From positions 233,554 to 297,553 of the forward strand of contig NZ_WPCW01000002.1 in NCBI RefSeq assembly GCF_011421425.1: DNA of 64,000 nucleotides, written 5' to 3'. A program made the translations under genes and the position numbers. Source of the DNA: Streptococcus catagoni. Its GTDB lineage: Bacteria > Bacillota > Bacilli > Lactobacillales > Streptococcaceae. Positions 1 through 64,000 of the stretch are shown here, piece by piece. The notes below the pieces were generated by a model, which worked only from the letters and a program-made list of their open reading frames with translations, did no database searches and was not told where the DNA came from. The number at the start of each line of letters is the position of its first letter. Position 1 is the first letter of the stretch.

Positions 1-268
1 ACTTCAATAATTCGGTTTTGCCCTTGGCATTTAAGTTGTATTCTAATTCAAAGTTAGAGTCGAAGTGGTCTTCTATTGAACGTTTTGATTTTCCTGTGAC
101 AACTAAAATTTCTTCTATTCCTGATTTTAAAGCTTCTTCAACAATAAACTGGATAGTTGGCTTATCTACAATAGGTAGCATTTCTTTAGCCAGGGCTTTA
201 GTTGCTGGTAAAAAACGAGTTCCAAGACCAGCAGCAGGAATAATTGCTTTTCTTACTCTTTTTGACAT
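1..268 (-). CDS. galU: UTP--glucose-1-phosphate uridylyltransferase (partial, N-terminal 89 codons)
   Basis: Makes UDP-glucose from UTP and glucose-1-phosphate in the cytoplasm, feeding cell-wall and capsule (hyaluronan, hence the alternative name hasC) precursors. Only the N-terminus lies in the window; the gene runs off the left edge. Reading the minus strand from ATG at 268 gives [20 protein letters not shown], which contains the nucleotidyltransferase loop AAGLGTRF, followed by [19 protein letters not shown], both hallmarks of bacterial GalU. An AAGGAG ribosome site precedes the ATG. It starts 30 bp after the gpsA stop on the same strand, so the two are likely co-transcribed, the arrangement seen in S. 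pyogenes. Identity is secure; the C-terminus cannot be judged. Confidence 0.95.
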
Positions 269-298
269 TAATAGCTCCTTATTTGTTAAGAATTTTTA

Positions 299-1315
299 TT
301 AAGACCATTCATTTTCAGAGCGGAATTCATTTGACATCATGTCTAAGATGCTTTCTTTGACGCCGGTACCTTCATATATGGATTTATAAATAGCACTGGT
401 GATTGGCATGTAAACACCAAGTTCTTGAGCAATTTCATAGGCGACCTTGGTTGTGGAAATGCCTTCGATAACCATACCCATGTTGCGCTCAATGTCTTCT
501 AACTTTTCACCACGGCCAAGGGCATCCCCAGCACGCCAATTGCGTGAATGGATAGATGTTCCAGTGACGATCAAATCTCCAACACCTGACAAACCGCTAT
601 AAGTTAAAGGATCTGCACCAAGCTTAACCCCTAGTCTGGTAATTTCAGCCAGGCCGCGGGTGATAACAGCAGCCTTTGCATTGTCACCATATCCAAGACC
701 ATGCAAGGCTCCAGCACCTACGGCAATAATGTTTTTAAGGGCACCAGCAGTTTCCACGCCAATAACATCGCTATTAGTATAGAGGCGGAAGTAGTGATTG
801 CTAAAGAGTGCTTGGACATATTTTGCCGCTTCTAGATCCTCAGATGCCGCAGTGATTAAGGTAATATCGCGGACAATTGTTTCTTCAGCGTGGCTTGGTC
901 CTGAAACGACTACCAGGTCACTGCGGAATTCTTTTGGAACTTCTTCAGAAATAACCGTAGATAGACGCTCATGGCTTCCTGGCTCTAATCCTTTTGAGGC
1001 ATGCATCATAACAACCTTGTGATCTAGTATTTGAGCCACTTGTTTAGCAACAATTCTTGTGGCCTTGGTTGGAACGACAAAAAGCACCGCATCAACATCA
1101 TCCAAGGCTACCTTTAAGTCTGTTGTTGCCTTAATTTTTTCATCAATGACAATGTCTTTAAAGTAGCGCGTGTTGGTGTGTTTGGTATTAATTTCTTCAA
1201 TTTGATCTTCTAGGTTTCCCCATAGGCGAACCTCATGCCCGTTATCGTTTAAAACTTGAGCCAGAGCTGTTCCCCAAGAACCCGGGCCTAGAATGGCAAC
1301 TTTCTCTTTTGTCAT
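299..1315 (-). CDS. gpsA: Glycerol-3-phosphate dehydrogenase [NAD(P)+]
   Basis: Cytosolic enzyme that reduces dihydroxyacetone phosphate to sn-glycerol-3-phosphate for phospholipid synthesis. The 338-residue product has the usual family length. The N-terminal Rossmann motif [10 protein letters not shown] sits at about residues 10-19; the substrate-binding segment with [12 protein letters not shown] and the catalytic-domain [11 protein letters not shown] stretch are both present. The ATG at 1315 follows an AAAGGAG-type ribosome site, and an extended -10 lies 30-40 bp upstream on the minus strand. galU follows closely downstream. No defects seen. Confidence 0.97.
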
Positions 1316-1346
1316 TTCTTTTCTCCTTTTATAGAGTAGTCATCCT

Positions 1347-1355
1347 ATTATATCA
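1347..1355 (-). promoter_or_regulatory. Extended -10 promoter for gpsA-galU
   Basis: On the minus strand this reads TGATATAAT: a perfect TATAAT with an extended TGn. It lies about 32 bp in front of the gpsA start. No good -35 is visible, as is common for extended -10 promoters in streptococci. Confidence 0.5.
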
Positions 1356-1455
1356 CAAGAAGCAAGCTAACTCTATTAGAAAAGGATTACATTGCCTAAA
1401 GGACAATGGGTCAAAATAATTGACAAAATTTATTTTTTGAATTGAGACTTTATGT

Positions 1456-1501
1456 TTGACAATAGTTACCAAGAGAACTAAAATAGTCATTATGAGAACT
1501 A
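1456..1501 (+). promoter_or_regulatory. Promoter and probable self-operator of the MarR-ABC operon
   Basis: TTGACA (1456-1461) and TAAAAT (1479-1484) are spaced by exactly 17 bp. An inverted AGTT...AACT (1464-1467 / 1476-1479) lies in the spacer. The 8-mer GAGAACTA occurs at 1473-1480 and again at 1494-1501, 21 bp apart (two helical turns). MarR proteins usually bind such sites in their own promoters; assignment to this regulator is inference. Confidence 0.6.
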
Positions 1502-1513
1502 AGGAGGAAATAG

Positions 1514-1963
1514 ATGACACGAGTTATTAGGGATCTTAGAGAGTTAGCCCATCAAGTTGAACAAATTTGTGAAGAAAAGGCAAAAAAATATGATATTGAT
1601 CACTTGGCAGGGCCTCAGGGCTGTGTTCTCATATTCCTTGAAAAAAACAAAGACAAAGAAATTTTTGTAAAAGATATTGAAAAACACCTGCAAATCTCAA
1701 AATCAGTAGCCAGTAATTTGGTTAAGCGGATGGAAAAAAATACCTTTATCGAAGTTGTCCCTTCAAAGGTTGATAAACGTTATAAGCAAGTCATCTTAAC
1801 CAATGAGGGTCAGTCAAAAATCCCCTTGTTACAAGAATGTCGAAGGGGAATTGAGAAGCATTTCTTAAAGAATATCAGTGAAGAAGAGTTTCAAACGGTT
1901 CGAAAAGTGATCCAACAATTGAAAGAAAACATGAAAGAATATAGAGGAGAGAGAGATGCTTAA
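1514..1963 (+). CDS. MarR-family winged-helix repressor of the adjacent ABC exporter
   Basis: A 149-residue cytoplasmic DNA-binding protein. The winged-helix region is clear: a helix-turn-helix around DIEKHLQISKSVASNLVKRM (about residues 55-75) followed by a wing with KVDKRYKQVILT (about 87-99), the conserved D-x-R motif of MarR proteins. Flanking helices would form the dimer interface. It is the first gene of a three-gene operon and overlaps the first ABC gene by 8 bp, so it most likely represses its own operon and responds to a substrate of the exporter. AAGGAGG precedes the start. Similar MarR-ABC-ABC operons in streptococci give drug or dye efflux (SatR-SatAB in S. suis); the ligand here is unknown. 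Confidence 0.9.
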   Translation: MTRVIRDLRELAHQVEQICEEKAKKYDIDHLAGPQGCVLIFLEKNKDKEIFVKDIEKHLQISKSVASNLVKRMEKNTFIEVVPSKVDKRYKQVILTNEGQSKIPLLQECRRGIEKHFLKNISEEEFQTVRKVIQQLKENMKEYRGERDA

Positions 1964-3665
1964 AAAAGCAATCCTACGATATAAGTGGTATGCATTGGGT
2001 TCCATGCTACTGATCATGCTTGTTGTGGCCAGTAGTCTTTTGCAGCCTCATTATCTACAAGATGTCTTAAAGGCCGTTCTTACAAACGACCAGAGTAAAA
2101 TTTCAGAAGTGGGTGTTTTACTGCTGATTATAGCTGCTGTCGGCTTATTAGCAGGGGCTCTTAACACAGTACTTTCTGCTAAGATCGCCCAAGGGGTTTC
2201 TGCGGATATCAGAGAAGAGACCTTTCGGAAGATTCAAAGTTTTTCTTATGCAAACGTTGAAGCTTTCAATGCAGGAAATCTAGTTGTTCGGATGACCAAC
2301 GACGTCAATCAGATTCAAAACCTGGTCATGATGCTTTTCCAAGTCTTGTTGAGATTACCTATTTTATTTATTGGTTCTTTTGCAATGGCTGTCCATACCC
2401 TGCCAAAATTATGGTGGGTCTTAGTTTTAATGGTTCTTTTAATCATGCTTATTATGGCCTTGGTTATGGGACAAATGGGTCCTCGCTTTGGGAAATTTCA
2501 AGCTTTGATGGATACCATCAATAGAATTGCCAAGGAGAACTTGCGTGGTGTGCGTGTGGTCAAATCCTTTGTGCAAGAAAGAGAACAATATGCCAAGTTT
2601 AAAGAGACTTCAAATGAACTCCTAGGCTTAAATTTATTTATTGGTTACGGCTTTTCAATGATGCAGCCAGCTTTGATGCTTGTATCTTACTTGGCAATCT
2701 ATCTTTCTATATGGATTGTTTCTGGAATGGTTAAAACAGAGCCGACTGTTATTGGTAGTATTGCTTCATTTATGACTTATATGATGCAAATTATGTTTTC
2801 TATCATTATGGTTGGATTTATGGGCATGCAAGCTAGTCGTGCCTTCATTTCTATTGGCCGGATTAAAGAAGTTTTAGACACAGAACCAGCCATGAGCTTT
2901 GAAACGAAAGAAGATGAAGCTATTGCAGGTGGCATTGTTTTTGAGCACGTGTCCTTTACTTATCCTAATGATACAGAACCTACCCTCAAGGATATTTCCT
3001 TTAGCATTTCTTCTGGGCAAATGGTCGGAGTAGTTGGTGCAACTGGTGCTGGTAAATCAACCTTAGCCCAGTTAATTCCACGTTTATTTGACCCTCAAGA
3101 AGGTAGGGTTATGATTGGTGGGAAAGACCTAAGGTCACTTAGTAAAAATACCCTAAAGGCTAATATTTCTATTGTGCTGCAAAAAGCGATTCTCTTTTCA
3201 GGGACCATAGCCGATAATTTACGACAAGGGGATGTTAAAGCTGACTTTGATGCTATGGAAAAGGCAGCAAGTATTGCACAAGCAAGAGAATTTATTGATC
3301 GTATGGATCAGGGCTATGAGAGTCAAGTAGAAGAAAGAGGAAACAACTTCTCTGGTGGACAAAAACAAAGGATGTCTATTGCTAGGGGTGTTATCTCTAA
3401 TCCTAAGATACTTGTTCTTGATGACTCAACCTCTGCTTTAGATGCTAAATCTGAAAAATTGGTTCAAGAAGCGCTCAATAAAGAACTGAAAAACACGACA
3501 ACCATTATTATTGCACAGAAAATTTCATCGGTGGTCAAGGCTGACACGATTTTAGTTTTAGATAATGGTCATTTAATTGGGCAAGGAAGCCACGCTGAAC
3601 TCGTTCAAAGTAATGAGGTCTACCGTGAAATATATGAAACACAAAAAGGGAAGGAGGAAGAATAA
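1956..3665 (+). CDS. ABC exporter half-transporter with degenerate nucleotide site (heterodimer subunit 1)
   Basis: A 569-residue fusion of a six-helix membrane domain (about residues 15-300) and an ATPase domain. Walker A is G361-ATGAGKS-T369 and the signature FSGGQKQR is canonical, but Walker B reads LDDSTSALD with Asp490 where the catalytic Glu should be, and the switch His is Gln521 (IAQKIS). That is the classic pattern of the non-catalytic subunit of heterodimeric exporters (PatA/PatB, BmrC/BmrD, LmrC/LmrD type). Its good signature motif would complete the active site of the partner encoded next. Start overlaps the MarR stop; the stop overlaps the next ATG by one base (TAATG). Probable role is drug or lipid export; substrate unknown. 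Confidence 0.92.
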
Positions 3666-5449
3666 TGAAAACAGCTCGTTTTTTCTGGTTTTATTTTAAA
3701 CGGTACAAATTATCCTTTGTATTTATTGTTATTGCCATTGTTCTAGCCACCTACCTTCAAGTTAAAGCTCCGGTTTATTTGGGTCAATCTCTAACGGAAC
3801 TAGGTAAGATAGGACAGACTTATTATAAAGCCAAACTTATGGGACAGACAGGATTTACTCCAGATAAGTCCGCTTTTATGGCAGTCATGGGCAAATTACT
3901 CGTGGCTTATCTCTTTACTGCTATGGCTAGTCTTATTTATAGTCTCTTATTCACAAGAATCGTTGCCTATTCCACTAACCGTATGAGAAAGGGTCTCTTT
4001 GGAAAATTAGAGCGTTTAACTGTTTCTTTCTTTGATCGTCACAAGGATGGTGCCATTTTATCTCGTTTCACCAGTGACTTGGATAATATTCAAAATTCTC
4101 TCAACCAATCCTTGGTGCAGGTGGTTACCAATATTGCCCTCTACATTGGCTTGGTTGGGATGATGCTTAAAGAAGATCTGCGTTTAGCCCTATTGACCAT
4201 GGCTACCACTCCAATTGCTATCATTTTTCTAGTTATCATCATTCGTTTGTCACGCAAATACACTGATATTCAACAAAAAGAAGTCTCTGCCTTAAATGCC
4301 TATATGGATGAAAAGATTTCTGGACAAAAGGCTATCATTGTTCAGGGGGTACAAGAAGAGACTATCGATGGCTTTTTAGAACATAATGAAAAGGTTAGAA
4401 AGGCAACCTTTAAAGGGCGTCTCTTTGCAGGACTTTTACTGCCTGTAATGAATGGGATGAGCCTCTTAAATACGGCCATTGTCATCTTTGTCGGTTCTAA
4501 CATTGTCTTAAATGATAAATCAATCTCAATGGCTGCTGGATTAGGGCTTGTGGTGACTTTCGTTCAGTTTTCACAGCAGTATTATCAGCCTATTATGCAA
4601 GTGTCCGCCTCTTGGGGTGAATTACAGTTGGCCTTTACAGGCGCTGGACGTATTCAGGAAATGTTCGATGAGAAAGAAGAGGTTCGCCCAGTAGATGCTC
4701 CCTTATTCACTGAGCTTAAAGAGGGTGTCTTAATTGATCACGTGGATTTTGGTTACTTACCAGGACAAAAGGTCTTATCTGATGTTAGTATTTCAGCACC
4801 TAAGGGGAAAATGGTGGCTGTTGTTGGCCCGACAGGTTCAGGTAAAACAACTATTATGAATTTGATAAACCGTTTTTACGATGTGGATAGTGGTTCCATT
4901 AGCTTTGATGGAAGAGATATCAGAGACTATGATTTAGATAGTCTGCGTAAGAATGTTGGCATTGTCCTACAGGAATCTGTCCTTTTCTCTGGAACAATTA
5001 GGGATAATATCCGCTTTGGCGATGATAGTATCAGTCAGGAAATGGTTGAGATTGCAGCTCGTGCAACGCATATCCATGACTTTATCATGTCCCTACCTGA
5101 AGCTTATGATACAAAAGTTTCTGATGATGAAAATATTTTCTCTACAGGACAAAAACAGTTAATATCTATTGCAAGAACCTTATTAACTGATCCTCAAGTC
5201 TTGATTCTTGATGAAGCAACCTCAAATGTGGATACCGTTACAGAAAGTAAGATACAAAAGGCCATGGAAGCCATTGTTGCTGGACGGACAAGCTTTGTTA
5301 TTGCCCATCGCTTGAAAACCATCCTAAATGCGGATAACATTATTGTTCTAAAAGATGGAAAAGTCATTGAACAAGGAAACCATCATGAACTCCTAAAACA
5401 AAAAGGTTTCTATTCAGAACTTTATCATAATCAGTTCGTATTTGAATAA
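3665..5449 (+). CDS. ABC exporter half-transporter, catalytic subunit (heterodimer subunit 2)
   Basis: A 594-residue membrane-ATPase fusion, partner of the preceding protein. It is slightly longer because of an insert between the first two membrane helices, about residues 45-70. Walker A begins at Gly388 (GPTGSGKTT), Walker B carries the catalytic Glu517 (ILDEATS), and the switch His548 (IAHRLK) is present. The signature is the weak form FSTGQKQL at about 492-499. The two proteins are thus complementary: subunit 2 Walker motifs plus subunit 1 signature form one working ATP site. Translationally coupled to the upstream gene and closed by a terminator. PatB-like family assignment is from general knowledge. 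Confidence 0.92.
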
Positions 5450-5452
5450 GAC

Positions 5453-5473
5453 AAAAGCCCGAAGGGGCTTTTT
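5453..5473 (+). terminator. Rho-independent terminator of the MarR-ABC operon
   Basis: AAAAGCCC (5453-5460), tetraloop GAAG, GGGCTTTT (5465-5472), then T. Sits 4 bp after the second ABC gene. Confidence 0.85.
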
Positions 5474-5611
5474 CAGTGTCTTTACCGACCATAGGATTTC
5501 TTAGAAGCCCCTTTTCTTCAATTCCAAAAATAAAGATAGCAAGGTCTGCTTAACAAGGGAATGCTGGTCAAGAAGCTTCTTTCAGATAAGTCTTTCAGTC
5601 TGTTTGTCTTA

Positions 5612-5620
5612 TGTTATAAT
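5612..5620 (+). promoter_or_regulatory. Extended -10 promoter of queH
   Basis: TGTTATAAT, a perfect TATAAT at 5615-5620 with an upstream TGn, 23 bp before the queH start. Confidence 0.6.
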
Positions 5621-5643
5621 ATGAAGAAAAAAGGATACCACTC

Positions 5644-6411
5644 ATGATTGACATAGAAGACATACTTGCCAAGGCAAGACCAAATCAAAAAATAAATTAT
5701 GATAAGATGATGCAGGAAATGACCAAACTTTGGCAGAAAGAGGAGGTTCGTCCTAAAATTCTGATGCATGTTTGTTGTGCACCCTGTTCAACCTACGCCT
5801 TGGAATATTTGACGCAGTTTGCTGATATTACTGTCTATTTTGCCAACTCTAATATTCATCCTAGGGAGGAATACCGCAGAAGAGCCTATGTGACCCAAAA
5901 GTTTGTCGCTGACTTTAATGCCAAGACCAAGCAAGAGGTTACTTTTATTGAGGCGGACTATGTTCCCAATGAATATGTCCGAAAAGTACGTGGTTTTGAA
6001 AAAGAACCTGAGGGTGGGGATCGTTGTCGTATCTGCTTTGATTACCGTTTAGATAAAACAGCTCAAAAGGCCGTAGAGCTTGGTTTTGATTACTTTGCTA
6101 GCGCCCTAACCATTAGCCCTCATAAAAATTCGCAGCTCATTAATGCAGTGGGAATCGATGTGCAAAAGATTTACGCTACTCAATACTTACCTAGTGATTT
6201 CAAGAAGAATAATGGCTATCGTAGGTCGGTAGAGATGTGTGATGAGTACGATATTTATCGTCAGTGTTATTGTGGCTGTGTCTATGCAGCCAAGGCCCAG
6301 GGTATTGACTTTAAAAGCATCAATGAAGAGGCAGAAAAGGCTATGAAGGGCAAGGATGGTCGTGGAGATTTTCCACAAATTGCCTTCAAATATCAGGGGA
6401 AAAAACTATAA
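5644..6411 (+). CDS. queH: Epoxyqueuosine reductase QueH (DUF208)
   Basis: Performs the last step of queuosine synthesis, reducing epoxyqueuosine in tRNA to queuosine; it is the non-homologous replacement of QueG. The 255-residue product carries the family cysteines: Cys44-Cys45 and Cys48 in MHVCCAPC, two more in DRCRICFDYR (about 127-134), and the CYCGC cluster near the C-terminus. These ligate an Fe-S cluster and a second metal in the characterised Thermotoga enzyme. Single-gene unit with its own promoter and terminator; no other queuosine gene is nearby. No defects visible. Confidence 0.9.
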   Translation: MIDIEDILAKARPNQKINYDKMMQEMTKLWQKEEVRPKILMHVCCAPCSTYALEYLTQFADITVYFANSNIHPREEYRRRAYVTQKFVADFNAKTKQEVTFIEADYVPNEYVRKVRGFEKEPEGGDRCRICFDYRLDKTAQKAVELGFDYFASALTISPHKNSQLINAVGIDVQKIYATQYLPSDFKKNNGYRRSVEMCDEYDIYRQCYCGCVYAAKAQGIDFKSINEEAEKAMKGKDGRGDFPQIAFKYQGKKL

Positions 6412-6448
6412 AAGACTTAAATCTATTGCTTTAGATTTAAGTCTTTTT
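6411..6448 (+). terminator. Terminator after queH
   Basis: GACTTAAATCTA (6414-6425) pairs perfectly with TAGATTTAAGTC (6432-6443), then a T run. The flanking A run also lets it work in reverse. Confidence 0.85.
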
Positions 6449-6450
6449 AT

Positions 6451-6665
6451 TTAATGTTCTGAAGCTGCGGAACTGCTATCAACAGATGTCAGTCCCGACA
6501 TAACAAAGGCCTTCCCCCTACCAAATGTTGCCCCGCTTCTTTAAGAGAGCAATCCAACCATGGTTTGAAATTGAAGACCACTTCATTAATACCTGCATAG
6601 GAAGCGTCTTAATAATACATGGCATGATAGTTATGGGTTATTTTATAGGCCCGCCCTTTTTTAAA
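6451..6665 (-). pseudogene. Possible decayed C-terminal gene fragment between queH and dut
   Basis: This 330-bp gap has no intact gene. On the minus strand two overlapping frames read like protein: one gives DASYAGINEVVFNFKPW with in-frame stops on either side, and the other ends FVMSGLTSVDSSSAASEH followed by TAA at 6453-6451. They join naturally if a frameshift lies near 6545, as expected for the worn tail of an old gene. I do not recognise the family, and the reading could be chance. Confidence 0.25.
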
Positions 6666-6714
6666 TAGTCATAAAAAGCTAATAAAGAAAGAATCTCTAT
6701 TTATTTTCGATTTT

Positions 6715-6743
6715 TTGCTATTCTTTTACGAATACATTATAAT
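6715..6743 (+). promoter_or_regulatory. Promoter of dut-radA
   Basis: TTGCTA (6715-6720), 17-bp spacer, TATAAT (6738-6743), 37 bp before dut. Confidence 0.65.
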
Positions 6744-6780
6744 GAAGACATTGTATTAAGAATGAAAAGGAAGAAATAAA

Positions 6781-7227
6781 ATGAAAATTCGTGGCTTTGA
6801 GTTAATTAGCGCATATGAAAAAGAAGCTCAGCTATTACCAAAGAGAGAAACAGCACATGCAGCTGGTTATGACTTGAAGGTTGCTGAAGAGATAACTATT
6901 GCAGCTGGTGATATTAAGCTTGTACCCACAGGAGTGAAGGCCTACATGCAGGCTGGGGAAGTCCTATTTTTATTTGACCGTTCGTCAAATCCCCGCAAGA
7001 AAGGTTTGGTATTGATTAATTCTGTCGGCGTCATTGATGGTGATTATTATAATAATGCAGGTAATGAAGGTCATATTTTTGCTCAGATGAAGAATGTGAC
7101 TGATCAGTCCGTCACTTTAAAGGTGGGTGAAAGAATTGTTCAGGGTGTTTTTGTCCCTTATTTACTAGTAGATGGTGACCAGGCTGACGGGGTTCGCTCA
7201 GGTGGCTTTGGTAGTACAGGGCATTAA
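6781..7227 (+). CDS. dut: dUTP diphosphatase (dUTPase)
   Basis: Hydrolyses dUTP to dUMP and pyrophosphate, keeping uracil out of DNA and supplying dTMP synthesis. The 148-residue trimeric-type enzyme shows the conserved motifs in order: AAGYDL (motif 1), DRSSNPRKKG (motif 2), GVIDGDYYN (motif 3, with the catalytic-water Asp), GERIVQGVF (motif 4) and the C-terminal arm RSGGFGSTGH (motif 5). Ribosome site GGAAG lies just before the ATG. radA follows after 57 bp with no terminator, so the two probably share a transcript, as in other streptococci. Confidence 0.95.
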   Translation: MKIRGFELISAYEKEAQLLPKRETAHAAGYDLKVAEEITIAAGDIKLVPTGVKAYMQAGEVLFLFDRSSNPRKKGLVLINSVGVIDGDYYNNAGNEGHIFAQMKNVTDQSVTLKVGERIVQGVFVPYLLVDGDQADGVRSGGFGSTGH

Positions 7228-7284
7228 TCATTGCTTGGCTCTTGCTTATTATGAAATGAAAGAAAATAAAGGTTAGTCAAATAT

Positions 7285-8646
7285 ATGGCAAAGAAAAAGG
7301 CAACATTTGTCTGTAAAGAATGTGGCTATCAGTCTCCAAAGTATCTGGGACGCTGTCCCAATTGTTCTGCATGGTCTTCCTTCGTTGAGGAAGTAGAAAT
7401 CAAAGAAGTTAAAAATGCTCGCATCAGTTTGACAGGAGAGCGCTCCAAACCCCTCAAATTAAAAGATGTTGACAATATTTACTATTCTCGTACACAAACA
7501 GATATGGACGAGTTTAATCGTGTGCTTGGAGGGGGTGTTGTCCCTGGAAGTCTTATTCTGATCGGTGGGGATCCAGGTATCGGAAAGTCCACACTCTTGC
7601 TACAAGTTTCAACCCAATTAGCCAACAAGGGGGTCGTTTTGTATGTTTCTGGAGAAGAATCTGTAGAACAGATCAAGCTTAGAAGTGAACGACTGGGTGA
7701 TATTGATAATGAATTTTATCTCTATGCAGAAACCAATATGCAAAATGTCAGAGCAGAAGTTGAAAAGATCCAACCGGACTTTTTAATCATTGACTCCATT
7801 CAAACTATTATGAGCCCTGATATTACGGGGGTTCAAGGATCAGTTAGTCAGGTTAGAGAAGTGACTGCTGAACTGATGCAACTTGCTAAAACCAATAATA
7901 TTGCTACCTTTATCGTGGGACATGTTACCAAGGAAGGAACCCTAGCTGGGCCGCGTATGCTTGAGCATATGGTAGATACCGTTCTTTATTTTGAAGGTGA
8001 ACGCCATCACACCTTCCGCATTTTAAGAGCTGTTAAAAATCGTTTCGGCTCGACAAATGAAATCGGCATCTTTGAAATGCAATCCGGTGGTTTGATCGAA
8101 GTTTTAAATCCTAGTCAGGTCTTTTTGGAAGAACGCTTGGCAGATGCCACAGGTTCAGCTATTGTGGTTACCATGGAAGGGAGTAGACCAATCCTTGCAG
8201 AAGTGCAAGCTCTGGTAACACCGACAGTCTTTGGCAACGCTCGGCGCACAACCACTGGCTTAGACTTCAATCGGGTTAGTCTCATTATGGCTGTCCTTGA
8301 AAAACGCTGTGGGCTCTTGCTCCAAAATCAGGATGCTTATTTGAAGGCGGCTGGTGGGGTTAAGCTTGATGAACCAGCCATAGACTTGGCAGTAGCGATA
8401 GCAATTGCCTCAAGTTATAAGGAAAGACCGACAGATCCGCAGACTGCTTTCTTGGGAGAGGTTGGTTTGACGGGTGAGTTGCGTCGCGTATCTCGGATCG
8501 AGCAACGTATTAATGAGGCTGCTAAATTAGGCTTTACCAAGATTTATGCTCCCAAAAATTCCCTGCAGGGAATTGATACTCCAAAAGGTATTGAGCTTAT
8601 TGGCCTTGCAACCCTTGGTCAGGTTTTAAAAGCTGTTTTCTCCTGA
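7285..8646 (+). CDS. radA: DNA repair/branch-migration protein RadA
   Basis: RecA-related ATPase that helps RecA during recombinational repair and, in streptococci, natural transformation. The 453 residues show a four-cysteine zinc finger at the N-terminus (Cys10, 13, 24, 27), Walker A at G94-GDPGIGKS-T103, the RadA-specific KNRFGS motif, and a C-terminal Lon-protease-like domain around [19 protein letters not shown]. Length is normal for the family. Downstream of dut with no terminator between. Confidence 0.96.
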
Positions 8647-8780
8647 TTTCCTAGACAAAGAGTTAGTAATGAGCTGACAGGCTGGGACAAATTTCAGGTT
8701 CAATCATCTGACTTTTTGATAAATAAGTGGTAAGATTTGTAGACTTACAGTAATTATGAGATTGAAGATAAGGAGAGCTA

Positions 8781-9281
8781 ATGTCCTATTTTGAAAAATT
8801 AATGTCTGCCAATAAAGCTTACGTTGAGCTACATGGCAAGGCGCATCTACCACTTAAACCCAAGACAAAGGTTGCTATCTTGACTTGTATGGATTCTCGT
8901 CTCCATGTTGCCCAGGCCTTGGGGCTAGCACTTGGAGATGCCCATATTCTAAGGAATGCTGGTGGAAGGGTCACAGAAGATATGATCAGATCATTGGCCA
9001 TTTCCCAACAACAAATGGGAACCCGCGAAATTGTCGTCTTGCATCATACAGATTGCGGTGCCCAGACCTTTACCAATGAAAGTTTTGCTAGGCACTTAAA
9101 AGAAGAGTTAGATGTTGAAGCCTCTGACTTTGATTTTCTGCCCTTTGAAGATGTGGAAGAAAGTGTGCGTACAGACATAGCTCTCTTAAAGAATTCTCCA
9201 TTTATCCCTGATGATGTTGAAATTAATGGGGCTGTTTATGACGTTGATACAGGTCGCATGACCCAGGTTTTTGAAAAATAA
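8781..9281 (+). CDS. Beta-class carbonic anhydrase
   Basis: Interconverts CO2 and bicarbonate, supplying bicarbonate for carbamoyl phosphate and fatty acid synthesis. The 166-residue protein has the zinc ligands Cys36 and Asp38-Arg40 in CMDSR, followed by RNAGGRV, and the His/Cys pair in HHTDCGA. It is of the short type common in Gram-positives. Clean TAAGGAG ribosome site 6 bp before the ATG. Own transcription unit, closed by a hairpin terminator. Confidence 0.93.
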   Translation: MSYFEKLMSANKAYVELHGKAHLPLKPKTKVAILTCMDSRLHVAQALGLALGDAHILRNAGGRVTEDMIRSLAISQQQMGTREIVVLHHTDCGAQTFTNESFARHLKEELDVEASDFDFLPFEDVEESVRTDIALLKNSPFIPDDVEINGAVYDVDTGRMTQVFEK

Positions 9282-9284
9282 GAG

Positions 9285-9315
9285 AAGAAGCCTTAACAAA
9301 AAAGGTTTCTTTTTT
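9285..9315 (+). terminator. Terminator after the carbonic anhydrase gene
   Basis: AAGAAGCCTT (9285-9294) pairs with AAGGTTTCTT (9302-9311) through one G-T pair, then a T run. Confidence 0.75.
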
Positions 9316-9334
9316 GTGATCTCTATAGACATTT

Positions 9335-9363
9335 TTGACAAAAAGGAGCATACTCCCTGTATC
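9335..9363 (+). promoter_or_regulatory. Promoter of the AIM24-family gene with a palindrome in the spacer
   Basis: TTGACA (9335-9340), 17 bp, then a poor TGTATC. The spacer holds GGAG-CATA-CTCC (9345-9356), a small inverted repeat where a repressor could bind. Confidence 0.4.
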
Positions 9364-9392
9364 ATTTCATTAATACAAAAGGAGATCTAAAA

Positions 9393-10106
9393 ATGGCAGA
9401 TAATCGGATGACTTATAGTATTGATTCAAACATGCAATTCCCATTGGTAGAGGTAAGCTTGGAAGCTGGGGAATCCATTTACCTCCAGCCAGGAAGTATG
9501 GTTTATCATTCACCAGGGGTTCAATTAAATACAAAACTAAATGCTAAGGGATCAGGTTTGGGAAAACTTGTAGGAGCCATTGGTCGGTCTATGGTTTCAG
9601 GAGAATCAATGTTTATTACCCAGGCGGTTTCAACTTCTGATTCTTGTAAGATCGCCTTGGCACCTTCAGCGCCAGGACAAGTGCTTGCGCTTGATCTAGG
9701 AGAAGAGCAGTACCGTTTAAATGACGGCGCTTTTCTTGCCTTAGATGGCTCAGCTCAGTATAGTATGCAAAGACAAAGTGTTGGTAAGGCGGTCTTTGGT
9801 GGACAAGGAGGACTCTTTGTTATGTCTACACATGGACAAGGGACCTTGCTTGTTAATGCCTTTGGTTCCATCAAAAAAATTAGCCTGCACGATGAACAAA
9901 TAACAATTGATAACGAACATGTTATTGCTTGGAGTCAGGATTTGCACTATGATATTCACTTAGAAAATGGTTTGATGCAATCTTTCGGAACAGGAGAAGG
10001 GATTGTTAATACCTTTGACGGAACAGGTGATATCTATGTGCAAAGTCTAAACATCAAAGAATTTGTCAGAGTTTTACAGCCTTATATTAAAACAGGTGGT
10101 AATTAA
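9393..10106 (+). CDS. AIM24/TIGR00266-family protein
   Basis: A 237-residue soluble protein of the AIM24 (TIGR00266) beta-sandwich family, whose bacterial function is unknown. Glycine-rich beta repeats such as LQPGSMVYHSPGV, GSGLGKLVGAIGRSMVSGES and GQGGLFVMSTHGQGTLLVNAFG are typical. No signal peptide or membrane helix is seen. Start chosen at ATG 9393 behind AAAGGAG. The next downstream reading frame is a tiny membrane peptide; whether they share a transcript is unclear. Confidence 0.8.
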   Translation: MADNRMTYSIDSNMQFPLVEVSLEAGESIYLQPGSMVYHSPGVQLNTKLNAKGSGLGKLVGAIGRSMVSGESMFITQAVSTSDSCKIALAPSAPGQVLALDLGEEQYRLNDGAFLALDGSAQYSMQRQSVGKAVFGGQGGLFVMSTHGQGTLLVNAFGSIKKISLHDEQITIDNEHVIAWSQDLHYDIHLENGLMQSFGTGEGIVNTFDGTGDIYVQSLNIKEFVRVLQPYIKTGGN

Positions 10107-10224
10107 GCTGATAGTCCATTAGCCAAACAAGTGTCAATTCCTTGTAAGAATGAAGTTTGGACTTAGCTGAATTCCTCACTTGTTTACAATTTTTTTCAAT
10201 GAATAGGACAAGGAGATTAGGGCT

Positions 10225-10320
10225 ATGCTTAAACTGATCGGTATCTGGTTAATAAGCTTTTTCATACTGACTATTCTAGGGGTTATTGCTATAGGCATTA
10301 AGGATCAATTAAAAAAATAA
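10225..10320 (+). CDS. 31-residue single-pass membrane peptide
   Basis: Reads MLKLIGIWLISFFILTILGV, then IAIGIKDQLKK and a TAA stop. Residues 3-24 form one hydrophobic helix, flanked by lysines at the C-terminus. An AAGGAG ribosome site (10210-10215) is 9 bp upstream, which is ideal. Too short for default gene callers. No family recognised. It could be a small stress or regulatory membrane peptide; a chance frame with such a perfect ribosome site and helix is less likely. Confidence 0.5.
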   Translation: MLKLIGIWLISFFILTILGVIAIGIKDQLKK

Positions 10321-10415
10321 AGGGTTTGAAAACAGACAAGAAAGGTAAAATAAGCCCTGCTTTTTCTATGAAATCGGATTTTATGGCTCAAGACCATAAA
10401 ATATATTCTAAAGTA

Positions 10416-10424
10416 TGCTATAAT
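10416..10424 (+). promoter_or_regulatory. Extended -10 promoter of gltX
   Basis: TGCTATAAT with a perfect TATAAT at 10419-10424. A long leader of about 125 nt follows. A second weaker promoter (TTGCTT at 10502-10507, 16 bp, TATAAC at 10524-10529) lies nearer the gene. Confidence 0.6.
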
Positions 10425-10476
10425 AGTGATGATTTCAATTGAAAGATTGAGTGCAATTATCAAAGTAAGATAAGCC

Positions 10477-10513
10477 AAAACAAGCTCAAGTAGGCCATTT
10501 GTTGCTTGTTTTT
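10477..10513 (+). terminator. Terminator-like hairpin inside the gltX leader
   Basis: AAAACAAGC (10477-10485) pairs with GCTTGTTTT (10504-10512), with an 18-nt loop and a T run. It lies downstream of the extended -10 promoter and upstream of gltX, so it could act as an attenuator. A chance hairpin is possible because the stem is A/T heavy. Confidence 0.4.
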
Positions 10514-10555
10514 AGATGATTGTTATAACTTGTAAATTCTAAGAGGAGAACAGGA

Positions 10556-12001
10556 ATGTCTAAACCAATTCGTGTGCGCTATGCACCAAGTCCAACTGGA
10601 CTTTTACATATCGGTAATGCCCGTACCGCACTTTTCAATTATCTTTATGCCCGCCATCATGGTGGTGACTTTATTATCCGTATTGAAGATACTGACCGCA
10701 AACGTCATGTGGAAGACGGGGAACGATCACAGCTTGAAAATCTTAGATGGCTGGGTATGGATTGGGACGAAAGTCCAGAAACACATGGAAACTACCGTCA
10801 GTCTGAACGCCTAGAACTTTATCAAGAACATATTGACAGTTTGCTTGAAAAAGGCCTTGCCTACAAGTCCTATGTGACTGAAGAAGAATTGGCAGCTGAG
10901 CGTGAGCGTCAGGAAGCAGCTGGTGAAACGCCTCGTTACATCAATGAATTTATGGGAATGTCTGAAGCTGAAAAAGAAGCTTATATTTCTGAACGTGAAG
11001 CTCAAGGTATCATTCCAACCGTTCGTTTAAAAGTCAATGAAAAAGCCATTTACAAATGGACCGATATGGTTAAGGGTGACATTGAATTTGAAGGTGGCAA
11101 TATCGGTGGTGATTGGGTTATCCAGAAAAAAGACGGCTACCCAACTTACAACTTTGCAGTGGTGGTTGATGACCATGATATGCAAATTTCTCATGTCATT
11201 CGAGGAGATGACCATATTGCCAATACGCCTAAACAGTTGATGGTCTATGAAGCACTTGGCTGGCAAGCACCAGAATTTGGTCATATGACCTTGATCATCA
11301 ATTCAGAGACTGGGAAAAAATTGTCTAAACGTGATACCAATACCCTTCAATTTATTGAAGATTACCGTAAAAAAGGCTATCTTTCAGAAGCAGTCTTTAA
11401 CTTCATTGCGCTTCTCGGTTGGAATCCTGGCGGTGAGGATGAAATCTTTTCTCGTGAGCAGTTAATTGACCTCTTTGATGAAAATCGTTTAAGCAAATCT
11501 CCAGCTGCCTTTGACCAAAAGAAAATGGATTGGATGAGCAACGAATACCTCAAGAATGCTGATTTTGAAATAGTATTTGCTCTTTGCAAACCTTTCTTGA
11601 AAGGAGCAGGGCGATTAAACGAAAAAGCAGAAAAACTAGTGGAACTTTATCAACCACAATTAAAATCAGCAGATGAAATTGTGCCACTGACTGACCTATT
11701 CTTCTCAGATTTCCCAGAATTAACAGAGGCTGAAAAAGAAGTGATGGCCGGCGAAACCGTGCCAACTGTTCTTAAAGCCTTTAAAGAAAAATTGGAAGCA
11801 ATGACTGAGGAAGATTTCCAACCAGAAAATATTTTCCCACAAATCAAAGCTGTTCAAAAAGAAACAGGTATAAAGGGCAAGAACCTATTCATGCCAATCA
11901 GAATAGCTGTTTCAGGAGAAATGCATGGGCCAGATCTTCCTAACACTATCTATCTTTTAGGACGTGAAAAATCGATTGAGCATTTGAATAATATGTTGTA
12001 A
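10556..12001 (+). CDS. gltX: Glutamate--tRNA ligase
   Basis: Charges tRNA-Glu (and in streptococci also tRNA-Gln, which is then amidated by GatCAB). Class I synthetase of 481 residues. The HIGH motif appears as HIGN in [15 protein letters not shown] (about residues 9-23) and the KMSKS motif as KLSKRD (about residue 255). The C-terminal anticodon-binding region is complete. AGAGGAG ribosome site before the ATG. Single gene, closed by a strong hairpin which is also the landing site of the group II intron. Confidence 0.97.
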
Positions 12002-12005
12002 TGTG

Positions 12006-12036
12006 AAGCACTTTTGGATTTCCAAAAGTGCTTTTT
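12006..12036 (+). terminator. Terminator of gltX (intron landing site)
   Basis: AAGCACTTTTGG (12006-12017), loop ATTT, CCAAAAGTGCTT (12022-12033), T run to 12036. A perfect 12-bp stem. The group II intron begins 2 bp further on. Confidence 0.92.
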
Positions 12037-12553
12037 AAGTACGACAGGCATGTTGTACATCTGAGGTGAGAGTCCTCCGTTGGCACCCGCTACCGGTGAA
12101 CCCAATAGCGACCCCCAAGCCTGACTATCGTGAGGTAGCGGGGAAAGGAAGAGAGAGCGAAATCGTGGCTCTACGAATAGAAAGGTGATATCAAGGCCTA
12201 TATAGCGGATGATGAGGCTTGAAACTCTAAAGTCCAAAAAGGTAGTCGTAACCTATAGTCGTAAATCATGAGAGTAAACGAGGAAAGATGTACACCTTAT
12301 CCTGTGAGGTCTCATGAGCGTTCTAGACGTAGTAAGAATGAATCATGAGAAGTCAGCCGATGCCATAGTAGCGATGAAACTTCTGTAATGGAAGTAGAGT
12401 GAAGGGCTAAACAATTAACCGAAGGCTACCTACTTCACTTGTGTCTGTACAACTAGCGGTCTGATAGAACAGGGTGCGGTCGCGTATTGACTAGAGGAAA
12501 GTTCACTAATATAAGATGTCCCTCAGACACCGAAATAAGAAAGGAATACGCAC

Positions 12554-13258
12554 ATGTCAGAATTACTAGATAATATCCTATCTCGGTCCAATATGTTTGA
12601 AGCCTACAATCAAGTGAAAGCTAACAAAGGCTCAGCTGGAATTGATGGCATCACAATTGATGACATAGAAGACTATCTCCGCCAACACTGGCGACCAACC
12701 AAGGAATTGATAAAACAGAGGAAATACAAAGCTCAACCAGTCCTGCGAGTTGAAATCCCTAAACCCAATGGAGGCGTCCGTCAGCTTGGGATTCCGACAG
12801 TGATGGATAGGATAATCCAATATCAATATGACCAAGACCAAGATTGTGAGACCAGGTAAACTGAAGTATCTAGGATTTGGGTTCTGTAAGTCAGCAGAGG
12901 GGTGGAAAAGTCGTCCACATCAGACAGTGTACAGAGTTTCAAGAGAAAGCTCAAGAAACTTACCACACGCAAATGGAGTATTGACTTAGATAGCCGTATT
13001 GAGAAATTCAATTGGCTTATCCGTGGGTGGATAAACTATTTCTCACTAACCCATATGAAGACAGTGATGTCAGAAATAGATGAAAGGTTGAGGACACGAG
13101 TTAGGGTTATTATCTGGAAACAATGGAAGAAGAAATCTAAGCGACTTTGGGGACTTCTTAAATTAGGAGTTCCGAAATGGATAGCAGATAAAGTATCTGG
13201 ATGGGGCGACCATTATCAATTAGTAGCTCAAAAGTCAGTTCTAAAACGAGCTATATAA
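12554..13258 (+). pseudogene. Group II intron maturase/reverse transcriptase, deleted and frameshifted
   Basis: The N-terminal 90 or so residues (MSELLDNILSRSNMFEAYNQ, then NKGSAGIDG and IPTVMDRIIQ) are the start of an LtrA-type reverse transcriptase. The text then jumps to KIVRPGKLKYLGFGF, which belongs to the end of the RT domain, so about 190 residues including the catalytic YADD region are gone. The junction lies near 12,825-12,840, where the repeated GACCAA suggests slippage or recombination at a short repeat. A second lesion, a one-base loss near 12,925, shifts the maturase X domain (SVQSFKRKLKKLTTRKWSID onward) into another frame. No retromobility can come from this copy. Confidence 0.9.
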
Positions 13259-13336
13259 AAATCAGTCCTCGCAAAACGGGGACTGATTTCTTGCTTGGAT
13301 TACTACTTAGAACGACATGCGTTAAAAGTTAATTGA

Positions 13337-13401
13337 ACCGCCGTGTGCCGAACGGCACGCACGGTGGTGTGAGAGGGGTTAGAAATTAGCCCCTACTCGA
13401 T
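13337..13401 (+). ncRNA. Catalytic domains V and VI of the group II intron
   Basis: Domain V folds as ACCGCCGTG / CACGGTGGT, a 2-nt CG bulge, TGCC / GGCA and a GAAC tetraloop (13337-13368), which is the textbook shape. Domain VI pairs GAG-A-GGGG with CCCC-T-CTC, leaving A13395 unpaired as the branch point. Confidence 0.85.
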
Positions 13402-13784
13402 TCTTAAAAAAACAACAAAAAAACAAAACAAGTCCATTTAACAGAAACGTTTCTTTGTCTTAGAGGAGATCTTAAAGAGACAGGATTGGCAGCCCTAGCA
13501 GCAAGAAGAAAAAGGCCTTGTTGCCAGACTTGTCATGCTATTTTTCTATTTTTCGACAAAAAATAACTTTTGACATTTGACGCTATAACTTAGTGTGATA
13601 GACTTAAAAGGTCAAAAAGAAAGCTTCTGCTTCAATAGAGGATTTAAAAACCGCATTTCAATCAAGATCTTTATTTTTTTCTAAGATTTTGAGAAAAGTC
13701 AAAAGCATTCCTTTTTGTTATCAAATAGACTTACCCTTTCTAGGAAAAAATGTGCTAAAATAAAAAGGCTAGAAAGGATGACAT
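13402..13784 (+). other. Gap between the intron and fasB
   Basis: No gene seen. It contains a perfect 12-bp palindrome AGAAACGTTTCT (13443-13454) of the kind used by LacI-family repressors, a TTGACA (13570-13575) without a convincing -10, and the probable fasBCA promoter, an extended -10 TGCTAAAAT at 13753-13761. Confidence 0.5.
13753..13761 (+). promoter_or_regulatory. Extended -10 promoter of fasBCA
   Basis: TGCTAAAAT, 24 bp before the fasB start. No strong -35. Confidence 0.45.
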
Positions 13785-15140
13785 ATGGAACTATTTGGCT
13801 TTGTTTGTTTTTCCCTCTCAATTATCATTTATTATTGGTCAGAGATTCGGATTTTTTCGTTTTTATCAGATGTTCGTCTGCCGATTTGGAAGAAATTCTT
13901 TATTATTTCGGCAGCCATATTCTTGAACCAAGTTCATTTTTTGACCCCTTTACTAATTGATCCTTTCCTATTTCTATTAGTACTTGGACTTGAAAAAAGA
14001 AAATTGTTTTCCATTCAATCCTTCTTCTTAGCCTTTTTGCCAAGTGTTTTTATGGATCTGTTTTCCCGTTTTTTAATGACCAGTATTATTCCTTTCTTAG
14101 CCCCATCGCATTACATCAATTTAAATACGGCAGTCCTTAATATTCTGGCCTACCTCTTTGTTTATCCCTGTTTTGCCTTGATGAATTATATGGTTGGAAA
14201 GGAATATAAGCTTATCTTTTCATCAGGTCCCACCCAGAGGGCCACAAATTTCTATACCATTTTTTCTATTTTTATTATCACCTACTATGTGGATATTTTT
14301 TTGATTCTAGGCTTTGATGATCCCTTTTTACATTTTCTGCATTACAATGAACCAGCAGATACTGTCGCATCCTATCGTAGTCTTTTCTTAGTCTTAAACT
14401 TTCTTTTCCTGTTTTTGTTTTCTTATTTCAATCGCAAATCAAAAGCTTATCTAGAAAGTGAACTGAAAAAGGAGCAGGAGGACTACATCACCAATTTAGA
14501 GCTTTATGGCAATCATCTAGAACAGCTCTATAAAGATGTCAAATTGTTCCAGGAAGGCTATGTCAAATGCTTAAATCATTTAGGAGAAACCATTGAAAAA
14601 GGTGATATCAAAGGCATTCAGTCTCTGTATAATCAAATAGTAGAAAAGTCCAATATCTATTGGGACGACAAGCACTACAACATTTCAAAATTAAGTGTTA
14701 TTGGGATTTCTCCCATCAAGAGTCTGCTTTCAGCTAAGATTATCGAAGCTGAGAAAGTAGGAATTGAAACTATGGTAGAGGTTCCTGATACCATTAGTGA
14801 ATCTTTGATTCCAGAATTGGATCTGGTCTTACTCTTATCTATTTTTTGTGATAATGCTATTGAGGCCTGCTCAGAATTAGAAAATCCTAAGATAGCTCTT
14901 GCTTACTTCTTACTTGAAGGCAAGCATGTTTTTGTTGTGACAAACTCAACTAAGGAAGAAAAAATAAATATCTCAAAAATCTTTACAGAAGGCTATTCTT
15001 CCAAAGGAGATGCGCGTGGGATAGGACTATCCAATGCAAGATTAATTTTGCAGAAATACTCTCAAGTTACCTTACAAACTAAAAGTGAAAACTATACTTT
15101 TAGTCAAACCTTAACAATTTCACCATCAAAAGGAGTATAA
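13785..15140 (+). CDS. fasB: FasB, HPK10-type sensor lacking the phospho-accepting histidine
   Basis: Membrane sensor of the Fas virulence system. Residues 1-215 form about six helices; a coiled linker and an HPK10 kinase region (about 225-451) follow. The ATP-binding boxes are intact: N-box D356-N357-AIEAC and G-box R411-GIGLSN. Where sister FasC has the His box KHDSEN, FasB reads QEGYVK with Glu257 at the His position, so autophosphorylation on itself looks impossible. ATG at 13785 has an AAAGGA site 7 bp upstream. The stop directly abuts the fasC ATG, so the genes are coupled. Likely work: supply the ATP-binding half to a FasB-FasC heterodimer. Confidence 0.9.
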   Translation: MELFGFVCFSLSIIIYYWSEIRIFSFLSDVRLPIWKKFFIISAAIFLNQVHFLTPLLIDPFLFLLVLGLEKRKLFSIQSFFLAFLPSVFMDLFSRFLMTSIIPFLAPSHYINLNTAVLNILAYLFVYPCFALMNYMVGKEYKLIFSSGPTQRATNFYTIFSIFIITYYVDIFLILGFDDPFLHFLHYNEPADTVASYRSLFLVLNFLFLFLFSYFNRKSKAYLESELKKEQEDYITNLELYGNHLEQLYKDVKLFQEGYVKCLNHLGETIEKGDIKGIQSLYNQIVEKSNIYWDDKHYNISKLSVIGISPIKSLLSAKIIEAEKVGIETMVEVPDTISESLIPELDLVLLLSIFCDNAIEACSELENPKIALAYFLLEGKHVFVVTNSTKEEKINISKIFTEGYSSKGDARGIGLSNARLILQKYSQVTLQTKSENYTFSQTLTISPSKGV

Positions 15141-16448
15141 ATGGGCAAGATAGGAAGTGCTATGATCTTATATGCCATTATCTTCCTTGATATCTGGCTA
15201 CTTTTTTCAAAGTCAACAGGTATTAAGTTGAAATGGTCTAAAATTTTCCTCATAGCCTTGGTATTTGTTAGTCTAAATATCGTCTTTAATTATAGTGTTC
15301 TTTGTAATCAACTATTATTTATTCTTTTAAGTTATTTTTACTTTTCAGACAGAAAATTTGCGGAGCATATTTTCTATGGCCTGTTTTCAAATGTACTGGT
15401 AGAGACCTTGGTTAGGCTGGTCATTTTCTTTTTTTTCCCAGTACTCTTGGGATATAAAATAGGAGAGATCTACCATAATAGCACCCTGCTGATCCTTTCA
15501 TATCTTTTGGTCATCCCCTTTTTTACTTTTCTATCCTATGTTTTTAGTATTGATATCTCCTTGATTCGCTTTATCAATGAAGATATGATCAAAAAATGGG
15601 TTGTTTTCATGAATATTATCATGATATCCTACTTTTTTTCTGTACATATCATGGCCTACTTTGAAACAGACTATCATAGTCTCTACTACCAGTTTCGGCC
15701 AAAATTGATTCTAGCTTATTTACTGATTTTAATTTTTTTCATTCTGCGTTGGGATCGTTTTACCAAGGATCAGCTAGAAAAGAAACTCTTACTGGCTCAA
15801 AAAGAACGGACTGATAATCTGGAGAAGTATAATCACTATATTGAACAATTTTATAAGGATACCAGAGCCATTAAGCATGATTCAGAAAATATTATGATCA
15901 GTCTAAAAGATAGTGTTGATAGTGGTGACCTAAAAGAAATAGCTAGGGTCTATCAGACCGTCGTCAAGGAATCAGCAGCCCCAATCTTTAACCATGATTT
16001 AGGCTTTTGTGGCTTAGAAAACATCAAAGAATCTGTCATCAGAAGTCTCTTAAATTCTAAATTATTAGAGGCACAAAGCCAGGGGATTGATCTCTATATT
16101 GAAGTACCAGAAACAATAGAAGAGATTAACTTTAAATTACTGGATCTGGTGGTCGTTTTGTCTGTGCTTTTGGATACTGCTATCCACACAGCAACAGGAA
16201 GCATTAGACCCTTTATTTCCATTGCTTATTTTTATCAAGGGAATAAGCAGTGCTTTATCATTGAAAATAGTACGAAAATGAAGCAGGTTAAGATGGCAAA
16301 ACTCTTCGACCAAAAGGTTGATAACAGTCATTACCTCAATCAAAAGAGTATTTCTCGCTTGACATCAATTTTGGAAACCTATCCCAATACCAATTTTTCA
16401 ACACGTAGTAATCACTACCGCTTAAGACAAATATTAGAAATGTGGTGA
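15141..16448 (+). CDS. fasC: FasC, HPK10-type sensor with His box but lost ATP-binding boxes
   Basis: Second membrane sensor of the Fas system, 435 residues, six predicted helices in the first 200. The dimer/His box is good: K245-H246-DSEN250, matching the H-D-x-x-N pattern of AgrC-like kinases. The N-box, however, reads D345-TAIHTA (Asn to Thr at 346), and no GxGL box can be found; the matching place reads QKSISRLTS. It therefore seems able to receive phosphate but not to bind ATP well, the mirror image of FasB. ATG immediately follows the fasB stop; fasA starts 7 bp after. Confidence 0.9.
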   Translation: MGKIGSAMILYAIIFLDIWLLFSKSTGIKLKWSKIFLIALVFVSLNIVFNYSVLCNQLLFILLSYFYFSDRKFAEHIFYGLFSNVLVETLVRLVIFFFFPVLLGYKIGEIYHNSTLLILSYLLVIPFFTFLSYVFSIDISLIRFINEDMIKKWVVFMNIIMISYFFSVHIMAYFETDYHSLYYQFRPKLILAYLLILIFFILRWDRFTKDQLEKKLLLAQKERTDNLEKYNHYIEQFYKDTRAIKHDSENIMISLKDSVDSGDLKEIARVYQTVVKESAAPIFNHDLGFCGLENIKESVIRSLLNSKLLEAQSQGIDLYIEVPETIEEINFKLLDLVVVLSVLLDTAIHTATGSIRPFISIAYFYQGNKQCFIIENSTKMKQVKMAKLFDQKVDNSHYLNQKSISRLTSILETYPNTNFSTRSNHYRLRQILEMW

Positions 16449-16454
16449 GAACAT

Positions 16455-17192
16455 ATGAATATTTTTATCCTTGAAGATGATTTTATCCAGCAGACACGTA
16501 TTGAGTCTGTTATCGAAGAGATACTGACAGAAAAAGACATTAGTTGTAGCCGTCTGGAAATTTATTCCAATCCTAACAAGTTATACGAAAGTGTTCAAGA
16601 AAAGGGAAATCACCAATTGTTCTTTTTAGATATTGAAATTAAAAATGAACGAAAAAGAGGACTTGAACTAGCTTCGGACATTAGACAGTTAGACCCCAAT
16701 GCGATTATTGTCTTTGTGACCACACACTCTGAGTTGGCTCCCATTTCTTTTAAATATAAGGTCTCTGCCTTAGACTTTATTGATAAGTCTGTTGATAAGG
16801 AGCAATTCAAAGAACAGATTGCTGACTGTATCGCCTACACCTACGAAACGATGACCAAGCATGAGCCAGAGGACCTGTTCATGTTTGAAACCTCGCAAAC
16901 CAAGCTGCGCCTACCCTTTAAAGATATTTTATATTTTGCTACCTCTTCTACCCCACATAAAGTTTGTTTATGGACACAAACAGAGCGTTTGGAATTTTAC
17001 GGAAATCTTTCAGAAATCCATGATGTAGCTCCAAAACTGTTCATGTGTCACCGTTCCTATTTGATAAACCTTGAGAATGTTGTTAGAATTGATAAATTTA
17101 ATCAAATGGTCTACTTTGAAAATGGGGATTCTTGCTTGGTATCTCGTCTTAAAATGAAAACTTTAATTGAAAAGTGGGAGATACTGCAATAA
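16455..17192 (+). CDS. fasA: FasA, LytTR-type response regulator
   Basis: Response regulator of the Fas system, which in S. pyogenes works by switching on the small RNA FasX. The receiver (about residues 1-120) has the acidic pair EDD near residue 8 and the phospho-Asp in FFLDIEIKNERKRG (about residue 57), then a conserved Lys after DFI. The C-terminal LytTR DNA-binding domain spans about 145-243 (MCHRSYLINLENV is typical). 245 residues, standard for AgrA/ComE-like regulators. Its likely target, a 21-bp-spaced direct repeat, lies 15 bp after its stop codon. Confidence 0.95.
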   Translation: MNIFILEDDFIQQTRIESVIEEILTEKDISCSRLEIYSNPNKLYESVQEKGNHQLFFLDIEIKNERKRGLELASDIRQLDPNAIIVFVTTHSELAPISFKYKVSALDFIDKSVDKEQFKEQIADCIAYTYETMTKHEPEDLFMFETSQTKLRLPFKDILYFATSSTPHKVCLWTQTERLEFYGNLSEIHDVAPKLFMCHRSYLINLENVVRIDKFNQMVYFENGDSCLVSRLKMKTLIEKWEILQ

Positions 17193-17206
17193 TTTGAAAA
17201 AATCTT

Positions 17207-17237
17207 ACATTTTAGGATGAAAAACGAACATTTCAGG
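17207..17237 (+). promoter_or_regulatory. Direct repeat upstream of fasX, probable FasA (LytTR) site
   Basis: ACATTTTAGG (17207-17216) and ACATTTCAGG (17228-17237) match 9 of 10 and start exactly 21 bp apart. LytTR regulators such as ComE and AgrA bind pairs of roughly 9-bp repeats with an 11-12 bp gap. The second repeat ends 7 bp before the -35 position of the fasX promoter, fitting an activator site. Confidence 0.7.
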
Positions 17238-17267
17238 AAAAAATCAGCTTTGAAGTAAAATTTCAGT

Positions 17268-17273
17268 TATAAT
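17268..17273 (+). promoter_or_regulatory. -10 of the fasX promoter
   Basis: Perfect TATAAT; the -35 position (17245-17250, CAGCTT) is poor, as expected for an activator-dependent promoter. Confidence 0.7.
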
Positions 17274-17279
17274 CATATG

Positions 17280-17487
17280 TATAAATAAAGACCTCACACG
17301 TTTCAGCTGTAAGGAGGGTCAATCCCCAACTCAATCAAAATATTGTTTTCTCTCTCTCTCCATAAACAAATAGTATTTTTGATATGATCGCTCACTTTAC
17401 TGATCGTGATTTCAGTTGTCTTTGTTTGGATATCATTTTAACTGAGATTTTTCAGTTAAGTGGCCCAGTTTAGTCTGGGTCTTTTTT
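17280..17487 (+). ncRNA. fasX: FasX regulatory small RNA
   Basis: The promoter and terminator delimit a transcript of about 208 nt between fasA and rnpA, the same size and place as the roughly 205-nt FasX of S. pyogenes, which pairs with target mRNAs (for example stabilising streptokinase mRNA). No coding frame of note. The 3' part folds as TTAACTGA/TCAGTTAA (17438-17459) followed by the terminator GGCCCAG/CTGGGTC and six T (17462-17487). The exact 5' end is inferred from the -10. Confidence 0.8.
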
Positions 17488-17656
17488 GTGAGATTTTTAG
17501 GCTTGCAGTATGACAATTAAAAACAGTCTAATCTGCCCTGCCTTATAAGTAAGAGCAGAAGGCCCCAATTCTAGCTTCTAAGAGACTTATTGTGCATCCA
17601 TTTAAAAGTAGGCAAAGGGACTTCTTGATCTGCTTTAGGGCCTAAATCTGTAAAGC

Positions 17657-17686
17657 TTGAGGCTTTTTCCTATTTTGTGGTATAAT
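17657..17686 (+). promoter_or_regulatory. Promoter of rnpA-yidC-jag
   Basis: TTGAGG (17657-17662), 18 bp, TATAAT (17681-17686) with an extended TG. 31 bp before rnpA. The stretch 17,488-17,656 shows nothing else I recognise. Confidence 0.65.
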
Positions 17687-17716
17687 GGTGATAATTTAGA
17701 TAGTTGGAGTTAAATT

Positions 17717-18076
17717 TTGAAAAAATCCTATCGTGTGAAGCGAGAGAAAGACTTTCAAGCTGTTTTTGATAAGGGTGAAAGTACGGCAAATCGAAAATTT
17801 GTCATCTATTTTTTAGAAAAAGAACAAGATCATTTTCGAGTAGGCATTTCTGTCGGAAAAAGAATTGGAAATGCAGTGACCAGAAATGCTGTCAAACGTA
17901 AGATAAGACACGTCTTAATGGAATTTACTGATCATCTTAAGCAAGATGATTTTGTTGTTATTGCCCGTAAAGGTGTTGAGGATCTCGATTATCAGCAAGT
18001 CAAGCAGAATCTACAACATGTCTTAAAATTAGCCAATTTACTTGAGAAAGGTTTTGAAAGTGAAGAAAAACATTAA
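17717..18076 (+). CDS. rnpA: Ribonuclease P protein component
   Basis: Basic protein subunit that helps the RNase P RNA trim tRNA 5' leaders. 119 residues, family-normal. Starts with TTG at 17717 ([17 protein letters not shown]), supported by GGAG 7 bp upstream. The RNR signature [19 protein letters not shown] is present around residues 48-66. Overlaps the start of yidC by 17 bp, so the two are translationally coupled, as usual in Firmicutes. Confidence 0.95.
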
Positions 18077-18872
18077 AATAGTAAGTCTCCTCCCACTGGT
18101 TCTATTCCTTGCGGCATGTGGTCGTGGTCAAGTCGGACCCAACTCATCAAATGGATGGGAACAATTGGTCTATTTTTTTGCCAAAGCTATTAAGTGGATG
18201 TCTCTTAATGGATCAATTGGAATTGGGATCATCCTTTTCACCCTCTTGATTCGTCTTTTATTGATGCCCCTTTTCAACATGCAAATCAAATCAAGCCAAA
18301 AAATGCAAGATTTGCAACCAGAGTTGAAAAAACTACAGAAAAAATATCCTGGCAAAGATAATGCAAGTCGCATGGCCTTGGCAGAAGAAAGTCAAGCACT
18401 CTATAAAGAACAAGGTGTCAACCCTTATGCTAGCTTGTTGCCGCTGCTGATTCAGATGCCAGTGATGATTGCCCTTTACCAGGCCTTGATTAGGGTACCC
18501 TTCTTAAGAACAGGGACATTTTTATGGGTAGAGCTAGCGCACCATGATAAACTGTTCATCCTACCTGTCCTTGCTGCGGTCTTTACTTTCTTATCAACCT
18601 ATTTAACCAATATGGCTGCCAAAGAAAAAAATATGATGATGACCATTATGATTTATGTTATGCCTTTGATGATTTTCTTTATGGGCTTCAATTTAGCCAG
18701 TGGGGTTGTCTTGTATTGGACAGTTTCAAATGCCTTCCAAGTTCTTCAGTTATTATTGTTAAATAATCCTTTCAAGATTATCGAAGAAAGAAATCGTCTA
18801 GCCCAAGAAGAAAAAGAGCGTCGTGCCAGAGAGAAACGAGCTCGTAAAAAAGCATTAAAACAAAGAAAATAG
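18060..18872 (+). CDS. yidC: Membrane protein insertase YidC (lipoprotein type)
   Basis: Inserts and folds membrane proteins, alone or with SecYEG. The GTG at 18060 is the best start: it gives [20 protein letters not shown], a lipoprotein signal with lipobox LAAC and lipidated Cys20; an earlier in-frame TTG at 18042 would only add six residues before the signal. The conserved 60KD_IMP region ([18 protein letters not shown] ... [20 protein letters not shown]) has five membrane helices and the hydrophilic-groove Arg. The Lys/Arg-rich tail ([11 protein letters not shown]) probably contacts ribosomes. 270 residues. Confidence 0.93.
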
Positions 18873-18882
18873 GAGTAAAGTT

Positions 18883-19794
18883 ATGGTATTGTTTACAGGT
18901 AAAACTGTTGAAGAGGCTATTGAGAAAGGCCTAGAAGAACTTCAGCTACCGCGTTTAAAAGCTCATATTAAGGTTATTTCAAAAGAGAAAAAGGGTTTCT
19001 TAGGTTTTGGTAAGAAGCTGGCTCAGGTTGATATTGAAGGCATCAATGAAAAGACAGTCTACAAAGCTGATAAGAAGGCGACTCGCGGAGTACCTGAAGA
19101 AATTAATAAGCAAAATGCACCTGTCCGTAAACCAGATACAATGAAAGACAATCCTCTTAATCCTTCTCCAAGTAAGGTAAAAGAAGAAACTGAACAAAGG
19201 GAAAACATCACTATTAGTGAGCAAAGCCAGCCCCTGGCAGAAAGTACAGAAAAAGAGTCTGATAAAGCAGAGATGCTAAAAGAAGACGCTTTTGAAGAAT
19301 TTGTCGCTAAGGAATTCTCTGAAGATACTTATAGCCAGGATATCAAAAAAGCAACAGAAGAAGTTTCTGACTATATCACAAAGATCATTTATGAAATGGA
19401 CATTGAGGCTAGTATTGAAGCTACCTATAATCGCAGACAAATTAACCTTCAAGTGGAGACACAAGAAGCAGGACGTGTCATCGGCTATCACGGAAAGGTT
19501 TTGAAATCCTTACAGTTATTGGCTCAAAACTTCCTTCATGATCGTTATTCAAAGAATTTTGCAGTTTCAGTTAATGTCCATGACTATGTTGAACACAGAA
19601 CAGAAATATTAATTGACTTCACTCAAAAAATTGCTAATCGTGTTTTAGAAAGCAAAGAGAACTACATTATGGATCCTATGAGTAACAGTGAACGAAAAAT
19701 CGTTCATCAGACTGTTTCAACCATCGAGGGAGTGATGAGCTTCTCAGAAGGCAATGATCCAAACCGCTACGTGGTTGTTAGTTTAGCAGATTAA
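18883..19794 (+). CDS. jag: RNA-binding protein Jag/KhpB (EloR)
   Basis: Cytoplasmic RNA-binding regulator of cell elongation in streptococci; partner of KhpA. 303 residues: Jag-N domain (1-50, with FLGFGKK), an acidic, disordered linker (about 55-155), a KH domain with GRVIGYHGKVLKSLQ (about 194-208; the GxxG loop is the RNA clamp) and an R3H domain at the end (NSERKIVHQTV, 265-303). Starts 10 bp after yidC with a GGAG site; conserved rnpA-yidC-jag operon. Closed by two hairpins. Confidence 0.94.
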   Translation: MVLFTGKTVEEAIEKGLEELQLPRLKAHIKVISKEKKGFLGFGKKLAQVDIEGINEKTVYKADKKATRGVPEEINKQNAPVRKPDTMKDNPLNPSPSKVKEETEQRENITISEQSQPLAESTEKESDKAEMLKEDAFEEFVAKEFSEDTYSQDIKKATEEVSDYITKIIYEMDIEASIEATYNRRQINLQVETQEAGRVIGYHGKVLKSLQLLAQNFLHDRYSKNFAVSVNVHDYVEHRTEILIDFTQKIANRVLESKENYIMDPMSNSERKIVHQTVSTIEGVMSFSEGNDPNRYVVVSLAD

Positions 19795-19828
19795 TAAAAA
19801 AGATAAGTCGTCATCTTATCTCAGGTTG

Positions 19829-19867
19829 AAGAGAAACAGGTTGTCATACCTGTTTCTCTTTTCTTTT
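19829..19867 (+). terminator. Terminator of rnpA-yidC-jag
   Basis: AAGAGAAACAGG (19829-19840) pairs perfectly with CCTGTTTCTCTT (19849-19860), then T-rich. A weaker hairpin (AGATAAG/CTTATCT, 19801-19821) stands just before it. Confidence 0.88.
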
Positions 19868-20583
19868 GCCCTCAATTTCTAGTTTAGGGAGTTTTACCTA
19901 GTTGATTCTTAATCCAATCTTGAGAGTCTTGTCTTGATAGAGTACTAGTGTATCAGTCAAATGGCTAATATTAGCATGGTATATCAAGTGGAACTTTTAA
20001 AAATAGGGTTAGAAAGAACTTATAGTCTTTCTTGGATGAGCCTCTTGACTCGCAGTTTTAACCTCTTATCTAAGAAGTGGTTACAAGGGGGAATTTCCTT
20101 GATAAGATAAGTTTGTAAGAAGGAATCTTGCCAAATTGTCTGTGATTTGGGATAGACCAGAGGTCTCCTCTTACAAGTGATAAAAAGAAAAGGGATGGTC
20201 AAGAAACATGTTAGATCCAGTTTTTCTTATTTTATATTGCCTTATTTTGTTGTATATCGTGATTGATTGTAGTTTACGTAAAGATTATCAACAGTTAGGT
20301 TCCTACACTGTATTTTTAATCTTTTATCAGTTATCAGTTGGTTCTGAGAATATTCCGGACTTAATATTTTTCTTCTCTTCTTATTTTTGGTGATTTATTA
20401 TGAAAATAGAAAAAACTAGAAGAGCAGTTTAGGAATCGTTTAAGACAGATTTATCAGTAATAGTATGGGACCTTCTTTTGAACCCATAATAAAGGATAGT
20501 TTAAGATTAAGCTCCGTTTTCTTAATTTTATAAGATATTGACTCATCTCAAAATTCTAGACACATAGATATTTTAAATTTATC
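19868..20583 (+). other. Gap between jag terminator and rpmH promoter
   Basis: No confident gene in about 700 bp. It includes one hydrophobic reading frame (listed separately) and otherwise AT-rich text with many stops in all frames. It looks like the residue of lost genes rather than regulatory DNA. Confidence 0.5.
20208..20393 (+). CDS. Hypothetical small membrane protein, possibly truncated
   Basis: 61 residues, MLDPVFLILYCLILLYIVID followed by a short charged loop and a second hydrophobic helix ending SSYFW. Two predicted membrane helices. No proper ribosome site is visible. Just past the stop, a different frame continues plausibly as FLVIYYENRK, so this may be a frameshifted remnant of a somewhat longer membrane protein. 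Family not recognised. Confidence 0.3.
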   Translation: MLDPVFLILYCLILLYIVIDCSLRKDYQQLGSYTVFLIFYQLSVGSENIPDLIFFFSSYFW

Positions 20584-20612
20584 TTGACATAGGCTCTCAG
20601 ATATTATAGAAT
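20584..20612 (+). promoter_or_regulatory. Promoter of rpmH
   Basis: TTGACA (20584-20589), 17 bp, TAGAAT (20607-20612); near-consensus, as expected for a ribosomal protein gene. Confidence 0.8.
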
Positions 20613-20688
20613 ATTATGGTATGTTTAGTAACTGATATCACAAATAGCCGGCTAAACGAATACGAAAATCTATGAGGAGGTATTCACT

Positions 20689-20823
20689 GTGAAACGTACT
20701 TATCAACCAAGTAAAATCCGTCGTCAACGTAAACACGGATTCCGTCACCGTATGTCAACAAAGAACGGTCGTCGCGTGCTAGCTAGCCGTCGTCGTAAGG
20801 GACGTAAAGTATTATCCGCTTAA
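20689..20823 (+). CDS. rpmH: Large ribosomal subunit protein bL34
   Basis: 44-residue, very basic ribosomal protein of the 50S subunit, too short and with the wrong start codon for simple ORF lists. Starts at GTG 20689 ([20 protein letters not shown]) with an ideal GAGGAGG site 7 bp upstream. The bL34 signature RTYQPSK...[23 protein letters not shown] is complete and ends VLSA. Own promoter and terminator. Confidence 0.97.
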
Positions 20824-20845
20824 TAGCAAGAATACAAATAAAATG

Positions 20846-20877
20846 AACCAGGAGTGCTCGAGACTCTTGGTTTTTTT
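20846..20877 (+). terminator. Terminator of rpmH
   Basis: AACCAGGAGT (20846-20855) pairs with ACTCTTGGTT (20863-20872) with one G-T, then seven T. Confidence 0.88.
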
Positions 20878-20952
20878 CTATGTTGAAAATAGTTTCGAAA
20901 TAAGCCCATTTTCTAGTTTTTTTGAATGTAATTTCTAAATAGGGCAATGGTA

Positions 20953-20980
20953 TTGAAAACGCTTTTAAAGTTGTTATAAT
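20953..20980 (+). promoter_or_regulatory. Promoter of the sialic acid operon with a cre box
   Basis: TTGAAA (20953-20958), 16 bp, TATAAT (20975-20980). A cre-like box TGAAAACGCTTTTA (20954-20967) covers the -35 and fits the CcpA consensus TGWAANCGNTNWCA at all but one position, implying glucose repression. Confidence 0.7.
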
Positions 20981-21090
20981 AATCACTATAAAAGGTCACT
21001 TCGTAAAAGAAATGGCAGCATAAGAGTCAGAACCAGATCCTATCCATCAGGTCAGCTCTTAAAGGGTGGTTAAAGGAGAATAGAAATAAA

Positions 21091-22602
21091 ATGGATTTTA
21101 AAAAGTTTTCGAAACTGGGACAAGCCTTCATGCTCCCCATCTCAATCTTACCTGTTGCAGGTCTCTTATTGGGAATTGGCGGAGCCCTATCAAATACCAA
21201 TGCCATAGCTCAGTTTCCCATTTTAAATCAAGGTTGGTTACAGGCTGTCTTCACTATCATGAGCACAGCAGGAAATGCTGTTTTTGCCAATATTGCTCTT
21301 ATTTTTGCCATTGGTGTGGCAGTTGGTTTAGCAGAAGCAGATAAGGGAACTGCAAGCCTCTCTGCAGCTGTAGCCTATCTTGTTTTCACTGCAACCCTTA
21401 GTGGTTATTTAAGCCTCTTTGCTGCCAAGGACGCTAAAATTGATACGGGTGTTCTGGGAGCTTTGGTCATTGGATTGGTCGTTACCAAACTTCACAATAA
21501 ATACAGGAAAATTGAATTACCAGCCTTTTTAGGCTTCTTTGGAGGATCCCGCTTTATCCCCATTGTTTCTTCCTTGGCTGCCATTGCCATTGCTAGTATC
21601 TTCTACATCATCTGGCCACCAGTTCAAGATGTCTTGGTCATGCTAGGTGAAAAGATTGCTGTTATGGGTAGCTTTGGAACCTTCTTATATGGTTTCTTTC
21701 TAAGGTTAACAGGGGCAGTAGGATTACATCACACCATTTATCCTATGTTTTGGTATACCTCCCTAGGAGGTAGTGAAATTGTTGCAGGCAAGACAATAGA
21801 AGGGGCACAAAATATCTTCTTTGCCCAGTTAGCAGATTCGCATCATATGGGCTTATTTACCTATGGCACACGATTCTTTGCAGGACGTTTTGCCACAATG
21901 ATGTTTGGTTTGCCAGCAGCCTGTCTAGCCATGTATCATAGCATCCCTAAGAGCAACCGTAAAAAAGTAGGAAGTTTCTATTCAAGTAGTGCTTTAACAT
22001 CCTTATTGACAGGGATTACAGAACCTATTGAATTTTCATTCTTATTTGTCGCACCCTGGCTTTATGTTGTGCATGCCTTTTTAGATGGCTGCTCCTTTCT
22101 TGTAGCAGATTTACTACAGATTCGGATTGGTAATTCCTTTTCTGGTGGCTTCATAGATTTCCTTATATTTGGCGTCCTACAAGGGAATGCTCATACTAAT
22201 TGGCTCTTAGTTTTGCCAGTTGGAATAGCCTGGTTCTTCATTTATTATGCTGTCTTTAGATTTTGTGTTCGCCAATTCCATGTCCTTGTTCCAGGGATGG
22301 AATTGGCAGGACCTACTGACAGTCAGGAACCTGTAGAAATAGTAAAAACAGGAAGTCTCCGTGACAAATCCCTTATTATTATTGAAGCATTAGGTACAAG
22401 CACTAATATTGAAGATGTTAGCGCCTGTGCGACGCGTTTACGTGTTTCTTTAAAAGATAGTTCAATCGTTGACAAGGAAATCCTAAAATCCATGGGAGCC
22501 ACAGCCGTTTTAGATGTGAAAAATGGTATTCAAGCTATCTATGGTGGCAAAGCCATATTATATAGTCAAGAAATTAATCAAATATTGGGAAAAGAAGAAT
22601 AA
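21091..22602 (+). CDS. PTS transporter, EIIC-EIIB of the glucose/maltose family
   Basis: Phosphotransferase permease importing and phosphorylating a sugar. 503 residues: EIIC membrane domain (1-400, about ten helices, with the GITEPIEF substrate motif) and a C-terminal EIIB domain with phospho-Cys in SACATRLRVSL (about residue 449). No EIIA domain, so it must borrow one. It heads the sialic acid cluster and is directly followed by nanE; the equivalent pneumococcal gene (SP1684) lies in the nan locus, so the likely substrate is N-acetylmannosamine or a related amino sugar whose 6-phosphate NanE can use. Substrate is inference. Confidence 0.85.
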   Translation: MDFKKFSKLGQAFMLPISILPVAGLLLGIGGALSNTNAIAQFPILNQGWLQAVFTIMSTAGNAVFANIALIFAIGVAVGLAEADKGTASLSAAVAYLVFTATLSGYLSLFAAKDAKIDTGVLGALVIGLVVTKLHNKYRKIELPAFLGFFGGSRFIPIVSSLAAIAIASIFYIIWPPVQDVLVMLGEKIAVMGSFGTFLYGFFLRLTGAVGLHHTIYPMFWYTSLGGSEIVAGKTIEGAQNIFFAQLADSHHMGLFTYGTRFFAGRFATMMFGLPAACLAMYHSIPKSNRKKVGSFYSSSALTSLLTGITEPIEFSFLFVAPWLYVVHAFLDGCSFLVADLLQIRIGNSFSGGFIDFLIFGVLQGNAHTNWLLVLPVGIAWFFIYYAVFRFCVRQFHVLVPGMELAGPTDSQEPVEIVKTGSLRDKSLIIIEALGTSTNIEDVSACATRLRVSLKDSSIVDKEILKSMGATAVLDVKNGIQAIYGGKAILYSQEINQILGKEE

Positions 22603-22704
22603 AAAGCTCTAAGAAGAATTGCAGGGCTCTTCCAGAAGAACAAAAGCAAGTTACTGGAGAGAATGACCTCTCTATAGCTAAAATGAAAGAAAGGAAGTAG
22701 ATAG

Positions 22705-23406
22705 ATGCCTGACATCAGTAAAGAAAAACTCTTAGAATCACTAAAGGGAGGAATTATTGTTTCCTGCCAGGCCCTTCCAGGGGAACCCTTATATAGTGAA
22801 AATGGCGGTGTGATGCCTCTAATGGCCAAGGCAGCTGAACAAGCAGGCGCTGTTGGTATCAGAGCAAACTCTGTTAGAGATATCAAAGAAATAAAAGCCA
22901 TCTGTCAGCTGCCCATTATTGGTATTATCAAAAAAGATTATCCCCCTCAAGAGCCCTTTATTACAGCGACAATGGCAGAAGTTGATCAGTTAGCTGCATT
23001 AGATATAGAGGTTATTGCTTTTGACTGTACAAAGCGAAAAAGGCATGATGGTTTAGAGATAAGTGACTTTATCAAAAAGATTAAAGCCAAATACCCTAAG
23101 CAGCTTCTAATGGCAGATATCAGTACCTATGAAGAAGGTATAAATGCCTATGAGGCAGGAGTTGATTTCGTTGGAACAACACTTTCTGGTTACACTTCCT
23201 ATAGTCGTCAAGAAGAAGGCCCTGACTTTGAGCTGATCAAAAGGCTATGTCAGGCAGGAGTATCTGTTATCGCTGAAGGGAAAATGCACAGACCAGAAGA
23301 TGCTAAGAAAATAAATGATCTGGGAGTGGCAAGTATTGTTATTGGTGGTGCCATTACTAGGCCAAAAGAAATAGCAGAGCGGTTTATCGAAGCCGTGAAC
23401 CACTAA
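22705..23406 (+). CDS. nanE: N-acetylmannosamine-6-phosphate 2-epimerase
   Basis: Converts ManNAc-6-P to GlcNAc-6-P, the link from sialic acid to amino-sugar catabolism. 233-residue TIM barrel with [14 protein letters not shown] start ([12 protein letters not shown]), [15 protein letters not shown] and the phosphate-binding [12 protein letters not shown] / VIGGAITRP loops. Starts at ATG 22705 after AAAGGAAG. Between the PTS and the ABC importer genes, so it can serve both uptake routes. Confidence 0.94.
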
Positions 23407-23448
23407 TTTTAGGATGTTAAAAAATAAAAATCTTAAAGGAGATTTAAT

Positions 23449-24768
23449 ATGAAAATGAAGAAACTAGCTTCATTGGCCATGCTTGGTGCATCAGTCCTGG
23501 CCTTAGCTGCTTGTGGGAACGGTAATAAAGGAAACAGTGCCAACAAGTCAGGATCATCTGCAAAAACTGAGATTACTTGGTGGGCTTTCCCAGTTTTTAC
23601 CCAAGAAAAATCAGAAGATGGTGTGGGAACCTATGAGAAAAAAATCATTTCAGCCTTTGAAAAAGCTCATCCAGATATAAAGGTTAATCTAGAAACTATT
23701 GACTTTACCTCTGGACCAGAAAAAATAACAACAGCCATTGAAGCAGGGACAGCTCCAGATGTTCTTTTTGATGCCCCTGGACGCATTATCCAATATGGAA
23801 AAAATGGAAAACTAGCAAAACTGAACGATCTCTTCAGCAAAGACTTTGAGAAAGATGTCAAGAATGAAAAATTAATTCAGGCCTCAAAAGCTGGAGATAC
23901 AGCCTATATGTATCCTATTAGCTCTGCACCTTTCTATATGGCGCTCAATAAGAAAATGCTTAAAGAAGCAGGTGTATTAGATCTTGTCAAAGAAGGTTGG
24001 ACAACTGATGACTTTGAAAAAGTGCTAAAGGCCTTAAAAGATAAGGGCTATCATCCTGGTTCATTCTTTGCTAATGGGCAGGGCGGAGACCAAGGAACAC
24101 GTGCCTTCTTTGCAAATCTCTATAGCAGTAAAATCACAGATGAAAAAGTGACCAAGTACACGACTGACGATGCCAATTCTGTTAAATCATTGAAGAAAAT
24201 TACAGAGTGGATCAAGGATGGTTTGATGATGAATGGATCTCAGTATGATGGCTCAGCAGATATTCAAAACTTTGCCAATGGCCAAACTTCCTTTACTATT
24301 CTCTGGGCACCTGCTCAACCTGGTATCCAAGCCAAATTATTGGAAGCAAGTAAGGTAGAATACCTTGAAATTCCTTTCCCATCAGAAGATGGCAAAGCAG
24401 AATTAGAGTACCTAGTCAATGGCTTTGCTGTTTTCAACAATAAGGATGATAAAAAAGTTGAAGCTTCTAAGAAGTTTATTCAGTTTATTGCTGATGACAA
24501 AGAATGGGGGCCTAAAAACGTTGTACGTACCGGCGCATTCCCAGTTAGAAGTTCCTTTGGAGCCCTCTATAAAGATAAACGTATGGAAAAGATTTCCTCT
24601 TGGACTAAATATTATTCTCCATACTATAATACCATCGATGGTTTTGCCGAAATGAGAACCCTATGGTTCCCAATGATTCAATCTGTCTCAAATGGCGATG
24701 AAAAACCTGAAAAAGCTCTAAAAACTTTTACAGAAAAAGCTAATGAGACAATAAAAAAAGCACAATAA
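23449..24768 (+). CDS. Sugar ABC transporter substrate-binding lipoprotein (sialic acid, SatA-like)
   Basis: Extracellular solute-binding protein of family 1. Lipoprotein signal [20 protein letters not shown] with lipobox ALAAC and lipidated Cys23; 439 residues. Body reads as a carbohydrate binder ([43 protein letters not shown]). Position between nanE and two permease genes matches pneumococcal satABC (SP1681-1683), the main sialic acid importer, so Neu5Ac is the probable ligand. No ATPase gene is present here; a shared MsmK-type ATPase elsewhere is expected. Confidence 0.88.
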
Positions 24769-24856
24769 CTTTAAGTTGAATTGAGTTCCTTTTCACTACA
24801 TAATACTTATGTTTTTGAGAGGGAGCCTTTCCCTGTAGGAAAAAGAGGTATTGTTT

Positions 24857-25744
24857 GTGAATGTCAATAAATTAAAAATGAGAGAAACCCTCATCTCATA
24901 CATTTTTCTTGCCCCAGTTCTAGTCTTTTTTATCGTTTTTGTCCTCATTCCTATGATAATGGGCTTTGTTACTAGTTTTTTTGATTATTCCATGACAAAG
25001 TTCACCTTTATTGGCTTAGCCAATTATTCTAGAATGTTTCATGATACCATCTTCATTAAATCCTTAATCAATACACTAATCATCGTTATTGGTTCTGTTC
25101 CTGTGGTGGTCTTCTTTTCCTTATTTGTAGCCACAAAAACCTACAATAAGAATGTTTTTGCCAGATCATTTTATCGAGCAGTTTTCTTCCTACCAGTCGT
25201 TACAGGTAGTGTAGCAGTAACCGTTGTGTGGAAATGGATTTATGATCCCATGTCAGGTATTTTGAACTATGTACTGAAATATGGTCATGTGATTGAGCAA
25301 AACATTAGCTGGCTGGGTGATAAGCATTGGGCTCTCTTAGCTATTATTGTCATCTTGTTAACCACATCTGTTGGTCAACCTATTATTTTATACATTGCTG
25401 CCATGGGTAATATTGATGAATCTCTCTGCGAAGCAGCGCGAGTGGATGGAGCTACAGAATTTCAAGTTTTTTGGAATATCAAATGGCCGAGCTTATTACC
25501 GACAACCCTCTATATAGCTGTCATTACCACTATCAATTCATTCCAATGTTTTGCCCTCATACAACTCTTGACATCTGGTGGACCAAATTATTCAACCAGT
25601 ACACTCATGTATTACCTATATGAGAAGGCCTTTAAACTATCAGAATATGGCTATGCTAACACCATAGGGGTCTTTCTGGCTGTGATGATTGCCATTATTA
25701 GTTTTGCCCAATTCAAAATTTTGGGTAATGAAGTAGATTACTAA
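24857..25744 (+). CDS. Sugar ABC transporter permease 1 (SatB-like)
   Basis: Inner membrane subunit of the carbohydrate importer, six helices, 295 residues from GTG 24857, which has AGAGG 7 bp upstream; a TTG two codons earlier (24851) is possible. The EAA loop for ATPase docking is visible: ESLCEAARVDGATEFQVFWNIKWP (about residues 192-215). MsmF/MalF-like family. Pairs with the next gene product, which starts 12 bp after. Confidence 0.9.
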   Translation: MNVNKLKMRETLISYIFLAPVLVFFIVFVLIPMIMGFVTSFFDYSMTKFTFIGLANYSRMFHDTIFIKSLINTLIIVIGSVPVVVFFSLFVATKTYNKNVFARSFYRAVFFLPVVTGSVAVTVVWKWIYDPMSGILNYVLKYGHVIEQNISWLGDKHWALLAIIVILLTTSVGQPIILYIAAMGNIDESLCEAARVDGATEFQVFWNIKWPSLLPTTLYIAVITTINSFQCFALIQLLTSGGPNYSTSTLMYYLYEKAFKLSEYGYANTIGVFLAVMIAIISFAQFKILGNEVDY

Positions 25745-25755
25745 AGGAGTGTGGC

Positions 25756-26586
25756 ATGAAAAAAATAAAAGTGACCCTTTCAGATCTCTTAACAAGTCTT
25801 GTTTTATGTATTTTAACCATATTATTTATCTTTCCTTTTTATTGGATTATGACAGGGGCCTTTAAATCACAGGCCGCTACCATAGTTATTCCTCCCCAAT
25901 GGTGGCCAAAAGAAATCACCATCGAAAACTTTAAAGCCCTAATCATCCAAAACCCAGCTTTAAAATGGCTTTGGAACAGTATTTTTATCTCCATCACAAC
26001 CATGTTGCTTGTTTGTGCCACCTCATCCCTAGCTGGTTATGTTTTGGCTAAAAAACGCTTTTATGGGCAAAAAATCCTATTTTCTATCTTTATTGCAGCT
26101 ATGGCACTTCCCAAACAGGTTGTCTTAGTTCCTTTGGTGAGAATAGTTAATTTTATGGGCATTCATGATAGTCTGCCAGCTGTTATTTTACCACTGGTTG
26201 GTTGGCCCTTTGGGGTTTTCCTGATGAAACAGTTTTCTGAAAATATTCCAACAGAATTATTAGAATCAGCCAAAATTGATGGCTGTGGGGAAGTCAGAAC
26301 ATTCTTTAATGTTGCCTTTCCTATTGTTAAACCAGGATTTGCAGCCTTAGCCATCTTTACTTTTATCAATACCTGGAATGACTATTTTATGCAGTTGGTA
26401 ATGTTGACTTCAAGAGAGAATTTGACCATTTCTCTAGGTGTTGCCACCATGCAAGCAGAAATGGCAACAAACTATGGCCTGATTATGGCAGGGGCGGCTA
26501 TGGCGGCTGTGCCTATTGTAGCAGTCTTTCTGATTTTCCAAAAATCATTTACTCAAGGTATTACAATGGGAGCTGTTAAAGGTTAA
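25756..26586 (+). CDS. Sugar ABC transporter permease 2 (SatC-like)
   Basis: Second membrane subunit, 276 residues, MsmG/MalG-like. Six helices and an EAA loop ELLESAKIDGCGEVRTFFNVAFP (about residues 174-196). Signature ending FQKSFTQGITMGAVKG is typical of this subfamily. GGAG ribosome site. Completes a binding protein plus two permeases lacking its own ATPase. Confidence 0.9.
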   Translation: MKKIKVTLSDLLTSLVLCILTILFIFPFYWIMTGAFKSQAATIVIPPQWWPKEITIENFKALIIQNPALKWLWNSIFISITTMLLVCATSSLAGYVLAKKRFYGQKILFSIFIAAMALPKQVVLVPLVRIVNFMGIHDSLPAVILPLVGWPFGVFLMKQFSENIPTELLESAKIDGCGEVRTFFNVAFPIVKPGFAALAIFTFINTWNDYFMQLVMLTSRENLTISLGVATMQAEMATNYGLIMAGAAMAAVPIVAVFLIFQKSFTQGITMGAVKG

Positions 26587-26612
26587 GGATCAAAAAAGGG
26601 GGTGTAAGGAAG

Positions 26613-27248
26613 ATGAAAGAACCCAGAAAAAGTTTTGTAAAATCCCTATTTAACTTAGACAGCAAGTGGTTGCGTTATTCTGAGTCTGTTTTTGACTTCA
26701 TGACTTTGAATCTGCTTTTTTGCCTATCTTGCCTACCTATTTTAAGCATAGGCATTGCTAAGCTAGCTCTTTATGCCAGTCTTGCTCAGCGTCGTAATAA
26801 GCAATCAAACAGCCTGCTCAGAGATTATCTTAGTTATTTTAGGAAATATAGAACCATAGGTTTTCAAATGGGACTCATAGAACTGTCCCTCCTTGCTGCT
26901 ATTTTTACAGATCTTTATTTGGTTTGGGCTCTATCAAGCTTTCCTTATCAAGTCTTTAAAGCTTTTTGTTGGGGCAGTCTATTTTTAGTCATCTTAACTT
27001 TTGCTTACGCTTATCCTCAAGTAACTAAGGGTCAAAGTAAGCTAAGTCTTATTTTTAAGAGAAGTTTTATCCTTTTAAGCCTGCATTTTCCATGGAGCTT
27101 TGCATTTTTAGCAGTCATCCTTCTTCTTTTCATCCTATTAGAACAATCTCCCTTACTCTTCTTAACAGGGCTATCTTTGCTGCTGATTATTGGGGTTAGT
27201 AGCTTAGGCTATGGCTATGTGTGCATTATGGAAAAGTTACTCAAATAA
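26613..27248 (+). CDS. YesL-like (DUF624) membrane protein
   Basis: 211 residues, five predicted helices. The N-terminal text WLRYSESVFDFMTLNLLFCLSCLPILSIG is characteristic of DUF624/YesL proteins, which travel with carbohydrate ABC importers; a homologue sits in the same place in the pneumococcal nan locus. Function unknown; possibly an accessory to the transporter. Starts 26 bp after the permease gene behind a GGGGGTG/AGGAAG site. Confidence 0.8.
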   Translation: MKEPRKSFVKSLFNLDSKWLRYSESVFDFMTLNLLFCLSCLPILSIGIAKLALYASLAQRRNKQSNSLLRDYLSYFRKYRTIGFQMGLIELSLLAAIFTDLYLVWALSSFPYQVFKAFCWGSLFLVILTFAYAYPQVTKGQSKLSLIFKRSFILLSLHFPWSFAFLAVILLLFILLEQSPLLFLTGLSLLLIIGVSSLGYGYVCIMEKLLK

Positions 27249-27319
27249 AAAAGTATAAAAACTATTTCGATATACTTGTTCTAATGCTGGTGGACATAAA
27301 AAGAATGACACTTTAATAA

Positions 27320-29200
<1,881 letters not shown>

Positions 29201-29359
29201 AAAACTTGCCTTACAGAGTTTTTGTCAGCCTTGGGCTTCTTTACTAACTAAAAAGTCATAGACTGATAACTTTAGATTTAAAAAGGATTCAAGTCTAGAT
29301 ATAGATAGTCCTAAAAAGCCTGAGCTTACTAGTCCATTACTATAGAAAGTAGGATAGTG

Positions 29360-29812
29360 ATGATCATTGACAAGATATCACGTTTATCAACATATAAATC
29401 TTTACACCCTCATTTAGACCAAGCCATAAATTATTTAATGAAGCGAGATCCCAAGACTTTAGCCGACGGCAAAGAAGAGATTTGGGGTCAGGATGTTTTT
29501 AGCAACTATGGGGGAATATCTCCCATCAAAGAGCCGAAAGCTTCCTTTGAATACCATAAAGCCTATGCTGATATTCATATCGTTATTGAAGGACGAGAAC
29601 GGATCCTCTATGGTTTAGAAGTAGATGAAAAGATAGAAGCTTATCAAGAAAGTGCTGATATTGGTTTGGTATCTTGTCAGTTGAGTTCTGTTATTGATCT
29701 GATTCCAGGATATTTTGTGCTGTTCTTCCCAAATGAATATCATCAACCCGGTATTCAGCTCAATGACATAACTGAAATAAAAAAACAAGTTGTTAAGGTA
29801 CGCATTAATTAG
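29360..29812 (+). CDS. YhcH/YjgK/YiaL-family protein
   Basis: 150-residue cupin-like protein of the YhcH family (DUF386), often found in sialic acid operons and proposed to help process the sugar (for example anomerase activity in Escherichia coli NanQ). Conserved features here: EYHKAYADIHIVIEGRERI, and LFFPNEYHQPGI with probable metal-binding His residues. ATG 29360 is preferred over the GTG one codon earlier, given AGGA at 29351-29354. nanA begins 24 bp downstream. Confidence 0.85.
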   Translation: MIIDKISRLSTYKSLHPHLDQAINYLMKRDPKTLADGKEEIWGQDVFSNYGGISPIKEPKASFEYHKAYADIHIVIEGRERILYGLEVDEKIEAYQESADIGLVSCQLSSVIDLIPGYFVLFFPNEYHQPGIQLNDITEIKKQVVKVRIN

Positions 29813-29836
29813 TTTTGAAAAGGAGTTCTCAAAGAG

Positions 29837-30757
29837 ATGAAAAATTTAGATAAGTATAAAGGGATCATTCCAGCTTTTTATGCTTGTTATGATGAACAAG
29901 GAAACATTTCCCCTGAAAGAGTTAGGAACTTAACCCAATACTTTATAGATAAGGGCGTCCAAGGACTATATGTTAATGGATCATCAGGGGAGTGCATCTA
30001 CCAAAGTGTTGATGATCGTAAACTGGTCTTAGAAAATGTTATGGCCAAAGCCAAGGGTAAGTTAACCATCATTAACCATGTTGCCTGTAATAATACCAAG
30101 GACAGCATAGACTTGGCTAAACATGCTGAATCTCTTGGAGTTGATGCCATTGCAGCCATTCCACCAATTTATTTTCAGCTGCCAGAACACGCTATTGCAG
30201 ATTACTGGAACAAGATCTCTGAGGCGGCAGCAAATACTGACTTTATCATCTATAATATTCCGCAATTGGCTGGAACAGCCTTGACAGCCAGCCTCTATAA
30301 AGAAATGCTCAAGAATCCACGCCTGATTGGGGTTAAAAATTCTTCTATGCCTGTTCAGGACATACAGATTTTTTCTAGCCTTGGAGGTGAAGACCGCCTG
30401 GTCTTCAATGGCCCTGATGAGCAGTTTTTAGCTGGGCGTCTGATGGGAGCCTCTGCGGGCATTGGTGGCACCTATGGAGCCATGCCAGAACTCTTCCTTA
30501 AGCTCAATGCCTTAATTAAAGCTAGAGAGCTTGATAAGGCTAGAGAACTTCAGTACCAGATCAATGCTATTATTTCCGTCTTGGTTTCAGGACATGGCAA
30601 TATGTATGCACTGGTAAAAGAAGTGCTTCGGATTAATGAAGGACTTGATATTGGTTCAGTACGTTCGCCTTTGGCAGAGCTTATTGAGTCGGACAAGGTC
30701 CTATGTCTGAAAGCAGCTAAGATGATTGTTGAAGCCAAAGAAAACTTTTTAGACTAA
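29837..30757 (+). CDS. nanA: N-acetylneuraminate lyase
   Basis: Splits Neu5Ac into pyruvate and ManNAc. 306-residue DHDPS-family TIM barrel. The ligand loop GSSGECIYQS (about 48-57), the catalytic Tyr in DFIIYNIPQLAG, the Schiff-base Lys167 in IGVKNSS and GGTYGAMPE are all present. Co-oriented with yhcH and nanK, 15 bp before nanK. AAAGGAG ribosome site. Confidence 0.95.
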   Translation: MKNLDKYKGIIPAFYACYDEQGNISPERVRNLTQYFIDKGVQGLYVNGSSGECIYQSVDDRKLVLENVMAKAKGKLTIINHVACNNTKDSIDLAKHAESLGVDAIAAIPPIYFQLPEHAIADYWNKISEAAANTDFIIYNIPQLAGTALTASLYKEMLKNPRLIGVKNSSMPVQDIQIFSSLGGEDRLVFNGPDEQFLAGRLMGASAGIGGTYGAMPELFLKLNALIKARELDKARELQYQINAIISVLVSGHGNMYALVKEVLRINEGLDIGSVRSPLAELIESDKVLCLKAAKMIVEAKENFLD

Positions 30758-30772
30758 ACATTGAGGTCTTTC

Positions 30773-31666
30773 ATGGAAAATTATTTAACAATAGATATTG
30801 GTGGAACAGGGATAAAGTACGGTATTATTGATCAGAGTGGTCAGCTCACAGAAAAGCATGAAATGACCACAGAAGCCTATAAAGGGGGCTCTGCTATTCT
30901 TGAAAAGGTAAAGCATCTCGTCTCGTCCTATAAAGAGAAGCTGCCCCTATCTGGTGTTGCCATCTCTTCTGCAGGAATGGTTGACCCTGAAAAGGGAGAA
31001 ATCTTCTATGCAGGTCCTCAGATTCCTCACTATGCGGGCACTCAGTTCAAGAAGGTCATTGAAGAAGCCTATCACTTGCCCTGTCAGATAGATAATGATG
31101 TCAATTGCGCAGGCCTGGCTGAGGCTATATCAGGCGCCGCTAAGGATAGTCCTGTAACAGTTTGTTTAACCGTGGGAACAGGGATAGGCGGCTGTTTACT
31201 CATTGATTCAAAGATCTTTCATGGCTTTAGTTATGCAGCCTGTGAAGTCGGCTATATGCACTTGGCTGATGGTTCCTTTCAAGATCTGGCTTCAACCACA
31301 GCTCTGGTAAAAGAGGTCGCCAAGAAAGTTGGAGATCCCATAGAGGCATGGGATGGACGTAGGATATTTCAAGCTGCCAAAAGTGGGGATCTTGTCTGTA
31401 TAGAAGCTATTGATCGGATGGTTAAGTACCTGGCTCAAGGCATTGCTAATATTTGTTATGTTACCAATCCAAGTTTGATTGTTCTTGGAGGTGGCATAAT
31501 GGCTGAGGAAGCTTATCTAGCTGAAAAAATTCAAAAAGCAGTTGAGGATAATTTAGTGCCTAGCCTTTCTGAAAAACTACAGATAAGATTTGCTCATTAT
31601 AAAAACGATGCTGGCATGGTGGGTGCTTACTACCACTTTAAAGAGAAAGAAGCTAGTAAAAATTAA
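30773..31666 (+). CDS. nanK: N-acetylmannosamine kinase (ROK family)
   Basis: Phosphorylates ManNAc to ManNAc-6-P for NanE. 297 residues from ATG 30773 with TTGAGG upstream (an upstream in-frame TTG at 30761 overlaps that site and is less likely). The ATP loop DIGGTGIKYG starts the protein; DNDVNCAGLAE and VGTGIGGCLL are ROK motifs. The usual four-residue zinc cluster of ROK repressors is not seen, so it is a kinase rather than a regulator. Last gene of the operon. Confidence 0.9.
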   Translation: MENYLTIDIGGTGIKYGIIDQSGQLTEKHEMTTEAYKGGSAILEKVKHLVSSYKEKLPLSGVAISSAGMVDPEKGEIFYAGPQIPHYAGTQFKKVIEEAYHLPCQIDNDVNCAGLAEAISGAAKDSPVTVCLTVGTGIGGCLLIDSKIFHGFSYAACEVGYMHLADGSFQDLASTTALVKEVAKKVGDPIEAWDGRRIFQAAKSGDLVCIEAIDRMVKYLAQGIANICYVTNPSLIVLGGGIMAEEAYLAEKIQKAVEDNLVPSLSEKLQIRFAHYKNDAGMVGAYYHFKEKEASKN

Positions 31667-31673
31667 TCTCCTA

Positions 31674-31718
31674 AAAACTAAAAAATTCTAGATATTACGT
31701 CTAGAATTTTTTAGTTTT
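31674..31718. terminator. Bidirectional terminator between nanK and the MarR remnant
   Basis: A perfect 19-bp stem (31674-31692 with 31700-31718) rich in A and T, with loop TATTACG. Works for nanK on plus and for the minus-strand remnant. Confidence 0.9.
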
Positions 31719-31748
31719 CTCTTTATGCCAAGTGTTTGGTTGCAGTCG

Positions 31749-32099
31749 CTACTGATCCTTCCAATCTTGGGTAATAATATTAAAACCTTGGCGTTTTTGG
31801 GCTAAGCTTTCCATGATGGGATACCAATTTTCTCCCTTTTCAGCAACGATGCTTTGGATCAGTTCTTCCTGTGCCTTGTTAAGAATCTTGATTAAATCCA
31901 AACTTGCTTGACTAGGATAGAGACTTTTGACTCTTTTGTCATAATCTGTGCTGCGCTCATAAATGAGTTCTTTTTCTTTCAAAGCTTTCAGAGTCTTATG
32001 GAAACCTTGTTTCGAAATTTCTCAAACTTTCAACAACTGACTAATGGTGATACCTGGCTTTAGAGACTCACTTCGTTCGTCCCTCTTTTTACCTGTCAT
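31749..32099 (-). pseudogene. MarR-type winged-helix regulator, broken by a stop codon
   Basis: The minus strand reads MTGKKRDERSESLKPGITIS, QLLKV, stop, EISKQGFHKTLKALKEKELI and on to QDWKDQ. The text around the stop (SQLLKxxEISKQGFHKTL) is a helix-turn-helix with one codon changed to TGA (probably from CGA). The N-terminal dimer helices are also missing. The last 77 residues form one open frame and might be expressed alone but would lack half the DNA-binding helix. Non-functional as read. Confidence 0.7.
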
Positions 32100-32138
32100 A
32101 AGATTTCTCTGAGAAATCATCACTTTATCTACGTTCTG

Positions 32139-32169
32139 ACTCTAGAAATTTATTTTCTAGAGTTTTTTT
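32139..32169 (+). terminator. Plus-strand hairpin with T run at the 3' end of the RpiR gene
   Basis: ACTCTAGAAA (32139-32148) pairs with TTTCTAGAGT (32154-32163), followed by T on the plus strand. No plus-strand gene leads into it, so it may be an orphan of a lost gene, or merely slow polymerase leaving the minus-strand rpiR gene. Confidence 0.5.
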
Positions 32170-32980
32170 AATCGATAATGGTGTTTTTAAAGATTTTTTC
32201 CTTATGGGGTTTGTCAATAGCTAAAACATAGGCATAGAAGATATCCATCATGATCAAGAGGGGAAACTGAGGGGAGACACGGTTGCCATAGTTCAGTCGA
32301 TGGGTTGAAGAAACTGTTATAACATCGATGTCAGCTGCTACGTCTTCTTGGGTCTGGGTTGTCATTAAAACAGTTTTAGCCCCTCTTTGGCTGGCCACCT
32401 TTAAGGCATTAATAACAGAAGCTGTTTTACCAGAAAGTGAAAAACCAAAAACTAGACAGTTCTCATTTAGCAGGCTATTGGCCCAGGTAAAGCCATCTGC
32501 ATCAGAATAAGCATCGCAGATAAAGCCCAGTCTCATAAAGCGTGACTTTGTTTCTTGGGCTACCAAAGCAGAGCTGCCCTTGCCATAGAAATAGATTCTT
32601 TCAGACTTATCAATCATTTCAGCTAAGTTTTCTAGCTTTTCTTCATCTACCAAATCATAGGTTTTGTTAATGAGAGAATCATAATTGATGAGCACTTGTT
32701 TTGTTAAGTCTCGATTGATAGATTGGAAGTTGTTATTGGCTTCTTGAAGGCTTTTACGGTACTCAAAAGCAAAGGCACGATAGCCAGAAAAACCGCATTT
32801 TTTGGCAAAGCGAGTAAGGGCTGCTTGGGAGATATGGAGCCTTTTTGTGACTAGTCTAGATGATAACTCTGTGTCATTGAAGTCATTCTCCATAAAAAAG
32901 TGTCCGATACTTTTTTCCAAAGGAGTCATCTTATCTAAGGCTGACTCAATAATTGTGATGAAATGATGATGGTGTGCCAT
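32168..32980 (-). CDS. RpiR-family regulator, probable sialic acid repressor/activator (NanR-like)
   Basis: HTH_6 DNA-binding domain (about residues 1-77; SSRLVTKRLHISQAALTRFAKKCGF is the recognition segment) joined to a SIS sugar-phosphate-binding domain (about 120-245; YFYGKGSSALVA, FGFSLSGKTASVINAL). 270 residues from ATG at 32980, which has AAAGGAGTTATTTC in front; upstream extension to 33022 lacks a site. In pneumococcus the nan locus is governed by an RpiR regulator, so this gene next to nanK very likely senses an intermediate such as ManNAc-6-P or GlcNAc-6-P. Effector is inference. Confidence 0.88.
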   Translation of the reverse strand: MAHHHHFITIIESALDKMTPLEKSIGHFFMENDFNDTELSSRLVTKRLHISQAALTRFAKKCGFSGYRAFAFEYRKSLQEANNNFQSINRDLTKQVLINYDSLINKTYDLVDEEKLENLAEMIDKSERIYFYGKGSSALVAQETKSRFMRLGFICDAYSDADGFTWANSLLNENCLVFGFSLSGKTASVINALKVASQRGAKTVLMTTQTQEDVAADIDVITVSSTHRLNYGNRVSPQFPLLIMMDIFYAYVLAIDKPHKEKIFKNTIID

Positions 32981-33303
32981 GAAATAACTCCTTTTGTAAG
33001 GCTTTACATAATAGTATATCATAAAGGTTTTTTGAATGACTCAATTTCTTTTGTCTTTTAAACAGAAGATTTTCTTAAAAAATGGGATCAGAATAATGGT
33101 TAAAAAGACAGAGAATATAACAAAACGAAAGAAATCCATAAATAAAAGTTATAGATAACATAAAAATACTATTTGATAATTAATAAAAGCGGTTTTATTA
33201 TGTAGGGTAAGATAGCAGTTAAGCAAATGGCTGTGATCTAGCAGGAAAAGGGCCCTTATCTATAGACTAATATCTTGTAAATCTAAAAAAGAAAGGAAAG
33301 AAG
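32981..33303. other. Gap between rpiR and the AtoE remnant
   Basis: No gene seen. AT-rich; holds the divergent promoters, none of which is close enough to consensus to call. AAAGGAAAG at the right end is the ribosome site of the AtoE frame. Confidence 0.4.
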
Positions 33304-34696
33304 ATGACAAAAACAAAGCGTAAAAAAGTTTTATGGATACTTATATAGACGGTTTTATGAAATGGATGCCAGAGTCACTCTTTATTTGTTTTATTTTAAC
33401 TTTTATTGTTGTGGCGCTGGCTGCCTTTTTAACCAAGGCGTCCTTTATTGGAACAGAAAAAACGGTAGGAATTGTCTACGGCTGGGTTGATGGTCTCTGG
33501 GGACTATTATCCTTTGCCATGCAAATGACTGTCTTACTGGCAACTGGGAATGCAGTGGCCAGTTCTCCTCCAGCCCATAAATTATTTCGCTTCTTAGCAA
33601 GATTACCCAGAAATAGAGCACAAATTTTTATTTTCTCTATTATCGTAGGTACCTGTTTTGCTTACCTGCACTGGGGACTAGGGATGATGGTTGCCATTGG
33701 TTTTGGTAAGGGACTATTGGTACAAGCCCGCAATAAAGGAATTAAAATACACACACCCTTATTTGTTGCGACCCTATTTTTCACTTTCTTACCGACCACC
33801 TCTGGTATTTCCGGAGAGGCTGTGCTCTACTCAGCAACCCCTAATTACTTAAAAAAACAGTGTTGCTGAAAGTTACAAGAGTATAGTGCCTGAGAGTGTT
33901 CCTCTAACAGAATCCGTATTAAATATTCAGTTTATTGGCTTGTTAGCCATCTGTATGCTGGTACCCTTGGCTTTTGCCTTTATAGCACATCCTAAAGACC
34001 CGAGTAAGATTGAAGAGTTAGATGACGAAATCTACCAACAGGGACTTAATCATTCCACCAAAGTTCAGATTGCAAGAAGGACACCGGCTGAGAAGATGAA
34101 CGGTTCACGCTTGGTGATGTATCTTATTGGCGGTATGATCTTTTCTTACAGCCTTTACAAATTTTCCCAAGTTGGGCTGTCAGGCTTAGACCTTAATAGT
34201 TTTCACTTTCTTTTCCTTGGCCTTGGTTTATTGCTCTGCGCTCAGCAAGGTCCAGACTACTATGCCACCCTTTTCAAGGATGGGGTCATGTCCTCATGGG
34301 GCTTGGTTTTGCAATTTTCTTTTTATGCAGGGATCTTTGGGATTATTCAGAGTACAGGCTTAGGACTTGTCATTTCACACTTTTTTGTCAGTATCTCAAA
34401 TGGTAGAACTTGGCCAGTCTTACTTAGCTCTTTTAAATATAGCAGTGCCTTCAGGAGGTTCTAAGTTTGTTATTGAGTCTCCTTATATTGTACCAGCTAC
34501 TTTAGAAGTGGGAAATAATCTGGGCAAGATCCTCCAGGCCTATCAACTAGGAGATGCAACGACAAACCTGATTGTCTCATTTTGGGTTCTGTCTTATCTG
34601 TCCAACTTCAAGTTGAAGTGTAACCAGATTGTGGCCTATATCATTCCTAGTGTTTTGATTGTTGCTGTTATTGCCATTATCTACCTGCTCATTTAA
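33304..34696 (+). pseudogene. AtoE/short-chain fatty acid transporter, frameshifted at three places
   Basis: Three pieces together cover an AtoE-family permease (TIGR00366) of about 460 residues. From ATG 33304 (MTKTKRKK, with a good ribosome site) the frame is lost in an A-run near 33,320 and continues as DGFMKWMPESLFICFILTF. A run of seven A at 33851-33857 breaks the frame again; with six A it would read NYLKNSVAESYKSIVPES smoothly. The third break is near 34,420, after VSISNGRTWP, before LALLNIAVPSGGSKFVIE. Each break is small, so decay is recent or the runs are sequencing errors. Confidence 0.8.
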
Positions 34697-34759
34697 TCAT
34701 GACAAAATTTTTAAGCAATAGACCTTGTGCCAGTAAGGAATTTTTAAAAGTAAAAAAAT

Positions 34760-34804
34760 AAAACCTTGTCAGACTCCTTTTTAGGAAGCTGGACAAGGTT
34801 TTTT
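34760..34804. terminator. Bidirectional terminator between AtoE remnant and LysR gene
   Basis: AAAACCTTGTC (34760-34770) pairs with GACAAGGTTTT (34792-34802), with inner pairing and a T run; convergent genes share it. Confidence 0.85.
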
Positions 34805-35720
34805 ATCTGAAAGGGTGATTATGTGAAAAGTAATCTAATATGGTGTTTTTGATGTGGGGTTTGAGATGGTTTTGTCGATTCTTTTTTAAGGAAGTCAGCA
34901 CAATCTCCCATTTAGGATGCTCAATGAAGGGCACCTCAACGATATTATCCATATTGGCAAAGCAGGTAATAGGTCTTGGTAAAATTGTTAAATAAGAAGA
35001 ACGTCTGGTACTATTGAGTAAAAAGTCCCAGGATTTTGAATGGAATTTAATGTTGGGACAGATATTCTCATCTTTAAAAAGTGTTTTTAATTGATGATGA
35101 ATCATAAAGGTTTTGTCAAAGATAGCCAAATCTTCTTGGTGAAGTTCCTTGAAGGAGATTGTTTTTGCCCCATTAAATTTCTCAAGATGGGTTGTCTCAC
35201 TCATATAAAGACATAATTGATTTCTGACTAGGATGTCAATATCAGCAATGGAAGAATCAAGGGCTGTAGGTGTTAGCAAGACAGCAAAATCAACTTCATT
35301 GAGAAAGACCTTCTTTTGCAATTCATAAGCACCAGCTTCAATGATATTAAATTTGACATCAGGGTTGTCCTCAATCATCTGAGGAACCAAATCAGAAAAT
35401 ATAATGCCCGAAATTAACTGAGGAATACCAATGGTAACCTCTCCCTTGTACTTTTTAGATTCGCTCTTTAAGTCGGACATGAGCTGTTCATGAGATGAGA
35501 TAACAATTTTGGCATTCTCATAAAAGCGTTCGCCCACAGATGTTAGGCCTACTAGTCTTCCTTTGTTTCGGACAAATAACTTAATATTTTCATCCTGTTC
35601 CAGTGTTTTAATGTATTTACTGAGGGCAGGCTGTGAAATATGACTTTTTTGAGCTGCCTTTGTTAAATTAAAATCGCAATGAACGATTTCTATAAAGTGG
35701 ATCAAATTAGAAATATGCAT
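34803..35720 (-). CDS. LysR-family transcriptional regulator
   Basis: 305 residues from ATG 35720, supported by GGGAGGAAATT in front; a longer start to 35765 has no site. N-terminal helix-turn-helix LTKAAQKSHISQPALSKYIKTLE (about residues 18-40) and a periplasmic-binding-like effector domain (about 90-300; GEVTIGIPQLISGIIFSDL). Looks intact, unlike its neighbours. Divergent from nothing obvious; CdaR and PTS remnants lie upstream. Target and effector unknown; it may once have controlled the AtoE transporter next door. Confidence 0.85.
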   Translation of the reverse strand: MHISNLIHFIEIVHCDFNLTKAAQKSHISQPALSKYIKTLEQDENIKLFVRNKGRLVGLTSVGERFYENAKIVISSHEQLMSDLKSESKKYKGEVTIGIPQLISGIIFSDLVPQMIEDNPDVKFNIIEAGAYELQKKVFLNEVDFAVLLTPTALDSSIADIDILVRNQLCLYMSETTHLEKFNGAKTISFKELHQEDLAIFDKTFMIHHQLKTLFKDENICPNIKFHSKSWDFLLNSTRRSSYLTILPRPITCFANMDNIVEVPFIEHPKWEIVLTSLKKNRQNHLKPHIKNTILDYFSHNHPFR

Positions 35721-35894
35721 AATTTCCTCCCTATAATTATGAAGAATAGTTATGATAATTAACAAATACTATAGCTATTGTTGATTGAAAAATCATATCC
35801 TATCTTGGAGAAGCATGCAAGGTCCATTTTAATAGGTTTTTTTACATTTTTGAATAGGGCAAAAAGGACAGCTTCAATGGTTGCTATTAAAGGC

Positions 35895-36135
35895 TTAGAA
35901 AGACTTTCTCTGATGAGCTTGGCTAGAATTTAGAAGCTGATTTTGGTAAAGCCTTAAAGCCAAATGAAGATTCATCAGATGACCTGTATTTTTTAGACTA
36001 ATGGCTAAGATCTCTTCACTTTTAGCCAGTCGCGCTCTTAAGGTATTAACATGCACAAATAAAATCTGACTGCTGGCAGTATAGGAAAAATGATTAAAAG
36101 ATTGAAGATAAGGATTTTGTCTGCAACCTGGGCTG
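35895..36135 (-). pseudogene. C-terminal fragment of a CdaR/PucR-type regulator
   Basis: The minus strand reads NPYLQSFNHFSYTASSQILF, VHVNTLRARLAKSEEILAIS, LKNTGHLMNLHLALRLYQNQ and ends RKSF. This is the family C-terminal HTH (pattern SxHxNTLRxRLxxIEExxG...LALRL). The rest of the gene is missing. It probably belonged to the sugar system whose EIIB and PRD regulator pieces lie to the right. Confidence 0.65.
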
Positions 36136-36155
36136 AGCTTTGCTCAGCTTTTTTT
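36132..36155 (+). terminator. Plus-strand terminator hairpin
   Basis: GCTGAGC (36132-36138), loop TTT, GCTCAGC (36142-36148), then seven T. No plus-strand gene remains upstream of it, so it is an orphan. Confidence 0.7.
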
Positions 36156-36219
36156 AAGCATTGCTTTTTCTTTTTGGGGCTACTCTTCTTTGCAGTTTTA
36201 TCAGGGCTTATAGCCATAA

Positions 36220-36240
36220 AGTTCCGATAGTAACGGAACT
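36220..36240 (+). promoter_or_regulatory. Inverted repeat upstream of the EIIB gene
   Basis: AGTTCCG-ATAGTAA-CGGAACT, a perfect 7-bp repeat with a 7-bp gap. It ends about 30 bp before an extended -10, TGCTATGAT (36270-36278). Fits a dimer-binding activator site for the PRD-type regulator whose remnant is downstream. Confidence 0.5.
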
Positions 36241-36302
36241 AATGTTTCCTTAGCAAAAACTTTTAGCTCTGCTATGATTGAATTGTAAGAAAAAGGAGAA
36301 AA

Positions 36303-36656
36303 ATGAAAAAGATTGTAGCAATAACCTCTTGTCCAGTTGGAATTGCCCATACTTATATGGCGGCAGAAAATCTGGAAAAGGCAGGAGCAGAATTAGGTGT
36401 AGACATTAAGGTTGAAACACATGGTTCAATTGGTCTTGAAAATGAGTTATCTGCAAAAGACATTGCAGAAGCAGTGGGTGTGATCATTGCAGCAGATACC
36501 AAAGTTGACAAATCTCGTTTTATTGGCAGAGCCTTGATAGAATGTGGGGTTCAAGAAGGTATTCATCAGTCTAAGACCTTGATTAGTCGTCTGCTAGAGG
36601 GGAAGCTGACCAAGCAAAAGATGAGCCTATGGGCAAGCGTGTCTACCGTAGCTTGA
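36303..36656 (+). pseudogene. Fructose-family PTS EIIB domain, cut short and lacking its EIIC
   Basis: Residues 1-100 form a complete fructose-type EIIB (phospho-Cys in ITSCPVGIAHTYMAAENLE), but the text changes at about EGKLTKQKM and no EIIC follows. In related bacteria this EIIB is joined to or next to a large EIIC. Here a deletion has fused the site to the middle of a regulator gene that overlaps its end. A stand-alone EIIB may still be made (AAAAGGAG, extended -10 upstream), but has no partner here. Confidence 0.7.
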
Positions 36657-37355
36657 TGAGTGGGGTTTCAGAAAGGACACTACAAAAAGATTTGAACCAG
36701 ATTGAGGACTCTATCAAGAGGCATAATCTGCCCCTGCCCCTGGTTCGTAAAAAAGGAAGAGGTATTGTCCTAAAAGGTCTGCCCCATGAGAAGGAGAGGC
36801 TATTAACTCTTTTATCAACAGATCAGATCAAAAATGGTTCTAATCAAGATCTGCAGGAGCTGATCATCTTTCATATTTTACAAAATCCCCAAGGTAAAAT
36901 TAGCCTCAGTGAACTGGCCAGCCAGCTTTACACAACCCTTCTTGATCTATCCACAGTTGACATTGAAAACAGCTGAAGAGATTTTAACCTTTATGGGGGT
37001 AAATCTGGTAGGAAATCATTATGTTCAGGAAGATTTTGTTTCAGAATTACTGAAGAGGGATAAGTACTCAAGTACTCGGGTAGCAATCTATATTACCTTG
37101 CCTCATGCTAACCCGAATTTTGTGCTTAAGTCGGTTATTTCCATTGCTACTTTAAAAGAAGTCATTGACTGGCATGGTGAATCTATTAGACTAGTCATTT
37201 TAATTGCACTTAGCAAGGAAGAATTGAAAAATCCGGAGTTTAAAAAACTTTTCTCCCTGATTCATTACCTCAGCCAAAATCCTCATAAGCTAGATCAGCT
37301 CTGTCGAACCAATAATGTCCTAGATATCTTAAGCCAAATGTCTAGCTATGAATGA
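36629..37355 (+). pseudogene. BglG/MtlR-type PRD regulator with C-terminal EIIA, truncated and frameshifted
   Basis: Two frames together: the first reads GVSERTLQKDLNQIEDSIKR then NLPLVRKKGRGIVLKG, an HTH of a PRD activator; the second, after a frameshift near 36,965, has EEILTFMGVNLVGNHYVQED and TLPHANPNFVLKSVIS, an EIIA(fructose/mannitol) domain with active His in LPHANP. Both PRDs are largely deleted. It lies directly over the end of the EIIB piece, so a single deletion probably removed EIIC and the regulator front. Confidence 0.7.
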
Positions 37356-37411
37356 CCCTTTAGGGGATCAAGTAGCTCATGTTAGGATCTGGTGAGAATG
37401 TCCTCTAGTTG

Positions 37412-37420
37412 TGTTATAAT
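37412..37420 (+). promoter_or_regulatory. Extended -10 promoter of tatD-rnmV
   Basis: TGTTATAAT with perfect TATAAT at 37415-37420, about 75 bp before the gene. Confidence 0.55.
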
Positions 37421-37495
37421 AGGTTTTTAAGAAAGACATTTATCTAGCCAAGTAGAACTTAGGGATGTCTAAAATAGTCAGGAGAATAGTGTGCA

Positions 37496-38269
37496 ATGCT
37501 AAGGATTTTTGATACCCATACCCATTTAAATGTGGAAAATTTTAGAGGAAAAGAAGCTGAGGAGCTTAGCCTAGCTAAGGAAATGGGGGTTGTAGCCCAT
37601 AATGTTGTTGGTTTTGATCATGAAACCATTGCTGGTGCTTTGACTTTGGCTCAAAACTATCCAGAAATCTATGCTAGCATAGGCTGGCATCCCACAGAGG
37701 CTGGTTCTTATAATCAGGCTGTTGAAGATATGATTGTTTCTCATCTTAAGGATCCTAAGGTTATTGCCTTAGGAGAGATTGGTTTAGATTATCATTGGAT
37801 GGAGGATCCTAAGGAAGTTCAAATTGAGGTCTTTAAAAGACAGATTCAATTATCTAAGGACTATCAGCTTCCCTTTGTTGTTCATACCAGAGACGCTTTA
37901 GAAGACACCTACCAGGTTATTAAGGAAGCTGGCGTGGGTCCTTGTGGCGGTATTATGCATTCTTACTCTGGCTCTCTTAAGATGGCCCAAAAATTTGTGG
38001 ATCTGGGAATGATGATTTCTTTTTCTGGTGTGGTTACCTTCAAAAAAGCAAGAGATATCCAGGAAGCAGCTCAGCTATTACCCCTAGACAAAATACTAGT
38101 TGAAACAGATGCGCCATATCTAGCACCAGTACCCAAGCGAGGGCGTGAAAATCGCACAGCCTATGTGCGTTATGTGGTGGACAAGATTGCTAACTTGAGG
38201 GGAATACCGGTAGAGGAGCTGGCAGAAGCTACTTATAATAATGCCAGAAGGGTTTTTAAACTTGACTAA
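37496..38269 (+). CDS. TatD-family metal-dependent DNase (YcfH type)
   Basis: Cytoplasmic 3'-5' deoxyribonuclease of the TatD family, 257 residues. Metal ligands: FDTHTHLN (about residues 5-11), GEIGLDYHW (about 97-105), VHTRDA, MHSYSG and ETDAPYLAP (about 203-211). AGGAG is 11 bp upstream of ATG 37496, somewhat far. Its 3' end overlaps the rnmV start, so the two are coupled; the conserved pair is followed by rsmA, as in most Firmicutes. Confidence 0.92.
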   Translation: MLRIFDTHTHLNVENFRGKEAEELSLAKEMGVVAHNVVGFDHETIAGALTLAQNYPEIYASIGWHPTEAGSYNQAVEDMIVSHLKDPKVIALGEIGLDYHWMEDPKEVQIEVFKRQIQLSKDYQLPFVVHTRDALEDTYQVIKEAGVGPCGGIMHSYSGSLKMAQKFVDLGMMISFSGVVTFKKARDIQEAAQLLPLDKILVETDAPYLAPVPKRGRENRTAYVRYVVDKIANLRGIPVEELAEATYNNARRVFKLD

Positions 38270-38825
38270 AAAAATTAAAATTCATGAGGTGCTTGTAGTA
38301 GAAGGTAAGGATGACACAAGAAATCTTCGTCGTTTTTATGATGTTGATACCTATGAAACAAGGGGGTCAGCCATCAATGAGGAAGATTTGGAAAGAATTG
38401 AGCGTCTGCATCAATTGCGCGGTGTCATTGTTTTTACAGATCCTGATTACAATGGTGAACGAATTCGTAAAATCATCATGGAAGCTGTGCCTACTGCAAG
38501 ACATGCCTTTTTAAAACGTGATGAAGCTGTTCCAGGCTCTAAATCTAAGGGGAGATCACTAGGAGTGGAACATGCCTCTTTTGAAGATTTGCAAAAAGCC
38601 TTGTCCAAGGTGACGCAAGCCTATGATGACCAAAATGATTTTGATATTAAAAGAGAAGATCTGCTTAGATTTGGTTTATTGCTGGGGGTGGACAGTCGAC
38701 AACGCCGAGAATACTTAGGAGAGACCCTAAGGATTGGTTATTGTAATGGCAAGCAGCTCCTAAGCAGGCTTGAACTATTTGGCATCAGCCTTAAAGACTT
38801 GGAAGAAGCCATGGCAGATTATTAA
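38241..38825 (+). CDS. rnmV: Ribonuclease M5
   Basis: Cleaves the double-stranded stem of the 5S rRNA precursor with help from uL18. TOPRIM domain: VVVEGKDDT at the front (metal Glu) and FTDPDYNGERIR (about residues 66-77). 194 residues from ATG 38241, which overlaps tatD by 29 bp; but an in-frame TTG at 38262 sits 10 bp behind AGAAGG and would give MTKKIKIHEVLVVEGKDDT, closer to family length. Either is possible. A terminator follows. Confidence 0.92.
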   Translation: MPEGFLNLTKKIKIHEVLVVEGKDDTRNLRRFYDVDTYETRGSAINEEDLERIERLHQLRGVIVFTDPDYNGERIRKIIMEAVPTARHAFLKRDEAVPGSKSKGRSLGVEHASFEDLQKALSKVTQAYDDQNDFDIKREDLLRFGLLLGVDSRQRREYLGETLRIGYCNGKQLLSRLELFGISLKDLEEAMADY

Positions 38826-38853
38826 AAGGTGTTCCCTTTTTGGGGCACCTTTT
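38824..38853 (+). terminator. Terminator after rnmV
   Basis: AAAAGGTG (38824-38831) with CACCTTTT (38846-38853); inner CCC/GGG pairs extend it. Confidence 0.82.
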
Positions 38854-39014
38854 AATAACTTTTTTTCATAGTAGCTACTTTCACTAGTATGCTAAGTCAA
38901 AATCTTATTAAGGCTATATCCTATCTCTAGAAAAAAGATAGGATGTGGAGAAAGCGCCGTCAATTTCTTTTGGAGAAATATTTCACCCCTTTTTTAATAT
39001 GACCATTAGAAATA

Positions 39015-39023
39015 TGCTACAAT
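39015..39023 (+). promoter_or_regulatory. Extended -10 promoter of rsmA
   Basis: TGCTACAAT, 30 bp before the rsmA start. Confidence 0.55.
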
Positions 39024-39052
39024 AGTAAAAAATAAGCAAGTAGGAAATAATA

Positions 39053-39931
39053 ATGAGAATTGCAGACTATAGTGTGACCCGTGCTATCTTGGATCGTCAC
39101 GGTTTTACCTTTAAAAAATCCTTTGGTCAGAACTTTTTGACAGACACCAATATTTTACAAAAAATTGTAGACACTGCTGACATTGATAAGAGTGTTAATG
39201 TCATTGAAATTGGTCCAGGTATTGGTGCTTTAACAGAATTTTTAGCAGAAAATGCAGCTGAGGTTATGGCCTTTGAAATTGATGACCGCTTGATCCCAAT
39301 TTTACAGGATACCCTAAGGGACTTTGACAATGTGCAAGTTGTCAACCAAGATATCCTAAAAGCAGATTTACAAACTCAGATTAAATCCTTTAAAAATCCA
39401 GAACTCCCTATAAAGGTGGTAGCTAATTTACCCTACTACATTACAACTCCAATATTAATGCATTTGATTGAAAGTAAAATCCCCTTCCAAGAGTTTGTAG
39501 TTATGATGCAAAGAGAAGTTGCAGACAGGATTTCTGCTCAGCCTAATACCAAAGCTTATGGAAGCCTTTCTATTGCTGTCCAATACTATATGGCAGCAAA
39601 AGTGGCCTTTATTGTTCCTAAAACAGTTTTTGTGCCGGCTCCCAATGTGGATTCTGCCATTTTGAAAATGGAACGTCGGATTGACCCCTTGATTTCAGTG
39701 CGTAATGAAGATTTCTTTTTTAGAGTGGCCAAGGTAGGTTTTGTGCACCGCCGTAAGACCCTTTGGAATAATTTAACCAGTCATTTTGGAAAAAGTGATG
39801 AGATCAAAGAAAAATTAGAGAAAGCCCTAGAAATAGCTGATATTAAGGCGTCTCTCAGGGGAGAAGCCTTAAGTATTGCTCAGTATGGCAAGTTGGCAGA
39901 CGCCTTGCTAGAAGTTGAGATTTTAAACTGA
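39053..39931 (+). CDS. rsmA: 16S rRNA (adenine-N6,N6)-dimethyltransferase
   Basis: Dimethylates two adjacent adenines in helix 45 of 16S rRNA late in 30S assembly; loss confers kasugamycin resistance (ksgA). 292 residues. SAM motifs: [10 protein letters not shown] at the front, [15 protein letters not shown] (motif I, about 46-60), and the catalytic [10 protein letters not shown] (about 124-133). C-terminal [10 protein letters not shown] is typical. Its TGA stop overlaps the next ATG by one base. Confidence 0.96.
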
Positions 39932-40773
39932 TGAGGGATAAAAGACAACGCTTTGAAGACGGTCAGTTCTATTTTGCCTGTCCGATTTGCCGCAATCCTC
40001 TTTTTAAGAGTGACAATACATTAAAATGTCTGAAAAACCATAACTTTGATTTATCAAAATTTGGTTATGTTAATTTATTGGGTGGTCGAAAGGTAGATGA
40101 TCATTATAGTAAAAAGTCATTTGAAAATCGGCAATTAGTCTTAGAAAGTGGCTACTATAAGCATATTTTGGAAGCTTTGGCTGAGTTTCTACAGGGCTAC
40201 CCCCACATAGGATCAGTCATTGATATTGGTTGTGGAGAGGGTTATTATTCCCGTGAATTAAGCAAAAGTTTTTCCAAGGATTTTTTAGCCTTTGATATTT
40301 CCAAGGATTCTATTCAACTGGCTGCTAAAAGTGACTATAGTCGTCTGGTCAAATGGTTTGTATCAGATCTAGCCCGCCTGCCCATTCAAGATCAGTCGGT
40401 AGACTGCATTTTAGATATCTTTTCACCGGCCAATTATGAGGAGTTCAAACGTGTGTTGAAAAAGGATGGCTATCTGCTAAAGCTGATTCCTACAGAAAAT
40501 CATCTCAGAGAGATTAGAGAAAAAGTTGGTAGTCAGCTAGAGAAAAAAGCCTACTCTAATACTAAGGTTGTGTCGCATTTTCAGGATCACTTTGAGATCA
40601 TTGGTCAAAGAGAGGTAAGAGCTACCTATCCCTGTAGCGCAGCAGAAAGAGCTGCCTTTATTGAGATGACCCCTCTTTTATTTAATGTGGATAGCTCTCT
40701 ATTTGATTGGACAGATATCACTCATATCACGGTTTCAGCCCTCTTACTTATTGGTAGACAAAAAGAAAGTTAA
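39931..40773 (+). CDS. rlmA: 23S rRNA (guanine-N1)-methyltransferase, RlmA type
   Basis: Methylates G748 (Gram-positive RlmA-II/TlrB type) or G745 in 23S rRNA. 280 residues. N-terminal zinc site FACPICRNPLFKSDNTLKC (Cys residues about 15, 18, 31), followed by HNFDLSKFGYVNLL, and a SAM-binding SVIDIGCGEGYYSREL (about 92-107). One-base TGATG overlap with rsmA. A terminator with one G-T pair overlaps its stop codon. Confidence 0.9.
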   Translation: MRDKRQRFEDGQFYFACPICRNPLFKSDNTLKCLKNHNFDLSKFGYVNLLGGRKVDDHYSKKSFENRQLVLESGYYKHILEALAEFLQGYPHIGSVIDIGCGEGYYSRELSKSFSKDFLAFDISKDSIQLAAKSDYSRLVKWFVSDLARLPIQDQSVDCILDIFSPANYEEFKRVLKKDGYLLKLIPTENHLREIREKVGSQLEKKAYSNTKVVSHFQDHFEIIGQREVRATYPCSAAERAAFIEMTPLLFNVDSSLFDWTDITHITVSALLLIGRQKES

Positions 40774-40797
40774 GTTTTTGGAACTTAGCTTTTTTTG
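40767..40797 (+). terminator. Terminator overlapping the end of rlmA
   Basis: AAGTTAAGTT (40767-40776) with AACTTAGCTT (40782-40791), loop TTTGG, then T. Confidence 0.75.
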
Positions 40798-40871
40798 CTG
40801 TCATTTCAGACTGCTTTTTTCTTTTAAGCTTAGTCTGTTTAATCGTAAGGACAAATCTGAAGTGACATACG

Positions 40872-42180
40872 ATGAAGAATTTGTCTATTGGGATAAGAGC
40901 AAGGCTACAAATTACAAATGATAGATCACTTAAAAACAAGGTTGTTGTCTTTGAGCGGGGAGAAGGATCAGTCTATACACAGATCCTAGACTTAATGAAG
41001 AAAGATGTCAAAGGGATTATCCTCATTAATACAGCAACCCCATCAACCTTAGGAAATTACCAAACAATTCCTGAAATCAGGAGCAGTTTATTAGATGATG
41101 ACAATCTTTTCAAAAAGACTTGGGCGGTCAGTGTTTCTTACAAGGATGGCCAGGTTCTTAAAGAGTTGATTCAAACAAAATCAAAAGAAAAGGTTACTTT
41201 TGGTAGGGAAGCAAAACTAACCAAGGTTTTTGATCATATTGGAATTCCCGGCTTTAGTTCATGGGGAAGCAGCCCTAATTTAGAAATCAAACCAGATATC
41301 GTTGCACCTGGTGAAAACATTTGGTCAACGGCCAATGCTAATGCTTATTTCAATTTGAGTGGAACCTCTATGGCCTCACCTTACGTAGTAGGGGCCAGCG
41401 CTCGGCTATTACTCGGCTATTACCGAAGGTTTAAAGCTCTTTTAACCAAAGAAAAAGACTTATTAAAACATAATAGAGTCATTGATTTAACTAAGTTGAT
41501 GATGCAAAATACTGCTGATGTCCTCAAGGATCACACTGTGGCCAAAGGCAAGGCAATCCTAGATTATTCACCTTGACGTGCAGGGGCCTTAAATATTGAA
41601 AAAGCTCTTAAAACCAATGTTATTGTTACTTACAAGGATACTAAGGGAGTAGTTGACTTAAAGGCCTTTAAAAACTTGTCCGACAAGGCCTATAGTTTTA
41701 GGGTGGATCTAGACCAGGTTATTGGTAAGATAATCTATGAAACAGAGCGTAAGATCGGAGCTCAAAAGACAAGAAATATCAATGCCATACATTCCCGTGT
41801 GATTGAGGGGGCATCTTTACAAATGGCTGATATTCTTCATGTGGCAGCTCATGGACAGTTAAAACTGACTGTTACCCCAGACGTAGGTCAGGCTAAAGAA
41901 GGTGCATTTGTTGAAGGCTTTATCCGTTTCAAATCAGTGGATAAAAACCAACCTGATCTCAATATTCCTTATATGGGGTTCTACGGAGATTGGCATGCTA
42001 GGACAAGCTGAAAAAGTAGTAAGCTTATCTCAGATCAAAGCTAATCAAGCTACTAAAGAATCAGAAGAACTGCCAGATACTGGCCAAAAAGGATCTTCTG
42101 CAATCAGCTTCTTAAGCTTACTGCCCCTACCTTTATCAGCACTTGTGTGGAAAACAAGAAAAGGGGAAAAAGAAGATTAA
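40872..42180 (+). pseudogene. LPXTG-anchored subtilase (lactocepin/CspA/SpyCEP-like), N-terminus lost, stop and frameshift
   Basis: Remnant of a cell-envelope S8 protease. Piece 1 has a PA-domain segment (KNKVVVFERG) and the catalytic Ser motif SGTSMASPYVVGASA after GFSSWGSSPNLEIKPDIVAP. The upstream half with the Asp and His of the triad is missing, and no start fits. At 41574 a TGA interrupts the frame inside YSP-stop-RAGALNIEKAL, where family members have Arg, a likely CGA to TGA change. Piece 2 runs in the same frame to WHARTS. A frameshift near 42,000 leads to piece 3 with LPDTG and a hydrophobic tail KTRKGEKED. Non-functional as read. Confidence 0.88.
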
Positions 42181-42240
42181 TAAAAAAAGGACTAGCTAAA
42201 GAGTCCAAAGTGGAGTGACCTCTTTCAAGGTTGAAATATA

Positions 42241-42296
42241 AAAATAGCATGGAATCACTGTTTTATGAACAAAGATTTCATGCTATTTTCTTATTT
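42241..42296. terminator. Terminator between the subtilase remnant and the two-component system
   Basis: AAAATAGCATG (42241-42251) pairs perfectly with CATGCTATTTT (42279-42289). A-rich left, T-rich right: serves convergent genes. Confidence 0.8.
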
Positions 42297-42328
42297 TAGG
42301 ATTTTTTCTTAGTCTGAGCTTATCAGCC

Positions 42329-43168
42329 TTAGTATTCTTGTCCTTGTATTAGTAGTTGGTCAAAGAATTTTCTTAAGGATATCTTGCCACCATGATAGGA
42401 GTGCCCTTCAATTTGTTGGATTTCCCTATGGATATTTTGATAGCCAAAGAGGGCATTAGCATATTGTAGACTGATTTCATTTTCAAAATCATCTAAACAT
42501 AAATGAGCAATGTTAATCATTGCTTTTTTAATAGCGCGACGAACCCTTTGTAGGATAATTTTTTGCTGGTGTAAATCCAGCCCCAGCTGAGCTTTTAAGT
42601 CAAGTTGTTCAAAGGTAAGATTGTAATCCATCATTAGCTTGCAAATAGTGAGAATATCGTTATAGCCAGCCTCTGAACTGACACCAATATAGCTTAAGAT
42701 AGAACGGATCTTGTTTAAGGAGTCCCTGTTTTCAGATTCTGTTTTAGGCCTTGCCTCTGCTGGTTCTAGTAATTGCTGAATCTGATTCAGTTTTTCTTCC
42801 ATCAGGATGCTTTCTTTGACCCTTTTGACCACACTTCTGACTTCGACAATGTTGATTGGCTTGTTAATAAAAAATTCAATGCCAGCATGGTAGGCATTTT
42901 GTCTTAGGCCACTATCTTTCACCTGAGAAATCATGATAAATTTCAACTTTGGCCGACTTTGATGAATCTTTTCGACCAGGGTGACCCCATCTAAATCTGG
43001 CATCAAGAGATCAATCAAGATAATATCAACATCATAGATGAGTAGGTCCTGGTAGGCTGCTGTTGCGTCATTACTGGACTTACAGACGGTATTATTAAAG
43101 TCTTCTTCAATGATTTCTTGCAGGATCATGGTAATAGATGGATCATCATCTATAATATAAAATTTCAT
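42329..43168 (-). CDS. YcbB/GlnL-type response regulator
   Basis: 279 residues. Receiver (1-120): acidic pocket IIDDDPS at the front, phospho-Asp in IILIDLLMPDLDG (about residue 53), Ser where Thr is usual (FIMISQ), and Lys in FFINKPIN. C-terminal YcbB-like domain (about 150-279), an all-helical DNA-binding type known from Bacillus subtilis GlnL. Overlaps the sensor gene by 4 bp (ATGA). Being divergent from arcB suggests that it controls the arcB-arcC genes; that link is inference. Confidence 0.85.
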   Translation of the reverse strand: MKFYIIDDDPSITMILQEIIEEDFNNTVCKSSNDATAAYQDLLIYDVDIILIDLLMPDLDGVTLVEKIHQSRPKLKFIMISQVKDSGLRQNAYHAGIEFFINKPINIVEVRSVVKRVKESILMEEKLNQIQQLLEPAEARPKTESENRDSLNKIRSILSYIGVSSEAGYNDILTICKLMMDYNLTFEQLDLKAQLGLDLHQQKIILQRVRRAIKKAMINIAHLCLDDFENEISLQYANALFGYQNIHREIQQIEGHSYHGGKISLRKFFDQLLIQGQEY

Positions 43169-44472
43169 AGATTATCCCCTTCTAATAGTTTCTTTTTGTT
43201 GAGGAAAACGGTAAAAATAGCTCCTTTAGGCGTGTTATCGTAAACTTTTATGGAGCCATGGAACTGTTCTTCAACGATGACTTTGACATTAGGTAGGCCG
43301 ATTCCGCGGTAGATATCCCCATTGGCGTCAAACTTAGTTGAAAAACCAGGTTGGAAAATAAAGGATTTCATTTTATCTGAAATGCCAGGTCCATTATCAC
43401 AGATAACAATTCTGATCTGCTCAAGCTCTTCTTGGGTCAAAACCGTAATGGTTCCCTTTTTTTGTTCCCCAATAGCTTCAACGGCATTGAGGATGATATT
43501 TGAAATGACAGTTAGAAGAAAGTAGTAATTACAAACAGAGATGTCGCTTTTAATGTTTTCAATGATAATGATATCTTGCTTGTGGGCTTTTATCAAACTT
43601 CTCACATAGGATAGGGCAATGCGAAAAATATCCTTTAAGGTCATCTCAGACTCATTTTTGGCACTAAAATAAATACCAAGTCCCTTGATCACATTCTGAT
43701 AGTCTTTTTTTATTTCATGGACATCTCGGGCAATATCCAGAGAAAGGTGCTGGAATTCCTTGGGCAGGTTATGTTTTTCAAGCTCCTTGTCTAAAAGGTA
43801 GGCGTTCTTCATGATATTCTCAATTTCAAGAATATTTTTCTGCATAAAGTAAACCTCACTTTTAACAGCAGAAGTTGACCAGATAAAGTAGTAATAGCGC
43901 TGCTCATGATAATCTTTCAACAGAAGCAAGTTTAAATAGCTGTAACCATAGGCCAAGCCACAGCTGATAAAAGCCCGGACTAGGGCTGTTATAAAAAGAA
44001 TTTGAAAGAGCCTTATAGAGTAGTTGTGGAAGTTTAATAAAATACTGACTTCTACAATATTTGAAAGGTAGTCGCAGATAATAATGGACAAGAAAAAAGT
44101 TCCCTTATTACCATAGGAACGTCGCCAATATATGAGATAAAAAGAGGTTCCATAACAGAGATAGAAAATGATATCAGTAAAAACGAATTCCATTATCTTA
44201 TCCAAGGAGGCATCTCCCACGATTGTTAGGATAAGTCCTCTAAAAATAGGCGAGACAGCTGCAATGCCAAGACAGATATGAAAGGGATTGACGTCATCGT
44301 TATAGTAAAGGAAAACGGGCAAGATAAAGAGGGAAAGCGTCAGTATAAAGCCATCCGTGATAGCAGTAATATGTATTTGCGCCGCAAGGGCAATGGTAAT
44401 GGCGGCAATAATAATGCGTTGTCGTCTTTCGGAATGTTTTTCATGTAAAATGGTGAGCATAAAATTCCTCAA
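43165..44472 (-). CDS. YcbA/GlnK-type membrane sensor kinase
   Basis: 435 residues; six to seven helices in the first 200, then a kinase core. H-box DVHEIKKDYQN (about residues 246-256), N-box NIILNAVEAIGEQ, G1 ICDNGPGIS, F-box FQPGFSTK and G2 RGIGLPNVK all intact, unlike the split FasB/FasC. Related sensors respond to glutamine or other nitrogen sources. Transcribed away from arcB; start codons are 89 bp apart, so the intergenic DNA is shared. Confidence 0.85.
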   Translation of the reverse strand: MRNFMLTILHEKHSERRQRIIIAAITIALAAQIHITAITDGFILTLSLFILPVFLYYNDDVNPFHICLGIAAVSPIFRGLILTIVGDASLDKIMEFVFTDIIFYLCYGTSFYLIYWRRSYGNKGTFFLSIIICDYLSNIVEVSILLNFHNYSIRLFQILFITALVRAFISCGLAYGYSYLNLLLLKDYHEQRYYYFIWSTSAVKSEVYFMQKNILEIENIMKNAYLLDKELEKHNLPKEFQHLSLDIARDVHEIKKDYQNVIKGLGIYFSAKNESEMTLKDIFRIALSYVRSLIKAHKQDIIIIENIKSDISVCNYYFLLTVISNIILNAVEAIGEQKKGTITVLTQEELEQIRIVICDNGPGISDKMKSFIFQPGFSTKFDANGDIYRGIGLPNVKVIVEEQFHGSIKVYDNTPKGAIFTVFLNKKKLLEGDNL

Positions 44473-44510
44473 ACTTTTTTTGATTTTTTTTGAAGAAATC
44501 TGAGTATTTG

Positions 44511-44538
44511 TGAAAGCGTTAACTATACTGACAGTATA
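44511..44538 (+). promoter_or_regulatory. cre box and palindrome upstream of arcB
   Basis: TGAAAGCGTTAACT (44511-44524) fits the CcpA site consensus at 13 of 14 positions. It is immediately followed by the perfect palindrome TATACTG-A-CAGTATA (44524-44538), a plausible operator. It ends 22 bp before the arcB ATG. Confidence 0.6.
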
Positions 44539-44560
44539 AATGAAAAGGAGGAAATAAGCA

Positions 44561-45559
44561 ATGAAAAATTTACGTAACCGTAGTTTTTTAACCTTATTAG
44601 ATTTTACAACTGACCAAGTCGCTTTTCTTCTAGACCTTTCTGATCAATTAAAAAAGGCTAAGTATGCAGGTGTCGAACAGCAGAAATTAAAGGGTAAAAA
44701 TATCGCCTTGATTTTTGAAAAAGACTCTACTCGTACCCGCTGTGCCTTTGAAGTGGCAGCCTATGACCAAGGTGCCCAAGTTACTTATTTAGGACCTACA
44801 GGTAGCCAAATGGGTAAAAAAGAAACAGCTAAAGATACAGCTCGTGTCCTAGGTGGTATGTATGACGGAATTGAATACCGCGGTTTTTCACAAAAAACCG
44901 TTGAGACACTTGCTGAATTTTCAGGAGTTCCTGTTTGGAATGGTTTGACAGATGCTGATCATCCAACTCAGGTGCTAGCAGATTTCCTCACTGCTAAAGA
45001 ATGCTTACAAAAACCTTACAAAGATATTAACTTTACCTATGTTGGTGATGGCCGCAACAATGTGGCTAATGCCCTTATGATCGGTGCTTCTATCATGGGA
45101 ATGACCTTCCATCTAGTTTGTCCAGATCAATTGAAACCAGAAAAAGAGCTCCTTGAAAAATGTCAAAAATTAGCCAAAAAATCTGGTGCAAGTATTGAAA
45201 TCACAAGTGATATTGAAAAGGGTGTTTTGGATTCAGATGTCCTCTACACAGATGTTTGGGTATCTATGGGTGAGCCTGATCACGTTTGGAAAGAAAGAAT
45301 TGCTCTACTTGAGCCTTATCGTGTGACCCAAGAAATGATTGAGATGACTAAAAATCCTAATGTTATCTTTGAACATTGCTTGCCATCATTCCACAATACT
45401 GACACTAAGATTGGTCAGGAAATCTATGAAAAATATGGTTTGAAAGAAATGGAAGTAACTGATGAAGTCTTCGAGGGACCTCACTCTGTCGTTTTCCAAG
45501 AAGCAGAAAACCGTATGCACACCATCAAGGCTGTCATGGTCGCAACCTTAGGAGATTAG
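44561..45559 (+). CDS. arcB: Ornithine carbamoyltransferase, catabolic type
   Basis: Interconverts citrulline plus phosphate and ornithine plus carbamoyl phosphate; catabolic direction feeds carbamate kinase. 332 residues. Carbamoyl-phosphate loop [20 protein letters not shown] (about 53-72), [25 protein letters not shown] and the ornithine-binding EHCLPSFH are complete, with no putrescine-type changes I can see. AAAGGAGG ribosome site. arcC follows after 10 bp. arcA (arginine deiminase) is absent from the window. Confidence 0.95.
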
Positions 45560-45569
45560 GAGGAAAATT

Positions 45570-46499
45570 ATGGCAAAAATAGTCGTTGCGCTCGGAGGAA
45601 ATGCCCTTGGAAATTCTCCTGAAGAACAATTACGCTTAGTCAAAAATACGGCTAAATCTTTGGTAGCTTTGATCAAAGAAGGGCATGAAGTTGTTATTAG
45701 CCATGGGAATGGTCCACAGGTTGGAGCTATTAATCTCGGCATGAACTTTGCGGCCGAACAAGGTCAGGGAGCTGCCTTTCCATTCCCAGAATGTGGTGCT
45801 ATGAGTCAGGGTTACATAGGCTATCATCTGCAACAAAGCCTCTTAAATGAACTCAAAAAACAAGGTATTGATAAGGAAGTGGTTACTCTTGTAACCCAAG
45901 TAGAAGTGGAAGAAAAAGACAATGCTTTCCTGAACCCTTCAAAACCTATTGGTGCCTTTTATGACCAGCAAACAGCTCAGCAGATTGCTAAAGAAAAAGA
46001 CTATATCTTTGTTGAAGATGCAGGTAGAGGCTATCGCCGTGTGGTTGCTTCACCGGAACCTAAAAATATTTTGGAATTAAATAGTATTAAGGCTCTAATT
46101 GAGTCTGGCACACTGGTTGTTGCAGGTGGTGGCGGTGGTGTTCCCGTCATTCAAACAAAGGCTGGTTATCAGGGCGTTGCTGCTGTCATTGACAAAGATA
46201 AGTCCAGCGCCCTATTGGCTAGTGAATTAAAAGCAGACCAGCTTATTATTTTGACAGCTGTTGATAATGTCTATATCCAATTTGGAAAAGAAAATCAAAG
46301 GGCCTTGAGAGATGTGAAAGTTCCTGAAATTATAGAATATGTTAAGCAAGGTGAGTTTGCTAGGGGAAGCATGCTTCCTAAGGTAGCAGCTTGTTTGAGT
46401 TTCTTAGATGGAAATCCAGGAGGCTTAGCATTGATTACGTCCCTTGATAGCTTAGAAAAAGCCTTGAAAGGGAAAATAGGTACCCGAATTAGCAAGTAA
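45570..46499 (+). CDS. arcC: Carbamate kinase
   Basis: Makes ATP from carbamoyl phosphate and ADP, the energy-yielding step of the arginine deiminase pathway. 309 residues. [12 protein letters not shown] at the N-terminus, [11 protein letters not shown] (about 47-57), and [12 protein letters not shown] (about 180-191) are the family signatures. GGAGG ribosome site 6 bp before. The gene ends with a hairpin that would reduce readthrough to the next carrier gene. Confidence 0.95.
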
Positions 46500-46513
46500 G
46501 GAAATAGGCTGTT

Positions 46514-46560
46514 AAGGTGCAAAGAGAATCATTACCAAAGGTTAATTCTTTGCACCTTTT
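46514..46560 (+). terminator. Hairpin between arcC and the YfcC carrier gene
   Basis: AAGGTGCAAAGA (46514-46525) with TCTTTGCACCTT (46547-46558), then TT; 21-nt loop. A partial terminator or RNA-stability element. Confidence 0.7.
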
Positions 46561-46615
46561 CTATAGTCCTTTTTGAGGAACTTGTCTAAACAAGGATCAT
46601 TAAAGGGGGATATTT

Positions 46616-48172
46616 ATGGAAGAAAGTAGCGTAACAAAGGAAATAAAAAAAGATAAAAAGGGTCTCCGAATGCCAGGTGCATTTACCATATTATTTGTTT
46701 TAACAATAGTAGCGGTCTTTGCAACTTGGTGGATACCAGCTGGTTCTTATGCTAAATTACAGTATGATGCTCATAGTTCTAAACTTATGATAACGAGTCC
46801 TAAGGGGCAGGTTTCACGCTTTCCTGCTAGTCAAAAAGAACTGGATAAGATCGGTGTTAAAATTAAAATTGATGAATTCACATCAGGTTCCATCAATAAA
46901 CCCGTTTCAGTTCCTAACACCTATGAACGGCTCAAACAAAATCCTTCAGGTCTAAATGCTATTACTGAAAGTATGGTCAATGGAACTATTGAAGCTGTTG
47001 ATATTATGGTCTTTATCATGGTTCTAGGTGGCTTAATTGGGGTTGTTAGAAAAAGCGGTGCTTTTGAGACGGGTCTTCTGTCACTGACCAAAAAGACCAA
47101 GGGTCGGGAATTTTTATTGATTTCTTTGGTTTCGCTCTTAATGGTCATTGGTGGAACCTTGTGTGGGATTGAAGAAGAAGCCGTTGCCTTTTATCCCATT
47201 TTAGTACCTGTATTTATTGCTATGGGCTATGACTCCATTGTCTGCGTTGGAGCTATTTTCCTTTCAAGCTCCATAGGAACCTCCTTCTCAACCATTAATC
47301 CCTTCTCTTCAGTCATTGCTTCTAATGCTGCAGGGATTAACTTTACAGAAGGTTTGGGCTGGCGTTCTTTTGGTTGTGTCATAGGGGCTATCTTTGTCCT
47401 TTATTATCTTCATTGGTATGCCAAAAAAGTCAAGGATAATCCAACTTTCTCCTATGCCTATGAGGACAGAGAGGAATTTTTCAAGCAATGGTCCATAACA
47501 GATGGTAACAGCTCTGCTTCATTCACCCTAAAACAAAAAATCATTTTACTCTTGTTTGTTGTTGCCTTTCCTATTATGGTTTGGGGTGTTATGGCTAAAG
47601 GCTGGTGGTTCCCAACCATGGCTTCATCTTTCTTGGCTATTACCATTGTGATTATGCTTTTAACGGCAACTGGTAAAAATGGTATTGGTGAAAAAGGAGT
47701 AGTAGATGAATTTGTAAATGGTGCGGCTAGCTTAGTTGGTGTGTCTCTAATCATCGGCTTAGCCCGTGGTATTAATCTTATTTTGAACAATGGTTATGTG
47801 TCTGATACTCTCTTATATTCAGCTTCTAAGCTGGTATCTCATGTCAGTGGTCCCATCTTCATTGTTCTGATGATGTTGATTTACTTTATTCTCGGTTTTG
47901 TGGTTCCATCATCTTCTGGTTTGGCCGTTTTATCCATGCCAATTATGGCTCCTTTAGCGGACACCGTTGGCATTCCAAGAGCAGCTGTTGTTATGGCTTA
48001 TCAGTTTGGCCAATATGCTATGTTATTCCTAGCACCAACAGGACTAGTAATGGCCACACTTCAGATGTTAGATATGAAGTATTCTCACTGGTTTAAGTTT
48101 GTATGGCCGGTAGTTGTCTTCTTATTAGTCTTTGGAGGGGGCTTACTAGTTGCCCAAGTATTATTAATGTAG
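46616..48172 (+). CDS. YfcC-family (DcuC-like) carrier, probable arginine/ornithine or citrulline transporter
   Basis: 518 residues, about 12 membrane helices. Family features: N-terminal RMPGAFTILFVLTIVAVFATWWIPAG, and repeated SSSIGTSFSTINPF and PSSSGLAVLSMPIMAPLAD motifs. YfcC carriers often stand in arc operons in place of ArcD. Substrate is unproven; citrulline or arginine uptake or ornithine exchange is likely from context. GGGGG site 5 bp before ATG 46616. Confidence 0.85.
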   Translation: MEESSVTKEIKKDKKGLRMPGAFTILFVLTIVAVFATWWIPAGSYAKLQYDAHSSKLMITSPKGQVSRFPASQKELDKIGVKIKIDEFTSGSINKPVSVPNTYERLKQNPSGLNAITESMVNGTIEAVDIMVFIMVLGGLIGVVRKSGAFETGLLSLTKKTKGREFLLISLVSLLMVIGGTLCGIEEEAVAFYPILVPVFIAMGYDSIVCVGAIFLSSSIGTSFSTINPFSSVIASNAAGINFTEGLGWRSFGCVIGAIFVLYYLHWYAKKVKDNPTFSYAYEDREEFFKQWSITDGNSSASFTLKQKIILLLFVVAFPIMVWGVMAKGWWFPTMASSFLAITIVIMLLTATGKNGIGEKGVVDEFVNGAASLVGVSLIIGLARGINLILNNGYVSDTLLYSASKLVSHVSGPIFIVLMMLIYFILGFVVPSSSGLAVLSMPIMAPLADTVGIPRAAVVMAYQFGQYAMLFLAPTGLVMATLQMLDMKYSHWFKFVWPVVVFLLVFGGGLLVAQVLLM

Positions 48173-48184
48173 GCAGTTATAAGA

Positions 48185-48221
48185 AAAGTTGATAGAAGAA
48201 AACTTCTACCAACTTTTTTTT
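48185..48221 (+). terminator. Terminator after the YfcC carrier gene
   Basis: AAAGTTG/CAACTTT with TAGAAG/CTTCTA inside, separated by one mismatch; followed by eight T. Confidence 0.9.
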
Positions 48222-48364
48222 GAAATTCTGCTCTAGCTTATGGAAGGAGCCCTTAGGAACAAAGAGGATCGGCTGAAAAAGGTGAGGAAATAACCAAGCC
48301 TATAAGGACTAGCCTTATAATTACAAAGTTTCCTTGTCTTTCAGCTGAAATAAGCATTGAAATT

Positions 48365-48373
48365 TGTTACAAT
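48365..48373 (+). promoter_or_regulatory. Extended -10 promoter of rsgA operon
   Basis: TGTTACAAT, TACAAT at 48368-48373. 30 bp before the rsgA start. Confidence 0.6.
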
Positions 48374-48402
48374 AGACTTATCAAACTATCTAAGGAGTTC
48401 CA

Positions 48403-49275
48403 TTGCAAGGAAGAATCATAAAGTCTCTTGCTGGCTTTTATTATGTAGAGTCAGAAGGGAAAGTATACCAAACACGGGCGCGTGGTAATTTTAGAAAAAA
48501 GGGTCAAAAGCCATATGTAGGAGATTTTGTTGACTTTACGGCAGCAGATAATTCCGAAGGTTACATTCTAGCCATTCATGATCGTAAAAATGAACTGGTC
48601 AGGCCTCCAATAGTGAACATTGATCAGGCTATTGTAATCATGTCAGCTAAGGAGCCGGATTTTAACAGTAATTTGCTAGATCGCTTTTTGATCTTATTAG
48701 AACATAAAAAGATAAAACCCATCATTTACATCTCAAAGATGGATCTCTTAGAGTCCTCAAAGGAGCTAAAGATGATTGGTCAAAGGTATCAAGAAATAGG
48801 CTATAGCTTTGTGATGGATAGGGATAGTTTACTTCCTTACTTGACTGATAAAATAACAGTCTTTATGGGACAGACTGGTGTTGGGAAGTCGACCCTTCTC
48901 AATAAAATAGCTCCGGACTTGGCCCTAGAAACAGCAGCCATTTCTGAGAGTCTTGGTAGGGGGCGCCATACCACAAGGGCTGTCAGCTTTTATAATCTCC
49001 ATGGTGGCAAGATTGCGGACACACCTGGATTTTCCAATTTAGATTATGATATTACTAATGCTGAAGATTTGAGCGAGGCCTTTCCTGAAATAAGGTATTA
49101 TAGCCATCAGTGCAAGTTTAGATCCTGCACCCATCGTCATGAACCGCAATGTGCGGTGATGGTTGCAGTTGAAGCTGGCCATATCTGGAAAAGTCGTTAT
49201 GATAATTTCCTTCAATTCCTGAGTGAAATAGAAAATCGTCGTGAAACATTTAAAAAAGTCATCAAAAGAAAGTAG
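48403..49275 (+). CDS. rsgA: Small ribosomal subunit biogenesis GTPase RsgA
   Basis: Circularly permuted GTPase acting in 30S maturation. 290 residues from TTG 48403 ([20 protein letters not shown]) with AAGGAG 6 bp upstream. OB-fold at the front; G4 ISKMDL before G1 [12 protein letters not shown] (about 157-168), then G3 DTPGF, as expected for the permuted order. C-terminal zinc knuckle: [14 protein letters not shown]. First gene of a tight run of five. Confidence 0.95.
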
Positions 49276-49283
49276 GTTTATTC

Positions 49284-49946
49284 ATGTTTACTAATAAAAT
49301 AGCCCCATCCATCTTAGCAGCAGACTATGCCAATTTTGAAAAAGAACTCAAGCGTATCGAAGAAACAGATGCTGAATACGTTCATATAGACATTATGGAT
49401 GGACAATTTGTTCCAAATATTACCTTTGGTGCTGATGTGGTTGCTAGTATGCGTAAACACAGTAAACTTGTTTTTGATTGCCATTTAATGGTAGTAAACC
49501 CTGAAAGATATGTTGAAGCTTTTGCCCAAGCTGGTGCAGATATCATGACTATTCACACTGAGAGTACTCCTCATATTCATGGTGCCATTCAAAAGATTAA
49601 GGCTGCTGGAATGAAGGCTGGTGTGGTTATTAATCCTGGGACTCCGGTTAGTGCCCTTGAGCCCTTATTATCACTAGTTGATCAAGTACTTATTATGACT
49701 GTTAATCCAGGCTTTGGTGGCCAAGCATTTATCCCAGAATGTTTAGACAAGGTTAGGGTTCTTAAAAAACTGAGGGAAAAAAATCATTATAATTTTGACA
49801 TTGAAGTTGATGGCGGAGTGGATAATAAAACCATTTCAGCTTGTCAAAATGCTGGGGCAAATGTTTTTGTTGCAGGCTCTTACCTCTTTAAAGCGACTGA
49901 TCTTGTCAGACGGGTTGAAAGTCTAAGGATAGCCTTACATGACTAA
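49284..49946 (+). CDS. rpe: Ribulose-phosphate 3-epimerase
   Basis: Interconverts ribulose-5-P and xylulose-5-P. 220-residue TIM barrel. IAPSILAADYANFEKEL start, HIDIMDGQFVPNI (metal His/Asp), VMTVNPGFGGQ and DGGVD motifs are intact. Starts 8 bp after rsgA; overlaps the next gene by 8 bp. The rsgA-rpe-thiN order is conserved in Firmicutes. Confidence 0.96.
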   Translation: MFTNKIAPSILAADYANFEKELKRIEETDAEYVHIDIMDGQFVPNITFGADVVASMRKHSKLVFDCHLMVVNPERYVEAFAQAGADIMTIHTESTPHIHGAIQKIKAAGMKAGVVINPGTPVSALEPLLSLVDQVLIMTVNPGFGGQAFIPECLDKVRVLKKLREKNHYNFDIEVDGGVDNKTISACQNAGANVFVAGSYLFKATDLVRRVESLRIALHD

Positions 49947-50571
49947 AGTAGCCCTCTTTGCTGGTGGCCCTCTCAGGCACTATCGTAAAAATTTTGATTA
50001 TTTTGTCGGTGTTGATGCTGGGAGCCTGTTTTTATTGAGAAATGGGCTTCCTTTAGATATGGCTGTTGGTGATTTTGATTCTGTTTCTGCGGAAGAATTT
50101 TCGAATATTAAAGAGAGGGCTAAAGAACTGATTGTAGCATCTGCTGATAAGAATGACACAGACACAGAATTAGCCTTAAAATCAGTCTTTGCAAGGGATG
50201 CTCACGCTCAAGTAACCATCTTCGGAGCCTTTGGTGGTCGGCTAGACCATTTCTTATCTAACGTTTTTATCCCCAACAACCCAGATTTAGCAGCTTTTAT
50301 GACACAGATTAGATTGGAAGATAAGGAAAATATTCTGGAATATCGCCCCCAAGGCAGTCATTCTATTGAAAAAATAGAAGGTATGGACTATGTTTCCTTT
50401 ATGACTGATGGGGATGCAGATCTGAGTATTTACAAAGCCAAGTTTGAACTAAGACCAGATCATTTTTTCAAAAAGAAAATCTACTCAAGCAATGAATTTC
50501 TTAAGGATTCGATAGAAGTATCGGTCAATTCGGGTTATATCCTGATTATTCACAGTAAAGATTGGAGTTAA
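49939..50571 (+). CDS. thiN: Thiamine pyrophosphokinase
   Basis: Transfers pyrophosphate from ATP to thiamine, making TPP. 210 residues. VGVDAGSLFLL, VGDFDSVSAEE (catalytic acids, about 43-53), DKNDTDTELAL and GAFGGRLDHFLSN identify it clearly. Starts inside the end of rpe (8-bp overlap), so translation is coupled. Ends 1 bp before rmuC. Confidence 0.93.
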   Translation: MTKVALFAGGPLRHYRKNFDYFVGVDAGSLFLLRNGLPLDMAVGDFDSVSAEEFSNIKERAKELIVASADKNDTDTELALKSVFARDAHAQVTIFGAFGGRLDHFLSNVFIPNNPDLAAFMTQIRLEDKENILEYRPQGSHSIEKIEGMDYVSFMTDGDADLSIYKAKFELRPDHFFKKKIYSSNEFLKDSIEVSVNSGYILIIHSKDWS

Positions 50572-50572
50572 A

Positions 50573-51844
50573 GTGGAAGTTATCCTATTGATTATAGTTC
50601 TTTTAGTTTTGGTCTTACTAGGGCTAACCTATTATAAGTTGCAAGGCTTAGAAAATCAATTACATAAAACCTTAGAAGGTCATGCAGATAATTTGTCTGA
50701 TCAATTGAGCTATCAGCTAGAGACATTCAGTAAGAATCAGGTGATTGAGATCAGTAGCTTGATGAATCGCCAACAAAGTGATCTCTACCAACAGCTTAAT
50801 GATCTAAAGACTGTTTTACATCAAAATCTTACTGAAAATAGAGACCGTTCGGACCAACGTTTGGAACAGATCAATCAAAACCTCACCCTTTCTGTAAAAT
50901 CAATGCAAGAATCCAATGAGAAGCGGCTAGAGGAAATGCGACAAACTGTTGAAGAAAAGTTAGAAGCAACCCTAAAAAATCGTCTGCAAGTCTCCTTTGA
51001 AACAGTCTCTAAACAGTTAGAGAGTGTTAATCAGGGGCTGGGTGAGATGCGTACCGTAGCAAAAGATGTAGGAACCTTAAATAAGGTCTTGTCCAACACT
51101 AAGACCAGGGGAATTATGGGTGAGCTACAATTGGGACAAATCATCGAGGATATATTAACAGTACAGCAGTATGAAAAAGAAATTCCTACCATAAAGGATT
51201 CTAGAGAACGTGTTGAATATGCCGTCAAACTTCCTGGTAGTGGTCAGGGGGATTACATCTATTTACCAATTGATTCCAAGTTTCCACTTGAAGATTACTA
51301 TCGTTTGGAAGATGCCTATGAAACAGCTGATAAGGCTCAGATAGAGATTTCTAGACGTGCCCTATTATCAGCCATCAAAAAATTTGCCAAAGATATCAAT
51401 CGAAAATATGTCAAAGCTCCTCAAACTACAAACTTTGGCATCATGTTTTTACCAACTGAGGGTCTCTACTCAGAAGTTGTCAGAAATGCTGCCTTTTTTG
51501 ATGCTCTACGCCGAGAAGATAACATCGTAGTTGCTGGTCCCTCAACCTTATCTGCTCTGCTGAATTCCTTATCAGTTGGCTTTAAAACCTTAAATATTCA
51601 AAAGAATGCTGACGCTATCAGTAAGATATTGGGCAATGTCAAAGTAGAATTTGAAAAATTTGGTAGCTTACTCATCAAAGCTCAAAAACAAATCAATACA
51701 GCAAACACCACCTTAGATCAATTAATCTCAACACGTACAAATGCCATTGTTAAGGCACTCTCAGTTGTTGAAACCTATCAGGATAAGGATACCAAAGCTC
51801 TGCTTAATATACCAATTTTAGAAGAGGAAGAAAATGAAAATTAA
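50573..51844 (+). CDS. rmuC: DNA recombination protein RmuC
   Basis: RmuC-family protein thought to limit certain DNA rearrangements, with a predicted nuclease fold. 423 residues from GTG 50573: one N-terminal membrane helix (3-21), a long coiled coil (about 25-165), then the RmuC domain (VGTLNKVLSNTKTRGIMGEL to the end). Its 3' end overlaps the next gene by 11 bp. No odd features. Confidence 0.9.
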   Translation: MEVILLIIVLLVLVLLGLTYYKLQGLENQLHKTLEGHADNLSDQLSYQLETFSKNQVIEISSLMNRQQSDLYQQLNDLKTVLHQNLTENRDRSDQRLEQINQNLTLSVKSMQESNEKRLEEMRQTVEEKLEATLKNRLQVSFETVSKQLESVNQGLGEMRTVAKDVGTLNKVLSNTKTRGIMGELQLGQIIEDILTVQQYEKEIPTIKDSRERVEYAVKLPGSGQGDYIYLPIDSKFPLEDYYRLEDAYETADKAQIEISRRALLSAIKKFAKDINRKYVKAPQTTNFGIMFLPTEGLYSEVVRNAAFFDALRREDNIVVAGPSTLSALLNSLSVGFKTLNIQKNADAISKILGNVKVEFEKFGSLLIKAQKQINTANTTLDQLISTRTNAIVKALSVVETYQDKDTKALLNIPILEEEENEN

Positions 51845-52772
51845 TCAAATGAAGAAAGATCAACTTTTTGAAGGTTTCTATTTAATCAAGTCAGCAGAAG
51901 TTCGAAAAACAAGGGCTGGTAAAGATTACATTTCCTTCACCTTCCAAGATGATACGGGAGAAATTTCTGGCAACCTATGGGATGCTCAAACCTACAATGT
52001 TGAGGAATTTACTGCTGGGAAAATCGTTCATATGAAGGGACGCCGAGAAGTTTATAATGGCACCCCTCAAGTCAACCAGATTACCTTAAGAAATACCCGT
52101 GACGGTGAACCTAAGGATCCCAAAGATTTCAAAGAAAAGGCTCCGGTGAGTGTTCAAGAAGTACATGATTATCTTGATCAGATGCTATTTAAAATTGAAA
52201 ATGCCACCTGGCAAAGAATTGTCAGAGCCCTCTATAGGAAGTTTGATAAAGAGTTTTATACTTATCCTGCGGCCAAAACAAATCACCATGCTTTTGAATC
52301 AGGCTTAGCTTATCATACGGCAACAATGGTTAGATTAGCTGATAGTATTAGTGAGATTTATGCTGAACTAGATAGAAGTTTACTTTTTGCTGGAATTATG
52401 TTACACGACTTGGCTAAGGTCATTGAATTAACAGGTCCAGATCACACAGAATACACTGTTCGTGGCAATTTAATAGGTCACATTTCTCTTCTTAATGAGG
52501 AGATTACAAAAGTTATAAATGAGTTAAATATTGATGACACAAAAGAAGAAGTTACTGTTTTAAGGCACCTTATTTTAAGCCATCATGGACAATTAGAGTA
52601 TGGAAGTCCAGTTCGTCCACGCATTATGGAGGCTGAAATTTTACACATGATTGACAACATCGATGCTAGTATGATGATGATGACAACGGCCTTGAGTAGG
52701 GTTGGAGAGGGTGAAATGACCAGCAGAATTTTTGCCATGGACAACCGGTCATTCTATAAACCTAAATATTGA
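51834..52772 (+). CDS. yhaM: 3'-5' exoribonuclease YhaM
   Basis: Single-strand 3'-5' exonuclease that trims RNA ends, often at terminators. 312 residues: N-terminal OB-fold (about 10-90) and an HD phosphohydrolase domain with NHHAFESGLAYHTATM and the metal pair LHDLAK (about 197-202), then HHGQ. Overlaps rmuC by 11 bp. A terminator follows, and purR starts with its own promoter. Confidence 0.92.
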   Translation: MKINQMKKDQLFEGFYLIKSAEVRKTRAGKDYISFTFQDDTGEISGNLWDAQTYNVEEFTAGKIVHMKGRREVYNGTPQVNQITLRNTRDGEPKDPKDFKEKAPVSVQEVHDYLDQMLFKIENATWQRIVRALYRKFDKEFYTYPAAKTNHHAFESGLAYHTATMVRLADSISEIYAELDRSLLFAGIMLHDLAKVIELTGPDHTEYTVRGNLIGHISLLNEEITKVINELNIDDTKEEVTVLRHLILSHHGQLEYGSPVRPRIMEAEILHMIDNIDASMMMMTTALSRVGEGEMTSRIFAMDNRSFYKPKY

Positions 52773-52813
52773 AATATTTCAATTAGGTTAAAAAATGTCA
52801 GAAATAAATAATG

Positions 52814-52850
52814 AGGCGAACGGTTTCTTTTATGAATGTTCGTCTTTTTT
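52814..52850 (+). terminator. Terminator of the rsgA-yhaM operon
   Basis: AGGCGAAC (52814-52821) with GTTCGTCT (52838-52845) by one G-T, then six T. Confidence 0.7.
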
Positions 52851-52859
52851 CTAAAAATA

Positions 52860-52868
52860 TGGTATAAT
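52860..52868 (+). promoter_or_regulatory. Extended -10 promoter of purR
   Basis: TGGTATAAT, perfect TATAAT, 28 bp before purR. No PurR box is seen next to it. Confidence 0.65.
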
Positions 52869-52896
52869 GTCGGAAAGAATATAAGATGGGGAGAAT

Positions 52897-53709
52897 ATGA
52901 AATTAAGACGTAGTGACCGTATGGTCGTCATTTCAAATTATCTGATCAACAATCCTTATAAATTGACAAGTTTAAATACATTTGCAACAAAGTATGAAGC
53001 AGCCAAATCTTCTATCTCAGAAGATATCGCTATTATCAAAAAGGCATTTGAAGAAGGAAATATCGGAGAAATTGAAACATTAACAGGTGCCAGTGGTGGG
53101 GTTATTTTCACACCAAGTATTTCCAAAGAAGAAGCAAGGTCCATCATTAAGGACTTATGCATGCGACTTTCAGAGAACAACCGTATTCTTCCTGGGGGAT
53201 ACATCTATTTAACCGACTTATTGAGTACACCTAAAATTTTACAAAATATTGGTCGTATCATTGCTAATGCCTTCAAAGGACAAAAAATTGATGCCGTTAT
53301 GACAGTCGCAACTAAAGGAGTTCCTTTGGCCAATGCAGTTGCCAATATTTTAAACGTGCCCTTTGTAATTGTTCGACGCGATTTAAAGATTACAGAAGGC
53401 TCAACAGTGTCAGTCAACTATGCTAGCGCATCTAGTGATCGGATTGAGAAAATGTTCCTCTCAAAGCGTAGTTTACGACCTAACAGTAGAGTTCTCATTG
53501 TTGATGACTTTTTAAAGGGTGGTGGGACCATCACCGGTATGATTAGCCTATTGGCAGAGTTCGATAGTACCTTGGTTGGTGTTGCTGTCTTTGCAGAAAA
53601 TGCAAAAGAAGAACGCGAACATATGTCCTATAAATCTTTGTTGAAGGTTTCTGAAATTGATGTCAAAAACAATAGAGTAGTTGTTGAAGAAGGAAATATT
53701 TTCGATTGA
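52897..53709 (+). CDS. purR: Purine operon regulator PurR
   Basis: Cytoplasmic regulator of purine synthesis genes in Firmicutes, responding to PRPP. 270 residues: winged helix at the front (RRSDRMVVISNYLINNPYKL, with KYEAAKSSISEDIAIIKKAF) and a PRTase-like domain with PRPP loop VLIVDDFLKGGGTITGM (about 204-220). Ends 25 bp before the surface exclusion gene, with no terminator between, so co-transcription is probable. The pair order is the same as in S. pyogenes. Confidence 0.94.
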   Translation: MKLRRSDRMVVISNYLINNPYKLTSLNTFATKYEAAKSSISEDIAIIKKAFEEGNIGEIETLTGASGGVIFTPSISKEEARSIIKDLCMRLSENNRILPGGYIYLTDLLSTPKILQNIGRIIANAFKGQKIDAVMTVATKGVPLANAVANILNVPFVIVRRDLKITEGSTVSVNYASASSDRIEKMFLSKRSLRPNSRVLIVDDFLKGGGTITGMISLLAEFDSTLVGVAVFAENAKEEREHMSYKSLLKVSEIDVKNNRVVVEEGNIFD

Positions 53710-53734
53710 AAATTGGGAAAATTAAGGGAGAGTC

Positions 53735-56473
53735 ATGGAATTAGAAAACAATAAATCAAACCACGTTAAAACAACGATTGCCTTGACATCAACATTGGCA
53801 TTGTTGGGAGCAGGTGTCGGTACCAGCCAGCAAGTTAAGGCTGATGAAGTAACCAGTAATGATAGCAGAGCTAAGGTGACAAGTGATGAATCTGTCAAAA
53901 TGCCTTCAACAGCTGAAGGAGCAAATGCCGCTCTAGCTGCAAGTCAACACATACTTGAAACACAAAAAGCAGAATTGCAAACTGTTACTGGTAATATTGA
54001 TAAAACCAAGGAAGTTATTACTGCAACTGAAGCTCAAGCAGAAAAAGATGAGGCAGCAGTTGCTAATGCTAAGAAAGTTTTAGCAGACGTTTCAGCTGTT
54101 TCACAAAAAGAATTTACAGATGCAGTTGCTAAAAACAAAGAAAATTTGGCAAGTACAAATGCTAAATTAGTACAGGCACAAGCTGATCAAGCAGCAGCTC
54201 AAAAAGCCCTTGCAAATCAAGAAGCTATTGTCACAGCTGCTAATAATGAAGCCAAAAAATTAGCTGAACAAGCACTTGCTGCTGATAAAAAATTATCAGG
54301 TGTTAAAGCGGTTATTAATCAACCAGATCTTGTTTCTTCAAAGGCTAAAGAGGCTAAAAACAATCTTAAAACAACTTCAGTTGCTTTAGTGAAAGCAGAA
54401 GGAGAATTGGCTAAGGCAAGAGAAAACAGCAAAGTTCAATTAACAAAAGAATTGACAAGCCATCAGACTGCTTTAAAGACTAAGCAAGCCGAATTAGCTA
54501 AATTGCAATCATCAAGCAAGGTAGCTGTTAATGTTGTTGGTCAAAATGTGATGAAGGCTCCAGCTGGCTATCCAATAAACGAAATTAAAAAACTTATTTC
54601 AAGTAGCTATATTGGTAGCCCGACTTACATGAGTACTTTCAATTCATTGCGAAATGTTATTATTCAAAAGTCACAACAAGGCGCAATGATGAACCGTTAC
54701 GTGGATATTGCCAAGGATTTAAACCGCTTTGTTAATCCTGACAAATTAACACCAGAAGTACAGCATGAATTAGCTGTTTTTGCTTCTGAAATGATTAATT
54801 CAGTCCGCCGTCAATTTGGTTTATCATCAGTAATTGTCACTGAAGGCTCTCAAGAATTTGCTCGTATCTTAACAACTGCCTATAAATCAACTCACGGGAA
54901 TAGCCGTCCTTTCTTTAATTATGGTCAACCAGGGGTTGCTGGACATTACGGCATTGGACCACACGACAAAACAATTATAGAAAACTCAGCTAAAAAAGTT
55001 GGTTTGATTCCTAATGATGACAATATGTATGAAGATCTTGGATTCTTCAACGATGTTCACACTGTTAATGGTATCAAACGTAGCATTTTCAATAGCTTAC
55101 GCTACATGTTCTTTACTGATTATGAAGATGGGAACATTCTTGGACACACTGTTAACCTCTTGCGTTCAGATAAAAGAAATCCTAAAGCATCTATCTATCT
55201 TGGTTTTTCTACAAGTACAGTTGGTGGCTTAAATACTCACTTTGTACTCTTCCCAGAAACTAATATTGCTAACCATAGCCGATTCAGTAAGAAATTGGTA
55301 AGTGCTCCTACAAGTGCAGCTAATAATAGTACACAAATCAATTCGCTTAAAAATAGCATTTCAACAATCAACACTAAGATTAGCTCTTTGAAGACTAGAC
55401 TTGCTCATTTATCTTCAGAATCTGGGGTTGTTTCTGCACAAAATAAAGTGAAGAGCTTGCAAGGTCAAGTTCAGCATGCTATGAATGAATCTGCAAAATA
55501 TGAAGCACAGTTGAAGAAATTATCACTTTCTAAACCTAAACTTCAAAAAGAATTATCAGAAGCACAAGCACAAGCTGATGTGATCAAAGCTAAATTGGAT
55601 GCCTCTTTGGCACACTTATCAAGTTCAAAAGTGACATTGCGCAATTTACAGAAGAAGTTAACAGTATCCACTTCAAAAGTGTCAACCTTGGTAAACAAAA
55701 AGAAAGAACTTGAAAAACTTATCAACCTCAAGTTGGATCCAAATGGTAAACGAATGGCTGAGGCTAAGCTCAAAACAACTAAGCACAACTTAGCAACTGT
55801 TAATGCAAAACTAAATGAACACAGAGCTACTTTGATTAAGTTGATGGATAAGAAAGCAGACCTAGTAGCTTCTATGAAAGTAACCAATCAACAAATTACT
55901 CTGCTTAAAAATAGTGTCAAAGCTTTTGCAGCCGCAAGCAAGAAATCAGCACCTTCTGAAAAACCAATGCCTAGAGCACTTAGAGTTTCAGATAGAGAGC
56001 CTGCTGGACTAATTGCGCCAGCTGCAAATCATTCTAATTTAGAATCAACACATTTTGCTTCACCTGCTACTTCAGTAAAATCTGAAGTTAAAAATCCTAT
56101 GGCTTTAACAACTATAGAACCTAAAAGTCTTAAGGCAGCTAAAGCTCCTAAGGAGTTAGCCAGTAAACTGGAAGCAAAAACAAATGAAGTTCTCCTTAAC
56201 TCGGCTAACCTGATTACAGGCACTTCAACAGCCCTAGCTAAGCAACTAGCAACAGTTGCTCCACAAGTTATGACTGGCCAAGGAGTTCTCTCTAAAGTTG
56301 TTTCCGAAGTTAGCAAGTCAAATGGCTCTACTCAGTATGGTGCTGGCTCAACTACAGCTGGTAACATTAGTACTGTCCATGACGAAAGCACAAAACGTGC
56401 TGTCAGAGCAGGAGTTGTTATGCTAGCAGCGGTTGGCTTGACTGGCTACAAGCTAAAAAAGGATAGCGAATAA
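53735..56473 (+). CDS. SEC10/PgrA-type surface exclusion protein lacking an LPXTG motif
   Basis: Large surface protein, 912 residues. Signal peptide (1-36, cut near QVKADE). Long coiled coils of Ala/Lys-rich heptads at about 60-265 and 530-730. The central SEC10/PgrA domain (about 280-520; SEMINSVRRQFGLSSVIVTE, GIGPHDKTIIE, LVSAP) resembles the CAP-like fold. The last 25 residues are RAVRAGVVMLAAVGLTGYKL KKDSE: a hydrophobic helix and Lys tail like a sortase signal, but no LPXTG can be found in the 150 residues before. It may stay as a membrane-anchored protein. Starts behind AGGGAG. Confidence 0.88.
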   Translation: MELENNKSNHVKTTIALTSTLALLGAGVGTSQQVKADEVTSNDSRAKVTSDESVKMPSTAEGANAALAASQHILETQKAELQTVTGNIDKTKEVITATEAQAEKDEAAVANAKKVLADVSAVSQKEFTDAVAKNKENLASTNAKLVQAQADQAAAQKALANQEAIVTAANNEAKKLAEQALAADKKLSGVKAVINQPDLVSSKAKEAKNNLKTTSVALVKAEGELAKARENSKVQLTKELTSHQTALKTKQAELAKLQSSSKVAVNVVGQNVMKAPAGYPINEIKKLISSSYIGSPTYMSTFNSLRNVIIQKSQQGAMMNRYVDIAKDLNRFVNPDKLTPEVQHELAVFASEMINSVRRQFGLSSVIVTEGSQEFARILTTAYKSTHGNSRPFFNYGQPGVAGHYGIGPHDKTIIENSAKKVGLIPNDDNMYEDLGFFNDVHTVNGIKRSIFNSLRYMFFTDYEDGNILGHTVNLLRSDKRNPKASIYLGFSTSTVGGLNTHFVLFPETNIANHSRFSKKLVSAPTSAANNSTQINSLKNSISTINTKISSLKTRLAHLSSESGVVSAQNKVKSLQGQVQHAMNESAKYEAQLKKLSLSKPKLQKELSEAQAQADVIKAKLDASLAHLSSSKVTLRNLQKKLTVSTSKVSTLVNKKKELEKLINLKLDPNGKRMAEAKLKTTKHNLATVNAKLNEHRATLIKLMDKKADLVASMKVTNQQITLLKNSVKAFAAASKKSAPSEKPMPRALRVSDREPAGLIAPAANHSNLESTHFASPATSVKSEVKNPMALTTIEPKSLKAAKAPKELASKLEAKTNEVLLNSANLITGTSTALAKQLATVAPQVMTGQGVLSKVVSEVSKSNGSTQYGAGSTTAGNISTVHDESTKRAVRAGVVMLAAVGLTGYKLKKDSE

Positions 56474-56496
56474 TTAATAATCGGTCTAAAAATTGA

Positions 56497-56545
56497 TTGA
56501 CATAAAGTGCCGTCTATGTTACTATAGTAGACGGTACTTTTTACT
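56497..56545 (+). terminator. Terminator of the SEC10 gene, also containing an rpsL promoter
   Basis: AGTGCCGTCTA (56506-56516) pairs with TAGACGGTACT (56528-56538) and a T run. The same DNA contains TTGACA (56497-56502), 17 bp, TACTAT (56520-56525, extended TG), which would start rpsL-rpsG transcription. Confidence 0.7.
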
Positions 56546-56662
56546 TTTGGTCTCTCAAAAGTGTACAGAGACGTGCTGACAATAGTTGCAAAAAGTACAC
56601 CCGGATATAGGCTGTCACCAAGTGCTATATCAACCAAAAATAAAAAATACAGGAGAATGTAG

Positions 56663-57076
56663 ATGCCTACAATTAACCAGTTGGTACGTAAACCACGTAA
56701 ATCTAAAATTGAAAAATCAGATTCACCAGCATTGAACATTGGTTACAACAGTCATAAAAAAGTTCACACTAAAATGTCTGCACCACAAAAACGTGGAGTT
56801 GCAACTCGTGTTGGAACAATGACACCTAAAAAACCTAACTCAGCCCTTCGTAAATTCGCTCGTGTACGTTTGAGCAACCTTATTGAAGTAACTGCTTATA
56901 TCCCAGGTATCGGACATAACTTACAAGAACACAGTGTTGTTCTTATTCGTGGTGGACGTGTAAAAGACCTTCCAGGGGTACGTTACCATATCGTTCGTGG
57001 AGCACTTGATACTGCAGGTGTTGCTGACCGTAAACAAGGCCGTTCTAAATACGGTGCTAAACGTCCAAAAGGATAA
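56663..57076 (+). CDS. rpsL: Small ribosomal subunit protein uS12
   Basis: 137-residue core of the 30S decoding centre. [11 protein letters not shown] start and [45 protein letters not shown] segments are intact. The Lys residues at the streptomycin-resistance positions (the Lys in PKKPNS and the Lys in RVKDLPG) are wild type. AGGAG site 6 bp before. rpsG is 20 bp downstream. Confidence 0.98.
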
Positions 57077-57096
57077 TAGAAGGGGGATAAGAACAA

Positions 57097-57567
57097 ATGA
57101 GTCGTAAAAATCAAGCGCCTAAGCGCGAAGTATTACCAGATCCATTATATAACTCAAAAATCGTAACACGTCTTATCAACCGTGTTATGCTTGATGGTAA
57201 ACGTGGAACTGCTGCAACTATTGTCTATGGAGCTTTCGAAGCTATTAAAGAAGCAACTGGAAATGATGCTTTAGAAGTATTTGAAACTGCAATGGACAAC
57301 ATCATGCCAGTACTTGAAGTACGTGCACGTCGTGTTGGTGGATCAAACTATCAAGTCCCAGTTGAAGTTCGTCCAGAACGTCGTACAACTTTAGGTCTAC
57401 GTTGGTTGGTCAATGCATCACGTTCACGTGGTGAGCACACAATGAAAGACCGTCTTGCAAAAGAAATCATGGATGCTGCTAACAACACAGGTGCATCAGT
57501 TAAAAAACGTGAAGACACTCACAAAATGGCTGAAGCTAACCGTGCATTCGCACACTTCCGTTGGTAA
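57097..57567 (+). CDS. rpsG: Small ribosomal subunit protein uS7
   Basis: 156 residues; nucleates assembly of the 30S head. [20 protein letters not shown] start and the long conserved [19 protein letters not shown] and [13 protein letters not shown] segments are complete. Strong GGGGG-type site. No elongation factor Tu gene follows; instead fusA has its own promoter after 320 bp. Confidence 0.98.
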
Positions 57568-57805
57568 GATAAGGTGTCAGAGCCCTAAACAAGTTCTAGA
57601 CAAAATAGGAAAATTGATAATGAAGCTCAGGCTTCTGGGAAATTTTATCTTTCTGTCAAAAACTAGTGGCTCAAAGGCAATTATTTAAGACACAAAGGCC
57701 AATAGAAACCTTAGCCTGTGGTCAAGTAGATAGTCTTTGAAGAAGCTATCTAACTATTAAATAATCAAAAGATAATTATTATCACCGACAAATAGATATA
57801 GCATT

Positions 57806-57834
57806 AACGGGTAGGTCCTGCCTATCCGTTTTTT
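57806..57834 (+). terminator. Terminator of rpsL-rpsG
   Basis: AACGGGTAGG (57806-57815) with CCTATCCGTT (57821-57830) by one G-T, then T. Lies 240 bp behind rpsG; the stretch between shows no gene. Confidence 0.85.
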
Positions 57835-57842
57835 ATAAATAG

Positions 57843-57851
57843 TGCTATAAT
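57843..57851 (+). promoter_or_regulatory. Extended -10 promoter of fusA
   Basis: TGCTATAAT, a perfect TATAAT at 57846-57851, 36 bp before fusA and directly behind the previous terminator. Confidence 0.7.
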
Positions 57852-57886
57852 AAACATATTAAATAAAAAATAGGAGAAAAAACCTA

Positions 57887-59965
57887 ATGGCACGCGAATT
57901 TTCACTAGCAAAAACACGTAATATCGGTATCATGGCTCACGTCGATGCCGGTAAAACAACAACAACAGAGCGTATCCTTTACTATACTGGTAGAATCCAT
58001 AAGATTGGCGAAACACACGAAGGTGCTTCTCAAATGGACTGGATGGAACAAGAACAAGAACGTGGTATCACTATCACATCAGCTGCAACAACAGCTCAAT
58101 GGGATGGTCACCGTGTTAACATCATCGACACACCAGGTCACGTAGACTTCACAATTGAAGTACAACGTTCACTTCGTGTCCTTGACGGTGCGGTTACCGT
58201 ATTGGATGCCCAATCAGGTGTAGAACCTCAAACAGAAACTGTTTGGCGTCAAGCAACTGAATATAAAGTGCCACGTATCGTTTTTGCTAATAAAATGGAT
58301 AAAATCGGTGCAGACTTCCTTTACTCAGTAAGTACACTGCACGAACGTCTTCAAGCAAATGCACACCCAATTCAATTACCAATCGGTTCAGAAGATGACT
58401 TCCGTGGAATTATTGACTTGATCAAAATGAAAGCTGAAATCTATACTAACGACCTTGGTACAGATATCCTTGAAGAAGATATTCCAGAAGAATACTTAGA
58501 ACAAGCACAAGAATACCGTGAAAAATTAGTAGAAGCAGTTGCTGAAACTGATGAAGAATTGATGATGAAATACCTAGAAGGTGAAGAAATCACAAATGAA
58601 GAATTAGTTGCTGCTATCCGTCAAGCAACAATCAACGTTGAATTCTTCCCAGTACTTTGTGGTTCAGCCTTCAAAAACAAGGGTGTACAAATGATGCTTG
58701 ATGCGGTTATTGACTACTTGCCAAGCCCACTTGATATCCCTGCAATCAAAGGTATCAACCCTGACACAGATGAAGAAGAAACTCGTCCTGCATCTGATGA
58801 AGAGCCATTTGCTGCTCTTGCCTTCAAGATCATGACTGACCCATTCGTAGGTCGTTTAACATTCTTCCGTGTTTACTCAGGTGTTCTTCAAAGTGGTTCA
58901 TACGTTGTCAACACCTCAAAAGACAAACGCGAACGTATCGGACGTATTCTTCAAATGCACGCCAACACTCGTAAAGAAATTGAAACAGTTTACGCTGGTG
59001 ATATTGCTGCCGCTGTTGGTTTGAAAAATACAACAACTGGTGACTCTCTAACTGATGAAAAAGCAAAAGTTATCCTTGAATCAATTGATGTTCCAGAACC
59101 AGTTATCCAATTAATGGTTGAACCAAAATCAAAAGCTGACCAGGATAAAATGGGTATTGCTCTTCAAAAACTTGCTGAAGAAGATCCAACATTCCGCGTT
59201 GAAACTAACGTTGAAACTGGTGAAACAGTTATCGCTGGTATGGGTGAGCTTCACTTAGACGTCCTTGTAGACCGTATGCGTCGTGAATTCAAGGTTGAAG
59301 CTAACGTTGGTGCGCCTCAAGTATCTTACCGTGAAACATTCCGCGCTTCTACACAAGCACGTGGATTCTTCAAACGCCAATCAGGTGGTAAGGGTCAGTT
59401 TGGTGATGTTTGGATTGAATTCACACCAAATGAAGAAGGTAAAGGATTCGAATTCGAAAACGCTATCGTTGGTGGTGTGGTTCCTCGTGAATTTATCCCA
59501 GCTGTTGAAAAAGGACTTATTGAGTCAATGTCAAACGGTGTGCTTGCAGGCTACCCAATTGTTGATGTGAAAGCTAAACTTTACGATGGATCATACCACG
59601 ATGTCGATTCATCAGAAACAGCCTTTAAGATCGCTGCATCACTTGCCCTTAAAGAAGCAGCTAAAACTGCACAACCTGCTATCCTTGAACCAATGATGCT
59701 TGTTACTATTACAGCACCAGAAGACAACCTAGGTGATGTTATGGGACACGTTACAGCTCGTCGTGGACGTGTTGATGGTATGGAAGCACGTGGAAATGTA
59801 CAAGTCGTTCGCGCCTATGTACCACTTGCTGAAATGTTTGGATACGCAACAATTCTTCGTTCTGCAACTCAAGGACGTGGTACTTTCATGATGGTATTTG
59901 ACCACTATGAAGACGTTCCTAAGTCTGTTCAAGAAGAAATCATCAAAAAAAATCACGGTGAATAA
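57887..59965 (+). CDS. fusA: Elongation factor G
   Basis: GTPase that translocates tRNAs and mRNA on the ribosome. 692 residues. G1 [13 protein letters not shown] (about 18-30), G3 DTPGHVDF, G4 NKMDK, and the EF-G specific domains II-V follow in full. Codon use is strongly biased (cgt, aaa, ggt), as for highly expressed genes. AGGAG site upstream; closed by a strong hairpin. Confidence 0.98.
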
Positions 59966-59972
59966 AAACCGA

Positions 59973-60008
59973 AAAAAGAGATTAGAAATTTGTTTCTAGT
60001 CTCTTTTT
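59973..60008 (+). terminator. Terminator of fusA
   Basis: Arms 59973-59988 and 59993-60008 pair in full except for one mismatch (AAAAAGAGA / TCTCTTTTT with TAGAAA / TTTCTA inside). Confidence 0.88.
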
Positions 60009-60118
60009 GCTAGGAAAACTTGTGAAAATGCATGATATATAACAGTGTAAATGCTTCCAAAAAAACTGTATAGCCTGTTATAGACACCTTCTTGGAAGCT
60101 TGAAAAGGCTGATATTGT

Positions 60119-60147
60119 TTGCAATTTTTAGAGAATCGTTATATAAT
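60119..60147 (+). promoter_or_regulatory. Promoter of gap
   Basis: TTGCAA (60119-60124), 17 bp, TATAAT (60142-60147). A 105-nt leader follows with two hairpins: CTTACAG/CTGTAAG (60165-60182) and AGGGA/TCCCT around 60,204-60,217. Confidence 0.75.
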
Positions 60148-60258
60148 AGTTCTGTTGAGGGGTTCTTACAGCTGTCTGTAAGTTAATCTTTTCACAATAG
60201 CTAGGGAGAAATCCCTTTAATAATAATTCTTTTGATTTTCATAAGGAGGAAATCACTA

Positions 60259-61269
60259 ATGGTAGTTAAAGTTGGTATTAACGGTTTCGGTCGTATCGGT
60301 CGTCTTGCATTTCGTCGTATTCAAAACGTTGAAGGTGTTGAAGTAACTCGTATCAATGACCTTACAGACCCTAACATGCTTGCACATTTATTGAAATATG
60401 ATACTACACAAGGTCGTTTCGACGGTACTGTAGAAGTTAAAGATGGTGGATTTGAAGTTAACGGAAACTTCATCAAAGTTTCTGCTGAACGTGATCCAGA
60501 AAACATTGACTGGGCAACTGATGGCGTTGAAATCGTTCTTGAAGCAACTGGTTTCTTTGCTAAAAAAGAAGCAGCTGAAAAACACCTACATGCTAACGGT
60601 GCTAAAAAAGTTGTTATCACAGCTCCTGGTGGAAATGACGTTAAAACAGTTGTATTTAACACAAACCATGACATCCTTGATGGATCTGAAACAGTTATCT
60701 CAGGTGCTTCATGTACTACAAACTGTTTAGCTCCTATGGCTAAAGCTCTTCATGATTCATTCGGTATCCAAAAAGGTTTGATGACTACAATCCATGCTTA
60801 CACTGGTGACCAAATGGTTCTTGACGGACCACACCGTGGTGGTGACCTTCGTCGTGCTCGTGCTGCTGCAGCAAACATTGTACCAAACTCAACTGGTGCT
60901 GCTAAAGCTATCGGACTTGTTATCCCAGAACTTAACGGTAAACTTGACGGTGCTGCACAACGTGTTCCTGTTCCAACTGGATCAGTAACTGAATTGGTAG
61001 TTACACTTGATAAAAACGTTTCTGTAGACGAAGTTAACGCTGCTATGAAAGCTGCTGCAAACGAAAGCTACGGATACACTGAAGATCCAATCGTTTCTTC
61101 AGATATCGTTGGTATTTCATACGGTTCATTGTTTGATGCAACTCAAACAAAAGTTATGGAAGTTGACGGATCACAATTAGTTAAAGTTGTTTCATGGTAT
61201 GACAACGAAATGTCTTACACTGCACAACTTGTTCGTACACTTGAGTACTTTGCAAAAATTGCTAAATAA
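60259..61269 (+). CDS. gap: Glyceraldehyde-3-phosphate dehydrogenase
   Basis: Glycolytic enzyme, also found on the streptococcal surface as the plasmin receptor (Plr/SDH). 336 residues from ATG 60259 ([15 protein letters not shown]), behind TAAGGAGGAAA; a frame extension to 60232 runs through that site and is not used. Catalytic Cys in [12 protein letters not shown] (about 148-159) and the His in TTIHAYT are present. Codon use is strongly biased. Own promoter and terminator. Confidence 0.97.
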
Positions 61270-61276
61270 TAAATAG

Positions 61277-61302
61277 AAAGTCTAGTTTATCTAGGCTTTT
61301 TT
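61277..61302 (+). terminator. Terminator of gap
   Basis: AAAGTCTAG (61277-61285) with CTAGGCTTT (61291-61299) by one G-T, then T. Confidence 0.8.
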
Positions 61303-61364
61303 CTTGTTTCAAACTCTAACTAAAAAAAGATAAAAATTAAAAATGACTATTTTATTAAAATATA

Positions 61365-61393
61365 TTGACTTCTAAAGCTAATTTCATTAAAAT
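61365..61393 (+). promoter_or_regulatory. Promoter of lppC
   Basis: TTGACT (61365-61370), 17 bp, TAAAAT (61388-61393). 32 bp before the lppC start. Confidence 0.65.
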
Positions 61394-61424
61394 ATGGTTG
61401 AAAAATAAAACGGAGGTCATTATT

Positions 61425-62279
61425 ATGCGAAGACACAAATCACTGAACCTTATTTCACTCCTACTTTCCTTATTGATACTGACGGCATGTCAACCTGCGG
61501 TACCAAAGGAAGGAAAAGGACAAAATAAGGATCCTAAAACTGCTCAAGTGACTTACACTAGTGAACAAGCTAGGTCTAATGAAAATACCATGTCTGTTTT
61601 ATGGTATCAACAGGCTGATGAAGCAAAAGCACTGTATTTGCAAGGCTATCAATTGGCCACTGAACGTTTAGAAAATATTTTGAAAACGCCTAGTGAAAAG
61701 CCATACGCTATCGTATTAGATATTGATGAAACAGTTTTAGATAATAGCCCTTACCAGGCCCAATGTGTTAAAGATGGAACAGGTTTTACCCCAGAAAGTT
61801 GGGATAACTGGGTGCAAATGAAAGCAGCTAAGGCAGTACCAGGGGCTAAAGAATTTTTACAGTTTGCTGATCGCAATAAGGTGGAAATCTATTATGTATC
61901 TGACCGAAGTACTAAGCAAGTTGATGCCACAAAAGAAAACTTAAAGGCTGAAGGTCTTCCAGTTCAAGCTGATGATCGCTTCCTCTTTTTAGAGAAGAAC
62001 ATGTCCTCAAAAGAAGGTCGCCGCCAAAAAGTCCAAGAAAAATCAAATCTTGTTCTCCTTTTTGGTGATAATCTGCTTGACTTTGCTGACTTCTCAAAGA
62101 CTTCTCAAGACGATCGAACAGCAATGCTAGAAAAGGTTAAAAAAGAATTTGGGAACAAGTTTATTATCTTCCCAAATCCTATGTACGGATCTTGGGAAAG
62201 CGCTATCTATAAGGGCAAACATTTAGATGCTAAACATCAAAGTCAAGAACGCCACAAGGCTCTAAGAGGCATTAAATAA
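61425..62279 (+). CDS. lppC: Class C acid phosphatase lipoprotein (LppC, P4 family)
   Basis: Membrane-anchored phosphatase of the DDDD (P4) family that removes phosphate from nucleotides and other monoesters outside the cell. 284 residues from ATG 61425, after CGGAGGT; an upstream TTG is inside the -35 and unusable. Lipobox LTAC gives lipidated Cys at about 23. Asp motifs: VLDIDETVLDN (about 100-110) and the later FGDNLLDFAD. Lies next to pgk, as in S. pyogenes. Confidence 0.93.
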   Translation: MRRHKSLNLISLLLSLLILTACQPAVPKEGKGQNKDPKTAQVTYTSEQARSNENTMSVLWYQQADEAKALYLQGYQLATERLENILKTPSEKPYAIVLDIDETVLDNSPYQAQCVKDGTGFTPESWDNWVQMKAAKAVPGAKEFLQFADRNKVEIYYVSDRSTKQVDATKENLKAEGLPVQADDRFLFLEKNMSSKEGRRQKVQEKSNLVLLFGDNLLDFADFSKTSQDDRTAMLEKVKKEFGNKFIIFPNPMYGSWESAIYKGKHLDAKHQSQERHKALRGIK

Positions 62280-62398
62280 GACAAAAGGGACGACGATTGA
62301 AACTTTCAAAAAATTTTCAACGAAAAGCCCCCTTTTCTCTGCAATTTGTGAAATAAATAATTTAATCCTTTCATATTTTTAAATATTCCCGGAAAATA

Positions 62399-62407
62399 TG
62401 GTATAAT
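62399..62407 (+). promoter_or_regulatory. Extended -10 promoter of pgk
   Basis: TGGTATAAT, perfect TATAAT, 34 bp before pgk. Confidence 0.7.
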
Positions 62408-62441
62408 ATAGTCTATAAAATATATTAAGGAGTCTATTCAA

Positions 62442-63638
62442 ATGGCTAAAATGACAGTTAAAGACATCGACTTAAAAGGCAAAAAAGTTTTGGTACGTGT
62501 TGACTTTAATGTACCTTTAAAAAATGGAGTTATCACAAATGATAACCGTATTTCTGCAGCACTTCCAACCATTAAATATATCATTGAAAACGGTGGCCGT
62601 GCTATTTTATTCTCACACCTTGGACGTGTTAAAGAAGAAGCTGATAAAGAAGGCAAATCCCTAAAACCAGTTGCACAAAATCTTTCAGAAAAACTTGGTC
62701 AAGAAGTTCTTTTCCCAGGAGCTACTCGTGGTTCAGAATTGGAAGCAGCTATCAATGCCCTTGAAGATGGACAAGTTCTTCTTGTTGAAAACACTCGTTT
62801 TGAAGACGTAGATGGCAAAAAAGAATCTAAAAATGATCCTGAACTTGGTAAATACTGGGCTTCACTTGGAGATGGTATCTTTGTAAATGATGCCTTTGGA
62901 ACAGCTCACCGTGCACACGCATCAAACGTTGGTATCTCTGCTAATGTTGATAAAGCAGTAGCTGGATTCCTTCTTGAAAACGAAATTGCCTACATTAAAG
63001 AAGCCGTTGAAAGTCCAGAACGTCCATTTGTAGCGATCTTGGGTGGCTCAAAAGTTTCTGACAAAATTGGAGTTATCGAAAACCTTCTTGAAAAAGCTGA
63101 TAAAGTTCTTATCGGTGGTGGAATGACTTACACATTCTACAAAGCTCAAGGTATCGAAATCGGAAACTCCCTTGTTGAAGAAGACAAACTTGATATTGCA
63201 AAAGAACTTCTTGAAAAATCAAATGGTAAATTAATCTTACCAGTGGATTCTAAAGAAGCTAATGCCTTTGCAGACTATACTGAAGTCCGTGATACAGAAG
63301 GAGAAGCAGTATCAGAAGGCTTCTTAGGACTTGATATCGGACCTAAATCAATTGCTGAATTTGACAAAGCACTTGAAGGTGCAAAAACAGTTGTTTGGAA
63401 TGGCCCAATGGGAGTCTTTGAAAACCCTGATTTCCAAGCTGGAACAATTGGTGTTATGGACTCAATCGTTAAACAACCAGGCGTTAAATCAATCATCGGT
63501 GGTGGTGATTCAGCCGCTGCAGCCATCAACCTAGGCCGTGCAGACAAATTCTCATGGATCTCAACAGGTGGCGGCGCATCAATGGAATTATTGGAAGGTA
63601 AAGAATTACCAGGCTTAGCTGCCTTAACAGAAAAATAA
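62442..63638 (+). CDS. pgk: Phosphoglycerate kinase
   Basis: Glycolytic enzyme making ATP from 1,3-bisphosphoglycerate. 398 residues. [10 protein letters not shown] at the front, [13 protein letters not shown] (about 150-162), [14 protein letters not shown], and WNGPMGVFE; the C-terminal [15 protein letters not shown] and [14 protein letters not shown] are complete. Strongly biased codon use. Its last 24 codons are copied in the tandem repeat that starts at 63567. AAGGAG site upstream. Confidence 0.97.
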
Positions 63639-64000
63639 GATTCCACCTGTTGAAAGTCTCTGCAAAATCCTGATTTTGTAGAAAAAGGAACAAAACTGGA
63701 ATGTTAGAAGTGGAATGTTAGAAAAAGGTTACTTTTGTGACCTTTTTTGTAATGGAAGTATTTGTGACGCGGTGGCGGCGCATCAATGGAATTATTGGAA
63801 GGTAAAGAATTACCAGGCTTAGCTGCCTTAACAGAAAAATAAGATTCCACCTGTTGAAAGTCTCTGCAAAATCCTGATTTTGTAGAAAAAGGAACAAAAC
63901 TGGAATGTTAGAAGTGGAATGTTAGAAAAAGGTTACTTTTGTGACCTTTTTTGTAATGGAAGTATTTGTGACGCGGTGGCGGCGCATCAATGGAATTATT
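63567..64000 (+). repeat. 204-bp perfect tandem repeat of the pgk 3' end
   Basis: Copy 1 (63567-63770) begins in the codons of [11 protein letters not shown] near the pgk C-terminus and runs past its stop and terminator. Copy 2 (63771-63974) is identical by eye at every base. Copy 3 begins at 63975 and is cut by the window end after 26 bp. The last 24 pgk codons and a terminator are therefore repeated with no start. Either a real tandem amplification or an assembly artefact. Confidence 0.92.
63722..63748 (+). terminator. Terminator of pgk (copy 1)
   Basis: AAAAAGGTTAC (63722-63732), loop TTTT, GTGACCTTTTT (63737-63747). A second identical hairpin is at 63926-63952. Confidence 0.8.

What the first reader, a model, noticed from the sequence alone, without database searches (positions are those of the whole stretch)
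13785..16448. FasB and FasC have lost opposite halves of the kinase: complementary heterodimer
Aligning the two sensors by eye, FasC keeps K-H246-DSEN where FasB reads Q-E257-GYVK (His, Asp and Asn all lost). Conversely FasB keeps N-box DNAIEA (Asn357) and G-box GIGLSN (412-417), while FasC has DTAIHTA (Thr346) and no GxGL. Neither can both bind ATP and accept phosphate, so FasA signalling should need a FasB-FasC pair in which FasB phosphorylates His246 of FasC in trans. This parallels the asymmetric ABC pair elsewhere in the window. The Fas system is known; I do not know of this partition having been stated, so novelty is uncertain.
Basis: partly seen in the sequence, partly recalled or inferred. 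Interest (0 to 1): 0.8.

Follow-up and report, generated by a model that had tools for sequence, protein, structure and literature searches.

The report
Split sensor-kinase pair FasB–FasC
The two bacterial sensor proteins FasB and FasC each lack the half of a signalling kinase that the other keeps, and relatives of this pair in other streptococci show the same split, so the two are likely to work only together, with FasB predicted to phosphorylate FasC.

Summary
FasB (13785-15140) has Glu257 where AgrC-type kinases have the phosphoacceptor His, but keeps N- and G-box; FasC (15141-16448) keeps His246 but has no G-box. In orthologues, 0 of 18 FasB have the His and 0 of 19 FasC a G-box; the lost N-box Asn (Thr346) is not general (11 of 19 FasC keep it). 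The FasC half is published: Baral et al. 2025 (PMC12675982) report that FasC H246A abolishes FasX, that FasC's kinase domain is dispensable, and that FasB and FasC interact with each other but not with themselves. They left FasB's own phosphosite open (H284); here H284 is in 8 of 22 FasB, and Glu in the window. New here: split pairs form a family. All 12 other genomes (of 284) with a FasA-like regulator 56-64% identical carry at least one H-/ATP+ with H+/ATP- pair, while 27 of 28 control kinases are complete. Arrays hold up to four pairs before one fasA; some pairs lie away from fasA; three genomes have a DHp-only partner. Split histidine kinases as such are known (CheA3/CheA4). New variant of a known kind.

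The parts
13785..15140 (+). fasB: membrane sensor part (predicted) + DHp without phosphoacceptor His + ATP-binding (CA) domain with its motifs, 451 aa
14547..14567 (+). FasB H-box position, FQEGYVK; Glu257 where AgrC has His (codon 14553-14555)
14850..14867 (+). FasB N-box DNAIEA (Asn357)
15018..15035 (+). FasB G-box GIGLSN (412-417)
15141..16448 (+). fasC: membrane sensor part (predicted) + DHp with His246 + CA domain without G-box, 435 aa
15873..15890 (+). FasC H-box KHDSEN; His246 codon 15876-15878
16173..16190 (+). FasC N-box position DTAIHT (Thr346)
16455..17192 (+). fasA: response regulator with LytTR DNA-binding domain
17281..17485 (+). FasX small RNA (RF02384, 145.5 bits)
10529..11998 (+). 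gltX, upstream neighbour also seen at other fas-type loci; recognised by me from its sequence, no family call was run on it

Best explanation
FasB and FasC carry complementary halves of one AgrC-type histidine kinase and most likely work as an obligate heterodimer, in which FasB's ATP-binding domain would phosphorylate His246 of FasC and FasC would then pass the phosphate to FasA, which is predicted to switch on FasX. Shown here by sequence: FasB has lost the phosphoacceptor and kept the motifs of the ATP site; FasC has kept the phosphoacceptor and lost the G-box of the ATP site; this holds in the orthologues read. Reported by others in S. [quoted passage not shown] Inferred: the direction of phosphotransfer, and that FasB H284 is not a phosphosite. 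Suggested by the family, not shown: such pairs may be the old input of FasA-type regulators in streptococci and were probably duplicated as units. Predicted and untested: free FasC, which keeps the H-D-x-x-N motif whose His every FasB has lost, would be the more likely phosphatase for FasA.
For: Reciprocal motif loss in 18 FasB and 19 FasC. In an alignment of 21 H+ partners (two FasC among them) H, D and N of the H-box are invariant and no column of the CA part is; in an alignment of 25 H- kinases (two FasB among them) the N-box Asn and the G-box G-x-G-L are invariant and no His is. In fas-type loci 46 of 96 kinases are H-/CA+, 43 H+/CA-, 5 H-/CA-, 2 H+/CA+; at control RR-kinase loci 27 of 28 are H+/CA+. 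40 of 43 H+/CA- kinases have an H-/CA+ neighbour within 500 bp on the same strand; at the 3 exceptions the partner reading frame is broken. Partners co-diverged: Mantel r 0.949 over 33 pairs, highest of 2000 permutations 0.20, as linked genes would too. Candidate own phosphosites of FasB: H284 in 8 of 22, H241 in 18 of 22, and H241A on a plasmid complements as well as wild type (PMC12675982, passages). Natural DHp-only partners of 297-301 aa in three genomes mirror the functional FasC 1-286 truncation of that paper.
Against: No biochemistry for these proteins was done here, and none was seen in the parts of print that I read. FasC's CA domain is still constrained (mean pairwise identity 0.56 against 0.58 in FasB; rough median dN/dS 0.25 in FasC over 23 species pairs, 0.10 in FasB over 7), keeps a GHKL-like predicted fold and, in 11 of 19 species, the N-box Asn, so a residual role or weak nucleotide binding is not excluded. 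6 of 46 H-/CA+ kinases have no H+/CA- neighbour (two doubtful ones in L101 and L102, two in L104, one in L105, one near a contig end in L125). The motif changes are few events on the tree (2 for His and 3 for CA at least, 3 and 4 with all rows), so the large counts are not independent.
Confidence: 0.85

Rival explanations
1. FasB is phosphorylated on a histidine of its own outside the canonical place (H284 or H241 in S. pyogenes numbering) and signals in cis, with FasC as an accessory sensor.
For: H284 is not ruled out by Baral et al.; H241 is present in 18 of 22 FasB.
Against: H284 is in 8 of 22 FasB and is Glu in the window; H241A on a plasmid complements like wild type (paper); FasC H246A alone abolishes output (paper); the 25 aligned H- kinases share no invariant or nearly invariant His.
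Confidence: 0.07
2. FasC is a weak but complete kinase or an allosteric activator, and His246 matters for structure, not as phosphoacceptor.
For: The FasC CA fold is predicted to persist (4bxi match TMt 0.79) and it is still constrained.
Against: No G-box in 19 of 19 FasC; a FasC without CA domain works in its native locus (paper); the only other kinase of the operon has no H-box His, leaving His246 as the one canonical acceptor.
Confidence: 0.05
3. The two genes are simply decaying, and the complementary pattern is accident.
For: Some fas loci really are broken (L087, L093, L099, L100).
Against: The kept half stays invariant over the aligned family members, pairs recur at and away from the fas locus and co-diverge, and the operon is functional in S. 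pyogenes (paper).
Confidence: 0.03

Closest known systems
FasBCAX of group A Streptococcus (Baral et al. 2025, PMC12675982; abstract, results 2.1-2.4, first part of discussion and passages read)
   Same: Same operon, same FasC His (H246), published heterodimer and FasC-pseudokinase model, same direction of phosphate flow proposed.
   Different: In the parts read, FasB is not stated to lack the H-box His (H284 or H241 are proposed as its site). A term search of the main text finds AgrC nowhere and 'alignment' once, for FasA. Extra pairs, arrays and DHp-only partners of other species were not seen there.
Split histidine kinase CheA3/CheA4 of Rhodobacter sphaeroides (Amin, Porter & Soyer 2013, PMC3591291; abstract and passages read)
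   Same: ATP binding on one protein, phosphoacceptor on the other; one phosphorylates the other in a complex; an ultrasensitive or bistable response is possible if the free acceptor protein is the phosphatase. The paper estimates that up to 1.7% of histidine kinases could be split and bifunctional.
   Different: CheA3 and CheA4 are chemotaxis kinases with whole domains missing; FasB/FasC are membrane receptors of AgrC type in which mostly motifs inside an otherwise complete protein were lost, and some pairs are stacked in arrays.
AgrC/ComD (HPK10-type) quorum-sensing kinases
   Same: Best solved-structure match of both proteins is AgrC 6e52, with 4bxi for the CA domain.
   Different: Those carry H-box, N-box and G-box in one protein (AgrC alignment); control relatives here are nearly all complete.
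ChrS pseudokinase / HrrS of Corynebacterium glutamicum (PMC9491836, abstract read)
   Same: A kinase whose CA domain was destroyed promotes signalling and forms heterodimers with a paralogous kinase.
   Different: A laboratory-evolved frameshift; the partner HrrS is described as the phosphorylating kinase.

Membership tests
Fas system (fasBCA-fasX) | FasX small RNA just downstream of fasA | tested here: met
   (145.5 bits); FasX matches in 19 of 284 genomes (16 over the cut-off), the same 19 that hold a FasC orthologue
Fas system (fasBCA-fasX) | two kinase-like genes before a LytTR regulator | tested here: met
Split histidine kinase (CheA3/CheA4 type) | ATP site and phosphoacceptor on two different proteins | tested here: met
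   (by motif only)
Split histidine kinase (CheA3/CheA4 type) | the two proteins form a complex | not testable with these tools
   two-hybrid result published for S. pyogenes (PMC12675982, passages)
Split histidine kinase (CheA3/CheA4 type) | neither labels alone with ATP, the mixture does | not testable with these tools
   needs purified proteins
Split histidine kinase (CheA3/CheA4 type) | phosphatase activity mainly on the free acceptor protein | not tested
   only a motif hint: H-D-x-x-N kept in FasC and in 21 of 21 aligned H+ partners; its His lost in every FasB
HPK10 / AgrC-type complete histidine kinase | GHKL (HATPase_c_5) domain | tested here: met
   FasB 62.8 bits, FasC 25 bits, cut-off 22
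HPK10 / AgrC-type complete histidine kinase | phosphoacceptor His in the H-box (FasB) | tested here: not met
   Glu257; 0 of 18 orthologues
HPK10 / AgrC-type complete histidine kinase | G-box of the ATP site (FasC) | tested here: not met
   0 of 19 orthologues

The most novel reading that the evidence does not exclude
FasBC is one member of a streptococcal family of membrane-bound split histidine kinases in which receptor pairs multiply as units in front of one FasA: up to four pairs (eight half-kinases) converge on a single regulator and a single sRNA switch, with the pairs insulated from each other, and with the free acceptor subunit acting as phosphatase so that the switch is ultrasensitive or bistable.
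Probability: 0.4. Interest if true: 0.78.

Novelty: new variant of a known kind. Interest (0 to 1): 0.6.

Why it matters
It bears by comparison on the point that the 2025 work left open (whether FasB has its own phosphosite), and it turns one odd operon into a family: split AgrC-type receptor kinases. This gives natural pairs for testing how histidine-kinase dimers choose partners, why a kinase is split at all, and how many receptors can feed one regulator. The biochemically studied split kinase that I found in print is a chemotaxis one (PMC3591291).

Tried and rejected
Rejected: FasB H284 as general phosphosite. Rejected as a family-wide claim: loss of the FasC N-box Asn. A first AU test against one origin of the H- kinases (p 5e-8) was an artefact, because an H- row nested among them had been left outside the group; with all H- rows of the set in and four long rows of G175 left out, p was 0.296, so one origin is not excluded. 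One origin of the CA- kinases gave p 0.032, weak. Independent contrasts had only 1-2 pairs and decide nothing; the Fisher p of the same call ignores relatedness and is not used as evidence. Cross-pairing of subunits in the four-pair array: DHp parts of paralogous partners are, among the three non-Fas pairs, mostly no more alike than their membrane parts, so free mixing gets no support. Outside Streptococcus: 20 regions picked from the capped list held 24 kinases of 280 aa or more; 22 were complete and 2, both at one locus (L230), were H+ without CA; no H-/CA+ kinase was found. Heterodimer modelling was not possible with the single-chain tool; single-chain models of both are of moderate quality (mean pLDDT 78 and 80) and cannot tell whether ATP binds. 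Paper searches showed no report of the wider family among the listed titles and abstract starts; most subscription papers are not held.

Limits of the counts: fas-type loci were chosen by similarity to FasA, FasB or FasC and from capped lists, so further split kinases of the genus may exist; only frames of 280 aa or more are counted; two kinases of G175/G181 counted as H-/CA+ have a doubtful G-box (GGIGV), and their G182 counterpart was counted H-/CA-. One control kinase of 28 (L115, 475 aa) lacked a readable H-box. For the tree I left out six loci to thin the set (L085, L088, L089, L094, L102, L103) and frames under 280 aa. One of the 33 Mantel pairs has a broken H- frame (L093).

Full report
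WHAT IS THERE. The window holds a complete fas locus on the + strand: fasB 13785-15140, fasC 15141-16448, fasA 16455-17192 and the FasX sRNA at 17281-17485 (145.5 bits, cut-off 100). Upstream lies gltX (10529-11998; recognised by me, no family call), as at the two other fas-type loci whose flanks I listed (L097, L107). FasB and FasC both carry the GHKL domain (62.8 and 25 bits, cut-off 22), and both match the solved AgrC cytoplasmic module best, by sequence and by predicted fold.

THE OBSERVATION. Against AgrC 6e52, FRHDYVNIL aligns with FQEGYVKCL in FasB and IKHDSENIM in FasC. FasB keeps the N-box (Asn357) and G-box (412-417); FasC has Thr346 and no GxGL. All residue numbers of the finding are right. 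In orthologues from the 19 streptococcal genomes that hold them, the window's among them, the box His is present in 0 of 18 FasB and 19 of 19 FasC; the G-box in 18 of 18 FasB and 0 of 19 FasC; the N-box Asn in 18 of 18 FasB and 11 of 19 FasC (the nineteenth FasB, L008/L087, is broken). The partition is therefore general, but the Asn-to-Thr change of the window's FasC is not.

WHAT IS ALREADY KNOWN. Baral et al., Mol Microbiol Oct 2025 (PMC12675982; I read the abstract, results 2.1 to 2.4, the first part of the discussion, and passages of the rest) report for S. pyogenes that FasC H246A abolishes FasX; that FasC lacking its HATPase domain works, even in the chromosome; that a plasmid-borne FasB of DHp and HATPase alone complements; that two-hybrid signals arise for FasB with FasC but not for either with itself; and that FasA D60 is phosphorylated. 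They propose that FasC is a pseudokinase and that FasB phosphorylates FasC H246 in trans. They keep FasB H284 as a possible site of its own. The finding's mechanism is thus in print; its FasB half is not in what I read.

THE FASB HALF. The protein P0006 (448 aa, His at 241 and 284, local sequence shared with entries named S. pyogenes) fits the paper's FasB; its box residue is Ser254. Among 22 FasB sequences the box position is never His, H284 is present in 8, H241 in 18; in the window the H284 position is Glu. With the published result that H241A complements, FasB has no conserved canonical phosphoacceptor left.

THE WIDER FAMILY. In a FasA search of 284 genomes of the genus the 30 best hits, down to 293.6 bits, are 18 of the 19 Fas genomes (the fasA of G275 is broken and scores lower) and 12 further genomes with a regulator 56-64% identical to FasA. 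The 19 Fas genomes are those with a FasC orthologue and are the same 19 with a FasX match (16 over the cut-off); the 12 have no FasX match there. The next five hits (52-53% identical, L075-L079) each have one complete kinase behind the regulator. I fetched the loci of all 31 genomes and read the H-, N- and G-box of the AgrC-type kinases on them. Each of the 12 non-Fas genomes holds at least one split pair: next to the regulator in G048, G060, G155, G270; as part of four kinases in G175, G181, G182, where the H+ partner is a DHp-only protein of 297-301 aa without any CA domain; away from a solitary fasA-like gene in G034, G199, G266; and away from it in G183 and G078, whose fasA-side arrays instead hold one complete kinase with H-/CA+ kinases. 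In G010 the order is gltX, three (H+/CA-, H-/CA+) pairs, FasB, FasC, FasA, FasX: eight half-kinases for one regulator.

COUNTS AND CONTROLS. In fas-type loci 96 kinase frames of 280 aa or more: 46 H-/CA+, 43 H+/CA-, 5 H-/CA-, 2 H+/CA+. Controls: 27 of 28 complete at other regulator-kinase loci of the genus; in 80 named genome loci found with the H- alignment (capped list, some of them the same species as above), 80 of 95 complete, the other 15 being in fas-type loci (13) or cut or unreadable frames (L160, L182); in 20 regions from other genera 22 of 24 complete. 40 of 43 H+/CA- kinases have an H-/CA+ neighbour; the three others stand beside broken partner frames. Conversely 40 of 46 H-/CA+ kinases have an H+/CA- neighbour. 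The 21 aligned H+ partners keep H, D, N of the box and nothing invariant in the CA part; the 25 aligned H- kinases keep the N- and G-box. Pairs co-diverge (Mantel r 0.949, 33 pairs), as linked genes would. On a tree without the box and CA columns the His state needs at least 2 changes and the CA state 3 (3 and 4 with the long rows in); one origin of H- is not rejected (p 0.296), one origin of CA- is weakly rejected (p 0.032), the two complete kinases of G183 and G078 lying among the H+ partners (support 90). This suits, but does not prove, an order in which the H- partner came first and the partner's CA domain decayed later.

HOW IT LIKELY WORKS. FasB would bind ATP, FasC offers His246, and neither half is likely to suffice; a FasB-FasC dimer would phosphorylate FasC and FasC would pass the phosphate to FasA, which raises FasX. 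Shown: motifs, conservation, gene order (here); genetic needs and interaction (published). Inferred: the transfer steps. Predicted: FasC, keeping H-D-x-x-N, would be the phosphatase when free, the condition under which split kinases give ultrasensitive or bistable responses in the theory of PMC3591291 (abstract and passages read); Baral et al. instead propose phosphatase activity for FasB. FasC's CA domain is not free of constraint (identity 0.56 against 0.58 in FasB; rough dN/dS 0.25 against 0.10), so it may have a role that laboratory growth does not show.

VERDICT. Observation confirmed, interpretation supported; the core model was published in 2025. The FasB evidence and the family of split pairs, arrays and DHp-only partners are what this analysis adds. 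New variant of a known kind.

Noticed in passing
window 12124-13401: Remnant of a group II intron (domain matches at 12124-12407 and 13336-13401) with only short pieces of what looks like its reverse-transcriptase frame, sitting between gltX and fasB, where some other species carry extra split-kinase pairs.
   Followed up: partly
L097 1646-12576: Four split-kinase pairs in a row (eight half-kinases) between gltX and one fasA-fasX.
   Followed up: yes
L101 3758-4648, L102 3995-4897, L103 4099-5001: DHp-only proteins of 297-301 aa with an intact H-box and no ATP-binding domain, each beside an H-/CA+ kinase and two further degenerate kinases.
   Followed up: partly
L063/L110 with L113, L064 with L112, L065 with L114: A solitary FasA-like regulator with no kinase beside it, and a split pair elsewhere in the same genome without a FasA-like regulator on the fetched stretch.
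   Followed up: partly
G010:C2:314720-314902 and G152:C32:61535-61716: Second, weak FasX-like matches (63.6 and 52.7 bits) in the two Fas genomes with the largest kinase arrays; the G152 one overlaps its other match.
   Followed up: no
   Followed up: no
L230 266-2261: In a non-streptococcal genome, two kinase frames with an intact H-box but little or no CA domain next to a regulator; no H-/CA+ partner on the fetched stretch.
   Followed up: partly
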